From: Streptococcus suis
Lineage (GTDB): Bacteria; Bacillota; Bacilli; Lactobacillales; Streptococcaceae
Assembly: GCF_902702775.1 (NCBI RefSeq)
Contig: NZ_LR738724.1
Location: 1,116,001 to 1,180,000 of the forward strand
Length of the DNA: 64,000 bases
Direction of reading: 5' to 3'
Part shown: positions 1-64,000 of the stretch, piece after piece
Numbering within the stretch: position 1 is the stretch's first letter
Layout of the letters: the number at the start of each line of letters is the position of its first letter
Program-made: the position numbers and the translations under genes
The notes under the pieces: model-generated
What the model saw: the letters and a program-made list of their open reading frames with translations, nothing else
Databases searched by the model: none
What the model was told of the DNA's origin: nothing

Positions 1-667
1 GAAAATGAGCCTTTATAATCAATTTCTTCCTAGCTACTCGTTTAGCCTCAGATACAATTTCCTCCGTTAAACGGCTTCTGTCAGCCAAACCAGACAAGCC
101 AGAAAGATTTTGTGATTCCTTGATTTCTTCTGAAAACATGGGATCAAAGTAAATGACATCAACAGACTTATCTATTTGCTCTTTCAAATAAGTCAAACTA
201 TCTGTCCAAATTGTCTGGATAGATTTCATGGCTCGATTGACCTCTTGCAGCCCACTATCAAAATCCTGTAAACCCCGACTCACAATAAAGTGCACTAGCT
301 TAGAACTTTCCAAGGCTGTCACCCGATGACCAGCACTCGCTAACACTATGCTATCAGATCCCAAGCCCATAGTACAGTCTATTATTGATTGTTTTTCTTT
401 TCCAAGTAATTCTAAAATCGGATCTCTTCCAGACTTAATCCGCAACATGGCAGTATCTGGATGGAAAAAGAGTTTTCTCCCTTCTTTTTGCTCAAAAACC
501 AATCGATCCTTATAAACCACCAAAACCGCATCCGCCTGCTTGAGTAAGACCTTCACGGCTTGCTTCCGCCGCTCACAGTAAACAATCCCTAAATCTTCAG
601 CTAGCCGTTTGGCCTTCTGAACCAAGTGCCCATCCATTCCCAAACTTGTTGTTACGATTACTTTCAT
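1..667 (-). CDS. RsmJ-like class I SAM-dependent methyltransferase (partial)
   Basis: The frame is open from an ATG at 667 to the left edge of the window, so the C-terminus is missing. About 222 codons are visible. The translation starts MKVIVTTSLGMDG. It carries an SAM-binding motif I (IDCTMGLGSDSIVLASAG) and, further on, YFDPMFSEE, which resembles the DPMF signature of RsmJ/YhiQ rRNA guanine methyltransferases. I infer an rRNA or other nucleic-acid methylase. The exact substrate cannot be read from the sequence. It is separated from the next upstream minus-strand gene by a terminator hairpin (684-711), so it is probably transcribed on its own. Confidence 0.72.
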   Translation of the reverse strand, partial: MKVIVTTSLGMDGHLVQKAKRLAEDLGIVYCERRKQAVKVLLKQADAVLVVYKDRLVFEQKEGRKLFFHPDTAMLRIKSGRDPILELLGKEKQSIIDCTMGLGSDSIVLASAGHRVTALESSKLVHFIVSRGLQDFDSGLQEVNRAMKSIQTIWTDSLTYLKEQIDKSVDVIYFDPMFSEEIKESQNLSGLSGLADRSRLTEEIVSEAKRVARKKLIIKAHF

Positions 668-683
668 ATTAAATATTATAACA

Positions 684-711
684 GAAAAAGCGTGACTTCT
701 TACGAAGTCAC
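684..711 (-). terminator. Rho-independent terminator of the carB/738 transcript
   Basis: On the minus strand GTGACTTCGTAAGAAGTCAC is followed by GCTTTTTC. This is a perfect stem with a T tract just downstream of the small membrane protein gene, and it closes the pyr/car operon. Confidence 0.8.
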
Positions 712-737
712 ACTTAAATCTCTTTGTGAATCAAGAC

Positions 738-1052
738 TTAGGATTGTAGAAATTGGCGAATGGCTTCCTGATCAGCTTCACTAACCGGACGCCATCCTTT
801 TGCCAAGGCTTCCTTGATATAGATTCGATTGTAGAGATAGCCCCACAAAATCCCAAAGCCAGTATTAATAAAAGGAATATCAAAGCGACGATCAATTAAC
901 AAGGCAAATAAGAATGCTACCAAAATAATCGCAAACCATTTTAAATCACCTCGAATCAGCGGTACAAAAAACTTGAAGAAAAAGGTTGTCCATGAAAAAC
1001 CAGCCTTCACTTCCTTTACATTCCCAAACTCATCCACTAAATGAACCTTCAT
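738..1052 (-). CDS. Small membrane protein, DUF2628-like
   Basis: A protein of 104 aa with two hydrophobic stretches at about residues 39-53 and 60-75. The cytoplasmic-looking start contains GFSWTTFFFKFFVPLIRGDLKW, and the end reads GWRPVSEAD. This layout resembles the DUF2628 family of small integral membrane proteins; the function is unknown. The SD (AGGAGA) overlaps the carB stop codon, so the gene is the last member of the pyr/car transcript and is probably translationally coupled to carB. Nothing in the protein itself points to pyrimidine metabolism. Confidence 0.75.
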   Translation of the reverse strand: MKVHLVDEFGNVKEVKAGFSWTTFFFKFFVPLIRGDLKWFAIILVAFLFALLIDRRFDIPFINTGFGILWGYLYNRIYIKEALAKGWRPVSEADQEAIRQFLQS

Positions 1053-1062
1053 TTTTTATCTC

Positions 1063-4000
1063 CTAAATTGCTCGCGTCGAAAAACTACGACTTTCTAGTA
1101 CAGCCAACATAGCCGCAGCAGTATCTAAGGCTGTAAAAAGCGGAATCCCTGCTTCGATAGCAGATGCACGAATAACCTCTCCATCCTCGTCTGCCACACG
1201 CTTTTTGCCTACTGTATTGACAATGGCTTGCACTTTTCCTTTACGGACCAGCTGAGGAATCGACTCTCTTTGGTCTCTACTGATTTTCCCAACAGGCAGA
1301 CAGTCTAAGCCCTTAGCTTGAAAGGCAGTTGCCGTACCGCTTGTAGCCGCAATAATAAAGCCAATTTCACGGTATCTTTCCGCTAGACGGAAGGCCTCCT
1401 CCTTGTCCTCATCCGCAACTGTAAAGACGATAGTGCCAAAATCTTCCAAATGCTGATAACTTGCTTCAAAAGCCTTATAAAGTGCTTTTTCGAGAGTTGT
1501 ATCAGACCCCATAATCTCACCAGTAGATTTCATCTCAGGTCCTAACAAACTGTCAACTTTAGCCAATTTTGTAAATGAGAATACTGGTGCTTTAACGTGC
1601 ACCTGATTGCTCTCAGGATAAAGACCATCTTGGTAACCCAGTTCCGCAAGGCTTTGTCCCAAAATCAATTTGGTTGCAACCTGGGCCATTGGAATGTCTG
1701 TGACTTTGGACAAGAATGGAACCGTACGACTAGCACGAGGATTGACCTCAATCACATAAACCGTCTCATCCTTGATAACAAACTGGATATTCATCATACC
1801 GATACAGTTGAGACCGATTGCCAAGCGTCTGGTGTAGTCTGCAATGGCCGCCTGCACCTCTTTAGACAGGGTTTGTGGCGGATAAACAGCCATCGAGTCA
1901 CCTGAGTGAACCCCTGCGCGTTCGATATGTTCCATAATACCTGGAATCAAGACATCCTTACCGTCTGAAATGGCATCCACTTCACACTCACGACCGACGA
2001 TGTAAGAATCCACCAAAACTGGATGTTCCGGCGAAGCCTTGACCGCCGTTCTCATATAAGAACGTAAGTCCTCTTCATTTTCGACAATTTCCATAGCACG
2101 ACCGCCCAAGACATATGAGGGACGAACAAGTACTGGGAAACCAATTTTGTGGGCCGCTTCTAGTGCTTCCTCTTCATTGGTTGCGGTTTGGCCTGGTGGC
2201 TGTGGAATACCAAGGTCTTTCAGGGCTTTTTCAAATAAATCCCTGTCTTCAGCTCTATCCAAGTCTTCCACTTGCGTCCCCAAGATTGGAATACCTGCTT
2301 TTGCCAATGGCTCTGCCAAATTAATGGCCGTCTGGCCACCGAACTGAACGATAACCCCTTTGGGTTTCTCAAGGTCAATCACATTCAAGACATCTTCCAA
2401 GGTCAACGGCTCGAAGTAAAGCTTGTCCGAAACCGAAAAGTCAGTTGACACTGTTTCAGGGTTTGAGTTCATTATGATAGCTTCGTAGCCAGCCGCTTGA
2501 ATGGCCTTGACCGAATGCACCGTTGCATAGTCAAACTCCACACCCTGTCCGATACGGATTGGGCCAGAACCCAGCACCAAAACAGATTCTTTTTCCGAGC
2601 GGATGGACTCATTTTCCCACTCATAAGTTGAATAGAAATAAGGTGTAGCACTTTCAAATTCAGCTGCACAAGTGTCCACCATCTTATAAACAGGGACAAT
2701 TTTGTGCTCTGTCCGCAGTTGACGAATGTAGGATTCTGTCCGTCCCCAGAGTTCCGCAATCTTGCGATCTGCAAAACCGTATTTCTTGGCTTTCTTCAAT
2801 AAATCAATATTATCAAAATTCGTTACCAATTCCTGCTCGATTTCTAAGATATGAAGCAGCTTATCAAGGAAGAAAAGATCAATCTTCGTCAATTGAGCCA
2901 GTTCTTCTACTGTAAAGCCACGTCGAAGAGCTTCTGAAAGATAGAATAAACGATCATCCTGTGCCTTGACAATCTTTTCAACCAATTGGTCATCTGTCAC
3001 TTGGCTGAGTTCGGGCATTTCATTGTGATAGACTCCGATTTCTAAAGAACGGCAGGCCTTGAGCAAACTTTCTTCGATATTGCGACCAATGGCCATGACC
3101 TCACCAGTTGCCTTCATCTGCGTTCCAAGGCGGCGCTCCCCTTTTTCAAACTTATCAAATGGGAAACGAGGAATCTTAGCCACAACGTAGTCAAGTGCAG
3201 GTTCAAACATGGCATAGGTTGTCCCTGTGACAGGGTTCACCATTTCATCCAAGGTCAAGCCAACCGCAATTTTTGCTGCCAATTTGGCAATAGGATAACC
3301 TGTCGCTTTGGATGCCAAGGCAGAGGAACGGGACACACGTGGGTTCACTTCGATGACATAGTATTTGAAACTATGTGGATCCAGTGCCAACTGCACATTA
3401 CAACCGCCCTCGATTTTCAAGGCACGGATGATGCTGAGACTGGCATCACGCAGCATCTGGTTTTCAATATCCGAAAGCGTCTGCGTTGGGGCAAATACGA
3501 TAGAATCTCCTGTATGAATTCCCACAGGGTCAAAGTTTTCCATGTTACATACGACCAAGGCATTGTCAGCTGCATCGCGCATTACTTCGTATTCGATTTC
3601 CTTGAAACCAGCAATCGAACGCTCAATCAAACACTGGGTCACCGGTGATAGTTTCAGACCATTTTCCGCTATTTCACGCAGTTCTTCTTCATTGGCACAC
3701 ATACCACCGCCAGTACCACCCAACGTGAAGGCTGGGCGAACAATGACAGGATAGCCAATTTCACCAGCAAATTCCAAAGCCTCTTCAACTGTTGTCACAA
3801 TCGTTGACTCAGGAATAGGTTGATTGAGATCTTCCATGAGTTGTTTGAAGAGGTCGCGGTCCTCTGCCTGATCAATTGCAGAGAGTTTGGTTCCCAACAG
3901 CTCAACTCCAAGCTCATCTAAAATACCAGCCTTAGACAATTCCATGGCCATGTTTAGACCGGTCTGACCACCAAGAGTCGGCAAGAGAGCATCTGGACGC

Positions 4001-4242
4001 TCCTTCTGTAAAATCCGTGTGACAAATTCAAGCGTAATCGGCTCAATATAGACCTTATCCGCAATTTCCTTGTCTGTCATGATGGTCGCAGGGTTTGAAT
4101 TGACCAAGACAACACTATAGCCTTCTTCCTTTAAAGCCAAACAAGCCTGAGTCCCAGCATAATCAAACTCCGCAGCCTGACCGATAATAATCGGACCAGA
4201 CCCAATCACCATAATTTTCTTAATATCCGTACGTTTTGGCAT
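1063..4242 (-). CDS. carB: Carbamoyl-phosphate synthase large subunit
   Basis: At 1059 aa this is full length for CarB. It makes carbamoyl phosphate from bicarbonate, two ATP and ammonia delivered by CarA, feeding pyrimidine and arginine synthesis. The two homologous halves are visible: each opens with a V(I/L)GSGP(I/R)xIGQ motif (about residues 12-22 and 555-565) and continues with an ATP-grasp region, followed by a C-terminal allosteric MGS domain. The start [16 protein letters not shown] is the conserved one. Oddly, no SD lies before the ATG: the sequence directly upstream is the end of a repeat shared with carA (CCCTTAATATCTTA). Expression is probably controlled through the PyrR-type hairpin at 4400-4417. 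Confidence 0.97.
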
Positions 4243-4247
4243 AATTT

Positions 4248-4395
4248 TAAGATATTAAGGGCGTTAAGCGGACACAGTCAAAATAGGAGTTTGACCAAGA
4301 ACGCTTGCGTTCGAGGAAAAACTATCTTTTTGACCCAGTCCGTAGCCCGAATTCAATTACAAAATCCGAGCAACAGAACACCCCTTCTCCTTTCT
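4248..4395 (-). repeat. Cruciform repeat upstream of carB (copy 1 of a dispersed family)
   Basis: About 150 bp almost identical to 5556-5703 upstream of carA. Read on the mRNA strand it holds AGAAAGGAG, then a GTG (4381) opening a 19-codon reading frame that ends at 4322, then a long imperfect inverted repeat. The outer arms are GGGC and CGGAC against GTCCG and GCCC, the middle arm is GGTCAAAA against TTTTGAC, and the inner hairpin is GAACGCAAGCGTTC. It ends TTAATATCTTA immediately before the start codon. A diverged copy at 21108-21234 has terminal inverted repeats, which suggests a MITE-like origin. Confidence 0.85.
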
Positions 4396-4399
4396 ATTC

Positions 4400-4417
4400 G
4401 TCGCCTCTCTGAGCGAC
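4400..4417 (-). promoter_or_regulatory. PyrR-type RNA hairpin before carB
   Basis: The mRNA strand reads GTCGCTCAGAGAGGCGAC: a 5-bp stem closing a CAGAGAG-type loop, close to the known PyrR binding-loop consensus (UCCNGNGAGG). It is preceded by the conserved GTCGGACT...ATTTAAT and followed by AATAGAAAGG, as at the other intergenic sites. I see no typical U-tract terminator directly after it, so the mode of control is unclear. Confidence 0.7.
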
Positions 4418-4438
4418 ATTAAATAAGATAAGTCCGAC

Positions 4439-4477
4439 GCAGTAAGGTTTAGCTCGATAGTGGTTAAACCTTACTGC
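4439..4477 (-). promoter_or_regulatory. 13-bp hairpin with TATCGA loop, carA-carB junction
   Basis: A perfect 13-bp stem (GCAGTAAGGTTTA and its complement) with a loop containing CTATCGAGC. It overlaps the carA stop codon (CAG TAA). Two relatives lie between pyrB and carA (5743-5781 and 5868-5904); all three keep TATCGA in the loop. There is no U tract after the stem, so it is not an ordinary terminator. Confidence 0.7.
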
Positions 4478-5550
4478 CCTTTTTTAAACGAATCCATCAA
4501 TTCCATAAATTCATCAAACAAATAGCTGGCATCATGTGGACCAGGTGCAGCATCTGGGTGGAATTGAACAGAGAAACCTGGATAGTACTTGTGGCGTACC
4601 CCTTCTACTGATTTGTCATTGATTTCTTCATGAGTAATCATTAAACATTCAGGTAAATCTTCACGAGCCACTGCATAACCATGGTTCTGACTGGTAAAGT
4701 CCACTCGACCTGTCGCAATTTCACGAACAGCATGGTTGAAACCACGGTGACCAAACTTCATTTTATAAGTCGTTGCCCCATTTGCTTTAGCAAAAAGTTG
4801 GTGCCCCATACAGATACCAAAAATTGGAATTTTACCAAGAATCCCACGAATCATTTCTAGCGCTTCTGGAACATCATCTGGATTTCCTGGGCCGTTTGAT
4901 AGCATGACACCATCAGGATGGAGGGCAAGAATTTCTTCAGCAGTCGTATCATACGGGACAACTGTCACATTGCAATCACGCTTGGCTAACTCTCTAAGAA
5001 TAGAATGTTTCAATCCAAAATCAACCAGAACGACACTACGTCCAACTCCAGGTGCAGGATAGGCTGTTTTTGTTGATACTTGCTGGATGTTGTTGGTTGG
5101 CAAAACAGTCGCTCTCAACTGGTCTGTCAAATGCTCCACAGAATCACCGACATTTGCAAGAGTCGCCTTCATGGTACCGTGCTGACGAATAATTTTAGTT
5201 AGGGCGCGTGTGTCAATTCCAGAAATTGCTGGAATTTTCTTAGCCTTTAAAAATTCATCCAAAGTCATCTGGTTACGCCAGTTACTTGCCCGACGAGCCC
5301 ACTCACTGACAACCACTCCCTTACAAGTCGGCTTAATTGACTCGTAATCATCACGGTTAATCCCGTAATTTCCTACCAAGGGATAGGTAAAGGTTAAAAT
5401 CTGACCATTATAAGACTGGTCCGTGATAGATTCCTGATAACCTGTCATCCCAGTTGAGAAAACCAACTCACCAGTCACATCAATATCAGCACCGAAGGCC
5501 TCCCCTTCAAAAATAGTGCCATCCTCTAAAATCAAACGTCTTTTTGACAT
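4471..5550 (-). CDS. carA: Carbamoyl-phosphate synthase small (glutaminase) subunit
   Basis: At 359 aa this has normal CarA length. It hydrolyses glutamine and passes ammonia to CarB. The N-terminal CPSase domain contains [19 protein letters not shown]. The class I glutamine amidotransferase domain holds the nucleophile Cys in IFGICMGHQ (about residue 245) and the His in [13 protein letters not shown] near the C-terminus. It starts [11 protein letters not shown], the conserved start, again without an SD: the ATG follows TTAATATCTTATTATT, the end of the repeat shared with carB. The stop codon is embedded in the hairpin at 4439-4477. Confidence 0.97.
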
Positions 5551-5555
5551 AATAA

Positions 5556-5703
5556 TAAGATATTAAGGGCGTTAAGCGGACACAGTCAAAATAGGAGTTT
5601 GACCAAGAACGCTTGCGTTCGAGGAAAAACTATCTTTTTGACCCAGTCCGTAGCCCGAATTCAGTTACAAATCCGAGCAACAGAGCACCCACTCTCCTTT
5701 CTA
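5556..5703 (-). repeat. Cruciform repeat upstream of carA (copy 2)
   Basis: Nearly identical to 4248-4395, including the AAAGGAG-N5-GTG segment, the long imperfect inverted repeat with its GAACGCAAGCGTTC core, and the TTAATATCTTA end that abuts the ATG. A one-base difference in the A run shortens the GTG mini-frame to seven codons here. The duplication covers the sequence from the PyrR hairpin to the start codon. Confidence 0.85.
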
Positions 5704-5705
5704 TT

Positions 5706-5725
5706 TTCTATCTCTCCGGATAGAA
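5706..5725 (-). promoter_or_regulatory. PyrR-type RNA hairpin before carA
   Basis: The mRNA strand reads TTCTATCCGGAGAGATAGAA. The stem is wholly different from the carB site (TCTAT/ATAGA instead of GTCGC/GCGAC), while the loop keeps the UCCGGAGAG of the PyrR consensus. Compensatory stem change with loop conservation is good evidence for an RNA-protein binding hairpin. Confidence 0.75.
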
Positions 5726-5742
5726 TTAAATAATAGTCCGAC

Positions 5743-5781
5743 GTTTGTACGGTCAATTCGATAATAATTGACTGTACAAAC
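5743..5781 (-). promoter_or_regulatory. 16-bp hairpin with TATCGA loop
   Basis: GTTTGTACNGTCAATT pairs with its complement with one mismatch, closing a loop that contains TTATCGA. It lies just upstream of the GTCGGACT leader of the carA PyrR hairpin, the same relative place as 4439-4477 has before carB. Confidence 0.65.
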
Positions 5782-5867
5782 TAGTGTCAAAGTTAGCAAA
5801 GGTCCCATAGGACTTTGCATAGGAGGACAAATGCTTTAGCATATCATCCGACTTGCTCTGACCGACA

Positions 5868-5904
5868 CAGTAAGGTTTAGCTCGATATTAGATAAACCTT
5901 ACTG
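5868..5904 (-). promoter_or_regulatory. 12-bp hairpin with TATCGA loop
   Basis: The stem CAGTAAGGTTTA and its complement are the same as at 4439-4477 with a slightly different loop (TCTAATATCGAGC). GTCGG follows, but no PyrR hairpin follows directly, unlike the other two. Confidence 0.65.
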
Positions 5905-5994
5905 CTAGTGCAAGGGATAGCCTGACCTCCATAGAGGCAGGCGTAGGGAAATGAGTTGCTTGCAACCATTGACCTGTCCCTTACCTTTCTATTC

Positions 5995-6012
5995 GTCGCC
6001 TCTCTGAGCGAC
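5995..6012 (-). promoter_or_regulatory. PyrR-type RNA hairpin just after pyrB
   Basis: The same 18-nt hairpin as before carB (GTCGCTCAGAGAGGCGAC), with the same GACTTATCTTATTTAAT upstream flank, about 40 nt after the pyrB stop. The 5551-6054 gap therefore holds two PyrR-type hairpins, two TATCGA-loop hairpins and one cruciform repeat. I see no gene in it. Confidence 0.7.
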
Positions 6013-6054
6013 ATTAAATAAGATAAGTCTAACAAATTTCTAAATAGTTAAAGT

Positions 6055-6978
6055 TTAAGCCTTGCCATTGACAATTGCTTCCAAAATCGCCATCCGAACA
6101 AAGACACCATTTTGCATTTGACGGACAATACGTGATTTTGGTGCCTCTACCAATTGGTCATCAATTTCTACATCACGGTTAACAGGGGCCGGATGCATAA
6201 CAATTGCAGTATCTTTCAAGCGTTTGTAGCGTTCATCAGTCAAACCATGCAAACGGTTATAAGTTTCTTTAGAGAATCCACCATCACCATCATGTCGTTC
6301 GTGTTGCACACGGAGCAACATCAGTACATCTACCATTTCCACAATATCATCAATATTCAAATGCTGACCATAGACATCAAATTCCTCTGCGTACCATTCC
6401 TCCGGTCCAGCAAAGAAAATCTCAGCTCCCAGACGTTTCAAAATTTGCATATTGGACTTAGCAACCCGTGAGTGTGTAATATCACCTGCAATGGCAATCT
6501 TCAAGCCTTCAAAAGTTCCAAATTCTTCATAAATAGTCATCAAATCAAGTAGGGATTGGCTTGGGTGTTGGCCTGAACCATCACCACCATTGACAATTGA
6601 AGTCTGGATGGTAGGACTATCAATCAATTGCTTGTAATAATCCACTTCCGAATGACGAATCACGCAAATGTCTACCCCAAGTGCCGACATGGTCAAAATG
6701 GTATCATACAAGGTTTCACCCTTATTGACTGAGCTGGTACGAGCATCGAAGTCAATCATTCCCATATCCAAACGAAGCTCTGCCATTTCAAAAGACTTAT
6801 GCGTCCGAGTTGAATCCTCAAAGAAAAGGTTAGAAGCATAGTACTTCCGATCCAACTCTACCTTTTCACCGCGTTTAAAAGCAATACCACGTTGAATGAG
6901 TCCCAATACTTCTTCATTTGAGAGGGTCTCCATTGTAACCAAGTGTTTGAGTGAAACTTTACCATTTGTAATTGTCAT
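6055..6978 (-). CDS. pyrB: Aspartate carbamoyltransferase catalytic subunit
   Basis: A protein of 307 aa, normal for the catalytic chain. It joins carbamoyl phosphate and aspartate in the first committed pyrimidine step. The carbamoyl-phosphate motif is seen as [16 protein letters not shown] (about residues 52-67), followed by [24 protein letters not shown] and, near the end, [12 protein letters not shown]. No pyrI partner is present, as expected in Gram-positives. It follows pyrR after 55 bp with an AAGGTAGG SD, and precedes carA after a 504-bp structured leader. Confidence 0.97.
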
Positions 6979-7033
6979 GATGATACCTACCTTTATGATC
7001 TAGATGTAGAATGATAATTTGTAAACGAAGCGA

Positions 7034-7555
7034 CTATGCACCTTCAACCAGAAGGACAGCGTCTTGACCATCGATTTCAGCCATGTGCACAATGATTTCT
7101 TCAGAACGACTAGTTGGAATATTCTTCCCAACATAATCTGCTCGAATAGGCAACTCCCTGTGTCCACGATCCACAAGTACCGCTAAACTAACGCGAGCTG
7201 GACGGCCCAAGGACACTATGTTGTCAATAGCAGCACGAATAGTTCGTCCTGTATAAAGCACATCATCTACTAATATAACATCACGATCGTTGACATTGGC
7301 AGTCATATTTGTCGTATCATCTTCTACCTTCATGTCATCTCGAAACGGCTTGGTATCCAACTCTCCCAACGGAACATCGATACCCTCTAATTGCTTAAGC
7401 CTCTCCTGAATCCTCTTTGCAATGAAAACACCCCGTGTTTTAATCCCTGCAAGGACAATATTATCCAAATTCTTGTTCCGCTCGATAATTTCATAAGTGA
7501 TACGGGTGATCGCCCGTTTCATAGTCATATCGTCAACGATTTCTTTTGTCTTCAT
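7034..7555 (-). CDS. pyrR: PyrR bifunctional RNA-binding attenuator / uracil phosphoribosyltransferase
   Basis: A protein of 173 aa. PyrR binds specific mRNA hairpins when UMP is abundant and so lowers pyr operon expression; it also has UPRT activity. The PRPP-binding loop [19 protein letters not shown] (about residues 95-113) is clear, as is the N-terminal [20 protein letters not shown]. It is the first gene of the operon, with its own promoter and attenuator upstream (7574-7719), which implies autoregulation. The SD is TTGGAGG. Confidence 0.97.
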
Positions 7556-7573
7556 AAGACCTCCAAAAGTATA

Positions 7574-7600
7574 GAAAAAGTCTCCTTATACAAGGAGACT
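7574..7600 (-). terminator. pyrR: Attenuator terminator of the pyrR leader
   Basis: AGTCTCCTT-GTAT-AAGGAGACT followed by TTTTTC on the minus strand, 19 nt before the pyrR ATG. It is the terminator that PyrR binding upstream would favour. Confidence 0.85.
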
Positions 7601-7650
7601 ATGAAAATATAGGCTAGTTAGAACCAACCTGCTTAACATCCGACTCCTTG

Positions 7651-7667
7651 TCTGCCTCTCTGGACAG
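7651..7667 (-). promoter_or_regulatory. PyrR binding hairpin in the pyrR leader
   Basis: The mRNA reads CTGTCCAGAGAGGCAGA. It fits the PyrR loop consensus (UCCAGAGAGG) with a closing pair, between the promoter and the attenuator terminator. Confidence 0.85.
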
Positions 7668-7690
7668 GTTTTAAAGGATTTATTAAGCAG

Positions 7691-7719
7691 AGTATAGCAT
7701 AAAATCTCAGCCTTGACAA
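7691..7719 (-). promoter_or_regulatory. Promoter of the pyr operon
   Basis: TTGTCA, 17-nt spacer, TATACT on the minus strand, a near-consensus housekeeping promoter about 135 nt before pyrR. Confidence 0.8.
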
Positions 7720-7753
7720 TTTTTTTCTGAAAAAATATAGAAATTATCGGATT

Positions 7754-8401
7754 TTACTGAGAATTTTTTCCAAAAGACAATGAAGTCTTAAGTTTTATGG
7801 ATTTAAGTCCCGCCAACATAAACCCACAAATCAGATAAGCAACAAAAATTGTACCTGCATAAGTCAAAACATAAGTCCAACCATACTTAGGGACATTGAG
7901 AAAGAAATAAGCAAAAGGACTGTCCTTAGCATCTGGGATTGGAATTTTTATGAAAAGACCATTCACTAGACCAAAAATCATGTAGAGAACAGGCAAAAGC
8001 GTCCACCAAATCGGGTCAAACCACTTGTACTGTTGCTGACGATCTACTATTAGGGTATCTAACAAAAAATATAAGGGAACAATATAATGGCAGAGTAGAT
8101 TTTCAAGACGCCAGAAATCGTCTGCCAAAGGTGCCAACATAAAGTGATAGACTACACAAGTAATCATGATAGACATGGTTACAGCAGCCTTTATCCGAAG
8201 AAAACGTGACGTCTGTAAATCCACACTTTTACCCATGGCATATACCATATAGACAGCGAACAGAGATACTAATAAATTAGATTGCACCGTATAATACATG
8301 AGCATCCCGATACCGTATTTAATGATTTCTAAGGCGGTACCTGTGATGGCTAAAATGGCTAACAGGCATCTACTGTAAAACAAAATACTTTGATGTTTCA
8401 T
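7754..8401 (-). CDS. Pr6Pr family integral membrane protein
   Basis: A protein of 215 aa with about six transmembrane segments spread over the whole length (for example FYSRCLLAILAITGTALEI, MYYTVQSNLLVSLFAVYMVY, YIVPLYFLLDTLIV, YVLTYAGTIFVAYLICGFML). The YYTVQSN and HYIVPLYFLLD motifs fit the Pr6Pr (AIG1/FAR-17a-like) family, whose bacterial members have no defined function. The SD is AAAGG. It lies between the phnA-like gene's terminator and the pyr promoter; I see no clear promoter of its own. Confidence 0.75.
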   Translation of the reverse strand: MKHQSILFYSRCLLAILAITGTALEIIKYGIGMLMYYTVQSNLLVSLFAVYMVYAMGKSVDLQTSRFLRIKAAVTMSIMITCVVYHFMLAPLADDFWRLENLLCHYIVPLYFLLDTLIVDRQQQYKWFDPIWWTLLPVLYMIFGLVNGLFIKIPIPDAKDSPFAYFFLNVPKYGWTYVLTYAGTIFVAYLICGFMLAGLKSIKLKTSLSFGKNSQ

Positions 8402-8421
8402 AATATCCTTTCAAAAACAGG

Positions 8422-8446
8422 AAAAGACTGGTTAACCAGTCCTCTC
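8422..8446 (-). terminator. Terminator of the phnA-like gene
   Basis: AGGACTGGTTAACCAGTC is a near-perfect palindrome followed by TTTTCC on the minus strand, directly after the stop codon. Confidence 0.7.
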
Positions 8447-8785
8447 TTAGATTTTCTTAACAAATTCAGATTTCAGCTTCATCGCACCGAAACCATCGAT
8501 TTTACAATCAATATTGTGATCGCCTTCAACAATACGGATGCCTTTAACACGTGTACCTTGTTTAAGGTCCTTAGGCGCACCTTTCACTTTCAAATCTTTG
8601 ATAAGCGTCACAGTATCGCCGTCCGCCAAACGATTACCGTTAGCATCAATTGCAACAGGTCCACTTTCTTCCTCAGCTACATCTGCTGGGTTCCACTCGT
8701 AAGCACACTCAGGGCAAACCAAGAGGGCACCGTCTTCATAGACATATTCAGAATTACATTTTGGACAATTTGGTAAAGTTTCCAT
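8447..8785 (-). CDS. PhnA/YjdM family zinc-ribbon protein
   Basis: A protein of 112 aa from METLPNCP. This start has an AAGGAGAG SD, which the longer in-frame start lacks. The N-terminus has a four-Cys zinc ribbon (CPKC...CPEC), then [15 protein letters not shown] and a C-terminal [13 protein letters not shown]. This is the PhnA/YjdM domain; despite the old name there is no phosphonate operon here and the role is unknown. A promoter lies at 8816-8844 and a terminator follows, so it is monocistronic. Confidence 0.85.
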
Positions 8786-8815
8786 TCTTACTCTCCTTAA
8801 CATTTTTCATGTTCT

Positions 8816-8844
8816 AGTATAGCATTTGTTGAAAAAATGGGCAA
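8816..8844 (-). promoter_or_regulatory. Promoter of the phnA-like gene
   Basis: TTGCCC, 17-nt spacer, TATACT on the minus strand, about 30 nt before the ATG. Confidence 0.7.
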
Positions 8845-8865
8845 GATGATAAGGTTTTCATACTA

Positions 8866-9759
8866 TTATTCAGCCTTGCGCAGTTTTTCAAGTGTCTCCT
8901 GAAAAATAGCTGGCGCTTCTGCCGTAAATTCAACAACCTCACCAGTTCTCGGATGGGTAAATCCAAGCGTTCTGGCATGAAGAAATTGACCATGCCCTTT
9001 TAGTGTTTTTCTTGGGCCGTAAGCCTCATCCCCCGCAACCGGATGACCAATATAAGCCATGTGGACACGAATTTGGTGAGTTCGCCCTGTTTCCAAGGTC
9101 AATTCCACCAAAGTGTAGTCACCAAAACGCTCCAGAACCTGAAAACGTGTCACAGCTTCTTTCCCTTTGGCAGTCACCGCTTGTTTCTTGCGGTCTTTTT
9201 CAGAACGACCAATCGGCGCCTCAATTACTCCGCGATCGTTTGGTAGATTGCCGTGGACAATGGCCCAATACTTACGAAGGGATTTCTTGTCTTTCAATTC
9301 AGCAGCAAGCTTTGTATGGGCATCATCGTTTTTAGCAACCATGAGCAGGCCAGAAGTATCCTTATCAATCCGATGAACAATTCCTGGTCGCAAGACACCA
9401 TTGATGCCTGACAAATCTTTTACGTGATAAAGGAGAGCATTAACTAGCGTTCCAGATGTGTGACCAGCCGACGGATGAACGACCATCCCTTGAGGTTTAT
9501 TTACAACAGCAACATCCTCGTCCTGAAAGACAATCTCTAAAGGAATATCCTCAGCAACATAGTCGATTTCTTCTACTTCTGGAATTTGATAGGTTAGGAC
9601 ATCTCCAACCTGTACACTATATTTAGCTTTTTTAGGCTGTCCATTGACCAAAACCTGACCAGCCTTAATCTGCTCATTTGCAACCGAACGAGACAAATCC
9701 GTCAAATCCGACAATGCCTTATCCAAACGAATGCCACCAACCTCAACTCTTACTTCCAT
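8866..9759 (-). CDS. rluD: RluA/RluD-family 23S rRNA pseudouridine synthase
   Basis: A protein of 297 aa. An N-terminal S4 RNA-binding domain (residues about 10-70, IRLDKALSDLTDLSRS) is followed by the catalytic domain with the signature HRIDKDTSGLLMVAKN, whose Asp is the nucleophile, and GRTHQIRVHMAYIGHP. Members convert uridines to pseudouridine in the large rRNA; exact sites are inferred from homology. The gene overlaps the end of lspA by 17 bp, so the two are translationally linked. Confidence 0.92.
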   Translation of the reverse strand: MEVRVEVGGIRLDKALSDLTDLSRSVANEQIKAGQVLVNGQPKKAKYSVQVGDVLTYQIPEVEEIDYVAEDIPLEIVFQDEDVAVVNKPQGMVVHPSAGHTSGTLVNALLYHVKDLSGINGVLRPGIVHRIDKDTSGLLMVAKNDDAHTKLAAELKDKKSLRKYWAIVHGNLPNDRGVIEAPIGRSEKDRKKQAVTAKGKEAVTRFQVLERFGDYTLVELTLETGRTHQIRVHMAYIGHPVAGDEAYGPRKTLKGHGQFLHARTLGFTHPRTGEVVEFTAEAPAIFQETLEKLRKAE

Positions 9760-10207
9760 TACTCTCTTCTTTCATAATACAAATAAATAAAATACCTACA
9801 CCAACTGTCAGACAAACATCTGCTACATTAAATACAGGGAAACTAATAAAATCCAAGTGAAACATGTCCACCACATATCCCAGTCTAAGACGATCAATAA
9901 AATTCCCAAGAGCACCAGCAATCATCAAAGACAGACTGAATAGAGTCCAGATATTGCCCTTGATCTGTTTGATATAGTACCACACTAGGCCTGTCACAGC
10001 TACAATTGTCATTATCGTGAAAAACCACTGCTGATTTTGTAAAATCGACCAGGCTGCACCATAATTTCTTAGATAAGCTAAGCTCATCAATCCTGGTATA
10101 AATTCCGTTACCGTATCTAATTCAACATTGGCAACTGTCCAAGCTTTTACAAGCTGGTCCAGACCAATTAATACTACCATCAAAAATGGAAATCCAATTT
10201 TACGCAT
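9743..10207 (-). CDS. lspA: Lipoprotein signal peptidase (signal peptidase II)
   Basis: A protein of 154 aa from MRKIGF. The AAGAAGG SD is 6 nt before this ATG and too close to the ATG at 10213. It cleaves prolipoproteins at the lipobox Cys. Four membrane segments are seen, with the catalytic Asp motifs GNFIDRLRLGYVVDM and FNVADVCLTVG near the C-terminus. The start overlaps the 3' end of the LysR gene and the end overlaps rluD, giving a tightly packed cpsY-lspA-rluD unit. Its substrates in this window include the LdcB-like lipoprotein. Confidence 0.96.
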   Translation of the reverse strand: MRKIGFPFLMVVLIGLDQLVKAWTVANVELDTVTEFIPGLMSLAYLRNYGAAWSILQNQQWFFTIMTIVAVTGLVWYYIKQIKGNIWTLFSLSLMIAGALGNFIDRLRLGYVVDMFHLDFISFPVFNVADVCLTVGVGILFICIMKEESNGSKS

Positions 10208-11114
10208 TTTCATCCTTCTTCTTATCAAAATATGCCTGCATGGTTTCAATAAAGTCTTTGGCACAAGAACTAAGTTCATCATTGGCTCGTTTAACGTAGA
10301 CCATGCGATTGTCTACCTTTCCTTTGAGAGGAATTACTGTAATGCCATTGACACTCTCATCATCAAGATAGCCCGAACCAGTTGCATAGGCATCCGTACG
10401 CTCCAAAATTCCATTCAAAGTAGCACGGTCTGTCACATCAAACACAACCGAGGAATCCGACGTATCAATCAAGTTCTCGGAATAATAGAGATAAGCCTCT
10501 TTTTCTTGAGTGAACCGTACGGTAGGTAGACCTACCAAATCTGCTGGCTCAATCTCAGCTTTCTTTGTCAAAGGATGATCTTCACGAAGGTAGATATGAG
10601 TCTGAAATGCAGACAAATCTACAGCTTGCAAGTGAAGTTTATCCAATTTCTGCATGATTCCTTTTGTATTTCTCTCGTTCAAATAAATAATACCAAGCTC
10701 GCTATAACCTTGAGCAACTTCATCTAAAATCTGTACTGTAGTCGATTCAAAAATGCGAAAATGAGGGTACTGCGGGTGGCTACGAGAGAACTCCGTAATC
10801 AATGGGGGAAGAAAATCATAATGCTGACTTGAAATTGAAAAAGTCTTCTCACCTTCCTCAGGTTGCAAATAGAGATGCTCAAACTGATCAAATCCCTTAA
10901 CTAAAGCCTGAGCTTTCTCATAGAATTCCATCCCTTTTTGTGTCAAAAAAGTTCCTGAACTAGTTCGGCTAAAAATTTGAAAACCTAACTCTTTTTCCAA
11001 ATCACGAATGGAAATAGACAAACTAGGCTGGGAAACGTACATTTTCTCTGCTGCCTCACGAAAAGTCCCGCTATTGGCAATCGCCACCACATAGCGCAAT
11101 TGTTGAATATTCAT
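10200..11114 (-). CDS. cpsY: LysR-type regulator, CpsY/MtaR-like
   Basis: A protein of 304 aa. The winged helix-turn-helix is at residues 1-60 (MNIQQLRYVVAIANSGTF, then SQPSLSISIRDLEKELG), followed by a type 2 periplasmic-binding effector domain. In streptococci the homologue next to lspA is called CpsY (or MtaR in group B streptococcus), where it controls methionine uptake and related functions. I infer the same here from sequence type and from the conserved lspA-rluD context. Stop and lspA start overlap. Confidence 0.8.
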   Translation of the reverse strand: MNIQQLRYVVAIANSGTFREAAEKMYVSQPSLSISIRDLEKELGFQIFSRTSSGTFLTQKGMEFYEKAQALVKGFDQFEHLYLQPEEGEKTFSISSQHYDFLPPLITEFSRSHPQYPHFRIFESTTVQILDEVAQGYSELGIIYLNERNTKGIMQKLDKLHLQAVDLSAFQTHIYLREDHPLTKKAEIEPADLVGLPTVRFTQEKEAYLYYSENLIDTSDSSVVFDVTDRATLNGILERTDAYATGSGYLDDESVNGITVIPLKGKVDNRMVYVKRANDELSSCAKDFIETMQAYFDKKKDENA

Positions 11115-11170
11115 CGACTCGTCCTTTCTTCATTCCAATTTCCTATCTTTCTATTATACCACATAATAAA

Positions 11171-11194
11171 ACCACCAGCAAAATTGCTAGTGGT
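11171..11194 (-). terminator. Terminator of the GNAT gene
   Basis: ACCACTAGCAATTTTGCTGGTGGT followed by TTTATTAT on the minus strand, 7 nt after the stop codon. Confidence 0.75.
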
Positions 11195-11200
11195 AAGTGA

Positions 11201-11656
11201 TTATAACTTTTTAATCATGATAAGACAGGGATTCCATTCGTCCCACAAGTTTGGAAAAACTTCTAACTTAGCAAAACCACAAGAATGATAAAAAGCAATG
11301 GTCTTGTCGTATGTTTCATAGTGCCCTTGGTCAACCGTTTTTACTTGTAGATAGGCATATGATTTTCTCGCCTCTCCTTCCAATGCTTGCATCAACGCTC
11401 GACCCAGTCCTTTTCGATGATGAGATTTTTTAACACCCATACAGTGAACTTCCCCACAATCGTCAGAGGTGCACGTTAAGGTTACGAATCCTACTGGCTC
11501 ATCTTCGTCAAATGCCGCCCATAATGGCAGCAAACTCCCATCTTGAATATATTCTTTAGTGCTTTCAGGTAAGCCAAACCACTCAGGTAAATCTGCCAAT
11601 ACCATTTTTATAATATCAGCTTTTTCAACTGAATCTCTTATTGCTACAATTTGCAT
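11201..11656 (-). CDS. GNAT family N-acetyltransferase
   Basis: A protein of 151 aa from MQIVAIRDS, chosen because AAGGAG lies 7 nt upstream. The acetyl-CoA-binding motif A is GVKKSHHRKGLGRALMQAL (Q/RxxGxG/A type, about residues 73-91), and FYHSCGFAKLEVFPNLWD is motif B. The substrate is unknown; PEWFGLPESTKEYI near the N-terminus is shared with uncharacterised Firmicute GNATs. It is preceded by a 21-codon ORF and alternative hairpins that can pair with its SD, and by a promoter whose -10 box sits inside a palindrome. Regulated expression, perhaps by ribosome stalling, is inferred. Confidence 0.88.
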   Translation of the reverse strand: MQIVAIRDSVEKADIIKMVLADLPEWFGLPESTKEYIQDGSLLPLWAAFDEDEPVGFVTLTCTSDDCGEVHCMGVKKSHHRKGLGRALMQALEGEARKSYAYLQVKTVDQGHYETYDKTIAFYHSCGFAKLEVFPNLWDEWNPCLIMIKKL

Positions 11657-11670
11657 TATTTTCTCCTTTC

Positions 11671-11694
11671 GGAGGTTAAATTGCCTTAACCTCC
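11671..11694 (-). promoter_or_regulatory. Attenuator-like hairpin between leader ORF and GNAT gene
   Basis: GGAGGTTAA-GGCAAT-TTAACCTCC is a perfect 9-bp stem. Its 3' arm CCTCC can instead pair with the following AGGAG (the GNAT SD) as CTCC-GAAA-GGAG. The leader ORF stop codon lies in the 3' arm. There is no U tract, so it is not a terminator. Confidence 0.65.
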
Positions 11695-11741
11695 TTACTC
11701 TTGATTCCTTGTTTTTTGACATATCTTACTATTGCTTTCAT
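11676..11741 (-). CDS. 21-aa leader peptide upstream of the GNAT gene
   Basis: ATG at 11741 with a GGGAGGCG SD 7 nt upstream; it encodes MKAIVRYVKKQGIKSKEVKAI and stops with TAA 19 nt before the GNAT ATG. The peptide is basic and has no recognisable family. Its last codons form one arm of the 9-bp hairpin, so its translation should influence folding around the GNAT SD. That it is translated is inferred from the strong SD. Confidence 0.6.
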   Translation of the reverse strand: MKAIVRYVKKQGIKSKEVKAI

Positions 11742-11767
11742 TTGAATCGCCTCCCTTCATTCTATTG

Positions 11768-11804
11768 TATGGTAATACTACCATATATTACTCGTGTCAG
11801 TCAA
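11768..11804 (-). promoter_or_regulatory. Promoter with palindromic operator over the -10 box
   Basis: TTGACT (11799-11804), 18-nt spacer, TAGTAT (11775-11780) on the minus strand. The -10 is the centre of TATGGTAGTATTACCATA (11768-11785), a 7-bp inverted repeat, a likely repressor site. The rest of the 11657-11963 gap holds the leader ORF, the rpmA terminator and about 100 bp without visible features. Confidence 0.6.
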
Positions 11805-11907
11805 CCTATATTCACATGTTCATTTTCAACTAATAACTTTTTATATAACTACCAGTGCCTGATCATTTCACATCAAACCCTTGGTAAATGAAAAATGGAG
11901 ATTAAAA

Positions 11908-11942
11908 CAAAAAAACAGGCCTTCCGAAATCTCGGAAAGCCT
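11908..11942 (-). terminator. Terminator of the rplU-rpmA operon
   Basis: AGGCTTTCCGA-GATT-TCGGAAGGCCT followed by GTTTTTTTG on the minus strand. Confidence 0.85.
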
Positions 11943-11963
11943 ATTGTTAAGCCATTTTCAGAC

Positions 11964-12257
11964 TTATTTTGCGATTGGGTAAACAGATACTTGTTTCTTA
12001 TCGCGACCTTTACGTTCGAAGCGTACAACGCCTTCTACTTTAGCGTAAAGAGTGTCATCTCCACCACGACCTACGTTAGCTCCTGGGTAGATTTTTGTAC
12101 CACGTTGGCGGTAAAGGATTGAACCACCTGATACAGTTTGGCCGTCAGCAGCTTTCGCACCAAGGCGTTTTGCTTGTGAGTCACGACCGTTTGACGTTGA
12201 ACCTCCACCTTTTTTGTGGGCCATAAATTGCAAGTTAGCAAGATTCAAGTTTAACAT
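11964..12257 (-). CDS. rpmA: 50S ribosomal protein L27 (with N-terminal extension)
   Basis: A protein of 97 aa. The start [27 protein letters not shown] shows the Firmicute N-terminal extension, cleaved after the LQFMA-type site by the protease Prp in characterised species. The mature part begins HKKGGGST, the tail that reaches towards the peptidyl-transferase centre. It follows rplU after only 46 bp. In several streptococci the prp gene lies between these two; here there is no room for it. The SD is CGGAGG. Confidence 0.97.
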
Positions 12258-12303
12258 ATGTTATTCCTCCGAATTTCTGTAATGATTGCTTCAAGCTACG
12301 CGA

Positions 12304-12618
12304 TTAAGCGTTGATAGCGTTGATAACAACTTTTGTGTAAGGTTGACGGTGACCTTGTTTGCGGTGGCTACCTTTTTTAGGTTTGTACTTGAAGGTAACA
12401 ACTTTTTTCTGTTTACCTTGTTTTTCAACAGTACCAACAACAGTAGCGCCTGCTACAAGTGGAGTACCCACAACAGTTTTCTCACCACCAACAAGAACTA
12501 CTTCTTCGAAAGTAACTTCTTGACCTGCTTCAACGTTCAATTTTTCAACGTAGATAGCTTGACCGACTTCAACTTTAACTTGTTTGCCGCCAGTTTTAAT
12601 GATTGCATATGTGCTCAT
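12304..12618 (-). CDS. rplU: 50S ribosomal protein L21
   Basis: A protein of 104 aa, start [19 protein letters not shown] and end [16 protein letters not shown], standard L21 features. It binds 23S rRNA domain I. The SD AGGAGGTGCATA is strong. The leader of about 140 nt (12619-12762) between promoter and start is GC-richer and structured, and its position corresponds to the known L21 leader RNA of Firmicutes. It is cotranscribed with rpmA. Confidence 0.97.
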
Positions 12619-12762
12619 TATGCACCTCCTATGATTTTTGGGCCTTGCCCGAATTTAATGTGAAGACTCGCCTAGTACCGTGGGACGAACCACTTACTCT
12701 ACTCTCATCGAAAGAACGGCATTCGTGCGGTTGCACAGGAAATGTGCATAGTCAACAGTCCT
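12619..12762 (-). ncRNA. L21 leader RNA (5' UTR of rplU)
   Basis: The long untranslated leader of rplU. Segments such as TGTGCAACCGCACGAATGCCG and TTCGGGCAAGGCCCAA give local hairpins. Firmicutes have a described L21 leader motif at this place; assignment is by position, not by covariance search. Confidence 0.55.
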
Positions 12763-12790
12763 ATTATAACAAAAACACCTGCAAATGCAA
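12763..12790 (-). promoter_or_regulatory. Promoter of rplU-rpmA, embedded in the brnQ terminator
   Basis: TTGCAT, 16-nt spacer, TATAAT on the minus strand. The -35 and part of the spacer are the arms of the hairpin at 12771-12797, so a terminator and a promoter share bases. Confidence 0.7.
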
Positions 12791-12797
12791 GTGTTTT
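12771..12797 (-). terminator. Terminator after brnQ
   Basis: AACACTTGCATTTGCAGGTGTT followed by TTTGTT on the minus strand. Confidence 0.75.
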
Positions 12798-12809
12798 GTA
12801 TCACTTTTC

Positions 12810-14135
12810 TTACATTTCAAAAACTTCGCTCTCCTGCTTGTTTGGTAAGAATAGAGAGAGGACGATTCCGACAAGAGCTGGTAATAACCATGCTAATGAT
12901 TGTCCAGCCAATGGCAAAGCTGAAATAACTTTTGAAACAGCTGTCCAACCAAATTGACCAGCCAAAACTTCTACCAATGACAAAGCTGTCACTACTCCCA
13001 CAGTTAATTGCATACCGTAGGTCGAAAGCGGTACAAATTTGTTCACAATGGTAATCAAGACAATATAGATGGTAATCGGATAGAGAACCAAAAGAACTGG
13101 AACTGAGAAAGTGATGATATTGTTCAAACCGAGGTTAGCAATCCCAAAACCAATCAAAGTAAAAATTGTCGCATAGACTTTGTAGCTAAAACGTGGGAAA
13201 CGCTCAGCGAAAAATTCACCTGAAGAAACAATCAAGCCAGCCGTTGTCGTAAAGCAAGTCACGATAACCATGGCAGCTAAGAAAATTTGTGCACCTGGCC
13301 CAAAAATAGCCTGTGTTGCTTGAGAAAGAATGTAAACACCCTTGTTGGTATCGGAAGCCAAAACATCAGCAGGAACTGGGAAATGATTACCTAGGAAAGC
13401 CAAACCGACATATAGTGCTGAGAAAGCTAAGGCTACAACAAAACCAACAGACCAGATGGTTGAAACATATTCTTTCTTGCTGGAGAAACCAAGTTGTTTT
13501 AAGGTATTCACCGCTACAACACTAAAGGCAATTGAGGCAAGGGCATCGAGGGTGTTGTATCCTTCAATAAATCCTGTACCAAATGCCTGTCCTGCTGAGT
13601 AAGCATCGGCTGCAGGAAGTGGATTTGTAGAACCATATTTAACAATACCTAGCACCACTAAAATCACAATCAAAATGGCAAAAACAGGGGTTAAAATACG
13701 TCCGATACTGTTTAAGATTTGAGATGGATTGAGGGCAATCAAATAAGCTGCCACAAAGTAAAGGGCTGTAAAGCCAAACAACCAGATACCCAGATTCGCA
13801 TCGCCCAACAATGGCGCAATACCAATTTCAAAGGACGTTGTTGCTGTACGCGGAATGGCAAAGAAAGGACCGATAGCCAAATACAAGGCAACAAGATAGA
13901 CCGTTGCAAAGGCTGGAGAAATCTTACGAGAAATCTCATGTACATAACCTTTTGGGTTTAAGGTGCCGACGATCAAGGCAACGACAGCAATACCGACACC
14001 CGATACGACAAATCCTAAAATAGCTGGCCAGAAATTCTCACCCGATAAGACACCAAGTGCAGGTGGGAAAATCAAGTTTCCTGCACCAAAAAACATACCA
14101 AACAGGAGTAAACCTGTTAGCGCTCCTTTTTTCAT
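12810..14135 (-). CDS. brnQ: Branched-chain amino acid transport system II carrier (BrnQ)
   Basis: A protein of 441 aa from MKKGALTGLLLFGMFFGAGNLIFPP, with AAGGAG 7 nt upstream. It is an LIVCS-family sodium- or proton-coupled symporter for Leu, Ile and Val with about 12 transmembrane segments. The N-terminal FGAGNLIFPPALG motif is characteristic. It is flanked by two terminators (14207-14232 upstream for thiI, 12771-12797 downstream), so it is monocistronic. ilvE at 22.4 kb handles the same amino acids. Confidence 0.95.
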   Translation of the reverse strand: MKKGALTGLLLFGMFFGAGNLIFPPALGVLSGENFWPAILGFVVSGVGIAVVALIVGTLNPKGYVHEISRKISPAFATVYLVALYLAIGPFFAIPRTATTSFEIGIAPLLGDANLGIWLFGFTALYFVAAYLIALNPSQILNSIGRILTPVFAILIVILVVLGIVKYGSTNPLPAADAYSAGQAFGTGFIEGYNTLDALASIAFSVVAVNTLKQLGFSSKKEYVSTIWSVGFVVALAFSALYVGLAFLGNHFPVPADVLASDTNKGVYILSQATQAIFGPGAQIFLAAMVIVTCFTTTAGLIVSSGEFFAERFPRFSYKVYATIFTLIGFGIANLGLNNIITFSVPVLLVLYPITIYIVLITIVNKFVPLSTYGMQLTVGVVTALSLVEVLAGQFGWTAVSKVISALPLAGQSLAWLLPALVGIVLSLFLPNKQESEVFEM

Positions 14136-14206
14136 AATAACTCCTTTGTATTTTTTATGAAGTCTTATTATATCATACAAATTCGATTTTTCCGAACGAT
14201 TCGTAT

Positions 14207-14232
14207 TAAAAAATCCAGCAATAACTGGATTT
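14207..14232 (-). terminator. Terminator of the nifS-thiI operon
   Basis: AAATCCAG-TTATTG-CTGGATTTTTT on the minus strand, 25 nt after thiI. Confidence 0.85.
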
Positions 14233-14257
14233 ACATGTATGTCGAAATAATTGTATG

Positions 14258-15475
14258 CTACAGTAAGTCTTCAATCAAACTATCCACTTCGTCTTTCACT
14301 TCCTCTTTCGGTGTGATTTCAGTTACGATAATCCCAGCCACAGCACGTTCTACCAAGCCTTCTACATCCATACGGGCTTCGTACTGCTCGACGTTTTTAA
14401 TTTTAGGGTTGGTTTTTGGACGGTCAGGGGCAAAGATGGTACAGCAATCCTCAAATGGCTGGATGGAAATGTCAAATGTATCAATTTCTTGAGCAATATC
14501 AATGATTTCCAACTTGTCCATGGTAACGACTGGACGGATAACAGGTGTATTTGTCACCGCATTGATAGCCTGCATGGATTCCAAGGTCTGACTTGCCACT
14601 TGTCCTAGACTTTCACCATTAATAATAACCATGGCACCACGCTCTTCCCGTACTCGGTCTGTAATCCGCATCATGAAGCGACGCGTCAAGGTCATCAAAT
14701 AAGCTTCAGGTGCCTTTTCCTTGATTTCTTCCTGAATTTCTGTAAACGGCACTTCGATAAAGGTGATATTACCACCAAAGGCAGTCAATTTACGAGTCAA
14801 ATCATGGGCTTTTTTAAGCGCACCTGGGCTAGTATAAGGCGGACTTGCAAAGTGCAGGGCTTCGATTTCAACCCCACGTTTCAGTGCTAAATAGCCCGCA
14901 ACAGGCGAATCAATACCACCTGATAGCATGAGCGTACCCTTGCCAGATGTACCAACTGGAAGACCGCCTGCCCCCTTGATTTCTTCATGGGAAATATAAG
15001 CTGCGTCAGGACGAATTTCCACTCGCAAGGTAATATCTGGTGACTTCATTTGCACTTGCACATTTGGAATAGCTGTAAAAACCACATCTCCAAGGACTTG
15101 GTTAAGGTCACGGCTGTCCAATTCAAAACTGTGGTCGCTACGACGTGCCGCAATCTTGAAAGTCATCCCTTCCTTGTAAATGGACTGCATAATCTCCACA
15201 ACCGCCTCTTTCAAGGCTGGAACAGACTTTTCAATCTTATAAGATGGTGCGAAATTTTGGATCCCAAAAATCTTCTTCAAAGAAGCTGAGACTTCCTGAT
15301 AATCTGCCCCGTTCAAATAGACATGACCACGGTCACGGTCAAAATAAACGGTCACTTCTGGGTAAACAGAAAGGACATGCTTGATATTATTGCGGAGTTT
15401 GTTAACAAACCGCATCTTGTTTTTCCCTTTAGTTGACAATTCGCCGTAGCGAATCATAATTTCTGAATAGTTCAA
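14258..15475 (-). CDS. thiI: tRNA 4-thiouridine synthase ThiI
   Basis: A protein of 405 aa. The domains in order are a ferredoxin-like domain, THUMP (about residues 60-165) and a PP-loop ATPase with [17 protein letters not shown] (about 184-200). A Cys pair is seen in FEDCCTIF. Adenylated uridine 8 of tRNA receives sulfur from NifS/IscS. The conserved start [11 protein letters not shown] corresponds to a TTG codon (15473-15475); no ATG fits. The upstream neighbour is unusual: the cysteine desulfurase is normally adjacent, but a foreign-looking gene ends 4 bp upstream here. Confidence 0.96.
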
Positions 15476-15479
15476 TAGT

Positions 15480-16364
15480 CTACTGCCTACTTCCTATAAT
15501 ATTTTTAAGTTCTGAAACCATCAACTCCGGTTTCTCTGAATCAATTTGAATAATTTTATCTTCATCCAAACGATGAGAAGTATTTGAAAAAGAGAGGATA
15601 ACCTTATTGTATTCTAATGCTTTACTAATTATTTCATCTACTTCTCTACCATGATTGATATCTAAGTAACAATCTGCTTGCTTCAGTAATATATCCAAAC
15701 TATAATCTGCATACACCAATGGATAAAGTTGACAGTTGGAAAATTTGCGCCCTAATTGTTCCAAACTTGAAGAGATACAGGTTGGAGCAGCTATATGAAA
15801 ATCCATCTCCGGTAAATGTTCCAGCAGATACTCAATATGCTCAATCCTATCTGATACTGTAAGGATAAAAGCATGTGTACTGGCTTGTTCTCTTTTCTTT
15901 ATAACTAAATTCTTTTGACCATATACCAAAGAATCATTTGGAACATCTTTTGTAACAACAGTCCCTGCACCGATGATTACATTATCTCCAATGGTGACTC
16001 CTTTTGTAATCACACAGTTCGCTCCAATCCAGGAATTTTTGCCAATTACAACTGGAGCAACTGTAGAAGACAACCTGCCAATATGGTAAGCAGAATAAGA
16101 ATGATCAAAGTCAAAAATTCGCACACCATCTCCTAGCATAGTATTTTCACCAATCTCAATCGAGTGAAAACAACGGATATTCGAATAGTTGTTGATATAA
16201 ACATTGTCACCCAATGTTAAAGACGCACCATTGTTGACTTCAATACTGATAAAATTACGCAAAACAACATTATTTCCAACTGAGAGTTTCCCAACTGGCG
16301 AAAGCTGAAAATCATAAAAACTTCCTTTTTTGATTAACTTTGATTCCGAAAGAACATCCGTCAT
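15480..16364 (-). CDS. Acyltransferase (left-handed beta-helix) fused to GtfB-like glycosyltransferase domain
   Basis: A protein of 294 aa. Residues about 20-155 show hexapeptide repeats (for example [37 protein letters not shown]) and the putative catalytic His in FDFDHSY, as in Maa/NodL-type O-acetyltransferases. Residues about 165-294 resemble the C-terminal part of the GtfB-type glycosylation protein of the accessory Sec system ([33 protein letters not shown]). Such a pair of domains suggests modification of a surface glycan or glycoprotein. It lies between nifS and thiI with gaps of 6 and 4 bp, so it shares their transcript though not obviously their pathway. The SD is AAGGTAG. Confidence 0.7.
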
Positions 16365-16370
16365 CAGTTG

Positions 16371-17513
16371 CTACCTTACTTTCTGTGTGTTCTGATAAAT
16401 TTGTTTGAAAATCGTGAGGAATTGTTCAATTTGCCCCATATCGTTGTCATCATCCAAGCTGATACGGACGGCAGTTTGAGCCAACTTCTGCGGAACACCC
16501 ATAGCAATCAGTGTTCCAGCTGGTTTTCCAGCCTTGGATGAGCAGGCTGAGGTGGTCGAAATGTAAATCTGGTGATCTTCAAAGGCGTGGACAATGACTT
16601 CGCCTCGAATATTCTTAATCCCAAAGGTCACAATGCTTGGCACAAAGTCCTCTAGCCCAGAAAAGACTGTCACATCGGCATATTTGCCCAATTCATCCAC
16701 AAGAATCTGCTTCATAGCTGCCAGCCGCTTCTGGCTATCTACCGCCTTGTCCAAGGTCAAGCGGAGCGCCTTAGCAGTCGCGGCGATACCAGCCACATTT
16801 TCCGTTGTTGAGCGTTTGTCGCTTTCCTGCCCTCCTCCTGTCAATAGCGGAGCGATTTTCTTGCCAGCTTTGACATAGACGAAACCGACTCCTCTGACAG
16901 AGTGGAATTTGTGACCTGAAAAACTAGCAAAATCAACTCGGTCTGTCAGATACCCTTCCGTTGGCACCTTGCCGATAGCCTGCACAGCATCCACATGGAA
17001 GGAAATGGTTGGCTTATCAGCTAACAGTTGAGATATTTCCTGAATGGGCTGAATGGAACCAATTTCATTGTTGACGGCCATGATAGAAACCAGTGTGGTA
17101 TCTGGACGAATCAAGCTTTCTAAGGCTGAAACATCCACAAAACCTTGGGCATTGACCGGAGCCAAATCAACCTCAAAACCTTGCGTTTTGAGCCAAAGTG
17201 CTGATTCTTTTACCGCTGGATGCTCAATTGCTGACACGATGATGTGCTTGCCCAGATGTGCCTTTTCAAATGCCACTCCCTTGATGACCCAGTTGTCACC
17301 TTCCGTACCACCTGAGGTAAAAAAGATTTCCTTGCTATCCTTGCCAAGCAATTCTGCGATTTGCTTGCGAGATGCTTCCAAAATACGGGTTGCCTGACTG
17401 CCGAGACTATGGAGGCTAGAGGGATTTCCCCAGATTTTTGTCGCCACTTCCGTATAGGTCTTGAGAACTTCTGGATAGACCTGAGTCGTGGCTGCATTGT
17501 CAAAATAAATCAT
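16371..17513 (-). CDS. nifS: Cysteine desulfurase (NifS/IscS family)
   Basis: A protein of 380 aa, a PLP enzyme that takes sulfur from cysteine as a persulfide. The PLP lysine motif is SGHKFHSVRGVGF (about residue 200) and the catalytic Cys lies in STTSACSSKAGKPAGT (about 325). The N-terminus MIYFDNAATTQVYPEV is typical. As first gene of the operon that ends with thiI it most likely supplies sulfur for tRNA s4U8. The promoter is probably TTGCCG-N18-TAAAAT about 45 nt upstream. Confidence 0.93.
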   Translation of the reverse strand: MIYFDNAATTQVYPEVLKTYTEVATKIWGNPSSLHSLGSQATRILEASRKQIAELLGKDSKEIFFTSGGTEGDNWVIKGVAFEKAHLGKHIIVSAIEHPAVKESALWLKTQGFEVDLAPVNAQGFVDVSALESLIRPDTTLVSIMAVNNEIGSIQPIQEISQLLADKPTISFHVDAVQAIGKVPTEGYLTDRVDFASFSGHKFHSVRGVGFVYVKAGKKIAPLLTGGGQESDKRSTTENVAGIAATAKALRLTLDKAVDSQKRLAAMKQILVDELGKYADVTVFSGLEDFVPSIVTFGIKNIRGEVIVHAFEDHQIYISTTSACSSKAGKPAGTLIAMGVPQKLAQTAVRISLDDDNDMGQIEQFLTIFKQIYQNTQKVR

Positions 17514-17574
17514 TTTTTCATTCCTTTGCTTGCAATAGTCCTATTTTATCATGTTTTCATGCCTTTCGGCAATC

Positions 17575-17605
17575 TTTAAGATAGTTTTAAACTTCCTATC
17601 TTAAA
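17575..17605. repeat. Inverted repeat TTTAAGATAG / CTATCTTAAA
   Basis: A perfect 10-bp inverted repeat with an 11-nt spacer, just before the SD of the plus-strand gene. The arms match the TAAGATA ends of the MITE-like repeat at 21108-21234, so it may be a collapsed remnant of that family, or a simple hairpin. Confidence 0.55.
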
Positions 17606-17624
17606 CTAAAGGTGGAGGTACATC

Positions 17625-18038
17625 ATGAATACACGTAAGAATACAAATAAAAAAACGGCTGGTTTAACTAATTTTCAAAAATATTTAACCTTTATCGGAT
17701 CTATTTTAGGGATTATCACTGCCTGCATCACTATCTACACCTTTACAGCAAAACCTGCAACATCCTCAACATCTCCAAGTACTACCATTTCATCATCCAG
17801 TGCCACTAGCCCCAGCCAATCATCAAACGGCAATCCGTTAACAGAAGAACAAGATTCAACAAGTTCAAGCTCCGAAACAACATCCTCAACCCAAACCGAG
17901 ACCAGCTCTTCAGTAGAGTCTACTGCCTCTTCCTCGTCTACAGAAACGTCTGCTACCCAAGCTTCGGAGACAATGACAGAAACCAGCACTAATACAGAGG
18001 TAACTAGTGGAGCATCCGAAACGACTTCTAATCAATAG
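17625..18038 (+). CDS. Membrane-anchored Ser/Thr-rich protein
   Basis: A protein of 137 aa. A basic N-terminus (MNTRKNTNKKT) is followed by one membrane segment (about residues 22-43, YLTFIGSILGIITACITIYTF). Then about 90 residues are almost only Ser, Thr, Glu and Ala, probably an extended extracellular stalk. There is no LPXTG motif or enzymatic domain. The GGTGGAGG SD is strong. It resembles short streptococcal proteins of unknown function; low-complexity sequence prevents a confident family call. Confidence 0.75.
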   Translation: MNTRKNTNKKTAGLTNFQKYLTFIGSILGIITACITIYTFTAKPATSSTSPSTTISSSSATSPSQSSNGNPLTEEQDSTSSSSETTSSTQTETSSSVESTASSSSTETSATQASETMTETSTNTEVTSGASETTSNQ

Positions 18039-18097
18039 CACATAAATATTTGTTTTGCTTTCTTGGATTTGATATACTAATTTCAGGAGGGTACAAT

Positions 18098-18481
18098 ATG
18101 AAATACGTCATTCTAAAAACGCCGATTTTCGTTTGGCTACTGATTTTTGCGCTTATACAAATCTTCGCCTTATCGTCATTTTTACCAGAACCATTTGATA
18201 CTCGTTCATTGCTCCCCATGGGAATATTAATCGGCTGTTCAATCAAGGTTTCCAGTGAAGTTAAAGACCAGGATGGCCAGTATGCTCCATTTAAGTACTT
18301 ATGGTGGGTCATACTAGGATGGACTGTAATCGGTATTCTATTTGGTATCACTATAAAAGCACCACTAGAATTGCACATTGCCCTAATTGTACATGCAATC
18401 GCAGGAGGAATAGGCTACCGCCTTATTGAACGTTATGCAGTTTATCGCTATCATTATTTACAGACTAAAAAGAAAGGCTAA
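18098..18481 (+). CDS. Hypothetical four-helix membrane protein
   Basis: A protein of 127 aa from MKYVILKTP, with GGAGGG 7 nt upstream; a longer in-frame start at 18050 has no SD. Four hydrophobic segments are seen (for example FVWLLIFALIQIFALSSFL, YLWWVILGWTVIGILFGI, HIALIVHAIAGGIGYRLI). No family recognised. It is probably cotranscribed with the Ser/Thr-rich gene 60 bp upstream and shares a bidirectional terminator with the threonine aldolase gene. Confidence 0.75.
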   Translation: MKYVILKTPIFVWLLIFALIQIFALSSFLPEPFDTRSLLPMGILIGCSIKVSSEVKDQDGQYAPFKYLWWVILGWTVIGILFGITIKAPLELHIALIVHAIAGGIGYRLIERYAVYRYHYLQTKKKG

Positions 18482-18494
18482 CCCTTTCTTTTTT
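18467..18494. terminator. Bidirectional terminator
   Basis: AAAAAGAAAGG-CTAAC-CCTTTCTTTTTT between convergent genes; it contains the plus-strand stop codon. Confidence 0.8.
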
Positions 18495-18499
18495 GCTTG

Positions 18500-19528
18500 C
18501 TATAATCTATTTCTCAATTCATCAATATCTGCTTGACTAGTTGACCAGCTGGTCGCAAAGCGGATGATACTGTGGCTATCGTCGTATTTTTCCCAGAAGC
18601 CATAGGCAATTCCAGCTTCTGTCAATCTATCCAATTCTTCATTCTTAACAATAACGAATTGCTGATTGGTCGGGGATTTGAGATAGAATTGAAAACCTTT
18701 CTCTTCCAAAATCTGGATCAGTTGCTCTGCCATTTCGATAGCATGACACCCCAATTCAAGATACAAGTCATCAGTAAATAAGCAATCAAACTGGACACCC
18801 GTCACTCGTCCTTTCGCCAACAAGGCACCATGGTGTTTGACGATCGATACGAAATTCTTAGGCTGATTATTCTTGGTGAAGACCAGAGCTTCTCCCAACA
18901 AAGCACCAAGTTTTGTCCCTCCGATATAAAAAACATCGGTCAGCTCTGCAATTGTTGGCAAATCAAGATCCGTATCGCGAGCTGCAAGACCGTAACCCAA
19001 ACGAGCTCCATCTAAAAAAATCGGAATATTATGGGTGCGGCAAACTTGGGATAATTCTTCCAACTCTGACTTGCTATAAAGTGTACCATACTCTGTTGGA
19101 TGGGAAATATAGACCATACCAGGATGAACCATATGGGCATGATTAGCATCTGCGTAGAAATCGGAAATATAGTTCTCAACTTCACTTGCGACAAGTTTAC
19201 CATCCGTATGCGGTAAAGCCAACACTTTATGGCCTGTGAATTCAATTGCCCCCGCTTCATGAACTGCAATATGACCAGTATCCGCTACAATGACTCCTTC
19301 ATAGGAAGCTAACATAGACGAAATGACAATTTGATTGGTCTGAGTGCCATCTGCTAAAAACGTAACTTGTGCATGAGGGCAGGCAGTTGCCACTTTAATT
19401 TTTTCGATAGCAGATTCAGTATATTTATCAGTGCCATATCCAGATAAACCTTCTTGGTTGCTTGCAACTAAGGCTTCTAGCAAGGCAGGATAGGCACCTT
19501 TGTTATAGTCATTTTCAAAATGTAACAT
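18500..19528 (-). CDS. ltaE: Low-specificity L-threonine aldolase / beta-eliminating lyase
   Basis: A protein of 342 aa, a fold-type I PLP enzyme that cleaves threonine to glycine and acetaldehyde. The N-terminus HFENDYNKGAYPALLEAL and YGTDKYTESAIEKI fit the family, HLDGAR-like FLDGARLGYGL marks the cofactor Asp, and the PLP lysine is in YIGGTKLGALLGEALV (about residue 206). The SD is AAGGAGG. The gene follows directly after the terminator of the rpsA/tRNA-Arg unit. Confidence 0.88.
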   Translation of the reverse strand: MLHFENDYNKGAYPALLEALVASNQEGLSGYGTDKYTESAIEKIKVATACPHAQVTFLADGTQTNQIVISSMLASYEGVIVADTGHIAVHEAGAIEFTGHKVLALPHTDGKLVASEVENYISDFYADANHAHMVHPGMVYISHPTEYGTLYSKSELEELSQVCRTHNIPIFLDGARLGYGLAARDTDLDLPTIAELTDVFYIGGTKLGALLGEALVFTKNNQPKNFVSIVKHHGALLAKGRVTGVQFDCLFTDDLYLELGCHAIEMAEQLIQILEEKGFQFYLKSPTNQQFVIVKNEELDRLTEAGIAYGFWEKYDDSHSIIRFATSWSTSQADIDELRNRL

Positions 19529-19555
19529 ATCATAGCCTCCTTGATATAATATAAC

Positions 19556-19582
19556 AAAAAAGCCTGTTAATGCAGGCTTTTC
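19556..19582 (-). terminator. Terminator after tRNA-Arg
   Basis: AAAAGCCTGCATTAACAGGC followed by TTTTTTG on the minus strand; it closes the rpsA-tRNA-Arg transcript. Confidence 0.85.
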
Positions 19583-19589
19583 AATTTAG

Positions 19590-19661
19590 TCCACCCTGAG
19601 GGAATCGAACCCCCATCTCAAGAACCGGAATCTTACGTGATATCCATTACACTAAGGGTGG
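19590..19661 (-). tRNA. tRNA-Arg (CCG)
   Basis: 72 nt. Acceptor CCACCCT/AGGGTGG with discriminator A, D arm GTG...CAC, anticodon stem TAAGA/TCTTG with loop TTCCGGT (anticodon CCG), T arm GGGGGTTCGATTCCCTC. No CCA is encoded. It lies 37 nt after rpsA on the same strand. Confidence 0.93.
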
Positions 19662-19698
19662 AAAGGAAAAACTTGCACAAGGCAAGTTTTTATATGAA

Positions 19699-20904
19699 TT
19701 ACAATTCAATGTCACCGAAAAGGTCAGCCATTGAGAATCCAGATTGAGTTTCTGGCAATTCGTAATCACGTTTTTCTTCACGTTTTTGACGACGTGGACG
19801 TGGAGCACGTTTTTCAGCTTTTTCTTCACCTTCAACTGCTGCTGGACGCTCTTCCAAAGCTTTGATAGAAAGTGATACACGCTCATCAGCTGCGTTTACT
19901 TCAAGAACTTTAACAGTTACTTCTTGACCTACTGACAAAGCATCTTTTGGATTTTCAACACGTTTGTGTGAAATTTGTGAGATATGTACCAAACCATCGA
20001 TACCTGGCAATACTTCAACGAAAGCACCGAAGTCAGTCAAGCGTTTTACTTTACCTTCGATGACATCGCCAGCTGCCAATTTTTGCTCAACGCCATCCCA
20101 TGGACCAGGCTGTGTAGCTTTCAATGACAATGATACGCGACCTTCAACTTCGTCGATTGCAAGAACTTTAACTTCAACTTCTTCACCAACTGTTACAGCT
20201 GATTTAGGAGATACGTTACGCTCGTGTGACAATTCAGTCAAGTGTACCAAACCATCTACACCACCAAGGTCGATGAAGGCACCAAAGCTTGTGATACGTG
20301 CAACTTTACCAGTCACAACTTCACCAACTGCCAATTTACCGAATACTTCAGCACGTGCAGCTGCAGCTTCTGCTTCAACAACGTCACGACGTGACAAGAT
20401 GAAACGGTTCTCAGCAGGATCAACTTCTTTGATTTTAGCATCAAATTCTTGACCTACAAAACGCTCAGTGTTACGAGTGAAACGGCTGTCGATCATTGAA
20501 GCTGGGATGAAACCACGAAGACCTTCAAATTCAACTGCAAGACCACCTTTAACTGCACGAGTTACTTTAACTGTAACAACTTCTTCTTCACGACCAACAA
20601 GCTTGTCCCATGCTTTACGTGCTTCCAAACGTTTTTTAGATACAAGATAAGTAACAGTGTCTGTATCTTTACCAACAACTTGGCGAAGTACTAACAATTC
20701 AAGTGTTTCACCAACTTTTACAAGGTCGTTGATATCAGCATCACGGTCGTTAGTCAACTCACGAAGAGTCAATACGCCTTCAACACCAGTACCTGAGATA
20801 GCTACGTTTGCTTGACCAGCATCAACTGTCAATACTTCTGCAGTTACCACATCACCAGGTGTAACTTCGCTTACACTGTTCAACAAATCTTCAAATTCGT
20901 TCAT
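19699..20904 (-). CDS. rpsA: 30S ribosomal protein S1
   Basis: A protein of 401 aa, the shorter Firmicute type with four S1 (OB-fold) domains rather than six. Repeats of the type [32 protein letters not shown] and [31 protein letters not shown] are obvious in the second half. The C-terminus is a basic/acidic tail ([23 protein letters not shown]). It helps mRNA binding on the ribosome. The SD is GGAGG. A leader of about 120 nt separates it from tRNA-Gln upstream; tRNA-Arg follows. Confidence 0.95.
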
Positions 20905-21027
20905 TATAAAAAAACCTCCGACAATCAGGTCTTTCGACCCAACATAAAATATATTTTATTTAAGGCACACGCAAGGACAACAACAATTAGACATCTTTGA
21001 CGAACTAGACTATATCTAGTACCTTTA

Positions 21028-21099
21028 CTGGGGTAGCTGGATTCGAACCAACGCATGAGGGAGTCAAAGTCCCTTGCCTTACCGCTTGGCGATACCCCA
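21028..21099 (-). tRNA. tRNA-Gln (TTG)
   Basis: 72 nt with acceptor TGGGGTA/TACCCCA, discriminator G as usual for Gln, anticodon stem AGGGA/TCCCT with loop CTTTGAC (anticodon TTG) and T arm GTTCGAATC. A hairpin ACTAGATATAGTCTAGT (21005-21022) follows on the transcript. Confidence 0.94.
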
Positions 21100-21107
21100 A
21101 AACATTT

Positions 21108-21234
21108 TCTAAGATAGTATTCTGAAATGAACTCGGGCTAAACGCTGTGTAAAAAAGATAAGTCGCCTAGCAAATCAGGATTTGCAGTCAACTCCCTATT
21201 TTTAATATGCGTTTGACGACCTTAGTATCTTAGA
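21108..21234 (+). repeat. MITE-like repeat with terminal inverted repeats, between two tRNA genes
   Basis: 127 bp bounded by TCTAAGATA and TATCTTAGA. Inside, GAACTCGGGCTA, AAAAAAGATA, GTCAACTCCCTATTTT and CCTTAGTATCTTA line up in order with the repeats before carA and carB (which read on the minus strand). The stems differ but stay paired (AAACGC/GCGTTT; inner hairpin GCAAATC-A-GGATTTGC). No coding capacity is seen. Confidence 0.75.
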
Positions 21235-21236
21235 CA

Positions 21237-21317
21237 TGGAGAGAGAGGGATTCGAACCCCCGAACCCGAAGGAGCGGATTTACAGTCCGCCGCGTTTAGC
21301 CTCTTCGCTATCTCTCC
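21237..21317 (-). tRNA. tRNA-Tyr (GTA)
   Basis: 81 nt class II tRNA with a long variable arm. Acceptor GGAGAGA/TCTCTCC, discriminator A, anticodon loop CTGTAAA (GTA) and T arm GGTTCGAATCC. A promoter is seen just upstream (21335-21363), and tRNA-Gln follows after the MITE-like repeat. Confidence 0.94.
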
Positions 21318-21334
21318 GTGCACTAACAGTCACT

Positions 21335-21363
21335 ATTCTAACATAAAATAGCGACTATTACAA
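21335..21363 (-). promoter_or_regulatory. Promoter of the tRNA-Tyr/tRNA-Gln unit
   Basis: TTGTAA, 17-nt spacer, TAGAAT on the minus strand, 17 nt before the tRNA-Tyr 5' end. An inverted repeat AGTCGCTATT/AATAGTGACT covers the same bases. Confidence 0.6.
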
Positions 21364-21368
21364 GCCTT

Positions 21369-21602
21369 TTAGTGACTTAAATTATAATTTTCAATAATAT
21401 TTCCGACTGCTTTTTCTAATTTTTTGTAAAAGCTTTCGGTATTTCCATTTTTAATAACTGCAAAGTTATTTTCAGCCAATTCTGCAATTTCTCCAATTAC
21501 TTTTTTACCTATAACAAGGCGGTAGCCAGGGAACTCTTCTCTATTGACAAGAACTTTGCTATCTTCAATCTGAATTTCAATTTTTTTATCTTTTTTACTC
21601 AT
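21369..21602 (-). CDS. DUF2969 family protein
   Basis: A protein of 77 aa from MSKKDKKIEIQIEDSK; the ATG at 21602 has GTGAGG upstream. GYRLVIGKKVIGEIAEL and a C-terminal FYKKLEKAVGNIIENYNLSH fit the small streptococcal DUF2969 family, function unknown. It appears cytoplasmic and is very rich in Lys, Glu and Ile. It stands directly upstream of the tRNA-Tyr promoter. Confidence 0.8.
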   Translation of the reverse strand: MSKKDKKIEIQIEDSKVLVNREEFPGYRLVIGKKVIGEIAELAENNFAVIKNGNTESFYKKLEKAVGNIIENYNLSH

Positions 21603-21625
21603 TTTCAAACCTCACTTTTACTATT

Positions 21626-21664
21626 CTACAAAAAAAGAGAAGAGCTTGCAAGTGCAAGCCTTCT
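21626..21664 (-). terminator. Terminator-like hairpin left of the IS200 remnant
   Basis: AGAAG-GCTTGCA-CT-TGCAAGC-TCTTCT followed by CTTTTTTTG on the minus strand. Confidence 0.7.
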
Positions 21665-21712
21665 GAAATTATGGCTTCGAGCCAGTTTTTCTCGTAGAGA
21701 AAAACAAGAAAA

Positions 21713-22411
21713 CCACCAGCTATGCTGGTGGCTGACAAGGCTTTGAGCTTCCATTTCTTTTTCCTGATATAATCTAATTGTTCAGGTTAGATAAAGGAGG
21801 AAAAAGAAATGGCTAAAACCAGTTACAGTTTATCACATACCAAATGGATGTGCTCTATCACATAGTTTTCACATCTAAGTACCGTAGAAAATCCATTTAC
21901 TACAAAATAAGGCAGGACTTAATTGATATTTTCCGTCATCTATGTCGATACAAGGGCGTGGGAATCATTGAGGGACACATGATGCCAGACCATGTTCATA
22001 TGCTTGTCTTGATACCTCCAAAACTTTCAATTTCCGATTTTATGGGATATTTGCAAAGCAAAATCGCTCTAATGATATTTGATAAACATGCCAATTTAAA
22101 ATATAAGTATGGGAATCGAAAGTTTTGGCCCGAGGCTACTATGTTAGTACCGTTGGGCTGAACGAAAAGACAGTTGCGAAATACATTCGCGAGCAGGAGA
22201 AAAATGACATTGCACTTGATAAATTGAGCGTCAAAGAGTATGAAGATCCATTTTCAGATGGCAGTTTTAGAACAAGATAAAAGCCCGTTGTTACGGGCAT
22301 TAGTCAAGTAATTATAGCACTAACCTGAACGAAGTTCAGCGAACGTCTTTAGACGTCGCTGGAGAGAAACGGCTTATAGCCGGTGTACAAGCCACCCGTT
22401 TTCACGGGTGG
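21713..22411 (+). mobile_element. IS200/IS605-family element, decayed
   Basis: About 0.7 kb bounded by hairpins typical of this family: left CCACCAGC-TAT-GCTGGTGG (21713-21731) and right CCACCCGT-TTTC-ACGGGTGG (22392-22411). The family moves as single-stranded DNA and leaves no target duplication. The right hairpin ends 6 bp before the ilvE stop codon, so the element sits in the 3' intergenic space of ilvE. Its transposase is frameshifted twice. The exact cleavage ends cannot be fixed by eye. Confidence 0.8.
21809..22280 (+). pseudogene. IS200-type TnpA Y1 transposase, two frameshifts
   Basis: It starts MAKTSYSLSHTKWMC after AAAGGAGG, then loses one base near 21851 and hits TAG at 21863. The correct frame continues LYHIVFTSKYRRKSIYYKIR with the HUH motif in MPDHVHMLV. 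A second one-base loss near 22135 (FWPE, then YYVSTVGLNEKTVAKYI in the other frame) precedes the last segment, which ends at 22280. The catalytic Tyr region is thus in a third frame. Normal length would be about 155 aa. The element cannot make an active transposase unless helped from elsewhere. Confidence 0.88.
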
Positions 22412-22417
22412 TTATGA

Positions 22418-23440
22418 CTATTCTACTTCGACAATCCAGCCTTCTGGCGCTTCAATATCACCAAACTGGATACCTGTTAATTCGTCATATAATTTACGAG
22501 TGACAGGTCCTACTTCTGTTTCACTATGGAAAACATGGAGTTTGTCTGCAATCTGGATACCACCAATTGGTGAGATGACTGCAGCTGTTCCGCAAGCTCC
22601 TGCTTCGACAAACTGGTCTAATTCTTCGACAAGGACTTCTCGTTCCACTGCCTTCATTCCCAGACGATGCTCTGCCAAATACAAGAGAGAATACTTGGTA
22701 ATGGACGGCAAGATTGATGGCGAAATCGGTGTAACAAACTCGTTATTGGCTGTAATACCAAAGAAATTAGCAGACCCTACTTCTTCAATCTTGGTGTGGG
22801 TAGCTGGGTCCAGGTAGATCACATCTGAGAAGCCCTGCTTTTTGGCATATTGGCCCGGTAAGAGCGATGCCGCGTAGTTGCCACCAACCTTAGCTGCCCC
22901 TGTTCCATTTGGTGCCGCACGGTCGTACTTGTCCTGAATGAGGAAGTTGGTCGGAGCCAAACCACCCTTGAAGTAGTTGCCAACCGGCATAGCAAAAACG
23001 GTGAAAATGTACTCTTCTGCTGGTTTTACGCCGATGATGTCGCCGACACCAATCAGGAGCGGGCGGAGATAGAGCGTGCCACCAGTTCCATAGGGAGGAA
23101 CGTAATCTGCATTGGCTTTGACCACCTCTTTACAAGCCTTGATGAAAAGGTCCGTCGGTACAGGTTCCATGAGCAAGCGGTCAGCAGTTCGTTGAAGGCG
23201 CTCAGCGTTTTGGTCTGGACGAAAGAGCTGGAGTTTTCCCTCCTTGGTGCGATAGGCTTTAAGGCCCTCAAAGGCCTGCTGACCATAGTGAAGGGCTGGT
23301 GAGCTTTCTGAAATGTGCAGTTCCGCATCTTCGGTCAATTGCCCTTCAGACCATTGGCCGTTTTTGAAATGAGCGATGAAGCGGTAAGGTAGTTTCATAT
23401 AAGAAAAACCAAGTTTTTCCCAGTCGATTGTTACTGTCAT
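22418..23440 (-). CDS. ilvE: Branched-chain amino acid aminotransferase
   Basis: A protein of 340 aa, fold-type IV PLP enzyme that interconverts Leu, Ile, Val and their keto acids with glutamate. Motifs include the PLP-lysine region GTGAAKVGGNYAASL (about residue 200), EVGSANFFGI and GACGTAAVISPIGGI near the C-terminus. The start is MTVTIDWEKLGF. The IS200 remnant abuts its 3' end, and the element's right hairpin may now act as its terminator. Confidence 0.96.
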   Translation of the reverse strand: MTVTIDWEKLGFSYMKLPYRFIAHFKNGQWSEGQLTEDAELHISESSPALHYGQQAFEGLKAYRTKEGKLQLFRPDQNAERLQRTADRLLMEPVPTDLFIKACKEVVKANADYVPPYGTGGTLYLRPLLIGVGDIIGVKPAEEYIFTVFAMPVGNYFKGGLAPTNFLIQDKYDRAAPNGTGAAKVGGNYAASLLPGQYAKKQGFSDVIYLDPATHTKIEEVGSANFFGITANNEFVTPISPSILPSITKYSLLYLAEHRLGMKAVEREVLVEELDQFVEAGACGTAAVISPIGGIQIADKLHVFHSETEVGPVTRKLYDELTGIQFGDIEAPEGWIVEVE

Positions 23441-23550
23441 AGGTATTCTCCAAAGGTATTTTTTACTATTTTACTACTTTTGAAAGTGATTTTCAATTAA
23501 AAATTCAGAAAATTTTGTGAATATAAGAAAAAGCCTGGTAAACCAGACTT

Positions 23551-24168
23551 TTACTCTTTAAAAACAAATTCTAGTTGAATTTCAGGTGAGATAGCATTAA
23601 ATAAATTTTGATAGTAGTTTTTGGCTGACTCTTTTATGTCTTCCTGATAATCTGCTAGAAACGTTTCTTGTTCTGCTGACTGAAATTCATCTGTGATGAG
23701 TTGGGCAGTATCGATTTCTTCCGTCGCAAAACTCAGTATCTCTCCACTCTTATCATATAAGGTATAAGGTTCTTCTGCATCTAATTCCAATCCAATGACT
23801 TCAAAGGCTGGAAGGGAAATTTTGTACCGATTTTCAGAAAGATGTTCAATGGATACAGGACTTTTGATACCAAATTTTGCCTTGTACTTGATGATTAAGA
23901 GGGCTGATTTTGCTGAGAAGGGCATTTCTTGACCAAATAAGACCGTGTAGTTTTTAGCGGTCACAATTTTCTGGACAGCCGTATTTAGAAATACCAATTC
24001 ATTGACTTGCTCGACAGACTCAATAGCCGTATGGACACTCACTTCCTGCTGATTACTCTTTTCACCAGAGATGTAGCCGTATCCCCATACACCACACAAT
24101 AACAGAAGGAAGGACAGAACAAGCCATAGATAGACTTTTATACTGAAAAATAATTTGATAACTTTCAT
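23551..24168 (-). CDS. Membrane-anchored extracellular protein, possibly DUF4230-like
   Basis: A protein of 205 aa from MKVIKLFFS, with GGGGAGG 9 nt upstream; the longer frame from 24225 has no SD. One N-terminal membrane segment (about residues 10-32) is followed by an extracellular domain. The domain pattern (LVFLNTAVQKIVTAKNYTVLFGQEMP, then LLIIKYKAKFGIK and a predicted amphipathic C-terminal helix) recalls DUF4230 proteins; this is tentative. It lies 61 bp after parC on the same strand. Confidence 0.65.
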   Translation of the reverse strand: MKVIKLFFSIKVYLWLVLSFLLLLCGVWGYGYISGEKSNQQEVSVHTAIESVEQVNELVFLNTAVQKIVTAKNYTVLFGQEMPFSAKSALLIIKYKAKFGIKSPVSIEHLSENRYKISLPAFEVIGLELDAEEPYTLYDKSGEILSFATEEIDTAQLITDEFQSAEQETFLADYQEDIKESAKNYYQNLFNAISPEIQLEFVFKE

Positions 24169-24229
24169 AGCATTTACCTCCCCTACAGTATAGCAAAAAG
24201 ACTGCTTTGCGAGCAATCTTTTCATCTTT

Positions 24230-26683
24230 TTAGTCTATCCAGGCTCTGAAGACTTCCTCATCAGAAATGGTATCCGAAATGAAGCTGCCGTTGCTAGTGC
24301 GTTCAGACAGGCTAAGCTGGGTCACATCGACCTCATAGAGTTTGCCCATTTTAGACTGCACGTGAAGCACTTGACTAGTCGTTTCATCTTCATTTGCCGT
24401 GCTAAAGAGGTCAAAATCCCCCTGGTCCGTCAAGACTGGACCCGCCGCAAAGACACGGTGAGGCTTAGACTTGAGTTCGCGAAGCACCTGCAAACCACGC
24501 TTGGCACGACTAGTCACAGGGATTTCCTCCGTTGCCATCCGCTTCAAACTACCACGCTGGGTCAGGAGATAGACGGAGCTGGTATTGCTGATAAAGGCCG
24601 CAGCCACCACATCCCCATCCTTGAGGTTGACCGCCTTGACACCGGCCGCCTTGGCACCGATGATTGGCACTTCTTCGATGTTAAATCGCAGAGCGTAACC
24701 CTTTTCTGTGATGAGCATGATGTCATCCAAGACTACAGGCGATACAGTAATGACCACATCATCCGCATCTTTGAGTTTGGCATACTTGGTTGACTTAGAC
24801 TTGTAAGTTCGCCATGGAGTAAACTCCTTCCGCTCCACACGTTTGATTTGACCGTATTTAGTCACCGCGAAATAAGTTCCCTCTTCAAAATTCTCAACCA
24901 ATTCAGCGAAGATAATCTCTTCATTGGTATCAAAGTTCATCAAGGTCTGACTCAGGTGTTCACCGATGTCTTTCCAACGAATATCTGTCAGTTCATGGAC
25001 AGGTCGGTAGATAACATTTCCAAGATTGGTAAAGAGCAGGAGATGCTGGGTTGTCTTGGCATTCTGCAAGAAAATCAGCTGGTCATCCTCTCGTTTGCCC
25101 ATTTCTTCAAGGGTTGAGGCATTGAAAGAACGTGGACTGGTCCGTTTGATGTAACCTACCTTGGTCACGCTGATAAAGGTTTCTTCTTCGACAATCAAGC
25201 TGGCGGTGTCAATCTCAATCGCTTCTGCCTGATCCTGCAATTCACTCAAACGAGGATTGCCAAACTGCTTCTTAACCTCACGCAGTTCTTTCTTCATCAG
25301 ATTGAACATGGTCCGCTCATCGCCGATAATGGCTGCCAAGGTCTGAATCTGCTCGCGTAGGGCTGCCTCTTCATTTTCCAAGGTCACAATGTCGGTATTG
25401 GTCAAGCGGTAGAGTTGCAAGGTCACGATTGCTTCTGCCTGTTCCTCGCTGAAATCATAGCTGACTTTCAAGTTTTCCTTAGCATCCGCCTTGTTTTCAG
25501 AAGCACGGATAAGGGCAATGACCTCGTCCAAAATAGAAATAACACGGATTAAGCCTTCTACGATATGGAGGCGTTTCTCTGCCTTTTCCTTGTCAAACTT
25601 AGAACGGGCAATGATAATCTCACGGCGGTGGGCGATGTAGCTAGACAGAATCTTCTGCAAGCCAACCTGACGCGGTGTGAAGTTATCAATCGCCACCATG
25701 TTGAAGTTGTAATTGATTTGTAAGTCGGTGTATTTGTAGAGGTAGTTGAGAATGGTTTGCTCATCGCTGTCTTTTTTCAGCTCAATGGCAATCCGCAGAC
25801 CTGTACGGTCTGACTCATCACGCACCTCAGCAATACCAGGCACCTTGTTGTTAACACGGACATCATCGATTTTCTTAACCAGAACAGCCTTGTTGACCTC
25901 GTAAGGAATCTCAGTAATGACAATCTGTTTCTTACCAGCCTTAAGTTGCTCAATGTCACAACGGCTACGGACAACAACACGCCCCTTACCAGTTTCATAG
26001 GCCTTCTTGATTTCGTCAGCCCCTTGGATAATGGCACCTGTTGGGAAGTCTGGTCCAGGCAGGAACTCCATCAACTTTTCTAACTTAGCAGTCGGATGAT
26101 CAATCATGTAAACAACGGCATCGATGACCTCCGCCAGATTATGCGGCGGGATGTCAGTCGCGTACCCAGCCGAAATTCCTGTCGCTCCATTGACCAAGAG
26201 ATTTGGGAAGGCAGCTGGTAGCACCGTGGGTTCTTTTTCCGTATCGTCAAAGTTCCAGGCAAATGGCACCGTTTTTTTCTCGATGTCGGCAAGGAGATAG
26301 CCAGCCATTTCCGACAGGCGAGCCTCAGTGTAACGCATAGCCGCAGGCGGATCGCCGTCCATGGAACCGTTGTTTCCGTGCATCTCCACCAAAATCTCGC
26401 GGTTTTTCCAGTCCTGACTCATACGGACCATGGCATCATAAATAGAGGAATCACCGTGCGGGTGGAAATTCCCCATGATATTCCCGACTGACTTGGCGGA
26501 CTTGCGGTAGCCCTTGTCAAAGGTGTTGCCGTCCTTATTCATGGAATAAAGAATCCGACGTTGCACGGGCTTTAGACCGTCACGAATGTCCGGCAAGGCC
26601 CGCTCCTGAATAATGTATTTGGAGTAGCGACCAAAACGCTCTCCCATGATGTCCTCAAGGGACATGTTTTGAATGTTAGACAT
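24230..26683 (-). CDS. parC: DNA topoisomerase IV subunit A
   Basis: A protein of 817 aa, full length. It cuts and passes DNA to decatenate chromosomes with ParE. The active-site Tyr lies in AAMRYTEARLSEMAG (about residue 118). The quinolone region reads HPHGDSSIYDAMV with Ser79 and Asp83, the susceptible state. C-terminal beta-pinwheel blades follow. There is no SD before the ATG: two hairpins (26699-26714 and 26716-26742) and CCCTTTGTATCTTA precede it, resembling the carA/carB start regions. It is separated from parE by three other genes. Confidence 0.97.
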   Translation of the reverse strand: MSNIQNMSLEDIMGERFGRYSKYIIQERALPDIRDGLKPVQRRILYSMNKDGNTFDKGYRKSAKSVGNIMGNFHPHGDSSIYDAMVRMSQDWKNREILVEMHGNNGSMDGDPPAAMRYTEARLSEMAGYLLADIEKKTVPFAWNFDDTEKEPTVLPAAFPNLLVNGATGISAGYATDIPPHNLAEVIDAVVYMIDHPTAKLEKLMEFLPGPDFPTGAIIQGADEIKKAYETGKGRVVVRSRCDIEQLKAGKKQIVITEIPYEVNKAVLVKKIDDVRVNNKVPGIAEVRDESDRTGLRIAIELKKDSDEQTILNYLYKYTDLQINYNFNMVAIDNFTPRQVGLQKILSSYIAHRREIIIARSKFDKEKAEKRLHIVEGLIRVISILDEVIALIRASENKADAKENLKVSYDFSEEQAEAIVTLQLYRLTNTDIVTLENEEAALREQIQTLAAIIGDERTMFNLMKKELREVKKQFGNPRLSELQDQAEAIEIDTASLIVEEETFISVTKVGYIKRTSPRSFNASTLEEMGKREDDQLIFLQNAKTTQHLLLFTNLGNVIYRPVHELTDIRWKDIGEHLSQTLMNFDTNEEIIFAELVENFEEGTYFAVTKYGQIKRVERKEFTPWRTYKSKSTKYAKLKDADDVVITVSPVVLDDIMLITEKGYALRFNIEEVPIIGAKAAGVKAVNLKDGDVVAAAFISNTSSVYLLTQRGSLKRMATEEIPVTSRAKRGLQVLRELKSKPHRVFAAGPVLTDQGDFDLFSTANEDETTSQVLHVQSKMGKLYEVDVTQLSLSERTSNGSFISDTISDEEVFRAWID

Positions 26684-26884
26684 AAATTAAGATACAAAGG
26701 GACGATTCAGTCCCGTGTTCAGTTAGACAGACTAGCTGAACATTCCTTTCTTTGTTTCTTGGTGGGTAGTTAAATTTTCTTTCTTTTTTACTTTTTTTGA
26801 TAATCGCCTTAAGTAGTGAGAACGGAAGAGACCTTATATAGCAATTTCTATTGCTATAGCCTTAGCTAAACATTAGTTCTTTAC
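26684..26884 (-). promoter_or_regulatory. parC leader with two hairpins and no SD
   Basis: On the mRNA strand, AAAGGAATGTTCAG...CTGAACA (hairpin) is followed by GGGAC-TGAATC-GTCCC (hairpin) and TTTGTATCTTAATTT, then the ATG. The TATCTTA ending matches the repeats before carA and carB. An AT-rich pyrimidine run lies at about 26757-26800. No clear promoter was found. Confidence 0.5.
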
Positions 26885-27337
26885 CTAAGTTCTCTGATAA
26901 AAGAAAGCAATCATATCCCCTACTCTATCATAAAGATTATCATCAACATATGCTAATTTCTCAATTTCTAGTTCCTCATCATCAATCAAATTTTCTTGAT
27001 AAGCTTGAGCATATTCACCACACGATTTTAGATAATCCATTATTAAAACTAACTCTTGCTTCTGTTGAGAAGAAAGGACTTTTCCTTTATAGAGAGTCTC
27101 CTTTATGAATCGACAGTAGTCTGAGTGCTCTTCACACCAATTGACATTGCCATTTGCTTGAGCTTCCCAGCGAAGTTTTTCTAATTGTCGAAGTAATTTA
27201 CCTTGTAAAGTAGAAGAAATCCCGTATTTAGGCACATCTGCTCGCCAAATTGAACGTAGAACCTCTGTATGCTGAGAAGCATACGGAACTTTCTTAAGTT
27301 GCTCGATAGTTGGCTTTTTTCTTAAAAACTTTATCAT
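26885..27337 (-). CDS. Hypothetical protein in the parE-parC interval
   Basis: A protein of 150 aa from MIKFLRKKPTIEQL, with AGAAGGG upstream. It is charged, mostly helical in appearance, and has no signal peptide or membrane segment. It contains NVNWCEEHSDYCRFIKETLY and a C-terminal DDNLYDRVGDMIAFFYQRT. No family is recognised. It starts 2 bp after the YkvA-like gene and so is translated from the same message. Confidence 0.7.
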   Translation of the reverse strand: MIKFLRKKPTIEQLKKVPYASQHTEVLRSIWRADVPKYGISSTLQGKLLRQLEKLRWEAQANGNVNWCEEHSDYCRFIKETLYKGKVLSSQQKQELVLIMDYLKSCGEYAQAYQENLIDDEELEIEKLAYVDDNLYDRVGDMIAFFYQRT

Positions 27338-27339
27338 AG

Positions 27340-27843
27340 CTACCCTTCTGCCTTCCACTGACTTGCTTGCCAGCTTCTAAAGTCATCGACATCTGTTTTG
27401 ATTAATTTCAAACAGGCATTAAGGACAAAGGCATCGTCAAGTAGACCTGCTCCAAGGATGAAATCTGGTAAGGCATCAATAGGACTGAAAAAATAAATCA
27501 AAGCACCTATAATTGCGAGGATTGTCCCTTTGGGTAACTTGCTGTAATCTCTACGGATATAGCTTCGCACCATGGAAATCAAGCCTGGAATAGCCGCAAA
27601 CTTATCTCCACCAAAAGGCATACGAGACAGTTTCCGTTCCGTGCTATGTAAAAAATGTTCTAATTTTCCTTGCTCAGATAGCAAGTTTTCTGCATGTTGT
27701 CGAGTTTTGGAAGATTGCCAAATCTTCAATGCTTGTTCAAATTTCTCTTCCAACTCCTGTTTGTTTTTAAATGGCTTGCGCTTTCGAGCCCATTCAGACA
27801 ACCGTTTTTGAAAACGGTCAGTTAATTTTCCTATTAATGGCAT
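27340..27843 (-). CDS. YkvA/DUF1232 family membrane protein
   Basis: A protein of 167 aa from MPLIGKLTDRFQ, with GTGAGGTG upstream. The C-terminal DUF1232 motif is clear: LAIIGALIYFFSPIDALPDFILGAGLLDDAFVLNACL (about residues 107-143), two short membrane helices around SPIDALPD. The N-terminal half is a charged helical region. Function of the family is unknown. It sits between fic and the 150-aa gene. Confidence 0.85.
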   Translation of the reverse strand: MPLIGKLTDRFQKRLSEWARKRKPFKNKQELEEKFEQALKIWQSSKTRQHAENLLSEQGKLEHFLHSTERKLSRMPFGGDKFAAIPGLISMVRSYIRRDYSKLPKGTILAIIGALIYFFSPIDALPDFILGAGLLDDAFVLNACLKLIKTDVDDFRSWQASQWKAEG

Positions 27844-27875
27844 AAAACACCTCACATAGTTTGTCTTTGCTAGAT

Positions 27876-28478
27876 TTACAAATCCTCAGTACGATATAGG
27901 TTGTAACCCTCATAGAAATAAGAATGGTCGATGCCCTTGAAATAAGTAGCCTGACCAAGATCTTCCGTTAAGGCTTGCAATAACAGATATTTAAGCTCTC
28001 CTGTTGACACATGGCTTCTAACCATGGCATTGAAATACTCATCTTTATCAATGCTATTCCAATCAACCACCTTGCCCAAACTATCCCGTAGCATACAATC
28101 CAACCAGATACGCATACTGCGTCCATTTCCTTCTCGGAATGGATGTGCAATGTTCATATCCGCATATTTTTCAACGATTTCGTCAAAGGTTTCATGAGGT
28201 AGCTTGTTGATATAGGTTAAAGACTGCTCAAGAAAGATTCGAGGAGCAAATTGAAAATTATCTTTGGCAATGTTGACATCACGAATTTTCCCTGCAAAGT
28301 CGTAAATATCCTCAAATAAAGCTTGATGAATGTGTGCCAAACCTGCAAATGTCCCTACTTCTATCTGGAACAGTTGGCCTGTTTCGAACAAGAGGGCTGC
28401 CTTTTTCTTGCTGATTTGTTCTTCAAGACGGGCTAATTCCGCCGAATTTTCAATCCCAAATTTATTTTCTAAAACCAT
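27876..28478 (-). CDS. fic: Class III Fic protein AMP-transferase
   Basis: A protein of 200 aa from MVLENKFGIEN, with GAGGTG upstream. The active-site loop HPFREGNGRSMR (His112) matches HPFxxGNGR of AMP-transferring Fic enzymes. Near the C-terminus SYFYEG (Ser186-Glu190-Gly191) fits the class III inhibitory motif (S/T)xxxE(G/N), with the same His-to-Ser spacing as in the Neisseria enzyme NmFic, and Tyr187 sits where that enzyme modifies itself. Related Fic proteins adenylylate GyrB and ParE. Here the gene begins 23 bp after parE, between the topoisomerase IV genes. Self-inhibition through the C-terminal helix means no separate antitoxin is needed. Target is inferred. Confidence 0.9.
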   Translation of the reverse strand: MVLENKFGIENSAELARLEEQISKKKAALLFETGQLFQIEVGTFAGLAHIHQALFEDIYDFAGKIRDVNIAKDNFQFAPRIFLEQSLTYINKLPHETFDEIVEKYADMNIAHPFREGNGRSMRIWLDCMLRDSLGKVVDWNSIDKDEYFNAMVRSHVSTGELKYLLLQALTEDLGQATYFKGIDHSYFYEGYNLYRTEDL

Positions 28479-28501
28479 ACTGCACCTCAACCTCTCTGAG
28501 A

Positions 28502-30451
28502 TTATTTAGTAAAAGCTGTCGCTTCTTCCAAGGTAAACTTGACATTGTCTTCAATCCACTTGCGACGTGGCTCGACCTTGTCGCCCATGAGGACGGATAC
28601 ACGGCGTTCAGCACGGGCTAGATCTTCGATGGTGACACGGATAAGGGTACGGGTTTCAGGGTTCATGGTTGTTTCCCAGAGCTGATCGGCATTCATCTCA
28701 CCAAGACCCTTGTAGCGTTGGAGGATAAAGCCCTTGCCAAAATCCTTGCGGAGATCTTCTAATTCCCCGTCAGACCAAGCATAAGCAATCTTTTCTGTCT
28801 TGCCCTTGCCTTTTGACATCTTGTAGAGGGGCGGAAGGGCGATGTAAACCCGTCCTGCTTCTACTAACGGTCGCATATAGCGATAGAAGAAAGTCAGCAA
28901 GAGGGTCTGAATGTGGGCACCGTCCGTATCCGCATCGGTCATGATAATAATCTTGTCATAGTTGACATCTTCCAGCGTAAAGTCTGAGCCAACACCTGCA
29001 CCAATGGTGTAAATCATGGTGTTGATTTCTTCATTTTTGAGGATGTCCGCCATTTTAGCCTTAGCTGTGTTGATCACCTTACCACGCAAAGGTAGAATGG
29101 CTTGGAACTTGCGGTCACGGCCCTGTTTGGCAGAGCCTCCGGCTGAATCTCCCTCGACCAGATAGAGTTCGTTTTTGGCTGGATTTTTAGACTGGGCTGG
29201 GGTTAATTTTCCTGATAGGAGGCCCTTGTCCTTCTTGTTTTTCTTACCATTTCGGGATTCGTCACGCGCCTTACGCGCAGCCTCGCGGGCGTCACGCGCC
29301 TTAATAGCTTTACGAACTAGATTTGAAGCTAATTCCCCATTTTCCAAAAGGAAGAAGGTTAATTTGTCTGATACAATGCCGTCAACCACAGGACGAGCAA
29401 GTGGGCTTCCCAACTTGTCCTTGGTCTGCCCTTCGAACTGCAAATGCTCTTCTGGTACAAGGATAGAGAGGACAGCAGACAGACCTTCACGGTAGTCAGA
29501 GCCTTCCAAATTCTTGTCCTTTTCCTTGAGCAAGTTGGTCTTACGAGCATAGTCGTTCATGGCCTTGGTAATGGCTAGTTTGAGACCTGTTTCATGGGTA
29601 CCGCCATCCTTGGTCCGAACGTTGTTAACGAAGGAGAGGATGTTGTCTGAGTAACCGTCGTTGTACTGCATGGCCACTTGGACTTGGAATCCTGCATCTT
29701 CTCCTTCAAAATAGAGGACTGGTGTCAGAGTTTCCTTGTCTTCGTTGAGGTAGGATACAAAGTCCTGCACGCCATTTTCATAGTGATACTCTTCCTGCTC
29801 ACCCGTCCGCTCATCTGTCAAGGTCATAGTGACTTGTTTGAGCAAGAAGGCTGATTCTTTCAGGCGTTCGGCAATGGTGTTGAACTTGAAATCAGTCGTT
29901 GAGAAGATGGTATCATCAGGCATAAAGGTAACCTTTGTACCTGTTTTTGATTTTGGAGCGGTACCAATCTTCTCTAAAGTCGTAACTGGCTTTCCGCCCT
30001 GCTCAAACCGTTGCTTGTAAACAGCTCCGTCACGGGTAATCTCAACTTCCAACCAGCTGGACAGGGCATTGACCACCGACGAACCAACCCCGTGGAGACC
30101 ACCTGAAGTCTTGTAGCCACCTTGACCGAACTTACCACCTGCGTGGAGAACGGTGAAGATGACTTCGACTGTTGGCTTGCCTGTTACGTGCATACCGACG
30201 GGCATTCCACGTCCACGGTCGGAAACAGACAGGCTGCCGTCCTTGTTAATGGTCACGTCAATCCGATCACCGAAACCTGAAAGAGCCTCATCGACAGCGT
30301 TATCGACAATCTCCCAGACCATATGGTGCAAGCCGTTTCCGTCTGTGGATCCGATGTACATACCAGGGCGTTTGCGAACGGCATCTAGGCCTTCCAATAC
30401 CTGAATGGCATCGTCATTATAGTTATTTATGTTAATCTCTTTCTTAGTCAA
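28502..30451 (-). CDS. parE: DNA topoisomerase IV subunit B
   Basis: A protein of 649 aa, the ATPase subunit. The GHKL ATP site is seen in WEIVDNAVDEALSG and GRGMPVGMH, then GLHGVGSSVVNALS. The Toprim region carries LVEGDSAGGSAKQGRDRKFQAILPLRGK and DADTDGAHI. The start is a TTG with GGAGG 7 nt upstream; the only near ATG opens a six-codon frame (MEVNFD) that overlaps it. It is divergent from plsY over about 140 bp. Confidence 0.97.
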   Translation of the reverse strand: MTKKEININNYNDDAIQVLEGLDAVRKRPGMYIGSTDGNGLHHMVWEIVDNAVDEALSGFGDRIDVTINKDGSLSVSDRGRGMPVGMHVTGKPTVEVIFTVLHAGGKFGQGGYKTSGGLHGVGSSVVNALSSWLEVEITRDGAVYKQRFEQGGKPVTTLEKIGTAPKSKTGTKVTFMPDDTIFSTTDFKFNTIAERLKESAFLLKQVTMTLTDERTGEQEEYHYENGVQDFVSYLNEDKETLTPVLYFEGEDAGFQVQVAMQYNDGYSDNILSFVNNVRTKDGGTHETGLKLAITKAMNDYARKTNLLKEKDKNLEGSDYREGLSAVLSILVPEEHLQFEGQTKDKLGSPLARPVVDGIVSDKLTFFLLENGELASNLVRKAIKARDAREAARKARDESRNGKKNKKDKGLLSGKLTPAQSKNPAKNELYLVEGDSAGGSAKQGRDRKFQAILPLRGKVINTAKAKMADILKNEEINTMIYTIGAGVGSDFTLEDVNYDKIIIMTDADTDGAHIQTLLLTFFYRYMRPLVEAGRVYIALPPLYKMSKGKGKTEKIAYAWSDGELEDLRKDFGKGFILQRYKGLGEMNADQLWETTMNPETRTLIRVTIEDLARAERRVSVLMGDKVEPRRKWIEDNVKFTLEEATAFTK

Positions 30452-30578
30452 AATTGACCTCCATACTTATCATCCTTTCTATATTACAAGTTTTTTAGCA
30501 TTTTTGCAAAATATTTCTGCTACCTATCGGCTGAGACAACTCATAAAATAAGATTTTGGACTAAATTAGATGAAAATA

Positions 30579-30587
30579 TGCTATAAT
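30579..30587 (+). promoter_or_regulatory. Extended -10 promoter giving a likely leaderless plsY mRNA
   Basis: TGCTATAAT with only GAAAAC between it and the ATG at 30594. Transcription should start at or next to the A of the start codon. There is no SD. TTGGAC lies 20 nt upstream, too far for a standard -35. Confidence 0.7.
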
Positions 30588-30593
30588 GAAAAC

Positions 30594-31238
30594 ATGTTAG
30601 TCAATCTTATTTTACTATTTATTGCATATTTATTGGGATCTATCCCGTCAGGACTTTGGATAGGTCAAACTTTTTTCAATATCAACATTCGCGAACATGG
30701 TTCGGGAAATACTGGAACAACCAACACATTCCGTATTTTAGGTCCGAAGGCAGGAACGATTGTATTTGTAATTGATTTTCTCAAGGGAACGTTGGCAGCC
30801 TTGCTTCCGCTGATCTTTCATGCCCAAGGAATTTCTCCGATTGTATTTGGGTTAATGGCTGTCTTAGGACATACTTTCCCTATCTTTGCCCAATTCAAAG
30901 GTGGAAAGGCGGTTGCAACATCTGCTGGTATGCTTCTAGGCGTCGCACCTGCTTTCTGTCTCTATCTGGTTGTCATCTTTGTGACTTCTCTTTACCTCAC
31001 TTCGATGGTTTCCTTCTCCAGCGTATTGGCTGCTGCTTTAGCAATCTTAGGAGCTCTGCTATTTCCAGTAATAGGAATCATCCTGCCAAGCTACGACTGG
31101 CTCTTCACCATCATCATCGTCTTTTTGGGCCTATTTGTCATTATCCGCCACAAGGAAAATATCCAGCGGATTTTGAAAAAAGAAGAGAACCTTGTCCCAT
31201 TCGGACTCAATCTAACCAAACAGAAAAAGCGAGTTTAA
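30594..31238 (+). CDS. plsY: Glycerol-3-phosphate acyltransferase PlsY
   Basis: A protein of 214 aa from [22 protein letters not shown]. It uses acyl phosphate to acylate glycerol-3-phosphate in the first step of phospholipid synthesis. The three PlsY motifs are present: [28 protein letters not shown] and [21 protein letters not shown]. Five or more membrane segments. The earlier in-frame ATG at 30570 would lie upstream of the promoter. The gene is single, ended by the hairpin at 31224-31250. Confidence 0.96.
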
Positions 31239-31250
31239 CCACTCGCTTTT
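31224..31250 (+). terminator. Terminator of plsY
   Basis: AAAAAGCGAGT-TTAACC-ACTCGCTTTT; the stop codon lies in the loop. Confidence 0.85.
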
Positions 31251-31282
31251 CATTTATAGTCTTTTAGTTTACTTTTAGTACT

Positions 31283-31500
31283 CGCTCCAAAGGTTCGGGG
31301 AACCTTTGGAGGTTGGAGATATAGCGAACAAAGTTCGCCTCAATAGCTGCAGACAGCTTGTACAGTCGAGTGACTGTGCAAGGTTGGAGATAGCACTTGC
31401 GGAGCAAGTTACCCCCTGCAGAGTACGGCAAAGCGAGTTCAAACAATCCAGTGGAATGTTTGAAGTTGGAAATAAGGAAACGGAGTTTCCTCTTGCGTCG
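31283..31500. repeat. Array of short hairpins with GGTTGGAGATA linkers
   Basis: At least six short palindromes follow each other in about 220 bp, most with 3- to 4-nt loops: GGTTC-GGG-GAACC, GCGAAC-AAA-GTTCGC, ACAGTC-GAGT-GACTGT, ACTTGC-GGA-GCAAGT, GGAAAC-GGA-GTTTCC. The phrase GTTGGA(G/A)ATA recurs three times. It fills the gap between plsY and the 3' end of addA (31239-31525); no gene is seen there. Confidence 0.7.
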
Positions 31501-31525
31501 AAGTAATAAAATAAAAACTAAATGG

Positions 31526-34500
31526 CTATATGTTGACTTCAACCACTTCAATCCTCTCCCCACCAAGCAAAATCAAATGACAGTCTACACGATCTATCTT
31601 GTAGGCTTTTTTCAATGCCTCGGCATAGAGTTGCATTTGAGCTTGGTAACGTTGGCTGAGTTGGCTTGGTTGGTCATACTTGTCAGTCTTGTAATCAAAG
31701 AGGACAATATGGTCATCGTACAGTAGGTAGCCATCGATAATCCCACGAAGGACAAATTGTTCCTGCGACAAAGAATCTGTCTGCAAACTTGCAAATGGAG
31801 CTTCTCGGTGGAGTTTGTCCGTATTGGCTAGAATTTCTCTTCCTAAGTCTGTATCAAAGAAATCTAAAATCATCTGAATATTGATTTTGTCTTTAACCGC
31901 TTGCTCAGCATGAACAGTTTCTAGGGCTTCTCTTACCGTATCTTCTGTCACCAACCAAGACAGATCCAAGCGTTGCATGAGTTCATGGACTGCTGAACCG
32001 ACTTGGGCTCCAGTGATTTTTGGTTTCTTGGAGAAATCTGGCAAGTTGAAGGTTCGTTTTGGCTGGTATTTTTCCATAACTTCCATGCCTTCTTGTTCCA
32101 AGACAGGCTCATAGAGTTTCTTGATTTGACTTGGAGTACGTAAACTTGGTAATTCGATGGCAGCCTTATAGCGGGCATTCAACTTTTGGACAGAAGATAA
32201 TTGGTCCAAGGCCTGGACAATATCTTCTGATTGACGAATATCTTTAAGGCTGGCGTCTTCAAGCTTATTCTTCAATGTCAGTTTACCAATCTTCTCCTCT
32301 GTCAAATCCTCATCCGTTACAAAGACTTTCTTGAAGTGCAAGTCTTCTCCTGAGAAGGCCTCATCAATGGCTAGAATCCAGTCTTGGAAGGTCGCCATAC
32401 TTTCACGAGTTGATTGGGCAAGGACGCCATCTTCCTTCTTACCATCGTATTTTTCAGCTAACTTGTCAGCATTGCCCTTTCCAACCAGATACAGCTTCTT
32501 CACTGCACGCGTTAGTGCAACATAAAGCAACCGCATTTGTTCTGAAAGATTGGCAATTTTTAGCTCTTGGAGATTATTTTGATAAGGAAGGGTGTTCATT
32601 AAGACTCGCACCTGAGGTAATGGGCTATTTACCTTATCTTTCATATCCGCTAAATATTGGATACCTAGACCATTTTTCCGGCTGATGATGACTGACTGGT
32701 AATGGTCTTCCAAGTTGAATCGCTTATCGATGTTCATGAGGAAGACATATTTGAACTCCAAACCTTTTGACTTGTGAATGGTCATAAGCTGTACAGCATT
32801 TTGCGGTAGAAACTCTTGTACATCTGCCAAGTCCTTGTCGTTTGCTAAGGCACGGTCAATCATGGCGATGAAGCGGGACAAGCCCTTGTAGCCTGTTTTT
32901 TCAAACTGGTTGGCACGCAGACCTAGTGCATAGAGATTGGCCTGACGCTTGCTGCCATTTGTAAGAGCACCGACATAGTCATAGTAGAATTTTTCATTGA
33001 AAATCTTCCAGATCAAGTCATAAATAGAGTGCAGCTTGGCAAAGGCACGCCAGTTTTTCAAAATAGACAAGAAATCCGTGATTTTCTTCTTCAACTCTCC
33101 TGACATCAGTTCAGGGTACTGCCCACTTGCTTGCTGGGCTAATTCCATTTTCTGGTAAAAGAAACCTGTCCCAGCCTGCAAGGAAATCCGTGTCAGCTCA
33201 TCCTCATCGAATCGGAACATAGGCGATTTGAGAAGGGCAACCAAGGCATAGTCATTGAGCGAATTGTTGATAACCCGCAAGGTATCCAGCATAATCATGA
33301 CTTCTAAAGATTGCAGATAGGAGGCTGCTCCGCCATCTGCCACAATAGGAATCCCATGTTTTTCAAAAATGGACATAATGAGATCATTGTGCGTTCGTTT
33401 TTGCACCAAGAGAGTGATGTCTTTGAAGTCTGCTCCTTCTTCATTGTGAAGACGAATAATCTCTTTTGCAACGACCTCAATTTCACCAGCAGTCAGAGGA
33501 GTTTCCTCCTCAGCATCCGTTGAAGAAGGTGCACTATCCTGCTGGTCGTAAATCAAGTATTCCATCTCATGCTTGGGCTGGGCAATTTTTTGACCAGGAC
33601 TACCAGCCACCAGACTGTGGGTGTCGTCATACTTGATTTCCCCTACTTGGCGGTCCATCAGGCGCGTGAAAATAGCATTTGTTGCCTCCAAGACCTCAAT
33701 CTGACTACGGAAGTTTTCCTTGAGCAGAATCAATTTCCCAGCCTGAGGATTTGCCTGATACAGTTCAAATTTCTCTTGGAAAATCATCGGATCCGCCTGA
33801 CGGAATCGATAGATGGACTGCTTAATGTCGCCCACCATAAAGCGATTATGCCCGTTAGACAGCAAGTCCAACATCCGTTCTTGGCTATGGTTGTTATCCT
33901 GGTACTCGTCCACCATGACTTCGTGGTATTTTTCTTGGAAAAACTGGCGGATGTCCGCATTTTCTTCTAAAATACGAATAGCGAAATGCCCAATATCGCC
34001 AAATTCAAAGGCTGCTTCCTTGATTTTGACATCCAGATAAGCCTGCGAAAAATCCAAGACAAAGTCACGTAATAATACAAGCAGTGGCAAAGCTTGAACC
34101 TGATAATCTTTCAGCAGGGTCAATTCATAAACTTCCTGACCCAAATCTCGTAATTCTGAGATAATCTGGTTCTTGCCAGCATTGTATTCTTCTTTAAAGG
34201 CTATCAAATGCTCATCTTTTGGTCGATTGACATTGGTCAGGCCCTTGCCTCTGGACTGGTCATTGATGAGAAGGATTCTTTCAACCCGCTCCATCAAGCC
34301 CTTCTGGTCCAGACTATCTAAACCTGTCAACAAATCCAAGACTTCTTCCACATTGGCAAAATACTTGGCGGAACCAAAGTCATTTCTGCCCCATTCCACA
34401 TGGTAGCGGAAGAAATCTGTAGCTTGATAGAGCTTGTCTAATACTTTTTCCTTAAAGCCTTGCTCTAAGATCTGCTCTATACGCTCTTGACTGTACAAAT

Positions 34501-35176
34501 CAGCTTGAACAGCCTGCTCTTTCAGCCATTTAGTTGGACTGCTCGTCGATTGACTAAAATCATGCACCTGATAAACAACTTGACGAAAACCACTATTATC
34601 CTTGCGGTTGCCTGAAAAATTGTGAACCAGTTTGCGGAATGTACCATTTTCATCCTGTTCAAGATAATCTGCAAAGAGCTGATCAAAAACCTCTTTTTTC
34701 AGACTCGCTTTTTCTGTCTCATCCTGTAAAATCCGAAACTGCGGAGAAATGCCAAGACTATAACCATAGGTTATGACCAATTTCTGCGTAAAGGAGTCCA
34801 TGGTCCCAATGTCCGCCTTGGTCAAATCCGCCAACTGGGCCGACAAATGCCGACGCAATTCCATATCGGTCGTCTCAGCAATGGTTTCATTGAGATTTTT
34901 CTCAACCCGCTCCTTCAATTCACCAGCCGCTTTGACTGTAAAGGTCGAGATAAAGAGCTGGTCGATTCCCACACCACGCTTCAACTTATCCAAAATCCGT
35001 TGAACCATAACGAAGGTCTTTCCTGACCCTGCCGATGCAGAGACCAGAACATTCTGACCGTGCGTGTAGATGGCTTCAATCTGCTCAGGTGTGCGTTTTT
35101 GTTGCTTATCAGAATTAGCTTCCGCCAGCTGCACAGCCTTGATTTCTTCCGCGCTTAAAAATTGTTCAAAAGCCAT
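31526..35176 (-). CDS. addA: ATP-dependent helicase/nuclease subunit A (AddA/RexA)
   Basis: A protein of 1216 aa from [14 protein letters not shown]. UvrD-like helicase with Walker A in [18 protein letters not shown], DExx box in [13 protein letters not shown] and motif VI in [17 protein letters not shown]. The C-terminal RecB-type nuclease shows GxxxHxxxQ-like [13 protein letters not shown] and the catalytic [12 protein letters not shown]. With AddB it resects double-strand breaks for RecA. Its ATG overlaps the addB stop (TAATG), so it is translationally coupled. Upstream codons in the same frame lie inside addB. Confidence 0.97.
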
Positions 35177-38100
35177 TAGTCCTGACCTCCTTTCATTCGT
35201 TCCATCCAATCTTGACGCTTGGCCTCTTTGATCAACCGCCGCGCCATGCCCATGTGCCGATCCGCCTCAAAACCAGTGATTGCCTTCAACTGCTCACCTG
35301 CTACCGAACGCCCATCTTTGGTATAAGGGTTAATAGCAAAGCGACCATCTAGGATGTCCTTGGCAGCTTGTTTGTAGAGTTCTTGGTTGTGGTTCAATAA
35401 AACCGCAAACTCTTCTTCCGTGTAGAGTTGGTTACGAGTCTGATAAAAATGATTGAGCCCCTGACTTCCCTCCTTCAAGAAAAGCCCCTTGTAAACCAAG
35501 CTCGTATTGGCAGCTCCTTCTAGCTGTTCTAAATTCTTTGTGTCTTTTAACTTGATAATCGGATCCTGCAAATGCAAATACATAGCCCCAAAAACAGGTT
35601 TATCCTTGGTTTCATCCAGCTCTTGTAAGGCTGCCAGGTAGGTCACCAACTGAGGTTTTAGACCATTGTAAAATTCTCCAACTGAAAAAGATTGGTCGCT
35701 GGACTTGTAATCTACAACACCGACAGCCTGATTGATTTGTAAGGTATCCAAGCGGTCAATTGTACCATTTACATGTACACTCTTGCCATTTTGAAGGTCA
35801 AAAACCAGCGCCTTATCCTGACGGAAACTCTTTTCCTGACCATCAATTTCAACCAAATCATTATCCCGCAAAATGGTTGCACTGGAGCGAGCAATCTTAT
35901 CCAGCACCTCCTCCGTATAACGAGCATCCGCATCCTGGTTATAAAACATAGCAAATTCTGCCTCGTCACGCGTATGCAGGATGGCCTTGTCCACTTTTTG
36001 ATCAAAATCTAGATCAGATTGGTCCATGACCACTCGTTCAAAAATCCGATGCAAGAACAAACCATGCTGAAAGGCAGTCGGATGGATGGATTCCTGTTCC
36101 CGCAAGCGAAGAACATTACGGACAAAGTAAAGATATTGGTTGTTGTAGAAATTGGTCAAGCTGGATGCAGAAAGATTGAGCGGCTTATCCTCTGGATATA
36201 AAGCAGCCAAGGTATCAGCTGCAAGCTGTTTAGAAGTAATTTCGCCAGTAATGGTCGGAATTTCAATGCCTTGCGACTCCAATTTCTTCTTCAAATGGCG
36301 AACCAAGACTGTCCAGAAGGCCGTCTGCCCTTCCCATTCTTCATGATCAAGAGATGGTCTTTCCGACTCAATCAAACGGGATAAGAGACTCTTGTAGTGA
36401 CCGATGTCTTGTGAACTAAGTGTTTTCATCCTTCCACGTTCTTCGGTTTTCAGCCCCATTTTTTGGAGAATCTTGATATAAGGGGAGAGACTATCCTCGC
36501 CTTCATTATATATCTGAGGAGTTGAAATAACTAACTGTTCCGTCGCAGCATTCAGCAGAGACATCATGGCAGCATGGTTCTTCTTGATATTCTCTCGGCT
36601 GACCAAATCAAAACGTGAAGAGCTAGCTGAGACAAGATTGATTTTCTCCATCTCTTCTTCTGTCAATAGACTGGTATTCTTGGCAACTTTTGGAAAATTG
36701 GACTGGCCCATACCGATAGCATAAACATACTTAGCAGTGTGTGGCTCAATCAAATCATAGGATTTGACATTGACCACATCAACCGTTGCAGGAACGGTAC
36801 GATAGTGACTAGCCTGCATGCCGGCCTGTAAAATAGCCAGAAAATCATCCATTTTCAATTTTTCTTTTCCGAAAATCTGATGAAAATTCTCTAGAATATG
36901 GGTAAAACTTTTCCAGACCTGCTCTTCTTTTTCTTGCTCTACCTCACTCAAATTTCGAGACATTTTTTCCATATTTTTAGGAAGCTCAATTGCCTCCAAA
37001 AAAGCCATAAATTTCTCAAGCAAGGCAGTTCCAGATTGTGGTCCAGCCTTAAACAGCTGGTTCAAAGGCTCCATAATCTTAGCACGTAGGGGTTCCAAGA
37101 CAGTCAAATCATAGACAAGCCTTTTCTCCTTGATGGCTTCAGCATCGTAGTCCGCTCTGCCATTGACCGAAAAAGCCCGCGAAAAAGCAGCCTGCCCCTT
37201 CATATCCGCAAAGAGGATGTAAGACTCAAATAGGTCCAGCTCCTTTTGGGAAATGCTGGCGTACAAACCAGATTTGAGGAGATTGAGCAGGTCTTCCGCA
37301 CGGAAACGATAGCGGCGCAAGCGCTCCAAGGACTCCACAAAATGAACCAGGGGATGATGACTCATCTCCTCTGCCTTGCCGAAATAGTAAGGAATATCAT
37401 ACTTGTCAAAAATCTTGCCAATCTGCAACTTGTAGCTATCTACATCACCCAAAAGTAATAAGATGTCTTTATAGCGAGCCCCTTGATGCACATGCTGACG
37501 AATTGCAGTCGCAACCTGCTCAACTTCTTCTTTTTGGTTAACGACTTCCCATAGTTGGATTTTTTCTTGGTCTGCTGGAGTCAAGTCTATCATGGTCCCG
37601 CTGTAGTCATAATAGGCTTCCATATTCTTTGAAAATTTACCAATACTGTCCAAGACTGGCTCTTGACCAATATAAGTAGCCGTAGTCTGGAACTGCGTTG
37701 ATAACTGACGTAAAAAGTCAACGTTGGCTTGATAAACGTTCCCTTCCGCATAGGTCGCTTGCACAGCTTTCTTGCTGGCATATACACCAATCAGGATTTC
37801 CGACACCCGTTCATTTAAAGCACTTACTAAAGCTTCTTCTTCTGCCGAAAAACGAGAAAATCCGTCTACCACCAGCACAATGTTCTTCAACTGCTCATCC
37901 AACTGACCAGTTTCCACCAAGCTAGTCAGCTGTGCTAACTGAGACTGATGCTCAAAGCCTTCTTTGGACAAAATGTCTGTTACAGCCAGAAAAATCTTTA
38001 CCAAATCAGCCTGCTTATCTGGTGACTCCATGGCTTCCAAGTCCAAAATAGACATATTTGCCCGTTGCAATTCTTTGTATAAAGCAACTAGCTGGTTAAT

Positions 38101-38442
38101 AAACCCAAAATCTGTCTGTAAACGACCATAGACTTTCAAGTCGCCGTCTTTAAATTGCGATAGCACACGAAAGAAAATCATGGCCAGACCAACATCATCC
38201 AGCGGTTGACCTGCTTCTTTCCTATCAATCATCAAATAGCGGGCCAATTGCCCAAAACGGGTCACGATAATATCAAAAGTTGCCTGTTCAGGCAAATATT
38301 CCAAGACCTTGCGCTCCATCTCAAAGGATAGAGAGTTTGGAGCAATGTAAAAAACTCGCTTAGCTTCCTTAGCAAATTCTGCTGCGGTATCCGTTAAATA
38401 CTGCGTCAGAGGATTGCGAATATCTGTATAAACTAATTTCAT
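35176..38442 (-). CDS. addB: ATP-dependent nuclease subunit B (AddB/RexB)
   Basis: A protein of 1088 aa. An inactivated helicase-like N-terminal half is followed by a C-terminal PD-(D/E)XK nuclease domain with [14 protein letters not shown] and [12 protein letters not shown]. The Cys-containing iron-sulfur signature of the Bacillus type is not obvious, in agreement with the RexB branch of lactic acid bacteria. The start [16 protein letters not shown] has a weak SD (GAGAA). It is the first gene of the two-gene operon; a possible promoter is TTTGAA-N17-TAGTAT about 20-50 nt upstream. Confidence 0.94.
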
Positions 38443-38498
38443 ATCAAATTCTCATTCTTTCATTGAATATACTATGTCTAGTATATCAAAATTCAAAC

Positions 38499-38527
38499 AA
38501 AAAAAATGGTCCAATGGACCATTTTTT
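38499..38527. terminator. Terminator hairpin between addB and the adhesin gene
   Basis: AAAAAATGGTCC-AAT-GGACCATTTTTT, able to work in both directions; on the minus strand it ends the adhesin transcript. Confidence 0.8.
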
Positions 38528-38607
38528 CAGAAAGGTAATTCTTTCTACATTTATCTAAATTTCTTCACTTATTCTATCGGGGGAAGAATTCGTGTAAAGA
38601 AACATAA

Positions 38608-41600
38608 TTAGTCTTCGTTACGACGACGTTTGCCTGCAAGAGCGATTGCTGCAACCAGCATCGCTGCACCAAGGACGCCAGCTGAAGATGAAGCTTCACC
38701 AGTATTTGGCAATTGTTTCGTCTTATCAGCAGTTGGAGTCGGAGTTGCTGGCTGAGGCTTCACAGGAGTTTCTGTAGCAGGTGGGGTCGGCTTATTAGAA
38801 ACTTTGCGATAAATATGCGTTGTGTTACCTTCAACATCAACTACAGTACGTACATATTCATAACCAGGAATTGATTTATTTGGTGTTGTACCATCTTCTT
38901 GTGGTGCAACAGGATTACCTTCTTCATCAACGTGTTTTGTTATGACTGTCTTAGTTGGTGTTTTCTTGTAGATGTGGGTTGTATTGCCATCTTCATCAGT
39001 AATCGTCTTACCTGTGAACTCATATCCTGGGATTGATTTGTCAGGTGTTGTACCTTCTTCTTGTGGTGCAATCGGATTACCTTCTTCATCAACGTGGTTA
39101 GTTACAACTTTCTTAGTTGGTGTTTTCTTGTAGATGTGGGTTGTGTTGCCATCTTCGTCAGTAATCGTCTTACCTGTGAACTCATATCCTGGGATTGATT
39201 TATCAGGTGTTGTACCTTCTTCTTGTGGTGCAATCGGATTACCTTCTTCATCAACGTGGTTAGTTACAACTTTCTTAGTTGGTGTTTCAACCTTACGGTA
39301 AACATAAGTTACCTCAGTTGTTTTACCACCTACAACAGTACCGTTTTCTGAACCATCAACACGAACAAGCTCATAAGTTGTACCATCTTCTGTAGTGATA
39401 GTAGTTGGTTTGTTGTCGGTTGTATCATAAGATTTACCAGCTGGTGCATCTGTTTCATCATTTACAGGTGACTTGATGACTGTGCCATCTTCTGTTACAT
39501 AGTTAACAACAACATTACCGTTTTGAACATAAGGAATTGGTGTATCTTTACCAGTTTCATCTGGAGTTGGTGGTACATAACCTTTACCTGGATCATTTGG
39601 ATCAACCGGTTTCAATGGTGTATTGTCCTTAGGATCTACTGGTGTGTAGCCTGGAACATAAGGAATATTTGGAACTTCACCATTTGTTCCTGGTGTTGTT
39701 GGATCAACCGGTTTATCAGGATTTGTTGGGTCAAACGGATAAGGGATAACTGGGTTAACTGGTGTTGGATTTTCCGGTGTTGACGGAATTTGTGGAATCC
39801 AGTTCGCAACTTTCTTATACACGTAAGTAACAACAGTTTCGCCTTCTACAACTGTACCATTCTCTGAACCAATTGTCTTAGACGGAATTAATACATAACG
39901 TGAACCATCTTCCGTTGTAATTTCAGTTGGTTTGTTATCGGTTGTGTCGTATGACGTACCTTCTGGAGAGGTTGGCGTATCTGTCACAGGTGACTTGATG
40001 ACTGTGCCATCTTCTGTTACGTAATTAACAACAACCGTACCATTCTTAACTGCTGGAGTTGGTGTAGATACCTTACGATAAACATAGGTTACTTGTGTTG
40101 TACCCTCTACGACTGAACCAGATTCAGAACCGATTGTCAATACTGGCACGATTTCATAGACAGTACCATCTTCTGTCGTGATAGTAGTTGGTTTGTTGTC
40201 GGTTGTGTCGTATGCTGTACCTGTTGATACAGACTTCGTATCTTCGACAGGTGTCTTGATAACATTACCTTCTGTATCGATATAGTTAACAACAACATTT
40301 CCTTTCACTTCTTCGTAAACATAAGTTACTTGCTTATCTTCACCTGAAGTGATTGTTCCATTTTCATCACCCGTTGTTGCGTTTGGAACAAGTTTGTAGG
40401 TCTTACCGTCTTCGGTTGTGATAGTTGTTGGTTTGTTATCTTCTGTTGTATAAGACTTACCTGGCTCAGCGTTTTCTTCATCCTTCACAGGAGACTTGAT
40501 AACTGTACCATCGGTCGTTACATAGTTGACTGTGACTGAACCACCTGGTTCGTAGATGTATGTGACTTCTGTTGTACCTTCAACGACATTACCTGTCTCG
40601 CTATCACCAGATTTCACTTCCTTGTAGTAGTATGTAACACCGTCGTGTTTGATAATGGCAGGTTTGTAATCTGTTGTATCGTATGGTGTATCCAATTTAG
40701 CATCTGTTGTATCATTTACTGAAGTTGCAATTGTTTCACCATTTGTATTGACATAATTAACAACGACACTACCATTTGGTTTTGGAGCAGGAGTTGTTAC
40801 TTTTTGGTATACATACGTTACTTGTGTTGTACCTTCAACTACTTTACCTGTTTCATCACCTTTTGTTAATACAGGAACAAGTTTGTACTCTGTACCATCT
40901 TCTGTCGTGATAGTAGTTGGTTTGTTGTCGGTTGTGTCGTATGCTGTACCTGTTGATACAGACTTAGTATCTTCAACTGGTGTCTTGATAACATTACCTT
41001 CTGTATCGATATAGTTAACAATAACATTTCCTTTCACTTCTTCGTAAACATAAGTTACTTGCTTATCTTCGCCTGAAGTGATTGTTCCATTTTCATCACC
41101 CGTTGTTGCGTTTGGAACAAGTTTGTAGGTCTTACCGTCTTCGGTTGTGATAGTTGTTGGTTTGTTGTCTTCTGTTGTATAAGACTTACCTGGCTCAGCG
41201 TTTTCTTCATCCTTCACAGGAGACTTGATGACTGCACCATCAGTCGTTACATAGTTGACTGTGACTGAACCACCTGGTTCGTAAACATATTGAACAGTTG
41301 TTGTACCTTCGCTTACGGTACCTTTCTCAGTAGCAGATGTCGCTTTAACTTCTTTGTAGTAGTATTTCACGCCATCTTTAGTGATGGTTGTTGGTTTGTA
41401 ATCAAGGGTCTCATAAACTGTTCCAACAGCTGTTTCAGGTGTATCTTCAACATCCGCTGCGATTTTTTCGCCGTCAGTATTGTAATATTCAACTACAACA
41501 TTACCTGTTTTAGCAACCGGCGCTTCTACTTTACGATAAACATAGGTTACTTCCGTAGTTTTACCACCTTCAACTGAACCATTCTCATTTCCATCGGTGC

Positions 41601-44600
41601 GAACAAGTTCGTATGTTGTACCATCTTCGGTAGTAATTGTCTTCGGCTTGTTATCAGTCGTATCATACGGACTACCCGTTTTTGCGTTTGTTTCGTCATT
41701 AACAGGTGTCTTGATGACTGTACCATCTTCTGTGATGTAGTTAACAACAACATTACCAGCTTTTTCATATACATAAGTGACTTCTGTTGTACCTTCTACA
41801 ACCTTGCCTGTTTCATTTGAACCAGGCTGAACCTCTTTGTAGTAGTATACATCACCAGTCGCATCTTCAATGATTTTCTCTGGTTTGTTGTCCGTTGTAT
41901 CGTAAGCTGTACCTGTTGATGTTGCTTTAGTATCTACGACTGGAGTTGCAATTACCTTTCCGTCTGTATTGACATAATTTACAACTACATCACCATACTT
42001 AGGATTTTCTTTGAAGTAAACCACTTCATTAATATCTGCATCAGTAGCTGCAACGGTTTTATCCTTAACAGTTTCTGTCATTGGTGCATCTGCACCTTCA
42101 AGAGTCGTACGAGTTGCAGTATAGTCTGTGATTTCTGGAATCAAGTTACCACTTAGAACATCTGTAGAATCTGCTGACCATTCACCATAAGTAATCTCAC
42201 CTGTAACAAGGTTAACTTGAGCTGGACGAGTAAAGGTTACTGTTTGAGTCTTAACAAGTGGTGTACCCTCAGTAGAGTCTTTTGGCAAGATATTACCTGA
42301 CGCATCTACACGGACTGGTGTTCCATCTTCATACTTGTATTCAACAGTACGCGTTACTTCTTGAGTAGTTTCCTGATTTTTTACTGTATCTGGCCAGACT
42401 GGTGAGTTTGGATCTGTTGGATCCACTGGTTCCCCAGGTACAACACCTTTAGGAACGTCAACGACACGAGGCTTGATGACAACTAGGAATTCTTGTAGCA
42501 CCGCCGTATCAGAATCATAGTCTTGACCGCCTGAGGTAGTAAAGTTATCCGAAACAAGTTCATAACCTAGCTTTTTGTACTTATTAATCGTTTCTTCAGT
42601 TGAGTAGTTAATATCTGTTCCTGAACCACCCATCAATATACCTGAATCTTCTAAATAGTCTGTAGCACCTTCAACTTGGTAGCGGATGATAGCCTCTTGA
42701 TTAAGTGCACGATACACATAAGTAGTTGTCAAAGCTGCAGGTGTGGAAGCTCCGCGCAAAGTCTGTTGAATACCGTAAGGTGCGTATCCCAAATCAATAT
42801 ATGAACCGTTAACAGACTGCCATGCAAAAGGAGTATCAGCACCTGTATTCGCTTTGGTCCATACTTGGGAACCGATAAAAATTCGTCCGTAAGGACCTGT
42901 TGCATCTGTACCTGACCATTGAGCTACTACACGATATTTAGAACCTTGGGCATTTAGAGGAGACTCCGCAAACACCATATAGCCTGAGTCAGGATCAACT
43001 GTATAATTTGCACTAATTGTTGCATTGGTATTATAATCATAGCTTACTCTATCTGGAGTGTAACTCAAATGAGAAGTCTCTAGCAACTTGAAGAATCCGC
43101 GAGTATCAAGACCATCCCAGTCTACTGTTCCCGTATAAGTTGGATCCAAAACATAAATCTCATGAACATATTCTGTATTTGATACAATAGTACGAATTAC
43201 CTTGTATTGAATCGTATTGGATTTGTCAGTTGCAGTATTAACTTTACCAGCAACATATACCGTACCTACTGGATAACCACCTTGGGCTGGTTCCACAATC
43301 TTCTCAACAAACTCATAGCCAGCAAATTCACGTTGACCAGAAGATGTAACAGTTTGTCCACCGATGGTTTGAAGATTATAAGTTGCTAAAATTCTTCCAT
43401 CTTCTACTTTATAAGTAGTCGTGTTAATTTGATAGACGGGCAGGATAGTATTATTGTAGATTGAACCAGTAGTATCACCGATGAATCTCAAATTGCCGTA
43501 AGTACTACCATCAACGGCATTTTGAGTTTCATAACTCAACTTAATATTTTCATTATTAGCATTAATGGTTTTTGGATATGTAAAGACTACACTTGTATCG
43601 GTTTCCACCGTGTGTTTCTCTAGTACTTGTCCATCGGTTTTACTGACTAACTCTGCTAAAACAGTCTGTGTATTTGGGTTCGAATCTAGAGAGAAACGGA
43701 CGTAAGCATTCAAAGCTGTTCCATTAAATATACTACCAGCCATGTTTACATTATATGAATTCAAGTCGTATGAATCGAAAGTATACCATCCAGCCTCAGT
43801 TGTAGCTGTCACACCAGTTCGAAGAGTGTGTGGCTTGATACCTGCTCCATTTGGATCATCCATTGACGGTGTAGCCGTTGTGCCTTTTTCAACAAGAATT
43901 CCTTCGCCTTCACCAACTTTAAGACCTGATGTTACCGAGGTATTCAAAGCGACTTCGATTACATCAGAACCTAGGAATTTACGCAACTCAAGAGCAAGTG
44001 CTTCAACATTTGAACGAACTGCATTGATTTGAGCATTCACGGATTCAAGCGTTGCAGTTGAATCGTTCAATACCACTGTTGCTTCTGTTACAACCAATTT
44101 AGTTGCGGCAGCTGATGTTTTCAACGCTTCATTTGTGCTATCTGCAGCAACAAAACGATTAGCTTCATTTGCCAATACTTCCGCTTCTGAAGTTACTTGC
44201 TCAAGAACTGTTTTAGCTTCTTCTACAGTTGCAGGTGTCGTAGGTGTAGTTGATGTAGCTGCTGTAGTTGTTGAACTAGCAGTTGCTACAGTTGTTGATG
44301 TTGTAGTTGGTGAGCTAACAGTTGCTGTAGCTTCTACTTTTTTGACAACTTTTACAGTTACAATATTTTCAGCATTTTCAGTCACTTCATGCAAAACTGT
44401 TGCCGACTCACCAGATGCCAATTCATAACCTTCTGGTACAACCGCTGTTACTGTTGCTGTTGCTTTGGCAATTGCCTCTGTAGTTGTTGTTGAAACAGAT
44501 TCTACCGAAGCACTTACGACTGAACCGTCCTCGAGGACATACTTAACAATGTAAGAAATATCAACCGTACGTTCAGAACTTGCAGCTGTTTCTGTTGATA

Positions 44601-44829
44601 AAGCAACTGACTCTTTTGCATCTGCATTCAAGGAATCAACCGATGTACTACTTGCAGTAGTCGCATCTGAGGATGCCGCAGTCTCTTCTGCTTTAACAGT
44701 TTGTGCACCAGCCCCCATAACCAATGACATACCAAGTAAGACACTTGCAGCACCAAAATGATATTTACGGATTGAGAAATGTTGCTTCATTCCGTACCAA
44801 TTAAACGACTTTTTCTTAGCTTTACGCAT
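38608..44829 (-). CDS. LPXTG cell-wall-anchored adhesin with MucBP-type repeats
   Basis: A protein of 2073 aa from MRKAKKKSFNWYG, with GGGGGAGG upstream. Residues 18-33 form a YSIRK/GxxS signal (FSIRKYHFGAASVLLG), cleaved near VKAEE. An Ala/Thr-rich and helical stretch (to about 290) precedes a non-repeated region (about 300-800) that may be the ligand-binding head. A region like the mucin-binding module MucBP_2 (KNQETTQEVTRTVEYKY) follows, then ten MucBP-like repeats of about 80 aa (GxVVVNYVTEDGTVIK...TTEVTYVY) broken by a Pro/Asp-rich linker, then three 54-aa repeats. The C-terminus has QLPNTGE, a membrane segment and KRRRNED for sortase anchoring. Adhesion to mucin or host glycans is inferred from the domains. 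Confidence 0.92.
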   Translation of the reverse strand: MRKAKKKSFNWYGMKQHFSIRKYHFGAASVLLGMSLVMGAGAQTVKAEETAASSDATTASSTSVDSLNADAKESVALSTETAASSERTVDISYIVKYVLEDGSVVSASVESVSTTTTEAIAKATATVTAVVPEGYELASGESATVLHEVTENAENIVTVKVVKKVEATATVSSPTTTSTTVATASSTTTAATSTTPTTPATVEEAKTVLEQVTSEAEVLANEANRFVAADSTNEALKTSAAATKLVVTEATVVLNDSTATLESVNAQINAVRSNVEALALELRKFLGSDVIEVALNTSVTSGLKVGEGEGILVEKGTTATPSMDDPNGAGIKPHTLRTGVTATTEAGWYTFDSYDLNSYNVNMAGSIFNGTALNAYVRFSLDSNPNTQTVLAELVSKTDGQVLEKHTVETDTSVVFTYPKTINANNENIKLSYETQNAVDGSTYGNLRFIGDTTGSIYNNTILPVYQINTTTYKVEDGRILATYNLQTIGGQTVTSSGQREFAGYEFVEKIVEPAQGGYPVGTVYVAGKVNTATDKSNTIQYKVIRTIVSNTEYVHEIYVLDPTYTGTVDWDGLDTRGFFKLLETSHLSYTPDRVSYDYNTNATISANYTVDPDSGYMVFAESPLNAQGSKYRVVAQWSGTDATGPYGRIFIGSQVWTKANTGADTPFAWQSVNGSYIDLGYAPYGIQQTLRGASTPAALTTTYVYRALNQEAIIRYQVEGATDYLEDSGILMGGSGTDINYSTEETINKYKKLGYELVSDNFTTSGGQDYDSDTAVLQEFLVVIKPRVVDVPKGVVPGEPVDPTDPNSPVWPDTVKNQETTQEVTRTVEYKYEDGTPVRVDASGNILPKDSTEGTPLVKTQTVTFTRPAQVNLVTGEITYGEWSADSTDVLSGNLIPEITDYTATRTTLEGADAPMTETVKDKTVAATDADINEVVYFKENPKYGDVVVNYVNTDGKVIATPVVDTKATSTGTAYDTTDNKPEKIIEDATGDVYYYKEVQPGSNETGKVVEGTTEVTYVYEKAGNVVVNYITEDGTVIKTPVNDETNAKTGSPYDTTDNKPKTITTEDGTTYELVRTDGNENGSVEGGKTTEVTYVYRKVEAPVAKTGNVVVEYYNTDGEKIAADVEDTPETAVGTVYETLDYKPTTITKDGVKYYYKEVKATSATEKGTVSEGTTTVQYVYEPGGSVTVNYVTTDGAVIKSPVKDEENAEPGKSYTTEDNKPTTITTEDGKTYKLVPNATTGDENGTITSGEDKQVTYVYEEVKGNVIVNYIDTEGNVIKTPVEDTKSVSTGTAYDTTDNKPTTITTEDGTEYKLVPVLTKGDETGKVVEGTTQVTYVYQKVTTPAPKPNGSVVVNYVNTNGETIATSVNDTTDAKLDTPYDTTDYKPAIIKHDGVTYYYKEVKSGDSETGNVVEGTTEVTYIYEPGGSVTVNYVTTDGTVIKSPVKDEENAEPGKSYTTEDNKPTTITTEDGKTYKLVPNATTGDENGTITSGEDKQVTYVYEEVKGNVVVNYIDTEGNVIKTPVEDTKSVSTGTAYDTTDNKPTTITTEDGTVYEIVPVLTIGSESGSVVEGTTQVTYVYRKVSTPTPAVKNGTVVVNYVTEDGTVIKSPVTDTPTSPEGTSYDTTDNKPTEITTEDGSRYVLIPSKTIGSENGTVVEGETVVTYVYKKVANWIPQIPSTPENPTPVNPVIPYPFDPTNPDKPVDPTTPGTNGEVPNIPYVPGYTPVDPKDNTPLKPVDPNDPGKGYVPPTPDETGKDTPIPYVQNGNVVVNYVTEDGTVIKSPVNDETDAPAGKSYDTTDNKPTTITTEDGTTYELVRVDGSENGTVVGGKTTEVTYVYRKVETPTKKVVTNHVDEEGNPIAPQEEGTTPDKSIPGYEFTGKTITDEDGNTTHIYKKTPTKKVVTNHVDEEGNPIAPQEEGTTPDKSIPGYEFTGKTITDEDGNTTHIYKKTPTKTVITKHVDEEGNPVAPQEDGTTPNKSIPGYEYVRTVVDVEGNTTHIYRKVSNKPTPPATETPVKPQPATPTPTADKTKQLPNTGEASSSAGVLGAAMLVAAIALAGKRRRNED
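38940..39275 (-). repeat. 162-bp tandem repeats in the adhesin gene
   Basis: Two nearly identical 54-codon units (each with VVTNHVDEEGNPIAPQ and GNTTHIYKKTPT), offset by 162 bp, and a third diverged unit between about 38800 and 38940. Such units can expand or contract by recombination or slippage. Confidence 0.85.
40080..41289 (-). repeat. 729-bp direct repeat in the adhesin gene
   Basis: About 40080-40560 and 40809-41289 are nearly identical, offset by 729 bp, that is three MucBP-type modules of about 81 codons. Few substitutions separate the copies, which points to recent duplication or gene conversion. Assembly of this stretch from short reads would be unreliable. Confidence 0.8.
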
Positions 44830-44922
44830 CGAAAAAACCTCCCCCAATTTTTTATTTATTAATTACAAAAATTTTACAGTTTTTACAAAAAATCCTTGAA
44901 AAATTCAGTAATTATCTATTGT

Positions 44923-44951
44923 ATTATACTATAAATAATTGAACACGACAA
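44923..44951 (-). promoter_or_regulatory. Promoter of the adhesin gene
   Basis: TTGTCG, 17-nt spacer, TATAAT on the minus strand, about 90 nt before the ATG. The remaining 44952-45081 is AT-rich (repeated ATATTTA-like words) with no gene. Confidence 0.65.
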
Positions 44952-45081
44952 ACAATATTATCCAATTTTCTTAAAAATTATATTTATTAATATTTCAGTG
45001 AATATTTACGCCATTTATACATGTAAATGCATTTTTAGACATAATATTATATTGATAAATATCGCATTTACAAGTAGATAT

Positions 45082-45117
45082 AAAAAATCTGCCTGTTTTT
45101 ACGCCAACAAGCAGATT
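45082..45117 (-). terminator. Terminator of the 54-aa gene
   Basis: AATCTGC...GCAGATT followed by TTTTTATA on the minus strand. Confidence 0.75.
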
Positions 45118-45123
45118 CGGGAT

Positions 45124-45288
45124 TTATTCTTTTTCTTTTTCCTTTGCCAATCGTTCTCTTTCTAAACGAAATTTCCGATTAGGATTAAGTGTATTAAAAA
45201 GTTCTTCTAATTTCTCAGCATTCCATACATCGGCTGCTGAGACAAAATTTCCATCCTTATCCTTGAAGGATATTGGTTTATCACCCAT
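45124..45288 (-). CDS. Small hypothetical protein (54 aa)
   Basis: ATG at 45288 preceded by TTGGAGG at good spacing. The protein begins MGDKPISFKDKDGNFVSAADVW and ends in a very charged helix (RLERERLAKEKEKE). No family name is known to me. It is followed by a terminator and lies downstream of obg, from which two perfect hairpins separate it. The strong SD, terminator and sensible composition support it as a real gene. Confidence 0.75.
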   Translation of the reverse strand: MGDKPISFKDKDGNFVSAADVWNAEKLEELFNTLNPNRKFRLERERLAKEKEKE

Positions 45289-45383
45289 ATAAACCTCCAA
45301 CTATTTTATAGATTGTTTACAAACGATCATTAACTGAATGAAATTAGTAAGGTTGGTAGGTAGTCCGCCGTAGCGGCTACCGT

Positions 45384-45416
45384 ATCACATCAAGTCCTTT
45401 AGGACTTAGATGTGAT
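45384..45416. repeat. Near-perfect hairpin after obg
   Basis: ATCACATCAAGTCC and its complement around TTTA, 8 bp after the obg stop, next to a smaller hairpin with CCGC-CGTA-GCGG stem. No T tract follows on either strand, so termination is doubtful. It resembles the hairpin array after plsY. Confidence 0.55.
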
Positions 45417-45423
45417 TCCAACG

Positions 45424-46737
45424 TTAATCCACGAACTCAAATTCGAACTTGCCGATGCGAACTGTGTCACCATCTTTGGCTCCGCGGGCACGGAGGGCTT
45501 CATCGACGCCCATGCCACGCAACTGGCGAGCAAATTTCATGACAGATTCGTCACGATCAAAGTTAGTCATGGTGAAGAGTTTTTCTAGTTTGTCACCAGA
45601 TAGAACCCAGCTTGCATCGTCTGCACGGCTGATATCAAATTCTGGCTCATCTGGGTTAAAGCCATAGTAAGCCTCTTCTTCTTGGAAATCTGATTCGTCG
45701 TAGAGCAAGAATTCAGGCGTTTTCTCTAGCAACTCAGCTGTGGCTTCCAAAAGATTTTCCAAACCTTGGTGAGCAATCCCTGAAATTGGGAAAATCTGTG
45801 GCAGTTCGTCAAACTCGTCGTAGTTGGCTGCTAATTTCTTCTTGAACTCTTCCAGATTTTCTGCCGCTTCTGGCATATCCATTTTGTTGGCAACGATAAT
45901 CTGAGGACGCTCCATGAGACGAAGATTGTAGGTTTCCAATTCATTGTTGATGGCTACGTAATCTTCATAAGGATCACGGCCTTCACTTGCTGACATGTCC
46001 AAAACATGCAAGATAACACGTGTCCGCTCGATGTGACGAAGGAATTGCGTTCCCAATCCAACACCTTGACTAGCACCCTCAATCAAACCTGGTAGGTCTG
46101 CCACAGCAAATGACTCGCCAGATTTGGTCCGAACCATTCCCAAATTTGGCACAATGGTTGTAAAATGGTAGGCACCAATTTTAGGTTTAGCTGCTGTAAT
46201 AACACTAAGAAGCGTTGATTTTCCAACTGATGGGAAACCTACAAGACCTACATCAGCCAACACTTTCAATTCTAATTCAAGATTGCGCTCCTCACCTGGT
46301 TCTCCATTTTCAGAAATCTCAGGCGCTGGATTCTTAGGTGTCGCAAAACGAATATTTCCACGACCACCACGACCACCGTGGGCAATGACAAATTCTTGAC
46401 CATTTTCAACCAAGTCGGTGATGACCTTGCCAGTATCCGCATCACGAACAGTTGTCCCCTGTGGTACTCGAACAATCAGGTCTTCCGCACCACGACCATG
46501 CATGCCCTTGGTCATCCCTTTTTCGCCATCGTCAGCTTTAAAACGACGGTTGTAACGGAAGTCCATGAGAGTACGCAAGCCTTCATCTACAATAAAAACA
46601 ACGTCTCCGCCACGGCCACCATCACCGCCCCAAGGACCGCCATTAGGTACATACTTTTCACGGCGGAAGGCGACCATCCCGTCGCCACCTTTCCCTGCCT
46701 TGACCTTAATCTTGGCAGTATCTAAAAACATACTCAT
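45424..46737 (-). CDS. obg: GTPase Obg/CgtA
   Basis: A protein of 437 aa. The glycine-rich Obg fold occupies residues 1-158 ([16 protein letters not shown]), the G domain about 160-340 with [21 protein letters not shown] and NKMD, and the C-terminal OCT domain the rest. It acts in late 50S assembly and stress signalling. The start MSMFLDTAK is the conserved one. Its promoter region contains the 150-bp palindromic repeat 46787-46936. Confidence 0.96.
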
Positions 46738-46786
46738 AATTTACCCTATTCTTTCCTAGAAAAAAACGCTTAAAAGCGTTTTAGAC

Positions 46787-46936
46787 CTGTATTCACAAGC
46801 GAAGTGCTTATATATAAGAAATCGTTTCTAGCCAATCAAGGTAGTTTTTTCAAAATACTGACTGTATTTTGAAAAAAACTAACGATGAGTGCTAAAAAAC
46901 TAGCCTTAGTATAGAAGTGCTGAACAGTGAATACAG
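46787..46936. repeat. Palindromic repeat family A, copy 1 (perfect 10-bp ends)
   Basis: 150 bp bounded by CTGTATTCAC and GTGAATACAG. The core is a 17-bp hairpin, TAGTTTTTTCAAAATAC (46842-46858) and its near-complement at 46864-46881, and a further CTAGCC/GGCTAG pairing exists. Related copies are at 59714-59872 and, degenerate, at 53656-53760. There is no ORF, so it is a non-autonomous MITE-like element or a dispersed RNA motif. Confidence 0.8.
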
Positions 46937-46940
46937 ATTC

Positions 46941-47069
46941 TTAATTCATCAATGCATTAATGGCTGGTAAAATCAAGCCAGCTAATGTCACGACAACCAT
47001 CACGACAACAATTACTAAAGTTACTTTTTCAAATGTTGTTTTCTTGTGTTTTTCTTCGCCGAACGCCAT
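46941..47069 (-). CDS. Small membrane protein, DUF4044 type (42 aa)
   Basis: ATG at 47069 with AAGGAGAAAGCA upstream. The protein begins MAFGEEKHKKTTFEKVTL and continues with one membrane segment (VIVVVMVVVTLAGLILPAI). This is the typical DUF4044 layout of streptococci; function unknown. The stop codon is 4 bp from the end of palindromic repeat A. It is upstream of obg on the same strand. Confidence 0.85.
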   Translation of the reverse strand: MAFGEEKHKKTTFEKVTLVIVVVMVVVTLAGLILPAINALMN

Positions 47070-47173
47070 TGCTTTCTCCTTAATCAGTCATTGATAATTC
47101 ATTTTACCATAAATTAGTAGAGCTTTCAAATCTCATCTCTACCTGCCAGAAGACAAGATTTACCAGATTATCT

Positions 47174-47216
47174 TAAAAGGACTGCTTTCCAGCTTTTGAC
47201 TAGAAAGACAGTCCTC
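47174..47216 (-). terminator. Terminator of the 127-aa membrane protein gene
   Basis: AGGACTGTCTTTC...GGAAAGCAGTCCTTTT on the minus strand, just after the stop. Confidence 0.75.
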
Positions 47217-47240
47217 GTGCTTTTCAGAAATATTAGGCAA

Positions 47241-47624
47241 TTAACCAGATACCAAACGTTTTACTTTTAATCTAACTCCAACAAGCATAAGTAAACCACA
47301 AATGTAATAAGCAACAGGCAATTCGATTATACGACTCCAGAATTCTTCTCCTAGAGCCAGAATGGGTAAGCAATAAAAATACAATGTAACCATAAAAGTC
47401 ATGATAAAAATAATCAGTTGAATATTTTTATTAGCTTGATAATTAATGAAAAAGAAAGCTAAAAAGATTAGAATAGAGGACAAGGAAAACAAGTTTTGGC
47501 TGAAATACCGCCAACCTGACACAAGGAAAACAGAATAACTTTCACTGTCCGTAGTATATGCAAACGGCAGTAGCATACACAGTATGAACAATAGTCCAAC
47601 TGCATGAGTGATATATCTTTGCAT
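47241..47624 (-). CDS. Hypothetical membrane protein with four helices
   Basis: A protein of 127 aa. Hydrophobic segments lie at about residues 6-24, 46-63, 68-93 and 101-118; the last ends VGVRLKVKRLV. No family recognised. The SD is AAAGG. The AT-rich composition and a terminator of its own suggest an independent accessory gene. Confidence 0.7.
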   Translation of the reverse strand: MQRYITHAVGLLFILCMLLPFAYTTDSESYSVFLVSGWRYFSQNLFSLSSILIFLAFFFINYQANKNIQLIIFIMTFMVTLYFYCLPILALGEEFWSRIIELPVAYYICGLLMLVGVRLKVKRLVSG

Positions 47625-47770
47625 AGCCTTTACCTAACTCTCTATTTTATTAGCAATAAATTGAAGTTTATCAAGCACTTGATATGTATATTATGATATA
47701 TAATACCGAGATTGTAAAGTATTTCGATGTATTTTTATTAGATTTTTGGATATTATTACACCGTTTGGTT

Positions 47771-49540
47771 TTACTTCAACTTCTCCTTGACCAACTCCGC
47801 CACCTTATACGGCACACCAGCTTCTGCGATTTCCTGCAAACTTGCTGACTGGATATTGCCAATGGACTTGAAATGCTTCATCAAAGCCTGTTTGCGTTTT
47901 GGTCCCAAGCCTTCTATGCCGTCCAATTTAGATGAGAAGGAATTTTTTGAACGAACCTGACGGTGAAACTCAATGGCAAAGCGGTGAACCTCATCTTGAA
48001 TCCGATGCAGGAGGAAAAATTCCTGTGAATTGCGAGGCAACTCAACTACTTCCAACGGATTGCCAAAAAGCAATTCGTGGGTCTGGTGCTTGTCATTCTT
48101 CTGCAAACCTGCAATGGGAATGGACATACCCAACTCCTGCTCGATGACCTGCTTGGCGACATTGACCTGCCCCTGACCACCGTCAATGATAATCAAATCA
48201 GGCGGTGTCAAACCGTCCCGCAGTACCCGACTGTACCGCCGCTGCAAAACTTCGCGCATGGAAGCATAGTCATCTGGCCCCTCCACCGTCTTAATCTTGT
48301 ACTTGCGGTATTCTTTTTTATTAGGCACCCCATTTTCAAAGACAACCATAGCCGACACAGGACTAGTCCCCATAATATTGGAGTTATCGAAAGCCTCAAT
48401 CCGAACAGGCGTCGGAATCCCCAAAAGCTGACCGATATTCTCCACCGCACCGTAGGTCTTCTCCAGATTTTTCTCCAAAAGATTAAACTTCTGCTCCAGA
48501 CTAACACGCGCATTCTTGGTCGCCAAATTGATGAGTTGCTTCTTCTCGCCACGCTGAGGCTTGATGACCTTGGTATCCACCAGAGCTTCTACGGCTTCTT
48601 GGTCAATATCCTGCGGTATCAAGACCTCTGAGGGAATCAAATGTTGCTGGTCCCTGTAAAACTGACCGATGTAGGTCAAAAAGTCTTCGTCCGCATCATT
48701 ATAGTATGGAAAAAGATTGACATTCCGCTCAATTAGTTTTCCCTGCCGAACAAAGAAAACCTGCACACACATCCATCCCTTATCCACGTAGTAGCCAAAG
48801 ACATCTCGATTTTGCAAATCATGTGCCATCACACGCTGCTTGGTCCGTAGGGTTGAAATGGATTGAAGGACATCACGATATTCCGCAGCCTTTTCAAATT
48901 CCAGATTAGAAGCAGCTACCTTCATCTTTTCCTGCACTTCCTTGACAATCTTATCGTCATGACCTGTCAAGAACTGGGCAACTTCCTTGCCCATCTTGTC
49001 ATAGTCAGACAGGCTGGGCAAGTTTTCCCCGTGAGCCAGACATTGCCCCAAATGATAATAAAGACAATACTTGTTCTCAGGCAATTTACACTTGCGGAAA
49101 GGGTAGAGACGCTCCAATAGCTTGAGGGTCTGGTTGGCCGCACCCACATCTGGATAGGGACCAAAATACTGACCGCCATCCTTCTTAATCTGCCGTGTAA
49201 TGAGCAGCCGTGGGTGACGTTCCTTGGTAATCTTGATAAAGGGATAGGACTTGTCATCCTTGAGCATGATGTTATAGCGAGGCTTGTTCTCTTGAATCAG
49301 ATTGATTTCCAACAAGAGGGCCTCGATATTAGAATCCGTTACGATAAATTCAAAGTCGGCAATCTCTGACACCAGGGCCTCTGTCTTGGTATCATGGGCA
49401 CCACGAAAATAAGACCGCACCCGATTGCGCAGGTTTTTGGCCTTGCCCACATAGATAATCTTACCGTACTTGTTTTTATGGAGGTAACAGCCAGGGCTAT
49501 CTGGTAGTAACTCCAATTTATGCTTGATCAAATCGTTCAT
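47771..49540 (-). CDS. uvrC: Excinuclease ABC subunit C
   Basis: A protein of 589 aa from [22 protein letters not shown]. The GIY-YIG nuclease is N-terminal ([19 protein letters not shown]), followed by a UVR motif ([15 protein letters not shown]), an RNase H-like nuclease domain ([28 protein letters not shown]) and C-terminal helix-hairpin-helix ([17 protein letters not shown]). It makes both cuts in nucleotide excision repair. An upstream in-frame extension to 49624 lies before the promoter and is not used. No SD exists; the ATG is 6 nt after a TATAAT box. Confidence 0.96.
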
Positions 49541-49546
49541 AGGTCT

Positions 49547-49555
49547 ATTATAGCA
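49547..49555 (-). promoter_or_regulatory. Extended -10 promoter giving a likely leaderless uvrC mRNA
   Basis: TGCTATAAT, then AGACCT, then ATG on the minus strand. The box and the 6-nt distance to the start are identical to plsY. Confidence 0.7.
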
Positions 49556-49649
49556 AATTTTCTGATAATCGAGCTTATTGCATTCCTTTTTACACTCGAC
49601 TTCTTGCAATATATCCGCATCCATACTACAAAAATATTGATAGAAACTA

Positions 49650-49678
49650 TTGCTTTTGTACTAATTCAGCAGTATAAT
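49650..49678 (+). promoter_or_regulatory. Promoter of the ABC exporter operon
   Basis: TTGCTT, 17-nt spacer, TATAAT on the plus strand. A leader of about 95 nt with a GGCTTG...CAAGCC hairpin (49723-49743) follows before the SD. Confidence 0.7.
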
Positions 49679-49779
49679 AAATGTAATTAATTGTATATAT
49701 TATTCGAAGAACATTTGGAATAAGGCTTGGAATACTTACAAGCCCCTACTTTTAGTTCACGAATAACAAGGAGGTTACT

Positions 49780-50523
49780 ATGATACAATTTGACCATATC
49801 ACAAAAACATACGGCGAAACGATCGCACTTGATGACCTAAATTTGACAATTGAAAGCGGCGAGATTTTCGGTTTAATTGGTCACAATGGGGCAGGAAAAA
49901 CAACGACAATCAGTCTACTGACTTCGATAATCGAAGCCAGTTATGGAACTATCTCTGTTGATGGTTTAAACCTAGAGGAGAACCGCGATGAAGTCAAAAA
50001 ACGGATAGCCTATGTTCCAGATTCGCCAGACATCTTCCTACACTTAACAGCTTTTGAATACTGGCACTTTATGGGCAAGGTCTATGGTGTAGAAAAAGAT
50101 ACAGTTGATGACCGTATCGCTAAACTATCTAGTCTATTTGATATGACAGCGCGCCAACATGAGCCTATTGACAGTTTTTCACACGGTATGCGTCAGAAAA
50201 CCATTATTATTGGTGCATTGATCCCTAACCCTGATATTTGGATTTTGGATGAACCCCTAACTGGACTGGATCCTCAGGCTTCTTTCGACCTAAAACAAAT
50301 GATGAAAGAACATGCTCAATCTGGTCACACCGTTCTATTTTCTACACACGTCCTTTCAGTAGCTGAACAACTCTGTGACCGCATTGCTATTCTCCGAAAA
50401 GGGCAACTCATTTTCGTAGGTAGCCTTGATGAACTCAAATCACAGTATCCAGATAAAGATTTGGAGACCATCTATTTGGAATTAGCCGGACGCCAACAAG
50501 TGAAGGCAGGTGAGGAAGTATGA
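49780..50523 (+). CDS. ABC transporter ATP-binding protein
   Basis: A protein of 247 aa. Walker A is GHNGAGKTTTISLL (about residues 34-47), the signature region FSHGMRQK (about 133), Walker B IWILDEPLTGLDP and the H-loop STHVLS. The protein fits the CcmA/EcsA-like group of exporters. The SD is AAGGAGG. Its last codons overlap the permease start (ATGA), so the two are one functional unit. Substrate unknown. Confidence 0.93.
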   Translation: MIQFDHITKTYGETIALDDLNLTIESGEIFGLIGHNGAGKTTTISLLTSIIEASYGTISVDGLNLEENRDEVKKRIAYVPDSPDIFLHLTAFEYWHFMGKVYGVEKDTVDDRIAKLSSLFDMTARQHEPIDSFSHGMRQKTIIIGALIPNPDIWILDEPLTGLDPQASFDLKQMMKEHAQSGHTVLFSTHVLSVAEQLCDRIAILRKGQLIFVGSLDELKSQYPDKDLETIYLELAGRQQVKAGEEV

Positions 50524-52130
50524 GTAAATCCATCATTTGGGAACTAGTAAAGATTAATATTCTTTATTCCAATCCTCAACTTCTAGCTTCCGTCAAGAAG
50601 AAACAAAGTAAGCGCAAAGACGCCTCCTTTTCAGCCTATAAAAGTGTCCTCTTGCAACAAGTATTTATGGTTTTGAGTTTCGGACTTCTCTATTCTGTCT
50701 TTTTCATGGGAGTAGATTATAGTCAGTCTATCGGTTTCTTTTCTCTGCAACTAGCGCTCTTTACCATTATTGCCATTGTCTACGGTTTTACAGGTTTCTT
50801 CTCCGTTTTCTACGATAGTAAGGATACAAAGTTGTATTTAGCACTTCCCCTGAAGCCACAAGAAGTCTTCCTCGCTAAAATCCTCTCTGCACAAGGGATG
50901 GTCCTACCCTTCCTCATGCCGTGTCTGTCTTTACTTCTGATCACTTACTGGCAAATTGGCGGTCCGCTCCTCGCCTTAGCTTCCATTCCTTCCTTTTTGA
51001 TTCTCTGGATTTTAGTTAATTTAGTCAATCTGATTATCATGCACTTTGTTGGGGAAATTCTGACAAAAAGCCCTCGTAAAACATTGATTTCTACAATCCT
51101 GATGACAGGTTCTTCCTTGCTGGCTTTTGCTGCGCTCATGTTCCTGCAATCCCAGCAGACCGTTTCACTCGAATCTGGTGGCTTTGTTGATTTTCCTATC
51201 ATACCCATATTTGCTGGATTCCATTACTTGGTCAGCCATACTATATCACTAGAAACACTCCTTCATTTTGGACTTCCTTTCATTTTGATGTTTGGACTGA
51301 TTGTGTTTGCGTTTAAAACTGTCATTCCCAACTACTTTAATCAAGTTTTGGCGATTGAAAATGCTTCGACAAAACGGACCAATAATGCTAAGTCTGCCAA
51401 GATTCCTAGCAATCTCAATCTGGCTTTAGTGAAACACCACCTATCTACTCTTAAAGATAGCAACCTCATGGTCCAAACCATGATACAACCAATCATCATG
51501 GGAGTGGCGCTTTTTCCAAGTTTTAGCCGTTTCACGGAAAATGGTGGTCTAAGTTCAGTTGGATGGGATTTCTTTGGTATTGCTCTATTAGCTGGATTCT
51601 TGCTTGGCAGTCTATTTGCTGGTTCTACAACCTTCATCGGAGTGGCCATGTCATTGGAAAAGGAAAATTATCATTTCATTCGAACGCTTCCTATTAGTTT
51701 CAAAAAATTTATCATCCAAAAATTCTGGGTATTGGCTGCCGTGCAATTTGCACTACCAACTCTACTTTACTTTGCTTTGGCTCTAGGTTTCATGAAAGTC
51801 AAACTCATTCTAGCAGTCTTCTTTACAGTCGGCATCATCATTTCAGCCCTGCTAACTGGTCAGATTTATTACTGGCGTGACCAACGACTCCTCATGCTCA
51901 ACTGGCAAAATAGTAACCAGTTATTTGGTCGCGGAGCGGGTCAATGGTTGATTGCTGGATCGATCATAGGAACAATGTTTCTCGGAGCCATTATTCTAGT
52001 TGTCAGCATCATATTGGCTGGCACTATTGGTGCAGCCTATGTAAGCTCAGCCTTGATGACCTTACTGCTCATCCTATCAGCTACTCTTCAACTGTATATC
52101 TATAAAGCTTATTGGCAAAAACTAAAATAG
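50520..52130 (+). CDS. ABC exporter permease
   Basis: A protein of 536 aa with about ten to twelve membrane segments distributed over the length and a cytoplasmic KKKQSKRKDASFSAYKS near the N-terminus. FYDSKDTKLYLALPLKPQEVFLAKIL and LEKENYHFIRTLPISFKKFIIQKF are repeated short motifs of two-half permeases. No substrate-specific family was recognised. It overlaps the ATPase gene by 4 bp and ends at a strong bidirectional terminator. Confidence 0.88.
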   Translation: MSKSIIWELVKINILYSNPQLLASVKKKQSKRKDASFSAYKSVLLQQVFMVLSFGLLYSVFFMGVDYSQSIGFFSLQLALFTIIAIVYGFTGFFSVFYDSKDTKLYLALPLKPQEVFLAKILSAQGMVLPFLMPCLSLLLITYWQIGGPLLALASIPSFLILWILVNLVNLIIMHFVGEILTKSPRKTLISTILMTGSSLLAFAALMFLQSQQTVSLESGGFVDFPIIPIFAGFHYLVSHTISLETLLHFGLPFILMFGLIVFAFKTVIPNYFNQVLAIENASTKRTNNAKSAKIPSNLNLALVKHHLSTLKDSNLMVQTMIQPIIMGVALFPSFSRFTENGGLSSVGWDFFGIALLAGFLLGSLFAGSTTFIGVAMSLEKENYHFIRTLPISFKKFIIQKFWVLAAVQFALPTLLYFALALGFMKVKLILAVFFTVGIIISALLTGQIYYWRDQRLLMLNWQNSNQLFGRGAGQWLIAGSIIGTMFLGAIILVVSIILAGTIGAAYVSSALMTLLLILSATLQLYIYKAYWQKLK

Positions 52131-52163
52131 ATTGGACAATGCCTTGTCCAATCTATTTTAGTT
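52121..52163. terminator. Bidirectional terminator with 16-bp perfect stem
   Basis: AAAATAGATTGGACAA-TGCC-and its exact complement, containing the stop codons of both convergent genes. Confidence 0.9.
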
Positions 52164-52601
52164 TTCTGCGTAATATTCCTGACCGTAGCCTTCTACTTCA
52201 GCATTGATTTGCCAAGAGATACCAAACTTGTCTGTTACATTACCATAGGCAGGAGACCAAGGAACTGCTTGAAGTTCCATATTGATAGCAGTTGCATCTA
52301 CGGATAACTTGCTGTATAGTTCCTGCGCTGTCTCAGCATCATCTGTGATAAGCGCAACTGTAATATTGTCACCTACTGTATAAGGCATTTCTGGGTTGTT
52401 GTCTGACAACATAAACCGTTGACCATTCAAACGAAACTGTGCATTCATCACGTAATTTTCTAGTTCAGCAGGGCAGTCTGGTAAGAAATCTTTAAATAGA
52501 TTTACTTGCTCCACTGTTGCCCCAAGAGCATTTTTATAAAACTCGATAGCTTCCAAACCATTACCATTAGTAACCAAGTATACTTCCATTGCTTTAAGCA
52601 T
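52158..52601 (-). CDS. VOC/PhnB-like family protein
   Basis: A protein of 147 aa with a glyoxalase/bleomycin-resistance-like fold. NGLEAIEFYKNALGATVEQ and YGNVTDKFGISWQINAE are typical of PhnB/YjdN-type proteins. These are small cytosolic dimers, mostly without known substrate. The SD is TTGGAGG. It is convergent with the exporter operon. Confidence 0.88.
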   Translation of the reverse strand: MLKAMEVYLVTNGNGLEAIEFYKNALGATVEQVNLFKDFLPDCPAELENYVMNAQFRLNGQRFMLSDNNPEMPYTVGDNITVALITDDAETAQELYSKLSVDATAINMELQAVPWSPAYGNVTDKFGISWQINAEVEGYGQEYYAEN

Positions 52602-52689
52602 GATGGACCTCCAAAATTATGATGGTTTATTATATCACGAGTTAGTTATACGGACAAATTTTTCGACTTATTTCTGACTAAATGTAATA

Positions 52690-53439
52690 TTAGTAGTCTC
52701 CACCTGGTACACCAAAATATTCTTCCAAGGTCAAGCCTGAATTGTAAATATCTGTCGCTTCTTGACCAATATATCGCACATGCCAGGATTCTGCCATATA
52801 GCCTGTGCTAGATTCTTTTCCTGGAAGATAGCGGACAATAAAGCCATATAGATGTGCATTCGTAGCCAACCACTGAGAAGCATTGGGTTCTTCTAATAAA
52901 TTACCACTTGTATCCAATAAATCAAAGGCTAATCCTGTCTGATGTTCACTATATCCAGCTCTTGCAGAATACGTATCTGCCGCTGCTTGTCCTTCCTGAT
53001 TTACATAAGACTGGTAGAGGTTTGCCTGAGTTTCATAGGAACGAAATCCACTGTAGTTATTGGAGATACCAAATCCTAGCGCCTGCATATCTGCTATTAA
53101 ACGTTGAAAAGCTGCTAAGGCTTCAGGATTTTCGCCTGGTGCATAATCAGCTGCAAGCGGATGCTTTTTATTGGCGATAATCACTTCGCCATATTTTCCT
53201 TGTACACTATAATAGGAACCGTTAAAATTTACCTGAGTCTCTGTACTTGTTACTTCTTGATTCGTTTCCACCGATGTAGAGCTGCTTGTTGACTGCTCCG
53301 AAGTTGTTGAAGTAGACTGACTTGAAGTAGTCGAAACAGTTGTTGACGAATTTTTTGTAGTATTGGTCTGATCCGGCTTTTGATGACATGCTGCTAGTAA
53401 CAGTATAGTCGGCAAGCATAATAGAATAGTACGTTTCAT
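52690..53439 (-). CDS. M15 family L,D/D,D-carboxypeptidase lipoprotein (LdcB/DacB type)
   Basis: A protein of 249 aa from MKRTILLCLPTILLLAACHQ. A lipobox LLAAC makes Cys18 the lipid anchor. A Ser/Thr-rich linker (to about residue 70) is followed by a VanY-type zinc peptidase: SxHxxGxAxD is seen in YSEHQTGLAFDLLD and the later ExxWH in AESWHVRYIG. In streptococci this enzyme trims the peptidoglycan tetrapeptide. It depends on LspA for maturation. SD GGAG. Confidence 0.9.
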   Translation of the reverse strand: MKRTILLCLPTILLLAACHQKPDQTNTTKNSSTTVSTTSSQSTSTTSEQSTSSSTSVETNQEVTSTETQVNFNGSYYSVQGKYGEVIIANKKHPLAADYAPGENPEALAAFQRLIADMQALGFGISNNYSGFRSYETQANLYQSYVNQEGQAAADTYSARAGYSEHQTGLAFDLLDTSGNLLEEPNASQWLATNAHLYGFIVRYLPGKESSTGYMAESWHVRYIGQEATDIYNSGLTLEEYFGVPGGDY

Positions 53440-53792
53440 TATCATCACTCCGTTCTCTTATAATTATGTCTATTGTAGCACAATCATAAAACTCCGTCTA
53501 ATGACGGCTTATGATTTTAACTACCATTGATATTTTTAGTGTTCATTGAATTTCTCTCGATTCTTTTCCTTCAAATAGCGGCATTCATGATAACATACGT
53601 GTCATAAATAGAAACACCAGCCTTTCGACTGGTGGACATATATAATGTTAAATAATCGTATCACAAGTAAAGTGATTTATATACAAATAGTTTTTTAGGA
53701 AATACTGACTATATTTTGAAAAATCCGTCTTAGCTAGAGATACTGAACTGTAAGTACAACTAGATACCTCATCAGTAGGTTCTAAACAAACA
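53440..53792. other. Intergenic region with hairpins, no gene
   Basis: It contains AATCATAA...CCGTC-TAAT-GACGG...TTATGATT (53482-53516), CACCAG...CTGGTG (53615-53634, reminiscent of the IS200 end hairpin) and the degenerate copy of palindromic repeat A. No convincing ORF was found. Confidence 0.6.
53656..53760. repeat. Palindromic repeat family A, degenerate copy
   Basis: TAGTTTTTTAGGAAATACTG and CTGACTATATTTTGAAAAAT align with the core of 46787-46936, and ACTGTAAGTACAAC aligns with its end. The core stem is partly broken. Confidence 0.6.
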
Positions 53793-54044
53793 TTATTGTT
53801 GATTTTTAGATGACATACCGTTTTTTAGGATGTCTTCTACCTTCACATCCGGTTTATTATTTAGCACTCCTAAAAATACAAGAATACTAAGTATGATACA
53901 AATCGTCTGCTCGATTTGGTTTAAGGTACGACTACATTCAATATTAAAATAACAAAATAGGACATTATCAACGAGCATCAATACCAACGAAATGAGTCCA
54001 ATCCAAAACATATGTTTTTTTAAACGATTCTTTATTTGTTTCAT
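53793..54044 (-). CDS. Holin-like small membrane protein
   Basis: A protein of 83 aa from MKQIKNRLKKHMFWIGLISLVLMLVDNV, with AAGGAG upstream. Two membrane segments (about residues 11-30 and 47-62) and the layout K-rich start, FWIGLISLVL, ILVFLGVLNNKPD resemble the phi-LC3-type phage holins (Phage_holin_1). No other phage gene is nearby, so this may be a domesticated or orphan holin. Uncertain. Confidence 0.6.
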   Translation of the reverse strand: MKQIKNRLKKHMFWIGLISLVLMLVDNVLFCYFNIECSRTLNQIEQTICIILSILVFLGVLNNKPDVKVEDILKNGMSSKNQQ

Positions 54045-54185
54045 ATCTATACTCCTTTTTGATGTATAAAAATACATTTTAACATAAATAAACCGTTAAT
54101 TCAAAAAAATATGGGATAAAAAATATGATAAAGTAATCGAATGAGACCATGTAGCAAAACTAATTCAAATGACTAAATATCAGCA

Positions 54186-54240
54186 TAATAAAACGGGTGA
54201 TGATACCGAGTTGATAGAAACTACATATCATCATCCGTTT
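54186..54240 (-). terminator. Terminator-like hairpin after the CPBP gene
   Basis: AAACGGATGATGATA pairs with TATCATCACCCGTTT (one mismatch) across a 20-nt loop, followed by TATTAT on the minus strand. Confidence 0.6.
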
Positions 54241-54286
54241 GTCAGCTGTAGGGAGAAAGAAATTTTTTCGATTAGCTTGATGTCCG

Positions 54287-54326
54287 TTCTTCTCATTGTT
54301 TACCCTACAATAAACAATGAGAAGAA
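54287..54326. repeat. 16-bp perfect inverted repeat over the CPBP stop codon
   Basis: TTCTTCTCATTGTTTA, 8-nt loop, exact complement. The last codons and stop of the CPBP gene form one arm and the loop. On neither strand does a T tract follow. Confidence 0.75.
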
Positions 54327-55064
54327 ACTTGTACCAACCATATCCGCAAGAGCATGTCCTAAGAAATAGGGCAATAAATTATCATTTTTCCTTGTGTACA
54401 TGTAGTAATAGAAAAGACCGAAGGCTACACCAATAACAAGAGCAGATACCATTCCCTGATAGGTATGGAAAGATATACGGACAATTGTTGAAAAGAGTAA
54501 AACCAGCGAACGCTTTTTCTTATCTGTACTCAACAATAAGCCTAAGAAAAAGAACTCTTCATAGAAGCCGTTAAACAAGGAATAGATAACCGTGCTGTAG
54601 TCAACCGCTAGGAAACGGTTGAGCACTGTCATGATATTCCAGTCATAGTAAGGCAAGTATCCGAGAAAATTATACCCACCAGATAGACCAGGAATATAAG
54701 AAAAAGCTGTAAATGCTAAATCGCTAATCAGACCAGCACCGATGAAAATGAGAGGTCCCCAGAGCAAAACTCTCCACTCTAATTTTACTTTTAGCTGCTT
54801 GAAATCATAATTCCGAATCAATAAATACACCAGGGCAAACAGGAATAGCTTTCCTTGATTGGCTAGAGCCCACCAATTGTCTGCTGCAGTAAAGGATTGG
54901 ACTCCTGTTTCCACTACTTCTGTTGCAGAAAATGATGCTATCCATTGCATGGTTGAGGTATAAATAGCATTACCACATAAAATCGTTGTGATCATAATCA
55001 AATCTATCCAAGTGAGTTCTTTTAGGGGCTTGGTTGGACGAATGCGTCTCAGTAATCTTTTCAC
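54300..55064 (-). CDS. CPBP family intramembrane protease-like protein
   Basis: A protein of 254 aa, start GTG with AAGGAGG 6 nt upstream. Seven or so membrane segments. The CPBP (Abi/Rce1-type) motifs are seen: NGFYEEFFFLGLLLS for the EExxxR-like Glu pair (here followed by FFFLG without Arg), IVRISFHTYQG for motif 2 and FLGHALADMVG for motif 3. In streptococci such proteins often accompany bacteriocin systems, but none is visible here. The atypical motif 1 makes protease activity uncertain. Confidence 0.8.
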   Translation of the reverse strand: MKRLLRRIRPTKPLKELTWIDLIMITTILCGNAIYTSTMQWIASFSATEVVETGVQSFTAADNWWALANQGKLFLFALVYLLIRNYDFKQLKVKLEWRVLLWGPLIFIGAGLISDLAFTAFSYIPGLSGGYNFLGYLPYYDWNIMTVLNRFLAVDYSTVIYSLFNGFYEEFFFLGLLLSTDKKKRSLVLLFSTIVRISFHTYQGMVSALVIGVAFGLFYYYMYTRKNDNLLPYFLGHALADMVGTSFFSLFIVG

Positions 55065-55131
55065 GTTTTCCTCCTTATAGTGTGTTTTTTATTACAAATA
55101 TACGAAAAATCTTATAGAATTTTAAAACATT

Positions 55132-55815
55132 CTATAGTAAGTCCAATAATTCTTGATAACTACTAATTGTATAGGTTGGAACTGCCTTACTCTTGTTTAT
55201 CATATGAGTCGGATTGTACCAAACAGTATCCATGCCAGCATTATTGCCGCCTTGAATATCTGCTGTCAAACTGTCCCCAATCATTAAGGCTTGATCAAAC
55301 TGAAAACCTGAAATCTGCTCTGCTATTTTTTCATAAAAATCAGCCGCAGGCTTTTGCGTCCCCATCTGCTCAGAAATAAATACTTCTTTGAAATACGATT
55401 GAATCGGTGAGTGAAGCAAGCGATTTTCCTGTATATAGGTCACGCCGTTGGTCGCCGCATAAATCTGGTAGCCTCGGTGTGTCAATTCCTGCAAAAGCTT
55501 ATCTGCACCTGTAAAAATTTGTCCCTGCCGCCCAATAAATTCTTGGTAGCGCAAGGCCATCTCCCTTCCATCAACTTGCCGACCAAAGTGGGCAAAGGTC
55601 CGTGAAAAGCGGGTATTGATCAGCTCTTTCTTTGTAATATTCCCTTTTTCCAAATCCTTCCACATGGCCTGGTTGAGCGGTCGATAGACTTCTTTAAAAG
55701 TTTGAATATCTTCAACCTCCATAGCTGTCAAAAACTGGGTTAAGGCTACTTCTTCTCCACGGCTAAAATCAAGAAGAGTATGGTCAAGATCAAAGAGTAA
55801 GTGTTTGTATTGCAA
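55132..55815 (-). CDS. yjjG: YjjG family noncanonical pyrimidine nucleotidase (HAD)
   Basis: A protein of 227 aa. HAD motif I is LLFDLDHTLLDF, motif II AATNGV, motif III KPAADFYEKI and motif IV MIGDSLTADIQGG. YjjG-type enzymes hydrolyse aberrant pyrimidine nucleotides. The start codon is TTG (55813-55815) with AAAGGA upstream; no ATG is available at the conserved N-terminus QYKHLLFDLDHT. Confidence 0.9.
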   Translation of the reverse strand: MQYKHLLFDLDHTLLDFSRGEEVALTQFLTAMEVEDIQTFKEVYRPLNQAMWKDLEKGNITKKELINTRFSRTFAHFGRQVDGREMALRYQEFIGRQGQIFTGADKLLQELTHRGYQIYAATNGVTYIQENRLLHSPIQSYFKEVFISEQMGTQKPAADFYEKIAEQISGFQFDQALMIGDSLTADIQGGNNAGMDTVWYNPTHMINKSKAVPTYTISSYQELLDLL

Positions 55816-55939
55816 GATGATAAATCCTTTCTAAGCAGAAATTACTGAAGCGATGTCAGGTAGTATGTCTAAAGTATACCACAGTTTCTAAAAAAATAGC
55901 TCTGTGTCCTAGGCTCTATTATACTGTTTTTCAGATTTC

Positions 55940-56095
55940 ATACTCTTTAAATATCAAAATTATCCATTGTCAACTTGCCTCGATGAGTGAAAAACTCCTG
56001 TGGGGCTTTTTAGCCTGTTGCCTTGAAATAAGAAAAACAACAGAGTTCTGTCATCGGCTTCGTTTCCTAGGCTACTTTTGATTTTTATTGAGTAT
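55940..56095. repeat. BOX-like element
   Basis: 156 bp between ATACTC and GAGTAT. Read on the minus strand, ATACTCAATAAAAATCAAA...CTAGGAAAC...GCCG resembles boxA, and GGCAAGTTGAC...TTTGATATTTAAAGAGTAT resembles boxC of pneumococcal BOX elements. The rest of 55816-56249 contains only the terminator at 56176-56215. Confidence 0.65.
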
Positions 56096-56175
56096 CAGCA
56101 GCCCTGGATACACCCATTTCCTCATCATATTATACAAGAACTAGTTTATTCAAGCAAAAAGACGAGGACTCGCAG

Positions 56176-56215
56176 AAAAAGGCAATCGTAGTAGCCTTAA
56201 CTACACACGATTGCC
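56176..56215 (-). terminator. Terminator of the secreted protein gene
   Basis: GGCAATCGT...ACGATTGCC followed by TTTTTC on the minus strand. Confidence 0.85.
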
Positions 56216-56249
56216 ACTGGTTGGCTTAGTTCTGCAAATTGTCAGTCAC

Positions 56250-56981
56250 TTATTTCGGCCATTCAACTTTCACATCAAGTCCTGCAAGCGAAGTTGGTTC
56301 ACTCAAGTATGATGTTCTAGCATAGAAGTTTTTCATTACCGCTACTAGAGGGAAGGAAGTTTTAGTTTGATCAGTTACTTCTGCCTCCAATTCATAAGTT
56401 ACTGGACCTGCATGGCGAGGACTATCGATATAATAGATATCAGAAAAAGCATTTTCATTTTTCCATTGATTTATCTTATCATTACTTGCTCGTCCAACTG
56501 ACCATCCCCACTGACTATCGAAGTCACGATCCCCGTATGTTTTTTCACCTTTTTTAAAATGGCGATATTGGCTATATGAGTCGTTGCTAACATCGTTAAC
56601 ATTTGGAAATTTATTAAGCAAATTTTCACCTGATTGTCCTCCAACCATAGTAATGCTCTTCAAATTCATACCTGAAGGAACAACAAAATAGTATCCACCT
56701 TTATCATAGTTAAAGTTCCAATAAGTCGAATCAAAGATAACTTTCCACCGAACCTCTTTTTTATTACTTCCAGGAGTCGCCTCAATAGATACTGACTTTT
56801 TGACCAAGTCGTTATAGTTAGTCTCTTGAATAAGCTCCCCAGGATCAAAGATAGGCGAGATATGTGCTATTTGCACCTTTCCCTCTTCATTTGCTTTTAC
56901 GGTTGGTGTCTGTGTAAACAGCAATCCTCCCAATACGGTAGCACTTAAAAATAAACTTGATATAATTTTACGTTTGCTCAT
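56250..56981 (-). CDS. Secreted protein of unknown function
   Basis: A protein of 243 aa. The signal peptide is MSKRKIISSLFLSATVLGGLL, with cleavage probably after VKANE's Ala (about residue 30). There is no lipobox, LPXTG or repeat, so it is probably released or only weakly bound. The mature part of about 210 aa is polar and rich in aromatic residues (STYWNFNYDKGGYYFVVPSGMNL, DFDSQWGWSVGRASND), like a beta-sandwich binding domain. I do not recognise it. It is single, with its own terminator, and flanked by large non-coding gaps, an accessory-type setting. Confidence 0.75.
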   Translation of the reverse strand: MSKRKIISSLFLSATVLGGLLFTQTPTVKANEEGKVQIAHISPIFDPGELIQETNYNDLVKKSVSIEATPGSNKKEVRWKVIFDSTYWNFNYDKGGYYFVVPSGMNLKSITMVGGQSGENLLNKFPNVNDVSNDSYSQYRHFKKGEKTYGDRDFDSQWGWSVGRASNDKINQWKNENAFSDIYYIDSPRHAGPVTYELEAEVTDQTKTSFPLVAVMKNFYARTSYLSEPTSLAGLDVKVEWPK

Positions 56982-57288
56982 AAGAGTCTCCTTCTTTTAT
57001 TTGATCTATTTTTGCGCTAGCTACAAAAATATTGGCAAGCTAATCGTCCCATTTCTAGGCTATCCCTTCCTTACTAAGATGAGAGTCTCTAGCAAATAAA
57101 AGACTTTTAACTACTATCAGTATAACAATACAAGTAGTATTTTCTCTTGGAGCTATCCGTTTTTTTTCTATATTTGTCATTTAGCATATAGATGGTAAGA
57201 TACACTCTAAAAACGTCCGATGCAAAATTTGCTCATCTAGATGTCATCAAAGCATGCAAGATTGTTTCGATACTTTAAGCAGTATACA
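56982..57288. other. AT-rich gap upstream of the secreted protein gene
   Basis: It holds an inverted repeat ACTACT...AGTAGT around a possible -10 (TATACT) at about 57110-57135, about 140 nt before the ATG. No ORF seen. Confidence 0.45.
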
Positions 57289-57332
57289 AAAAATCACCTC
57301 AAAACAGTCAGGTCAAGACCCATTTTGAGGTG
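57289..57332 (-). terminator. Terminator of pcrA
   Basis: CACCTCAAAA...TTTTGAGGTG followed by ATTTTTTG on the minus strand, 84 nt after the stop. Confidence 0.8.
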
Positions 57333-57416
57333 TCATATGTCGTTCTAAAAATAATATTATGAAGACGTCGCAAGTCTTATAAAATGCGATGTTTCCTCTT
57401 TACTTTTGGTTCATCC

Positions 57417-59696
57417 CTACTCTTCCTTACTAATCGGTGCTAAGCTTGCCAAGACTTTTTTGAGGCCCATTTCTGGGAAATTGATTTTGAGTTCTTGGTT
57501 GCTGCCTGAGCCTGAAACTTCAAGGACTGTCCCTCGTCCCCATTTCTTGTGGACTGCGATGTCACCAACTGACCAGTTGGTGCCTGAGCTTGACGATTTG
57601 TTATTTGATGCGAAGGGCATACTGCCTCCGAGCTTGGCAGATGGTTGTACGGATGCTTTTCGACTTTGCATGGCCTGTTGCAAACTCATACCTTGTCCAA
57701 ACTGTGTCGCTCTGCCATTGACATAAGAAGCCTTAAAGCTAGTATTGGCTGGACGAGCGAGCCCCTGGTAATCAAGGAGGTCACTGGAAATTTCTCGGAT
57801 AAAGCGGCTTGGTTGGTTGTAGTTGGTGCGACCGAAAAGGAGTCGAGAATTGGCATTGGTCAGGTAGAGAGTCTGCTCAGCACGGGTGATGCCTACGTAG
57901 GCCAAACGACGTTCTTCTTCCAATTCGTCCTCTTCTTCTGCTGCACGACTGAGTGGGAAGACATTTTCCTCCATGCCAATCAGGAATACGACTGGAAATT
58001 CCAGACCCTTGGCCGCATGGAGAGTCATGAGGGTCACTTCTGAAGATTCTGTATTGCCATCATCTGTATCCGCAATCAGTGCTAAATCAAGCAGGAAGCG
58101 TGTCAACCGATCCAGACCTGTCTCTTCTTCCTCAGCATCCTTTTCATCAAAGTTTTTGGTAACAGAAAGGAATTCCTGGATGTTTTCAATGCGAGCATTA
58201 GCTTCCAGCGTATTTTGTGCGGCAAGGGCATCGATGTAGCCTGTTTGGTTCAATACTGCCTCGACTACTTGGGTGACCGTCAAGTTGTCTAATTGATTAC
58301 GAAGATTATAGAGGAGATTGGCTAGGTCAAAGACTGCCTGTGCTGCCTTCCCTTTAATCGGCGACAACATAATATCCTGAGAAGCTTCTAGCAAGGACAT
58401 GCTGTGACTGGTCGCAAAATCACGGAGTTTGTCAACCGTACCAGGTCCAACGCCACGTTTTGGCTCATTGACAATGCGTTCATAGGAAATATTATCCGAT
58501 GGATTTGCGATGATATTCAAATAAGAAATCACATCACGGATTTCCTTACGGCTGTAGAACTTGGTTCCTCCAACCATGGTATAAGGGATATTAGATTTGA
58601 GTAGGGCTTCTTCAATGGTACGGGACTGGGCATTGGTCCGATAGAGAACTGCAAAATCCTTATAAGCCTCACCTTCTCGGTGCAACTGGTCAATCTGCCC
58701 TGCGACAAAAATCGCCTCGTCATTCTCATCTCTGGCACGATAGTAGGTAATCAAATCCCCTTGGGCATTCTGTGTCCAGAGTTTTTTGGGACGGCGATTG
58801 CGGTTGTTTTCGATAACCTCATTGGCAGCCTGCAAGACATTCTTGGTGGAGCGGTAGTTTTCCTCCAAAAGGACAACCTTGCTCTCTGGATAGTCCTTTT
58901 CAAAGTCCAGGATATTTTGCATATCCGCACCACGCCAACCATAGATAGACTGGTCCGCATCACCGACCACGCAGATATTCTTGAAACGTGATGCCAGGAG
59001 CTTGACCAATTGGTACTGGGCATGGTTGGTATCCTGATACTCATCGACATGGATATACTGGAATTTCTGCTGGTAATAGGTCAGGACCTCTGGATTTTGG
59101 TCAAAAAGGCGGAGCGTCAACATGATCAAATCATCAAAGTCAACGGCCTCTGACTGTCTGAGTTCCTTTTGATAAGCCGTGTAGCATTTTGCAACAATCT
59201 GCGTGTATAGGTCGCCAGCCTGGGCTTCAAATGCCTTGTCATCAATCAAGTCGTTTTTGGCATTAGAAATGGTTCCCAAGATTGAGCGTTCACTCCACTT
59301 TTTCGGGTCTAGATTGAGATTTTTCAAAATCCGTTTCATGAGACTGCGTTGCTCACCTGGGTCCACAATGGTGAAGTTACGGTTGTAGCCGATATGGTCA
59401 GCATCTCGACGCAAAATCCGCACACACATGGAGTGGAAGGTAGCAATCAAACAGTCTTGCGTAGCAGGATTGAGGGCGTAGGCCCGCTCCTTCATCTCAC
59501 GCGCTGCTTTGTTGGTAAAGGTAATGGCTAGGATATTCCAAGGATTGACCATTTTTTCATCAATCAAATAAGCGATTCGGTGAGTCAGGACTCGCGTCTT
59601 ACCCGAACCAGCCCCTGCCATAATCAATAGCGGACCTTCCGTCGTCTGTACCGCTTCTGCCTGTCTGTCATTCATTCCGTTTAATAATGGGTTCAT
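57417..59696 (-). CDS. pcrA: ATP-dependent DNA helicase PcrA
   Basis: A protein of 759 aa. UvrD-family 3'-5' helicase: Walker A is MAGAGSGKTRVLTHRIAYL (about residues 27-45), then HVDEYQDTNHAQYQL, VGDADQSIYGWRGAD, TLHAAKGLEFPVVFL and RRLAYVGITRAEQTLYL. The C-terminal tail ends in the RNA-polymerase-binding Tudor-like region (WSVGDIAVHKKWGRGTVLEVSG). Roles in repair and transcription-coupled work are known for the family. The SD is weak (GAGAC). Palindromic repeat A lies directly upstream. Confidence 0.96.
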   Translation of the reverse strand: MNPLLNGMNDRQAEAVQTTEGPLLIMAGAGSGKTRVLTHRIAYLIDEKMVNPWNILAITFTNKAAREMKERAYALNPATQDCLIATFHSMCVRILRRDADHIGYNRNFTIVDPGEQRSLMKRILKNLNLDPKKWSERSILGTISNAKNDLIDDKAFEAQAGDLYTQIVAKCYTAYQKELRQSEAVDFDDLIMLTLRLFDQNPEVLTYYQQKFQYIHVDEYQDTNHAQYQLVKLLASRFKNICVVGDADQSIYGWRGADMQNILDFEKDYPESKVVLLEENYRSTKNVLQAANEVIENNRNRRPKKLWTQNAQGDLITYYRARDENDEAIFVAGQIDQLHREGEAYKDFAVLYRTNAQSRTIEEALLKSNIPYTMVGGTKFYSRKEIRDVISYLNIIANPSDNISYERIVNEPKRGVGPGTVDKLRDFATSHSMSLLEASQDIMLSPIKGKAAQAVFDLANLLYNLRNQLDNLTVTQVVEAVLNQTGYIDALAAQNTLEANARIENIQEFLSVTKNFDEKDAEEEETGLDRLTRFLLDLALIADTDDGNTESSEVTLMTLHAAKGLEFPVVFLIGMEENVFPLSRAAEEEDELEEERRLAYVGITRAEQTLYLTNANSRLLFGRTNYNQPSRFIREISSDLLDYQGLARPANTSFKASYVNGRATQFGQGMSLQQAMQSRKASVQPSAKLGGSMPFASNNKSSSSGTNWSVGDIAVHKKWGRGTVLEVSGSGSNQELKINFPEMGLKKVLASLAPISKEE

Positions 59697-59713
59697 TGTC
59701 TCATACTTTCTTA

Positions 59714-59872
59714 GAACATGTATTACAAGTGGAGTGCTTTTAAATAAGAGATAGTTTTTCGCTAATCAAGGCAGTTTTTTGAAGGAATACCGACTGTATT
59801 TTGAAAAAAACTAACGATGAGTAGCTGAAAAACTAGGCTTAGATGGAAGTACTACACTGTGAATACAGGTTC
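59714..59872. repeat. Palindromic repeat family A, copy 2
   Basis: 159 bp aligned with 46787-46936: ends GAACATGTATTAC and GTGAATACAGGTTC, core CAGTTTTTTGAAGG...ACCGACTGTATTTTG and AAAAAAACTAACGATGAG. It sits 17 bp before pcrA, where a promoter or leader would be expected. The rest of 59697-60036 holds the nox terminator and no gene. Confidence 0.75.
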
Positions 59873-59993
59873 GTTATAATCATTCTCTCCATTATACCAA
59901 AAAATCATTTTTAGGGCAGGTGGTAAATTAGAAAGATCAACTAATCGTTGAGTGATGAATTTCCAAATTTGGAGGATCATTAGTAGCAAGCGC

Positions 59994-60025
59994 CAAAAAA
60001 GCCCAGAGTTATCTCTGAGCTTTTG
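59994..60025 (-). terminator. Terminator of nox
   Basis: AGCTCAGAGATAACTCTGGGCT followed by TTTTTGG on the minus strand. Confidence 0.85.
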
Positions 60026-60036
60026 TATTCAATTGA

Positions 60037-61404
60037 TTATTCAGCACCCAAGGCAGCTACTGTGATGTAGTTGTAAGGCTTGTTGAAGTGTGGCAAGAAG
60101 AATAAGTCTGTCAAGGCCAATTTTTCGATTGTTACACCTTCTTGGATTGCCAATGAGAAGAGGTGGATACCCAATGAGATGTCTTCACGAGCAGCCATTT
60201 GCGCACCAAGGATACGACGTGAATCTTTATCGTAAACAATCTTGATTGTAACTGGGAAGTTGCCGTGCTCCATGAATTCTGGTTTTTGGTTGTCTGTTAC
60301 TTCAGTAACAGCAGCGTTCAAACCAAGACGAGTAGCTTTTTCAAGTGTCAAACCAGTTGATACAAGGTTAAGACCATAGATAGAGATACCGTTAGAACCT
60401 TGTACACCGATACCTTCAAGGTCAGTGCCACAGATGTTGTGAGCTGCTACGATACCAGTACGTACTGCGTTTGAAGCCAAAGCGATGTAGCTTGTGTCAC
60501 CAGTAGCGTTGTCGTAGATAGTTGCACAGTCACCGATAGCGTAAACACCTGGGATTGAAGTTTCTTGGCGTTTGTTTACAAGGAAGGCACCGTTACGGAA
60601 GCGCTCGATTCCTTCACCTGCAAATGCAGTGTTTGGACGGAAACCAACAGCCAAGATAACCATGTCAACATCGTATTCGTTCTTGTCAGTGATGATTTTC
60701 TCAACTTTACCATTACCAGCAACTTCTTTAACAGTTTCGCCAAAGGCAAGTTGAATACCATGTTCTTCCATGTTTTTAGCCATAAGGTCTGACAAGTCGC
60801 GGTCATAGTAACCAGCCAAACATGTATCTACAACGTCGATAAGGATAACTTCTTTACCTTTACGTTGGAATGCTTCTGCAAGCTCAACACCGATGTAACC
60901 AGCACCAACAACTGCTACGCGGTTGATGTCTTTGTTTTTCAATTTTTCAATAACATCTGCTGAGTTTTGGTACAATTTAACGAATTGCAAGTTTTCAAGA
61001 GTTGCTTCAAATTCAAGAGAACCTTCTTTGATTTCAGCTCCTTTGATTGGTGGCAAGATAGGTTGTGAACCAGTTGCGAAAAGAAGTTTTTCAAATGATT
61101 CAACATGTTCTTGACCATTTACAAGCGCTGTAACTGTTTTGGCATCATAGTCAATGTTTGTAACAGGTGACTCCATGTATACTGTCGCGCCCAAGCTCTC
61201 CAACTCTTCTTTGTTTGAGTAGAAAAGTCCTTCAGGACCGCCAATTTGCTCACCAATCCACAAAGCCATACCACAACCCAAGAATGAAATATTTGAGTTT
61301 TGGTCAAATACAACGATTTCGTTTTCTTGACCATAATTTGTCAACATAGTTTTGATTGCGGCAGTACCAGCATGGTTAGCACCGACAACAACGATTTTAG
61401 CCAT
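60037..61404 (-). CDS. nox: NADH oxidase, water-forming type
   Basis: A protein of 455 aa from [16 protein letters not shown]; the GTG at 61419 is less likely. The FAD-binding GxNxAG start is followed by the redox Cys in [15 protein letters not shown] (about residue 42, the Cys-sulfenic acid site), the NADH-binding [15 protein letters not shown] (about 165) and the second FAD motif YAIGDCATI. It reduces oxygen to water with NADH, which protects a lactic acid bacterium and regenerates NAD. A good promoter and a palindrome lie upstream. Confidence 0.94.
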
Positions 61405-61448
61405 AATGTAAAATCTCACTTTCGAAAATATATTTTTTTACGAACTAT

Positions 61449-61478
61449 ATTATACAATACAAATGTTACCGATTTCAA
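61449..61478 (-). promoter_or_regulatory. Promoter of nox
   Basis: TTGAAA, 18-nt spacer, TATAAT on the minus strand, 45 nt before the ATG. Confidence 0.7.
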
Positions 61479-61504
61479 AAAATATGCTCAGAATATCACA
61501 TTTT

Positions 61505-61523
61505 TTTCAAAAAGTTTTTGAAA
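61505..61523. promoter_or_regulatory. Perfect 19-bp palindrome upstream of nox
   Basis: TTTCAAAAA-G-TTTTTGAAA lies 27 bp before the -35 box; a half-like ATTTCAAAAAA recurs at the -35 (61472-61482). It could be an operator; it does not fit the usual Rex consensus. Confidence 0.45.
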
Positions 61524-61561
61524 TGCTATTTTCTTTAAACAATGTAAAGATATATAAAAGC

Positions 61562-61584
61562 AAAAAACCTAGATTTCTCTAGGC
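61562..61584 (-). terminator. Terminator of the ATP-cone gene
   Basis: AGCCTAGAGAAATCTAGGTTTTTT on the minus strand. Confidence 0.85.
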
Positions 61585-61589
61585 TTCTC

Positions 61590-61928
61590 TTAACGTACTT
61601 GTTCAAAACGCAGATGTACAATAATCTTATCGCCATAGCCGTTACGTTCCAAATCACGTTGCAAGCGATAGGAAATGTAATGCTCAGCAATAGAAATATA
61701 ACCTGCATCTAAAAGACGGTGTTCAACTTGCGACTGAACCATGCTAATCGTTGGTCGCTCTGTATGAGCTTCTTCCAAGTCAAGCACTACTTTCTTTGTG
61801 ACCTGTGCAAGATTTTTCCGCCAAGTTTCATCAATGACATAGACTGTCTGTGCAGCTTTAATGATGGCTTGGTAGATTTTATCTGGGTCAAATTCAACAA
61901 TCTCTCCACTACGTTTAATGACTTGCAT
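61590..61928 (-). CDS. Stand-alone ATP-cone domain protein
   Basis: A protein of 112 aa from MQVIKRSGEIVEFDPDKIYQAIIKAA, with AAAGGAG upstream. The whole protein is one ATP-cone, the nucleotide-sensing domain otherwise found at the N-terminus of ribonucleotide reductases and in NrdR (VIKRSGEIVEFD, V..QVEHRLLD). No catalytic or zinc-ribbon part is present. It may be an accessory nucleotide sensor; the role is unknown. A strong promoter (TTGACA-N17-GATAAT) and a terminator frame it as a single-gene unit. Confidence 0.85.
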   Translation of the reverse strand: MQVIKRSGEIVEFDPDKIYQAIIKAAQTVYVIDETWRKNLAQVTKKVVLDLEEAHTERPTISMVQSQVEHRLLDAGYISIAEHYISYRLQRDLERNGYGDKIIVHLRFEQVR

Positions 61929-61970
61929 AAAAGCTCCTTTCTGGTTTTCAGTAAACCCTTTCATACTTAC

Positions 61971-61999
61971 ATTATCTAGGTTTTTGTGTATTTTGTCAA
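61971..61999 (-). promoter_or_regulatory. Promoter of the ATP-cone gene
   Basis: TTGACA, 17-nt spacer, GATAAT on the minus strand, about 42 nt before the ATG. Confidence 0.8.
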
Positions 62000-62033
62000 G
62001 TATTCTTTTTCATAAATTTTGCCTTGGCTTATT

Positions 62034-62063
62034 TTCGCTGAAAGCCCTTTAGTATGATATAAT
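62034..62063 (+). promoter_or_regulatory. Promoter of pepF
   Basis: A TATAAT at 62058-62063, 31 nt before the ATG, with a poor -35 (TTCGCT at 62034, 18-nt spacer). Confidence 0.55.
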
Positions 62064-62094
62064 GGACCTATTAAAATGAAATAAGGAGAAAATC

Positions 62095-63885
62095 ATGACA
62101 AACGCAATGCCTAAACGTCAAGAAATTGATGTGCAATTAACTTGGGATACGGACATTCTATTTCCGACCCCTGATAACTACAAAGAAAATTTAGCAGCCT
62201 ACGCTAAGCAAGTGACAGCTTTCGAATCGAATTACAAAGGGAAGTTAACTGATAAGGATACCATCGTTTCCGCCTTAACAGAATACGAAAAAATCGTTAT
62301 TCTTGATAGCAGACTTTCCCACTATGCCTTTTTGCCATTAGAAGTTGACAAGATGAATACTGAATTGGCGAGCCTGGCCAACGAATACGACCTCGTTTCT
62401 GCCAAGGCACGTCCTCAACGAGATTTCCTCTATTCAGAACTTGGTCAATTAGATGAAGGTTTTCTTCTCGAATTAAAAGAAGAACAACCACAATGGGCTG
62501 CTTTCTTCGATGCAATCCTACGTGATAAGCCGCATCAGCTTCATCCACTACAAGAAGAACTTCTCTCTAACTTCGCACCAACCTTTGGTCAGCCATATAA
62601 TAACTACGGTGTGACCAAGTTTGAAGATATGACCTTTGATAACTTCGAGGCAAATGGCGAAACGCTCGGCAATAGCTATGTGCTCTTTGAAAATGATTAT
62701 GAACTCAGCCATGATACCGAAATCCGTCGCAATTCAGCTGCTGGTTTCTATTCAACCTTGAAAAAATACAAGAATACAACTGCAGCAACTTATTTGTCTC
62801 ATATCAAAAACGAGCAAATCGAAGCTCGTTTGCGCGGATTTGACAATACGATTGATTTCCTCTTGCACAGTCAAAATGTCTCCCGTGATCTATTTGACCG
62901 TCAGATTGATGTCATCATGAAGGAATTGGCTCCTCACATGCGTCGCTATGTGAAATTGGTTGCCAAGGCTCATGGTTTGGATAAAATCACTCATGCTGAC
63001 TTGAAAATCAGCCTACCATCTGAATACAATCAACGCATTACTCCTGAAGAGTCCAAACAATTCTTGATTGACTGCTTGGGTATTCTTGGAGAAGATTATG
63101 TAAAAATGATTGAACAATCATTTGATGAGCGTTGGATTGACTTTGCTCAAAACGAAGGTAAGGCTACTGGTGGCTTCTGTGCTACTCTTTACGATGGACC
63201 ATCCTATATCCTACTTTCATGGACAGGTTTGATGAACGAAGTCTTGGTATTGGCTCACGAATTGGGTCATGCTGGTCATTTCCAATTGGCTAAGAAACAA
63301 AGTGTCCTCAGCTACGATCCATCCCTCTACTTCATCGAGGCTCCTTCTACAGCTAATGAAGTCTTGACATGTAACACCCTTTTGAAAAACAACCAAGACC
63401 CTGGCTTCCAAGCTTACTTGATTAGCGAGTTGATCAGCCGTACTTACTTCCACAACATGGTGACTCACTTGCTTGAAGCAGCCTTCCAACGTGAAGTCTA
63501 CACTCGTTTGGACAATGAAGAATACCTCAATGGTGATATTCTCTGCCAAATAAAGTTGGATGTCATCAAGGAATTCTGGGGTGAAGACTTTGAAATCGGT
63601 GACGATGCAGGTCTTATCTGGATGCGTCAACCGCACTACTACATTGGTTTGTATCCATATACCTACTCAGCTGGTTTGACCATCGGTACGGCTATGGCTA
63701 AGCAATTGGAAGAACATCCTGAAGAAGTTGTTGAAAAATGGTTGGAAACCTTGTCACTCGGTGCAAGTCTTTCTGCCCAAGACCTTGCTAAACACGCTGG
63801 TGTCGACGTTTCGACTGACCAACCACTCAAAGAAACCATTGCCTACGTTGGTTCCTTGGTGGATAAATTGGAATCCTTAATCTAA
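62095..63885 (+). CDS. pepF: Oligoendopeptidase F (M3B)
   Basis: A protein of 596 aa, full length. The zinc-binding HExxH is seen in LAHELGHAGHF (about residue 388), with the third ligand in FIEAPSTANEVLT downstream. It hydrolyses short peptides in the cytoplasm and is common in lactic acid bacteria. The start MTNAMPKRQEIDV has AAGGAG 7 nt upstream. It has its own promoter and terminator. Confidence 0.96.
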   Translation: MTNAMPKRQEIDVQLTWDTDILFPTPDNYKENLAAYAKQVTAFESNYKGKLTDKDTIVSALTEYEKIVILDSRLSHYAFLPLEVDKMNTELASLANEYDLVSAKARPQRDFLYSELGQLDEGFLLELKEEQPQWAAFFDAILRDKPHQLHPLQEELLSNFAPTFGQPYNNYGVTKFEDMTFDNFEANGETLGNSYVLFENDYELSHDTEIRRNSAAGFYSTLKKYKNTTAATYLSHIKNEQIEARLRGFDNTIDFLLHSQNVSRDLFDRQIDVIMKELAPHMRRYVKLVAKAHGLDKITHADLKISLPSEYNQRITPEESKQFLIDCLGILGEDYVKMIEQSFDERWIDFAQNEGKATGGFCATLYDGPSYILLSWTGLMNEVLVLAHELGHAGHFQLAKKQSVLSYDPSLYFIEAPSTANEVLTCNTLLKNNQDPGFQAYLISELISRTYFHNMVTHLLEAAFQREVYTRLDNEEYLNGDILCQIKLDVIKEFWGEDFEIGDDAGLIWMRQPHYYIGLYPYTYSAGLTIGTAMAKQLEEHPEEVVEKWLETLSLGASLSAQDLAKHAGVDVSTDQPLKETIAYVGSLVDKLESLI

Positions 63886-63893
63886 TAACTCTT

Positions 63894-63927
63894 AAAGACT
63901 TGAACTTATTTGTTCAGGTCTTTTTGT
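63894..63927 (+). terminator. Terminator of pepF
   Basis: AAAGACTTGAAC-TTATTT-GTTCAGGTCTTTTT. Confidence 0.85.
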
Positions 63928-64000
63928 CTATTCTTTCTTGATACCAATTTTTGACATAGGTCAATTCATACTGACTTAAAAAATGTCCCTTGTCAAAACG
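63914..64000 (-). CDS. C-terminus of an unidentified minus-strand gene (partial)
   Basis: From the right edge a frame of 28 codons is open to a TGA at 63914-63916: it ends in SQYELTYVKNWYQERIDKKT. The composition looks protein-like, and the stop lies in the pepF terminator hairpin, as expected for convergent genes. Too short to identify; it could be a chance frame. Confidence 0.45.
   Translation of the reverse strand, partial: RFDKGHFLSQYELTYVKNWYQERIDKKT

Follow-up and report, generated by a model that had tools for sequence, protein, structure and literature searches.

The window, that is, the whole analyzed stretch of 64,000 nt from Streptococcus suis, contains a pyrimidine operon whose genes, like all features described below unless marked otherwise, lie on the minus strand. 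From the list of open reading frames, we take 7034..7555 to be pyrR (by resemblance), 6055..6978 to be pyrB, 4471..5550 to be carA and 1063..4242 to be carB. The operon is headed by the pyrR leader (7571..7681), in which a PyrR binding hairpin and a U-tract terminator form an ordinary attenuator; the leader matches Rfam family RF00515 with 63.2 bits, above the gathering score of 54. Downstream of pyrB, a duplicate PyrR-type hairpin (5989..6021), of which a 46 nt copy at carB is identical, is followed by the Shine-Dalgarno (SD)-like sequence AATAGAAAGG with no gene after it. Then comes an inserted structured module (5909..5988) that, by reading, is closed by AAGGGA/TCCCTT and for which a search of 77 genomes gave strong sequence relatives only in five others, all those read being at pyr loci. 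Two hairpins with a TATCGA loop, flanked by ACTAG and GTCGG and differing in their stems (5862..5909 and 5738..5785), lead to the carA PyrR-type hairpin (5701..5733, loop CGGAGA), the abutting carA SD AGAAAGGAG (5694..5702, by reading, duplex energy −13.3) and a folded element that fills the space between the SD and the carA start (5556..5693; core 5556-5662, 128.8 bits). At the carA-carB junction, a TATCGA hairpin that lacks ACTAG and reads as a plus-strand terminator (4439..4477) precedes the carB PyrR-type hairpin (4394..4426, loop CAGAGA), the carB SD AGAAAGGAG (4387..4395, by reading, duplex energy −13.3) and a second folded element (4248..4386; core 4248-4354, 128.8 bits). An earlier, sequence-only reading had described the four PyrR-type hairpins, the three TATCGA hairpins and the order of TATCGA hairpin, PyrR-type hairpin and AATAGAAAGG before both carA and carB, and all of these are indeed present. 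It had seen that AATAGAAAGG recurs but missed its identity as SD; likewise, the hairpin modules of its modular series are as described, but the third and largest module, the element from the SD to the start codon, had been overlooked.

The PyrR-type hairpins consist of a lower stem, a 5'-side bulge, an upper stem and a CNGNGA hexaloop. Against RF00515, the duplicate, carA and carB hairpins score 24.6, 26.3 and 26.1 bits, respectively, all below the gathering score. Such hairpins were matched in 69 of 78 carB leaders, a spread choice among the 123 genomes with a match, and 67 of them have a TTTAA-like strand. Among 49 distinct carB-leader hairpins from across the genus, 9 of the 12 pairs vary in both strands of the stem, 93% of the cells are paired (39–54% in slid controls), and the covariation score is 0.549 (0.052–0.161 in slid controls). 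This alignment was drawn from 52 distinct hairpin windows, with L319, L356 and L369 omitted as judged to lie outside the TATTTAA...AATAG frame. Thus, the covariation in relatives whose absence would have counted against the earlier reading was found; reading also bore out that the carA stem is wholly unlike the carB stem with the loop retained, and the view of these hairpins as modular and duplicated is supported. That carB should carry a PyrR site is no novelty, since a published table places S. pneumoniae carB in the PyrR regulon (gene 1 of 1; PMC12323649).

A terminator consensus scan found six sites, with 3.1 expected from shuffles. On the minus strand outside genes, the terminator-like sites are 7600-7579 and 7630-7611, both in the pyrR leader, and 5915-5897, a weak site of 6 pairs that lies upstream of the carA PyrR hairpin and overlaps a TATCGA hairpin. 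Apart from this weak site, the earlier statement that only the pyrR leader has a normal terminator is right in substance. In this genome, the scan detected no terminator-like site between the PyrR hairpin and the start codon at carA or carB. The AATAGAAAGG that follows the PyrR-type hairpins is a strong SD, directly abutting them at carA and carB, and this also points to translation. Therefore, PyrR likely acts at carA and carB by translational repression.

For the TATCGA hairpin, the sequence-only reading had proposed a role as a second partner element of PyrR control. In its strict form (ACTAG-hairpin-GTCGG), the hairpin is found in 21 of the 78 carB leaders, the window's own carB copy being missed for want of ACTAG. 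These leaders contain 22 such hairpins, 19 with TATCG; the stems differ, and 19 of the 22 lie at −225 to −246, a nearly constant distance as would suit a partner. However, most leaders with a PyrR hairpin lack it: even a loose form (an ATCG loop enclosed by 11 or more pairs, chance hits surely among them) occurs in only 27 of the 78 carB leaders and in 25 of the 67 that carry an in-frame PyrR-type hairpin. Moreover, hairpins with this frame and loop are present outside pyr loci, both in this genome (L299) and in five others, the latter picked by eye among the matches to a pattern that is no commoner than its reversed control. On these leader counts and copies, a pyr-specific partner was rejected, and a function as second partner of PyrR is very unlikely; judged by its distribution, the hairpin is real, but a module of general occurrence.

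The approximately 140 nt between SD and start are nearly identical at carA and carB (a 130 nt direct repeat, 97%). In an alignment of 150 of the 165 matches that was fitted to the model, and in which some copies also appear as their reverse-strand match, 24 of the 26 pairs of the element changed on both sides and 98.0% of the cells were paired, compared with at most 56.8% in slid controls. Omission of the 13 rows that lack the 5' end still gave 24 of 26 pairs and 97.9%, and an unfitted alignment of 14 sequences gave 14 of 26. This genome has 18 copies above 50 bits, of which 12 end 2–5 nt before a start codon, namely those of carA, carB and ten other genes; prfA, thrS, alaS, proS, dnaJ, purB, uvrA, mutM and an ABC gene are among the genes with start-proximal copies. 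The other six are unconnected to starts; one copy (21129..21232, plus strand; genome positions 1137129-1137232; 57.4 bits) is flanked by two tRNA genes on the opposite strand and has no start codon next to it. Matches occur in at least 45 Streptococcus genomes, and in this genome and most of the carB leaders compared the element occupies about 110–145 nt between SD and AUG. Dispersed, folded copies whose presence at orthologous sites varies (at prfA, 5 of 40 genomes) fit an interspersed palindromic repeat or MITE.

By reading, many start-proximal copies form a three-way junction closed by AGGGC/GCCC, and in start-proximal copies a 5' hairpin strand competes with an outer GAAYN/NRUAUC helix for the same bases. 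Together with the strong conservation of loops such as AAAAAGAUA/UCCUAUUUU, this competition would fit a riboswitch or protein-binding regulator that opens and closes the SD by means of two folds. Nevertheless, such a regulator is improbable: the genes concerned (aminoacyl-tRNA synthetases, a release factor, a chaperone, repair, nucleotide synthesis) share no pathway, the same core also occurs away from genes, and none of 4227 Rfam families covers the element above chance, either in the region (up to E 5) or at 12 own-genome loci (up to E 2). The only Rfam match overlapping the element at these 12 loci has 19 bits and E 1.5 (in L050); the sub-threshold PyrR matches of the carA and carB leaders extend into the element. 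A known RNA family or riboswitch was therefore rejected as the identity of the element.

The position of the SD was compared between carB leaders with and without the element, using duplex energies for an assumed anti-SD sequence that may differ from that of this genome's 16S rRNA and a threshold of dG ≤ −6 for a near SD. The element was matched in 56 of the 78 leaders; in L356 the match stops some 65 nt short of the start codon, and this leader was counted as lacking an adjacent element. None of the 55 leaders with an adjacent element has a near SD and 52 have a far SD (50 of them at dG −12 or stronger), whereas the 23 leaders without it include 14 with a near SD and six with a far SD. The three exceptions in the first group (L320, L326 and L347) have no strong SD in the stretch tested. 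Nine of the 23 also lack a near SD, five of these having a far SD; the eight of these nine that were inspected have a TATC-containing tail at their end, as decayed or variant elements might. At prfA (40 leaders, again a spread choice, out of 147), none of the five genomes with the element has a near SD, compared with 33 of the 35 others; one of the five (L381) has no strong SD in the stretch tested. Relatives also show element-free sites: S. equinus carB reads PyrR hairpin-AATAGGAG-AAAATAATG, in some other streptococci the carB start codon lies within about 10 bases of the SD, and the carB leader of the relative L319 reads as a deletion that left SD-TTTGTATCATCATT-ATG.

Copies away from starts in the genus were included in a second comparison of 99 distinct contexts, chosen from the better-scoring matches (82 of 165, plus 18 own-genome matches, entered). 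An upstream SD (dG ≤ −9) was present at 41 of 42 distinct start-proximal copies and at six of 57 other copies, and a strand able to pair with the 5' end of the element at 34 and four, respectively; as the sequences compared are related, Fisher values for such counts overstate their independence. These data bear on the possibility that the element is a selfish palindromic repeat, the genes being translated without a SD from the A/U-rich stretch UAUCUUAUNNUUAUG between fold and AUG and the upstream SD being a relic. The copies away from starts (six of 18 in this genome, 57 of the 99 chosen contexts) and the A/U-rich stretch itself would agree with this explanation, as would the related repeats of other families, which lie between genes and often in tandem (20 of the 41 matches read). 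Yet the retention of the far SD at carB despite a distance of about 140 nt and the extra 5' hairpin strand typical of start-proximal copies argue against a relic, and we consider this explanation unlikely.

Alternatively, the SD could serve a short leader peptide, after which ribosomes reinitiate at the main start (coupling or translational attenuation). At carB, a frame of 19 codons does open at a GTG that lies 16 nt inside the SD window, but no start codon after the SD is common to the copies, and none at all was seen in the scanned stretch at dnaJ, purB, alaS and the ABC gene. The other frames end 17–125 nt before the start and have no common length; for prfA, proS and the ABC gene, scanning started from the SD with the best score, which there is not the SD closest to the element. 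With neither a start codon nor a frame common to the 12 own-genome copies, the leader peptide was rejected and is very unlikely. An N-terminal extension of the proteins through the element was excluded, since every one of the 12 start-proximal copies in this genome has in-frame stop codons ahead of the start.

The location of the element between SD and start, with a PyrR hairpin before the SD, suggests an unusual translation control. Our preferred reading, to which we assign a probability of roughly 60%, is that carA and carB are under translational control and that the element bridges SD and AUG as a split ribosome-binding site. The element would fold into one closed domain that brings SD and AUG within roughly 8–25 unpaired bases of each other, so that a 30S subunit could bind both. 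At carA and carB, we infer that PyrR with bound UMP would hold its hairpin and thereby keep the 30S subunit off the adjoining SD. Single-sequence folds of 11 genes were more stable than dinucleotide shuffles and formed one closed domain in 10 of the 11. The unpaired path between SD and AUG in these folds, 8–25 nt, mostly exceeds normal SD spacing and is not shorter than in the shuffles (means of 10–21 nt); thus, a short path alone proves nothing, and we rejected it as proof of bridging. There is about an even chance that a mobile-like repeat family settles between SD and start and rebuilds the ribosome-binding site by its own fold, that at carA and carB the PyrR hairpin closes the SD, and that the extra 5' hairpin may provide a second regulated fold.

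If the split-site reading is true, a bridged initiation region is used by carB in many Streptococcus species and, in this genome, by genes such as thrS, alaS, proS and prfA, and gene finders and SD models would score such starts as lacking a SD. A palindromic repeat could then enter a bacterial message where it is most vulnerable and the gene would survive. Many natural variants, in which the element is present, absent, flipped or partly deleted, would allow a direct test of whether a large fold bridges SD and AUG. The reading would also explain how one pyr operon combines PyrR attenuation at its head with PyrR translational control at internal genes. No description of this element, or of any streptococcal split ribosome-binding site, turned up in a literature search that covered few subscription journals, so that novelty is unproven.

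The carA and carB hairpins share stem-bulge-stem and CNGNGA loop with the PyrR binding site of RF00515, but they score below gathering and are followed by a SD instead of a terminator. PyrR reportedly represses translation in Mycobacterium (Fields and Switzer 2007); the likeness is that PyrR would occlude a ribosome-binding site, whereas there is reportedly one leader there, and here the hairpin is repeated within an operon headed by an attenuator leader.

As a repeat, the element resembles the BOX, RUP, SPRITE and S. suis BOX families, which are likewise palindromic, modular, scattered and located beside genes and which, in the part of the source available, are read by its authors as parasitic (PMC3049150). 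According to that description, those repeats hardly occur in streptococci beyond S. pneumoniae, S. mitis and, for the BOX type, S. suis, which sets them apart from an element with matches in at least 45 Streptococcus genomes, and the same part reports no link of theirs to SD and start codon.

A parallel is offered by phage T4 genes 25 and 38, in whose split initiation regions RNA structure shortens the path from SD to AUG from 22 to 5 nt and from 27 to 11 nt (PMC3014915). In both systems the SD is too distant and an RNA structure lies between it and the start; carB shows the same combination of no SD at normal spacing and a SD upstream of a structure. Compared with what is described there, the structure in streptococci spans 110–145 nt, belongs to a repeat family, is a candidate bridge for a dozen genes of the chromosome and across many Streptococcus species, and is missing from some orthologues.

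The junctions of the pyrimidine operon are a mosaic, in which PyrR-type hairpins lie on Shine-Dalgarno (SD) sequences, interspersed modules are inserted between hairpin duplicates, and a large folded element parts the SD from the start codon. The genes, all on the minus strand in the ORF list, are presumably pyrR (7555-7034), pyrB (6978-6055), carA (5550-4471) and carB (4242-1063), as named by resemblance; the encoded CarA shares 97% identity with its counterpart in S. suis 2219. Every hairpin listed in the sequence-only reading was found in the window by sequence reading, Rfam, and scans for terminators and repeats. The observation was right, and the interpretation half right: it held for the PyrR-type hairpins, but not for their supposed partner. 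The window also contains an L21 ribosomal protein leader (12654-12742, minus strand; Rfam 51 bits).

Only the pyrR leader, with 63.2 bits, passed the cut-off of the Rfam PyrR family; the remaining three PyrR-type hairpins in the window scored 24.6-26.3 bits. The segment read previously as AATAGAAAGG is a strong SD that takes the form AGAAAGGAG at carA and carB, with a duplex energy of -13.3 at both genes; all duplex energies were computed with an assumed anti-SD tail. At carB of S. equinus, which carries no further inserts, the order is hairpin-AATAGGAG-AAAATAATG, and at carA the hairpin is followed directly by SD and start in five of ten named Streptococcus loci (S. infantis, S. pseudopneumoniae, two further isolates, and S. 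equinus). Among 78 carB leaders of the genus, chosen by us from 123 genomes with a CarB match, 69 have a PyrR-type match with at least five of the six upper pairs, and 67 have one with an in-frame TTTAA-like strand. The compensatory stem changes claimed for these hairpins are seen in related genomes as well: in 49 distinct carB-leader hairpins (three of 52 were dropped), 93.0% of the cells are paired, both sides vary in nine of the 12 pairs, and the covariation score is 0.549 versus 0.052-0.161 for slid structures, that is, controls with the pairing pattern shifted along the alignment. The terminator scan of the window also bore out the claim that carA and carB have no normal terminator, as no terminator-like site was detected between either hairpin and its start; on this strand the two junctions contain just one such site, with 6 pairs, at 5915-5897. 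Because the hairpins lie on the SDs and no terminator-like site separates them from the starts, we infer that PyrR would repress translation at carA and carB. A published table already includes carB of S. pneumoniae in the predicted PyrR regulon (PMC12323649), and four sites at operon heads are named in a passage of a study on PyrR switches in the pneumococcus (PMC6212727).

The TATCGA hairpin, which had been proposed as a second element of PyrR control, is taken here for an interspersed module rather than a partner of PyrR, given that copies occur away from the pyr genes and that, of the 67 leaders whose PyrR-type hairpin is in frame, only 25 contain even a loosely matching ATCG-loop hairpin (27 of all 78). 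The frame ACTAG-hairpin-GTCGG surrounds 22 hairpins in 21 of the 78 leaders; 19 of the 22 have TATCG, and 19 are located at -225 to -246. A larger module around the hairpin has matches in nine of 78 genomes, the window's own included, six of them strong. The own genome (G000) has the same frame and loop away from the pyr genes (L299, G000:C1:2093490-2093535); beside it lies a short hydrophobic frame, perhaps a type I toxin gene. Such hairpins also occur in five other genomes (G006, G246, G251, G262, and G277), where they were picked by eye from a list of a pattern no commoner than its reversed control. The frame without the TATCG loop is found in elements that resemble BOX (L300). A BOX-like array (L301, G000:C1:1750200-1751500) contains several hairpins, one of them in the ACTAG-hairpin-GTCGG frame.

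The third module, about 140 nt between SD and start, is 97% identical over 130 nt between carA and carB and recurs elsewhere in the genome. A covariance model of its core (R1), built from 14 sequences with 26 pairs, 14 of which have changes on both sides, gave 22 matches in the own genome at E <= 0.01, 18 of them above 50 bits. Twelve of these 18 end 2-5 nt ahead of a start codon, those of genes named by resemblance prfA, carB, carA, dnaJ, thrS, purB, alaS, proS, uvrA, mutM, a thioredoxin-like gene, and an ABC transporter gene. Two of the other six lie 49 and 59 nt ahead of genes (surface protein and rplF), and four lie away from starts. One of these four, in the window (21129-21232, plus strand), sits between two minus-strand tRNA genes (21028-21099 and 21237-21317); the TATCTTA at its 3' end recurs in inverted form, TAAGATA, in its 5' flank. 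Upstream of dnaJ there are two elements in tandem (L059, G000:C1:282036-282195, and L042); the first scores 30.6 bits and carries an inserted hairpin, and GAAAGGA is present twice. T-box matches are found upstream of thrS (L044, 2056-2262, minus strand; 72.8 bits) and alaS (L050, 2223-2390, minus strand; 53.4 bits), below the Rfam cut-off of 93, so these genes may combine the element with T-box control.

An alignment fitted to the model took in 150 of 165 matches as 128 distinct rows, in some of which a palindromic copy is matched again on its reverse strand. Of its cells, 98.0% are paired, versus at most 56.8% for slid structures, and both sides vary in 24 of the 26 pairs; dropping 13 rows without the 5' end again gave 24 of 26 pairs, with 97.9% of cells paired. 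Different subfamilies of the element occupy the same site at carB: in the window the inner closing helix reads GGGC/GCCC, in S. suis 2219 GCCC/GGGC. With scoring limited to 13 candidates per genome, R1 matched in 58 of 295 genomes sampled from the order; 45 of these belong to the same genus, and the 13 from other genera have weaker scores. At least one genome of the same genus has no match. The 20 of 41 other-genus matches that were read, from six of the 13 genomes, are mostly intergenic and often in tandem, and none lies 2-5 nt before a start. Intergenic, often tandem loci from other families of the order (L090-L119) have the internal loop AAAAAGATA / TTCCTRTTTTT in common with the element.

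In 55 of the 78 carB leaders the element ends just before the ATG. None of these 55 has a near SD (dG <= -6, no more than 22 nt from the ATG), and 52 have a far SD at about 83-160 nt upstream, which reaches -12 or stronger in 50 leaders. Among the 23 leaders with no adjacent element match, a near SD is present in 14 and a far SD in six; five of the nine lacking a near SD have a far one. The eight of these nine leaders that were inspected finish in a tail containing TATC and may carry decayed or variant elements. The carB leader of a relative (L319) reads SD-TTTGTATCATCATT-ATG, which looks like a loss of the core. For prfA, the element is present in five of 40 genomes, none of the five with a near SD, and 33 of the 35 genomes without it have an ordinary near SD. 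Across 99 distinct contexts of several genes, picked from the better matches, 41 of 42 start-proximal copies have an SD (dG <= -9) in the 60 nt upstream of the element, versus 6 of 57 others. A strand whose sequence is complementary to the first six bases of the element lies upstream in 34 of 42 versus 4 of 57; as the sequences are related, the p values of these comparisons overstate their independence. In folds of the carA, carB, thrS, and thioredoxin-like gene leaders, this strand and an AGGGC-like segment yield a multi-branched domain with its base beside the SD.

Most likely, the ribosome-binding site is split across the element, and the fold would allow one 30S subunit to bind the AUG and the SD ahead of the element at once. 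Against such bridging, the unpaired path from SD to AUG in single folds is 8-25 nt, no shorter than in shuffles; the main rival explanation is a selfish insert followed by an SD-independent start. A leader peptide after the SD is unlikely on a scan of the frames there. The functions suggested for the element and the PyrR-type hairpins at the junctions are inferred. A split ribosome-binding site, the arrangement that we propose likewise for the streptococcal element, is described for phage T4 genes 25 and 38 in a passage of an earlier report (PMC3014915).
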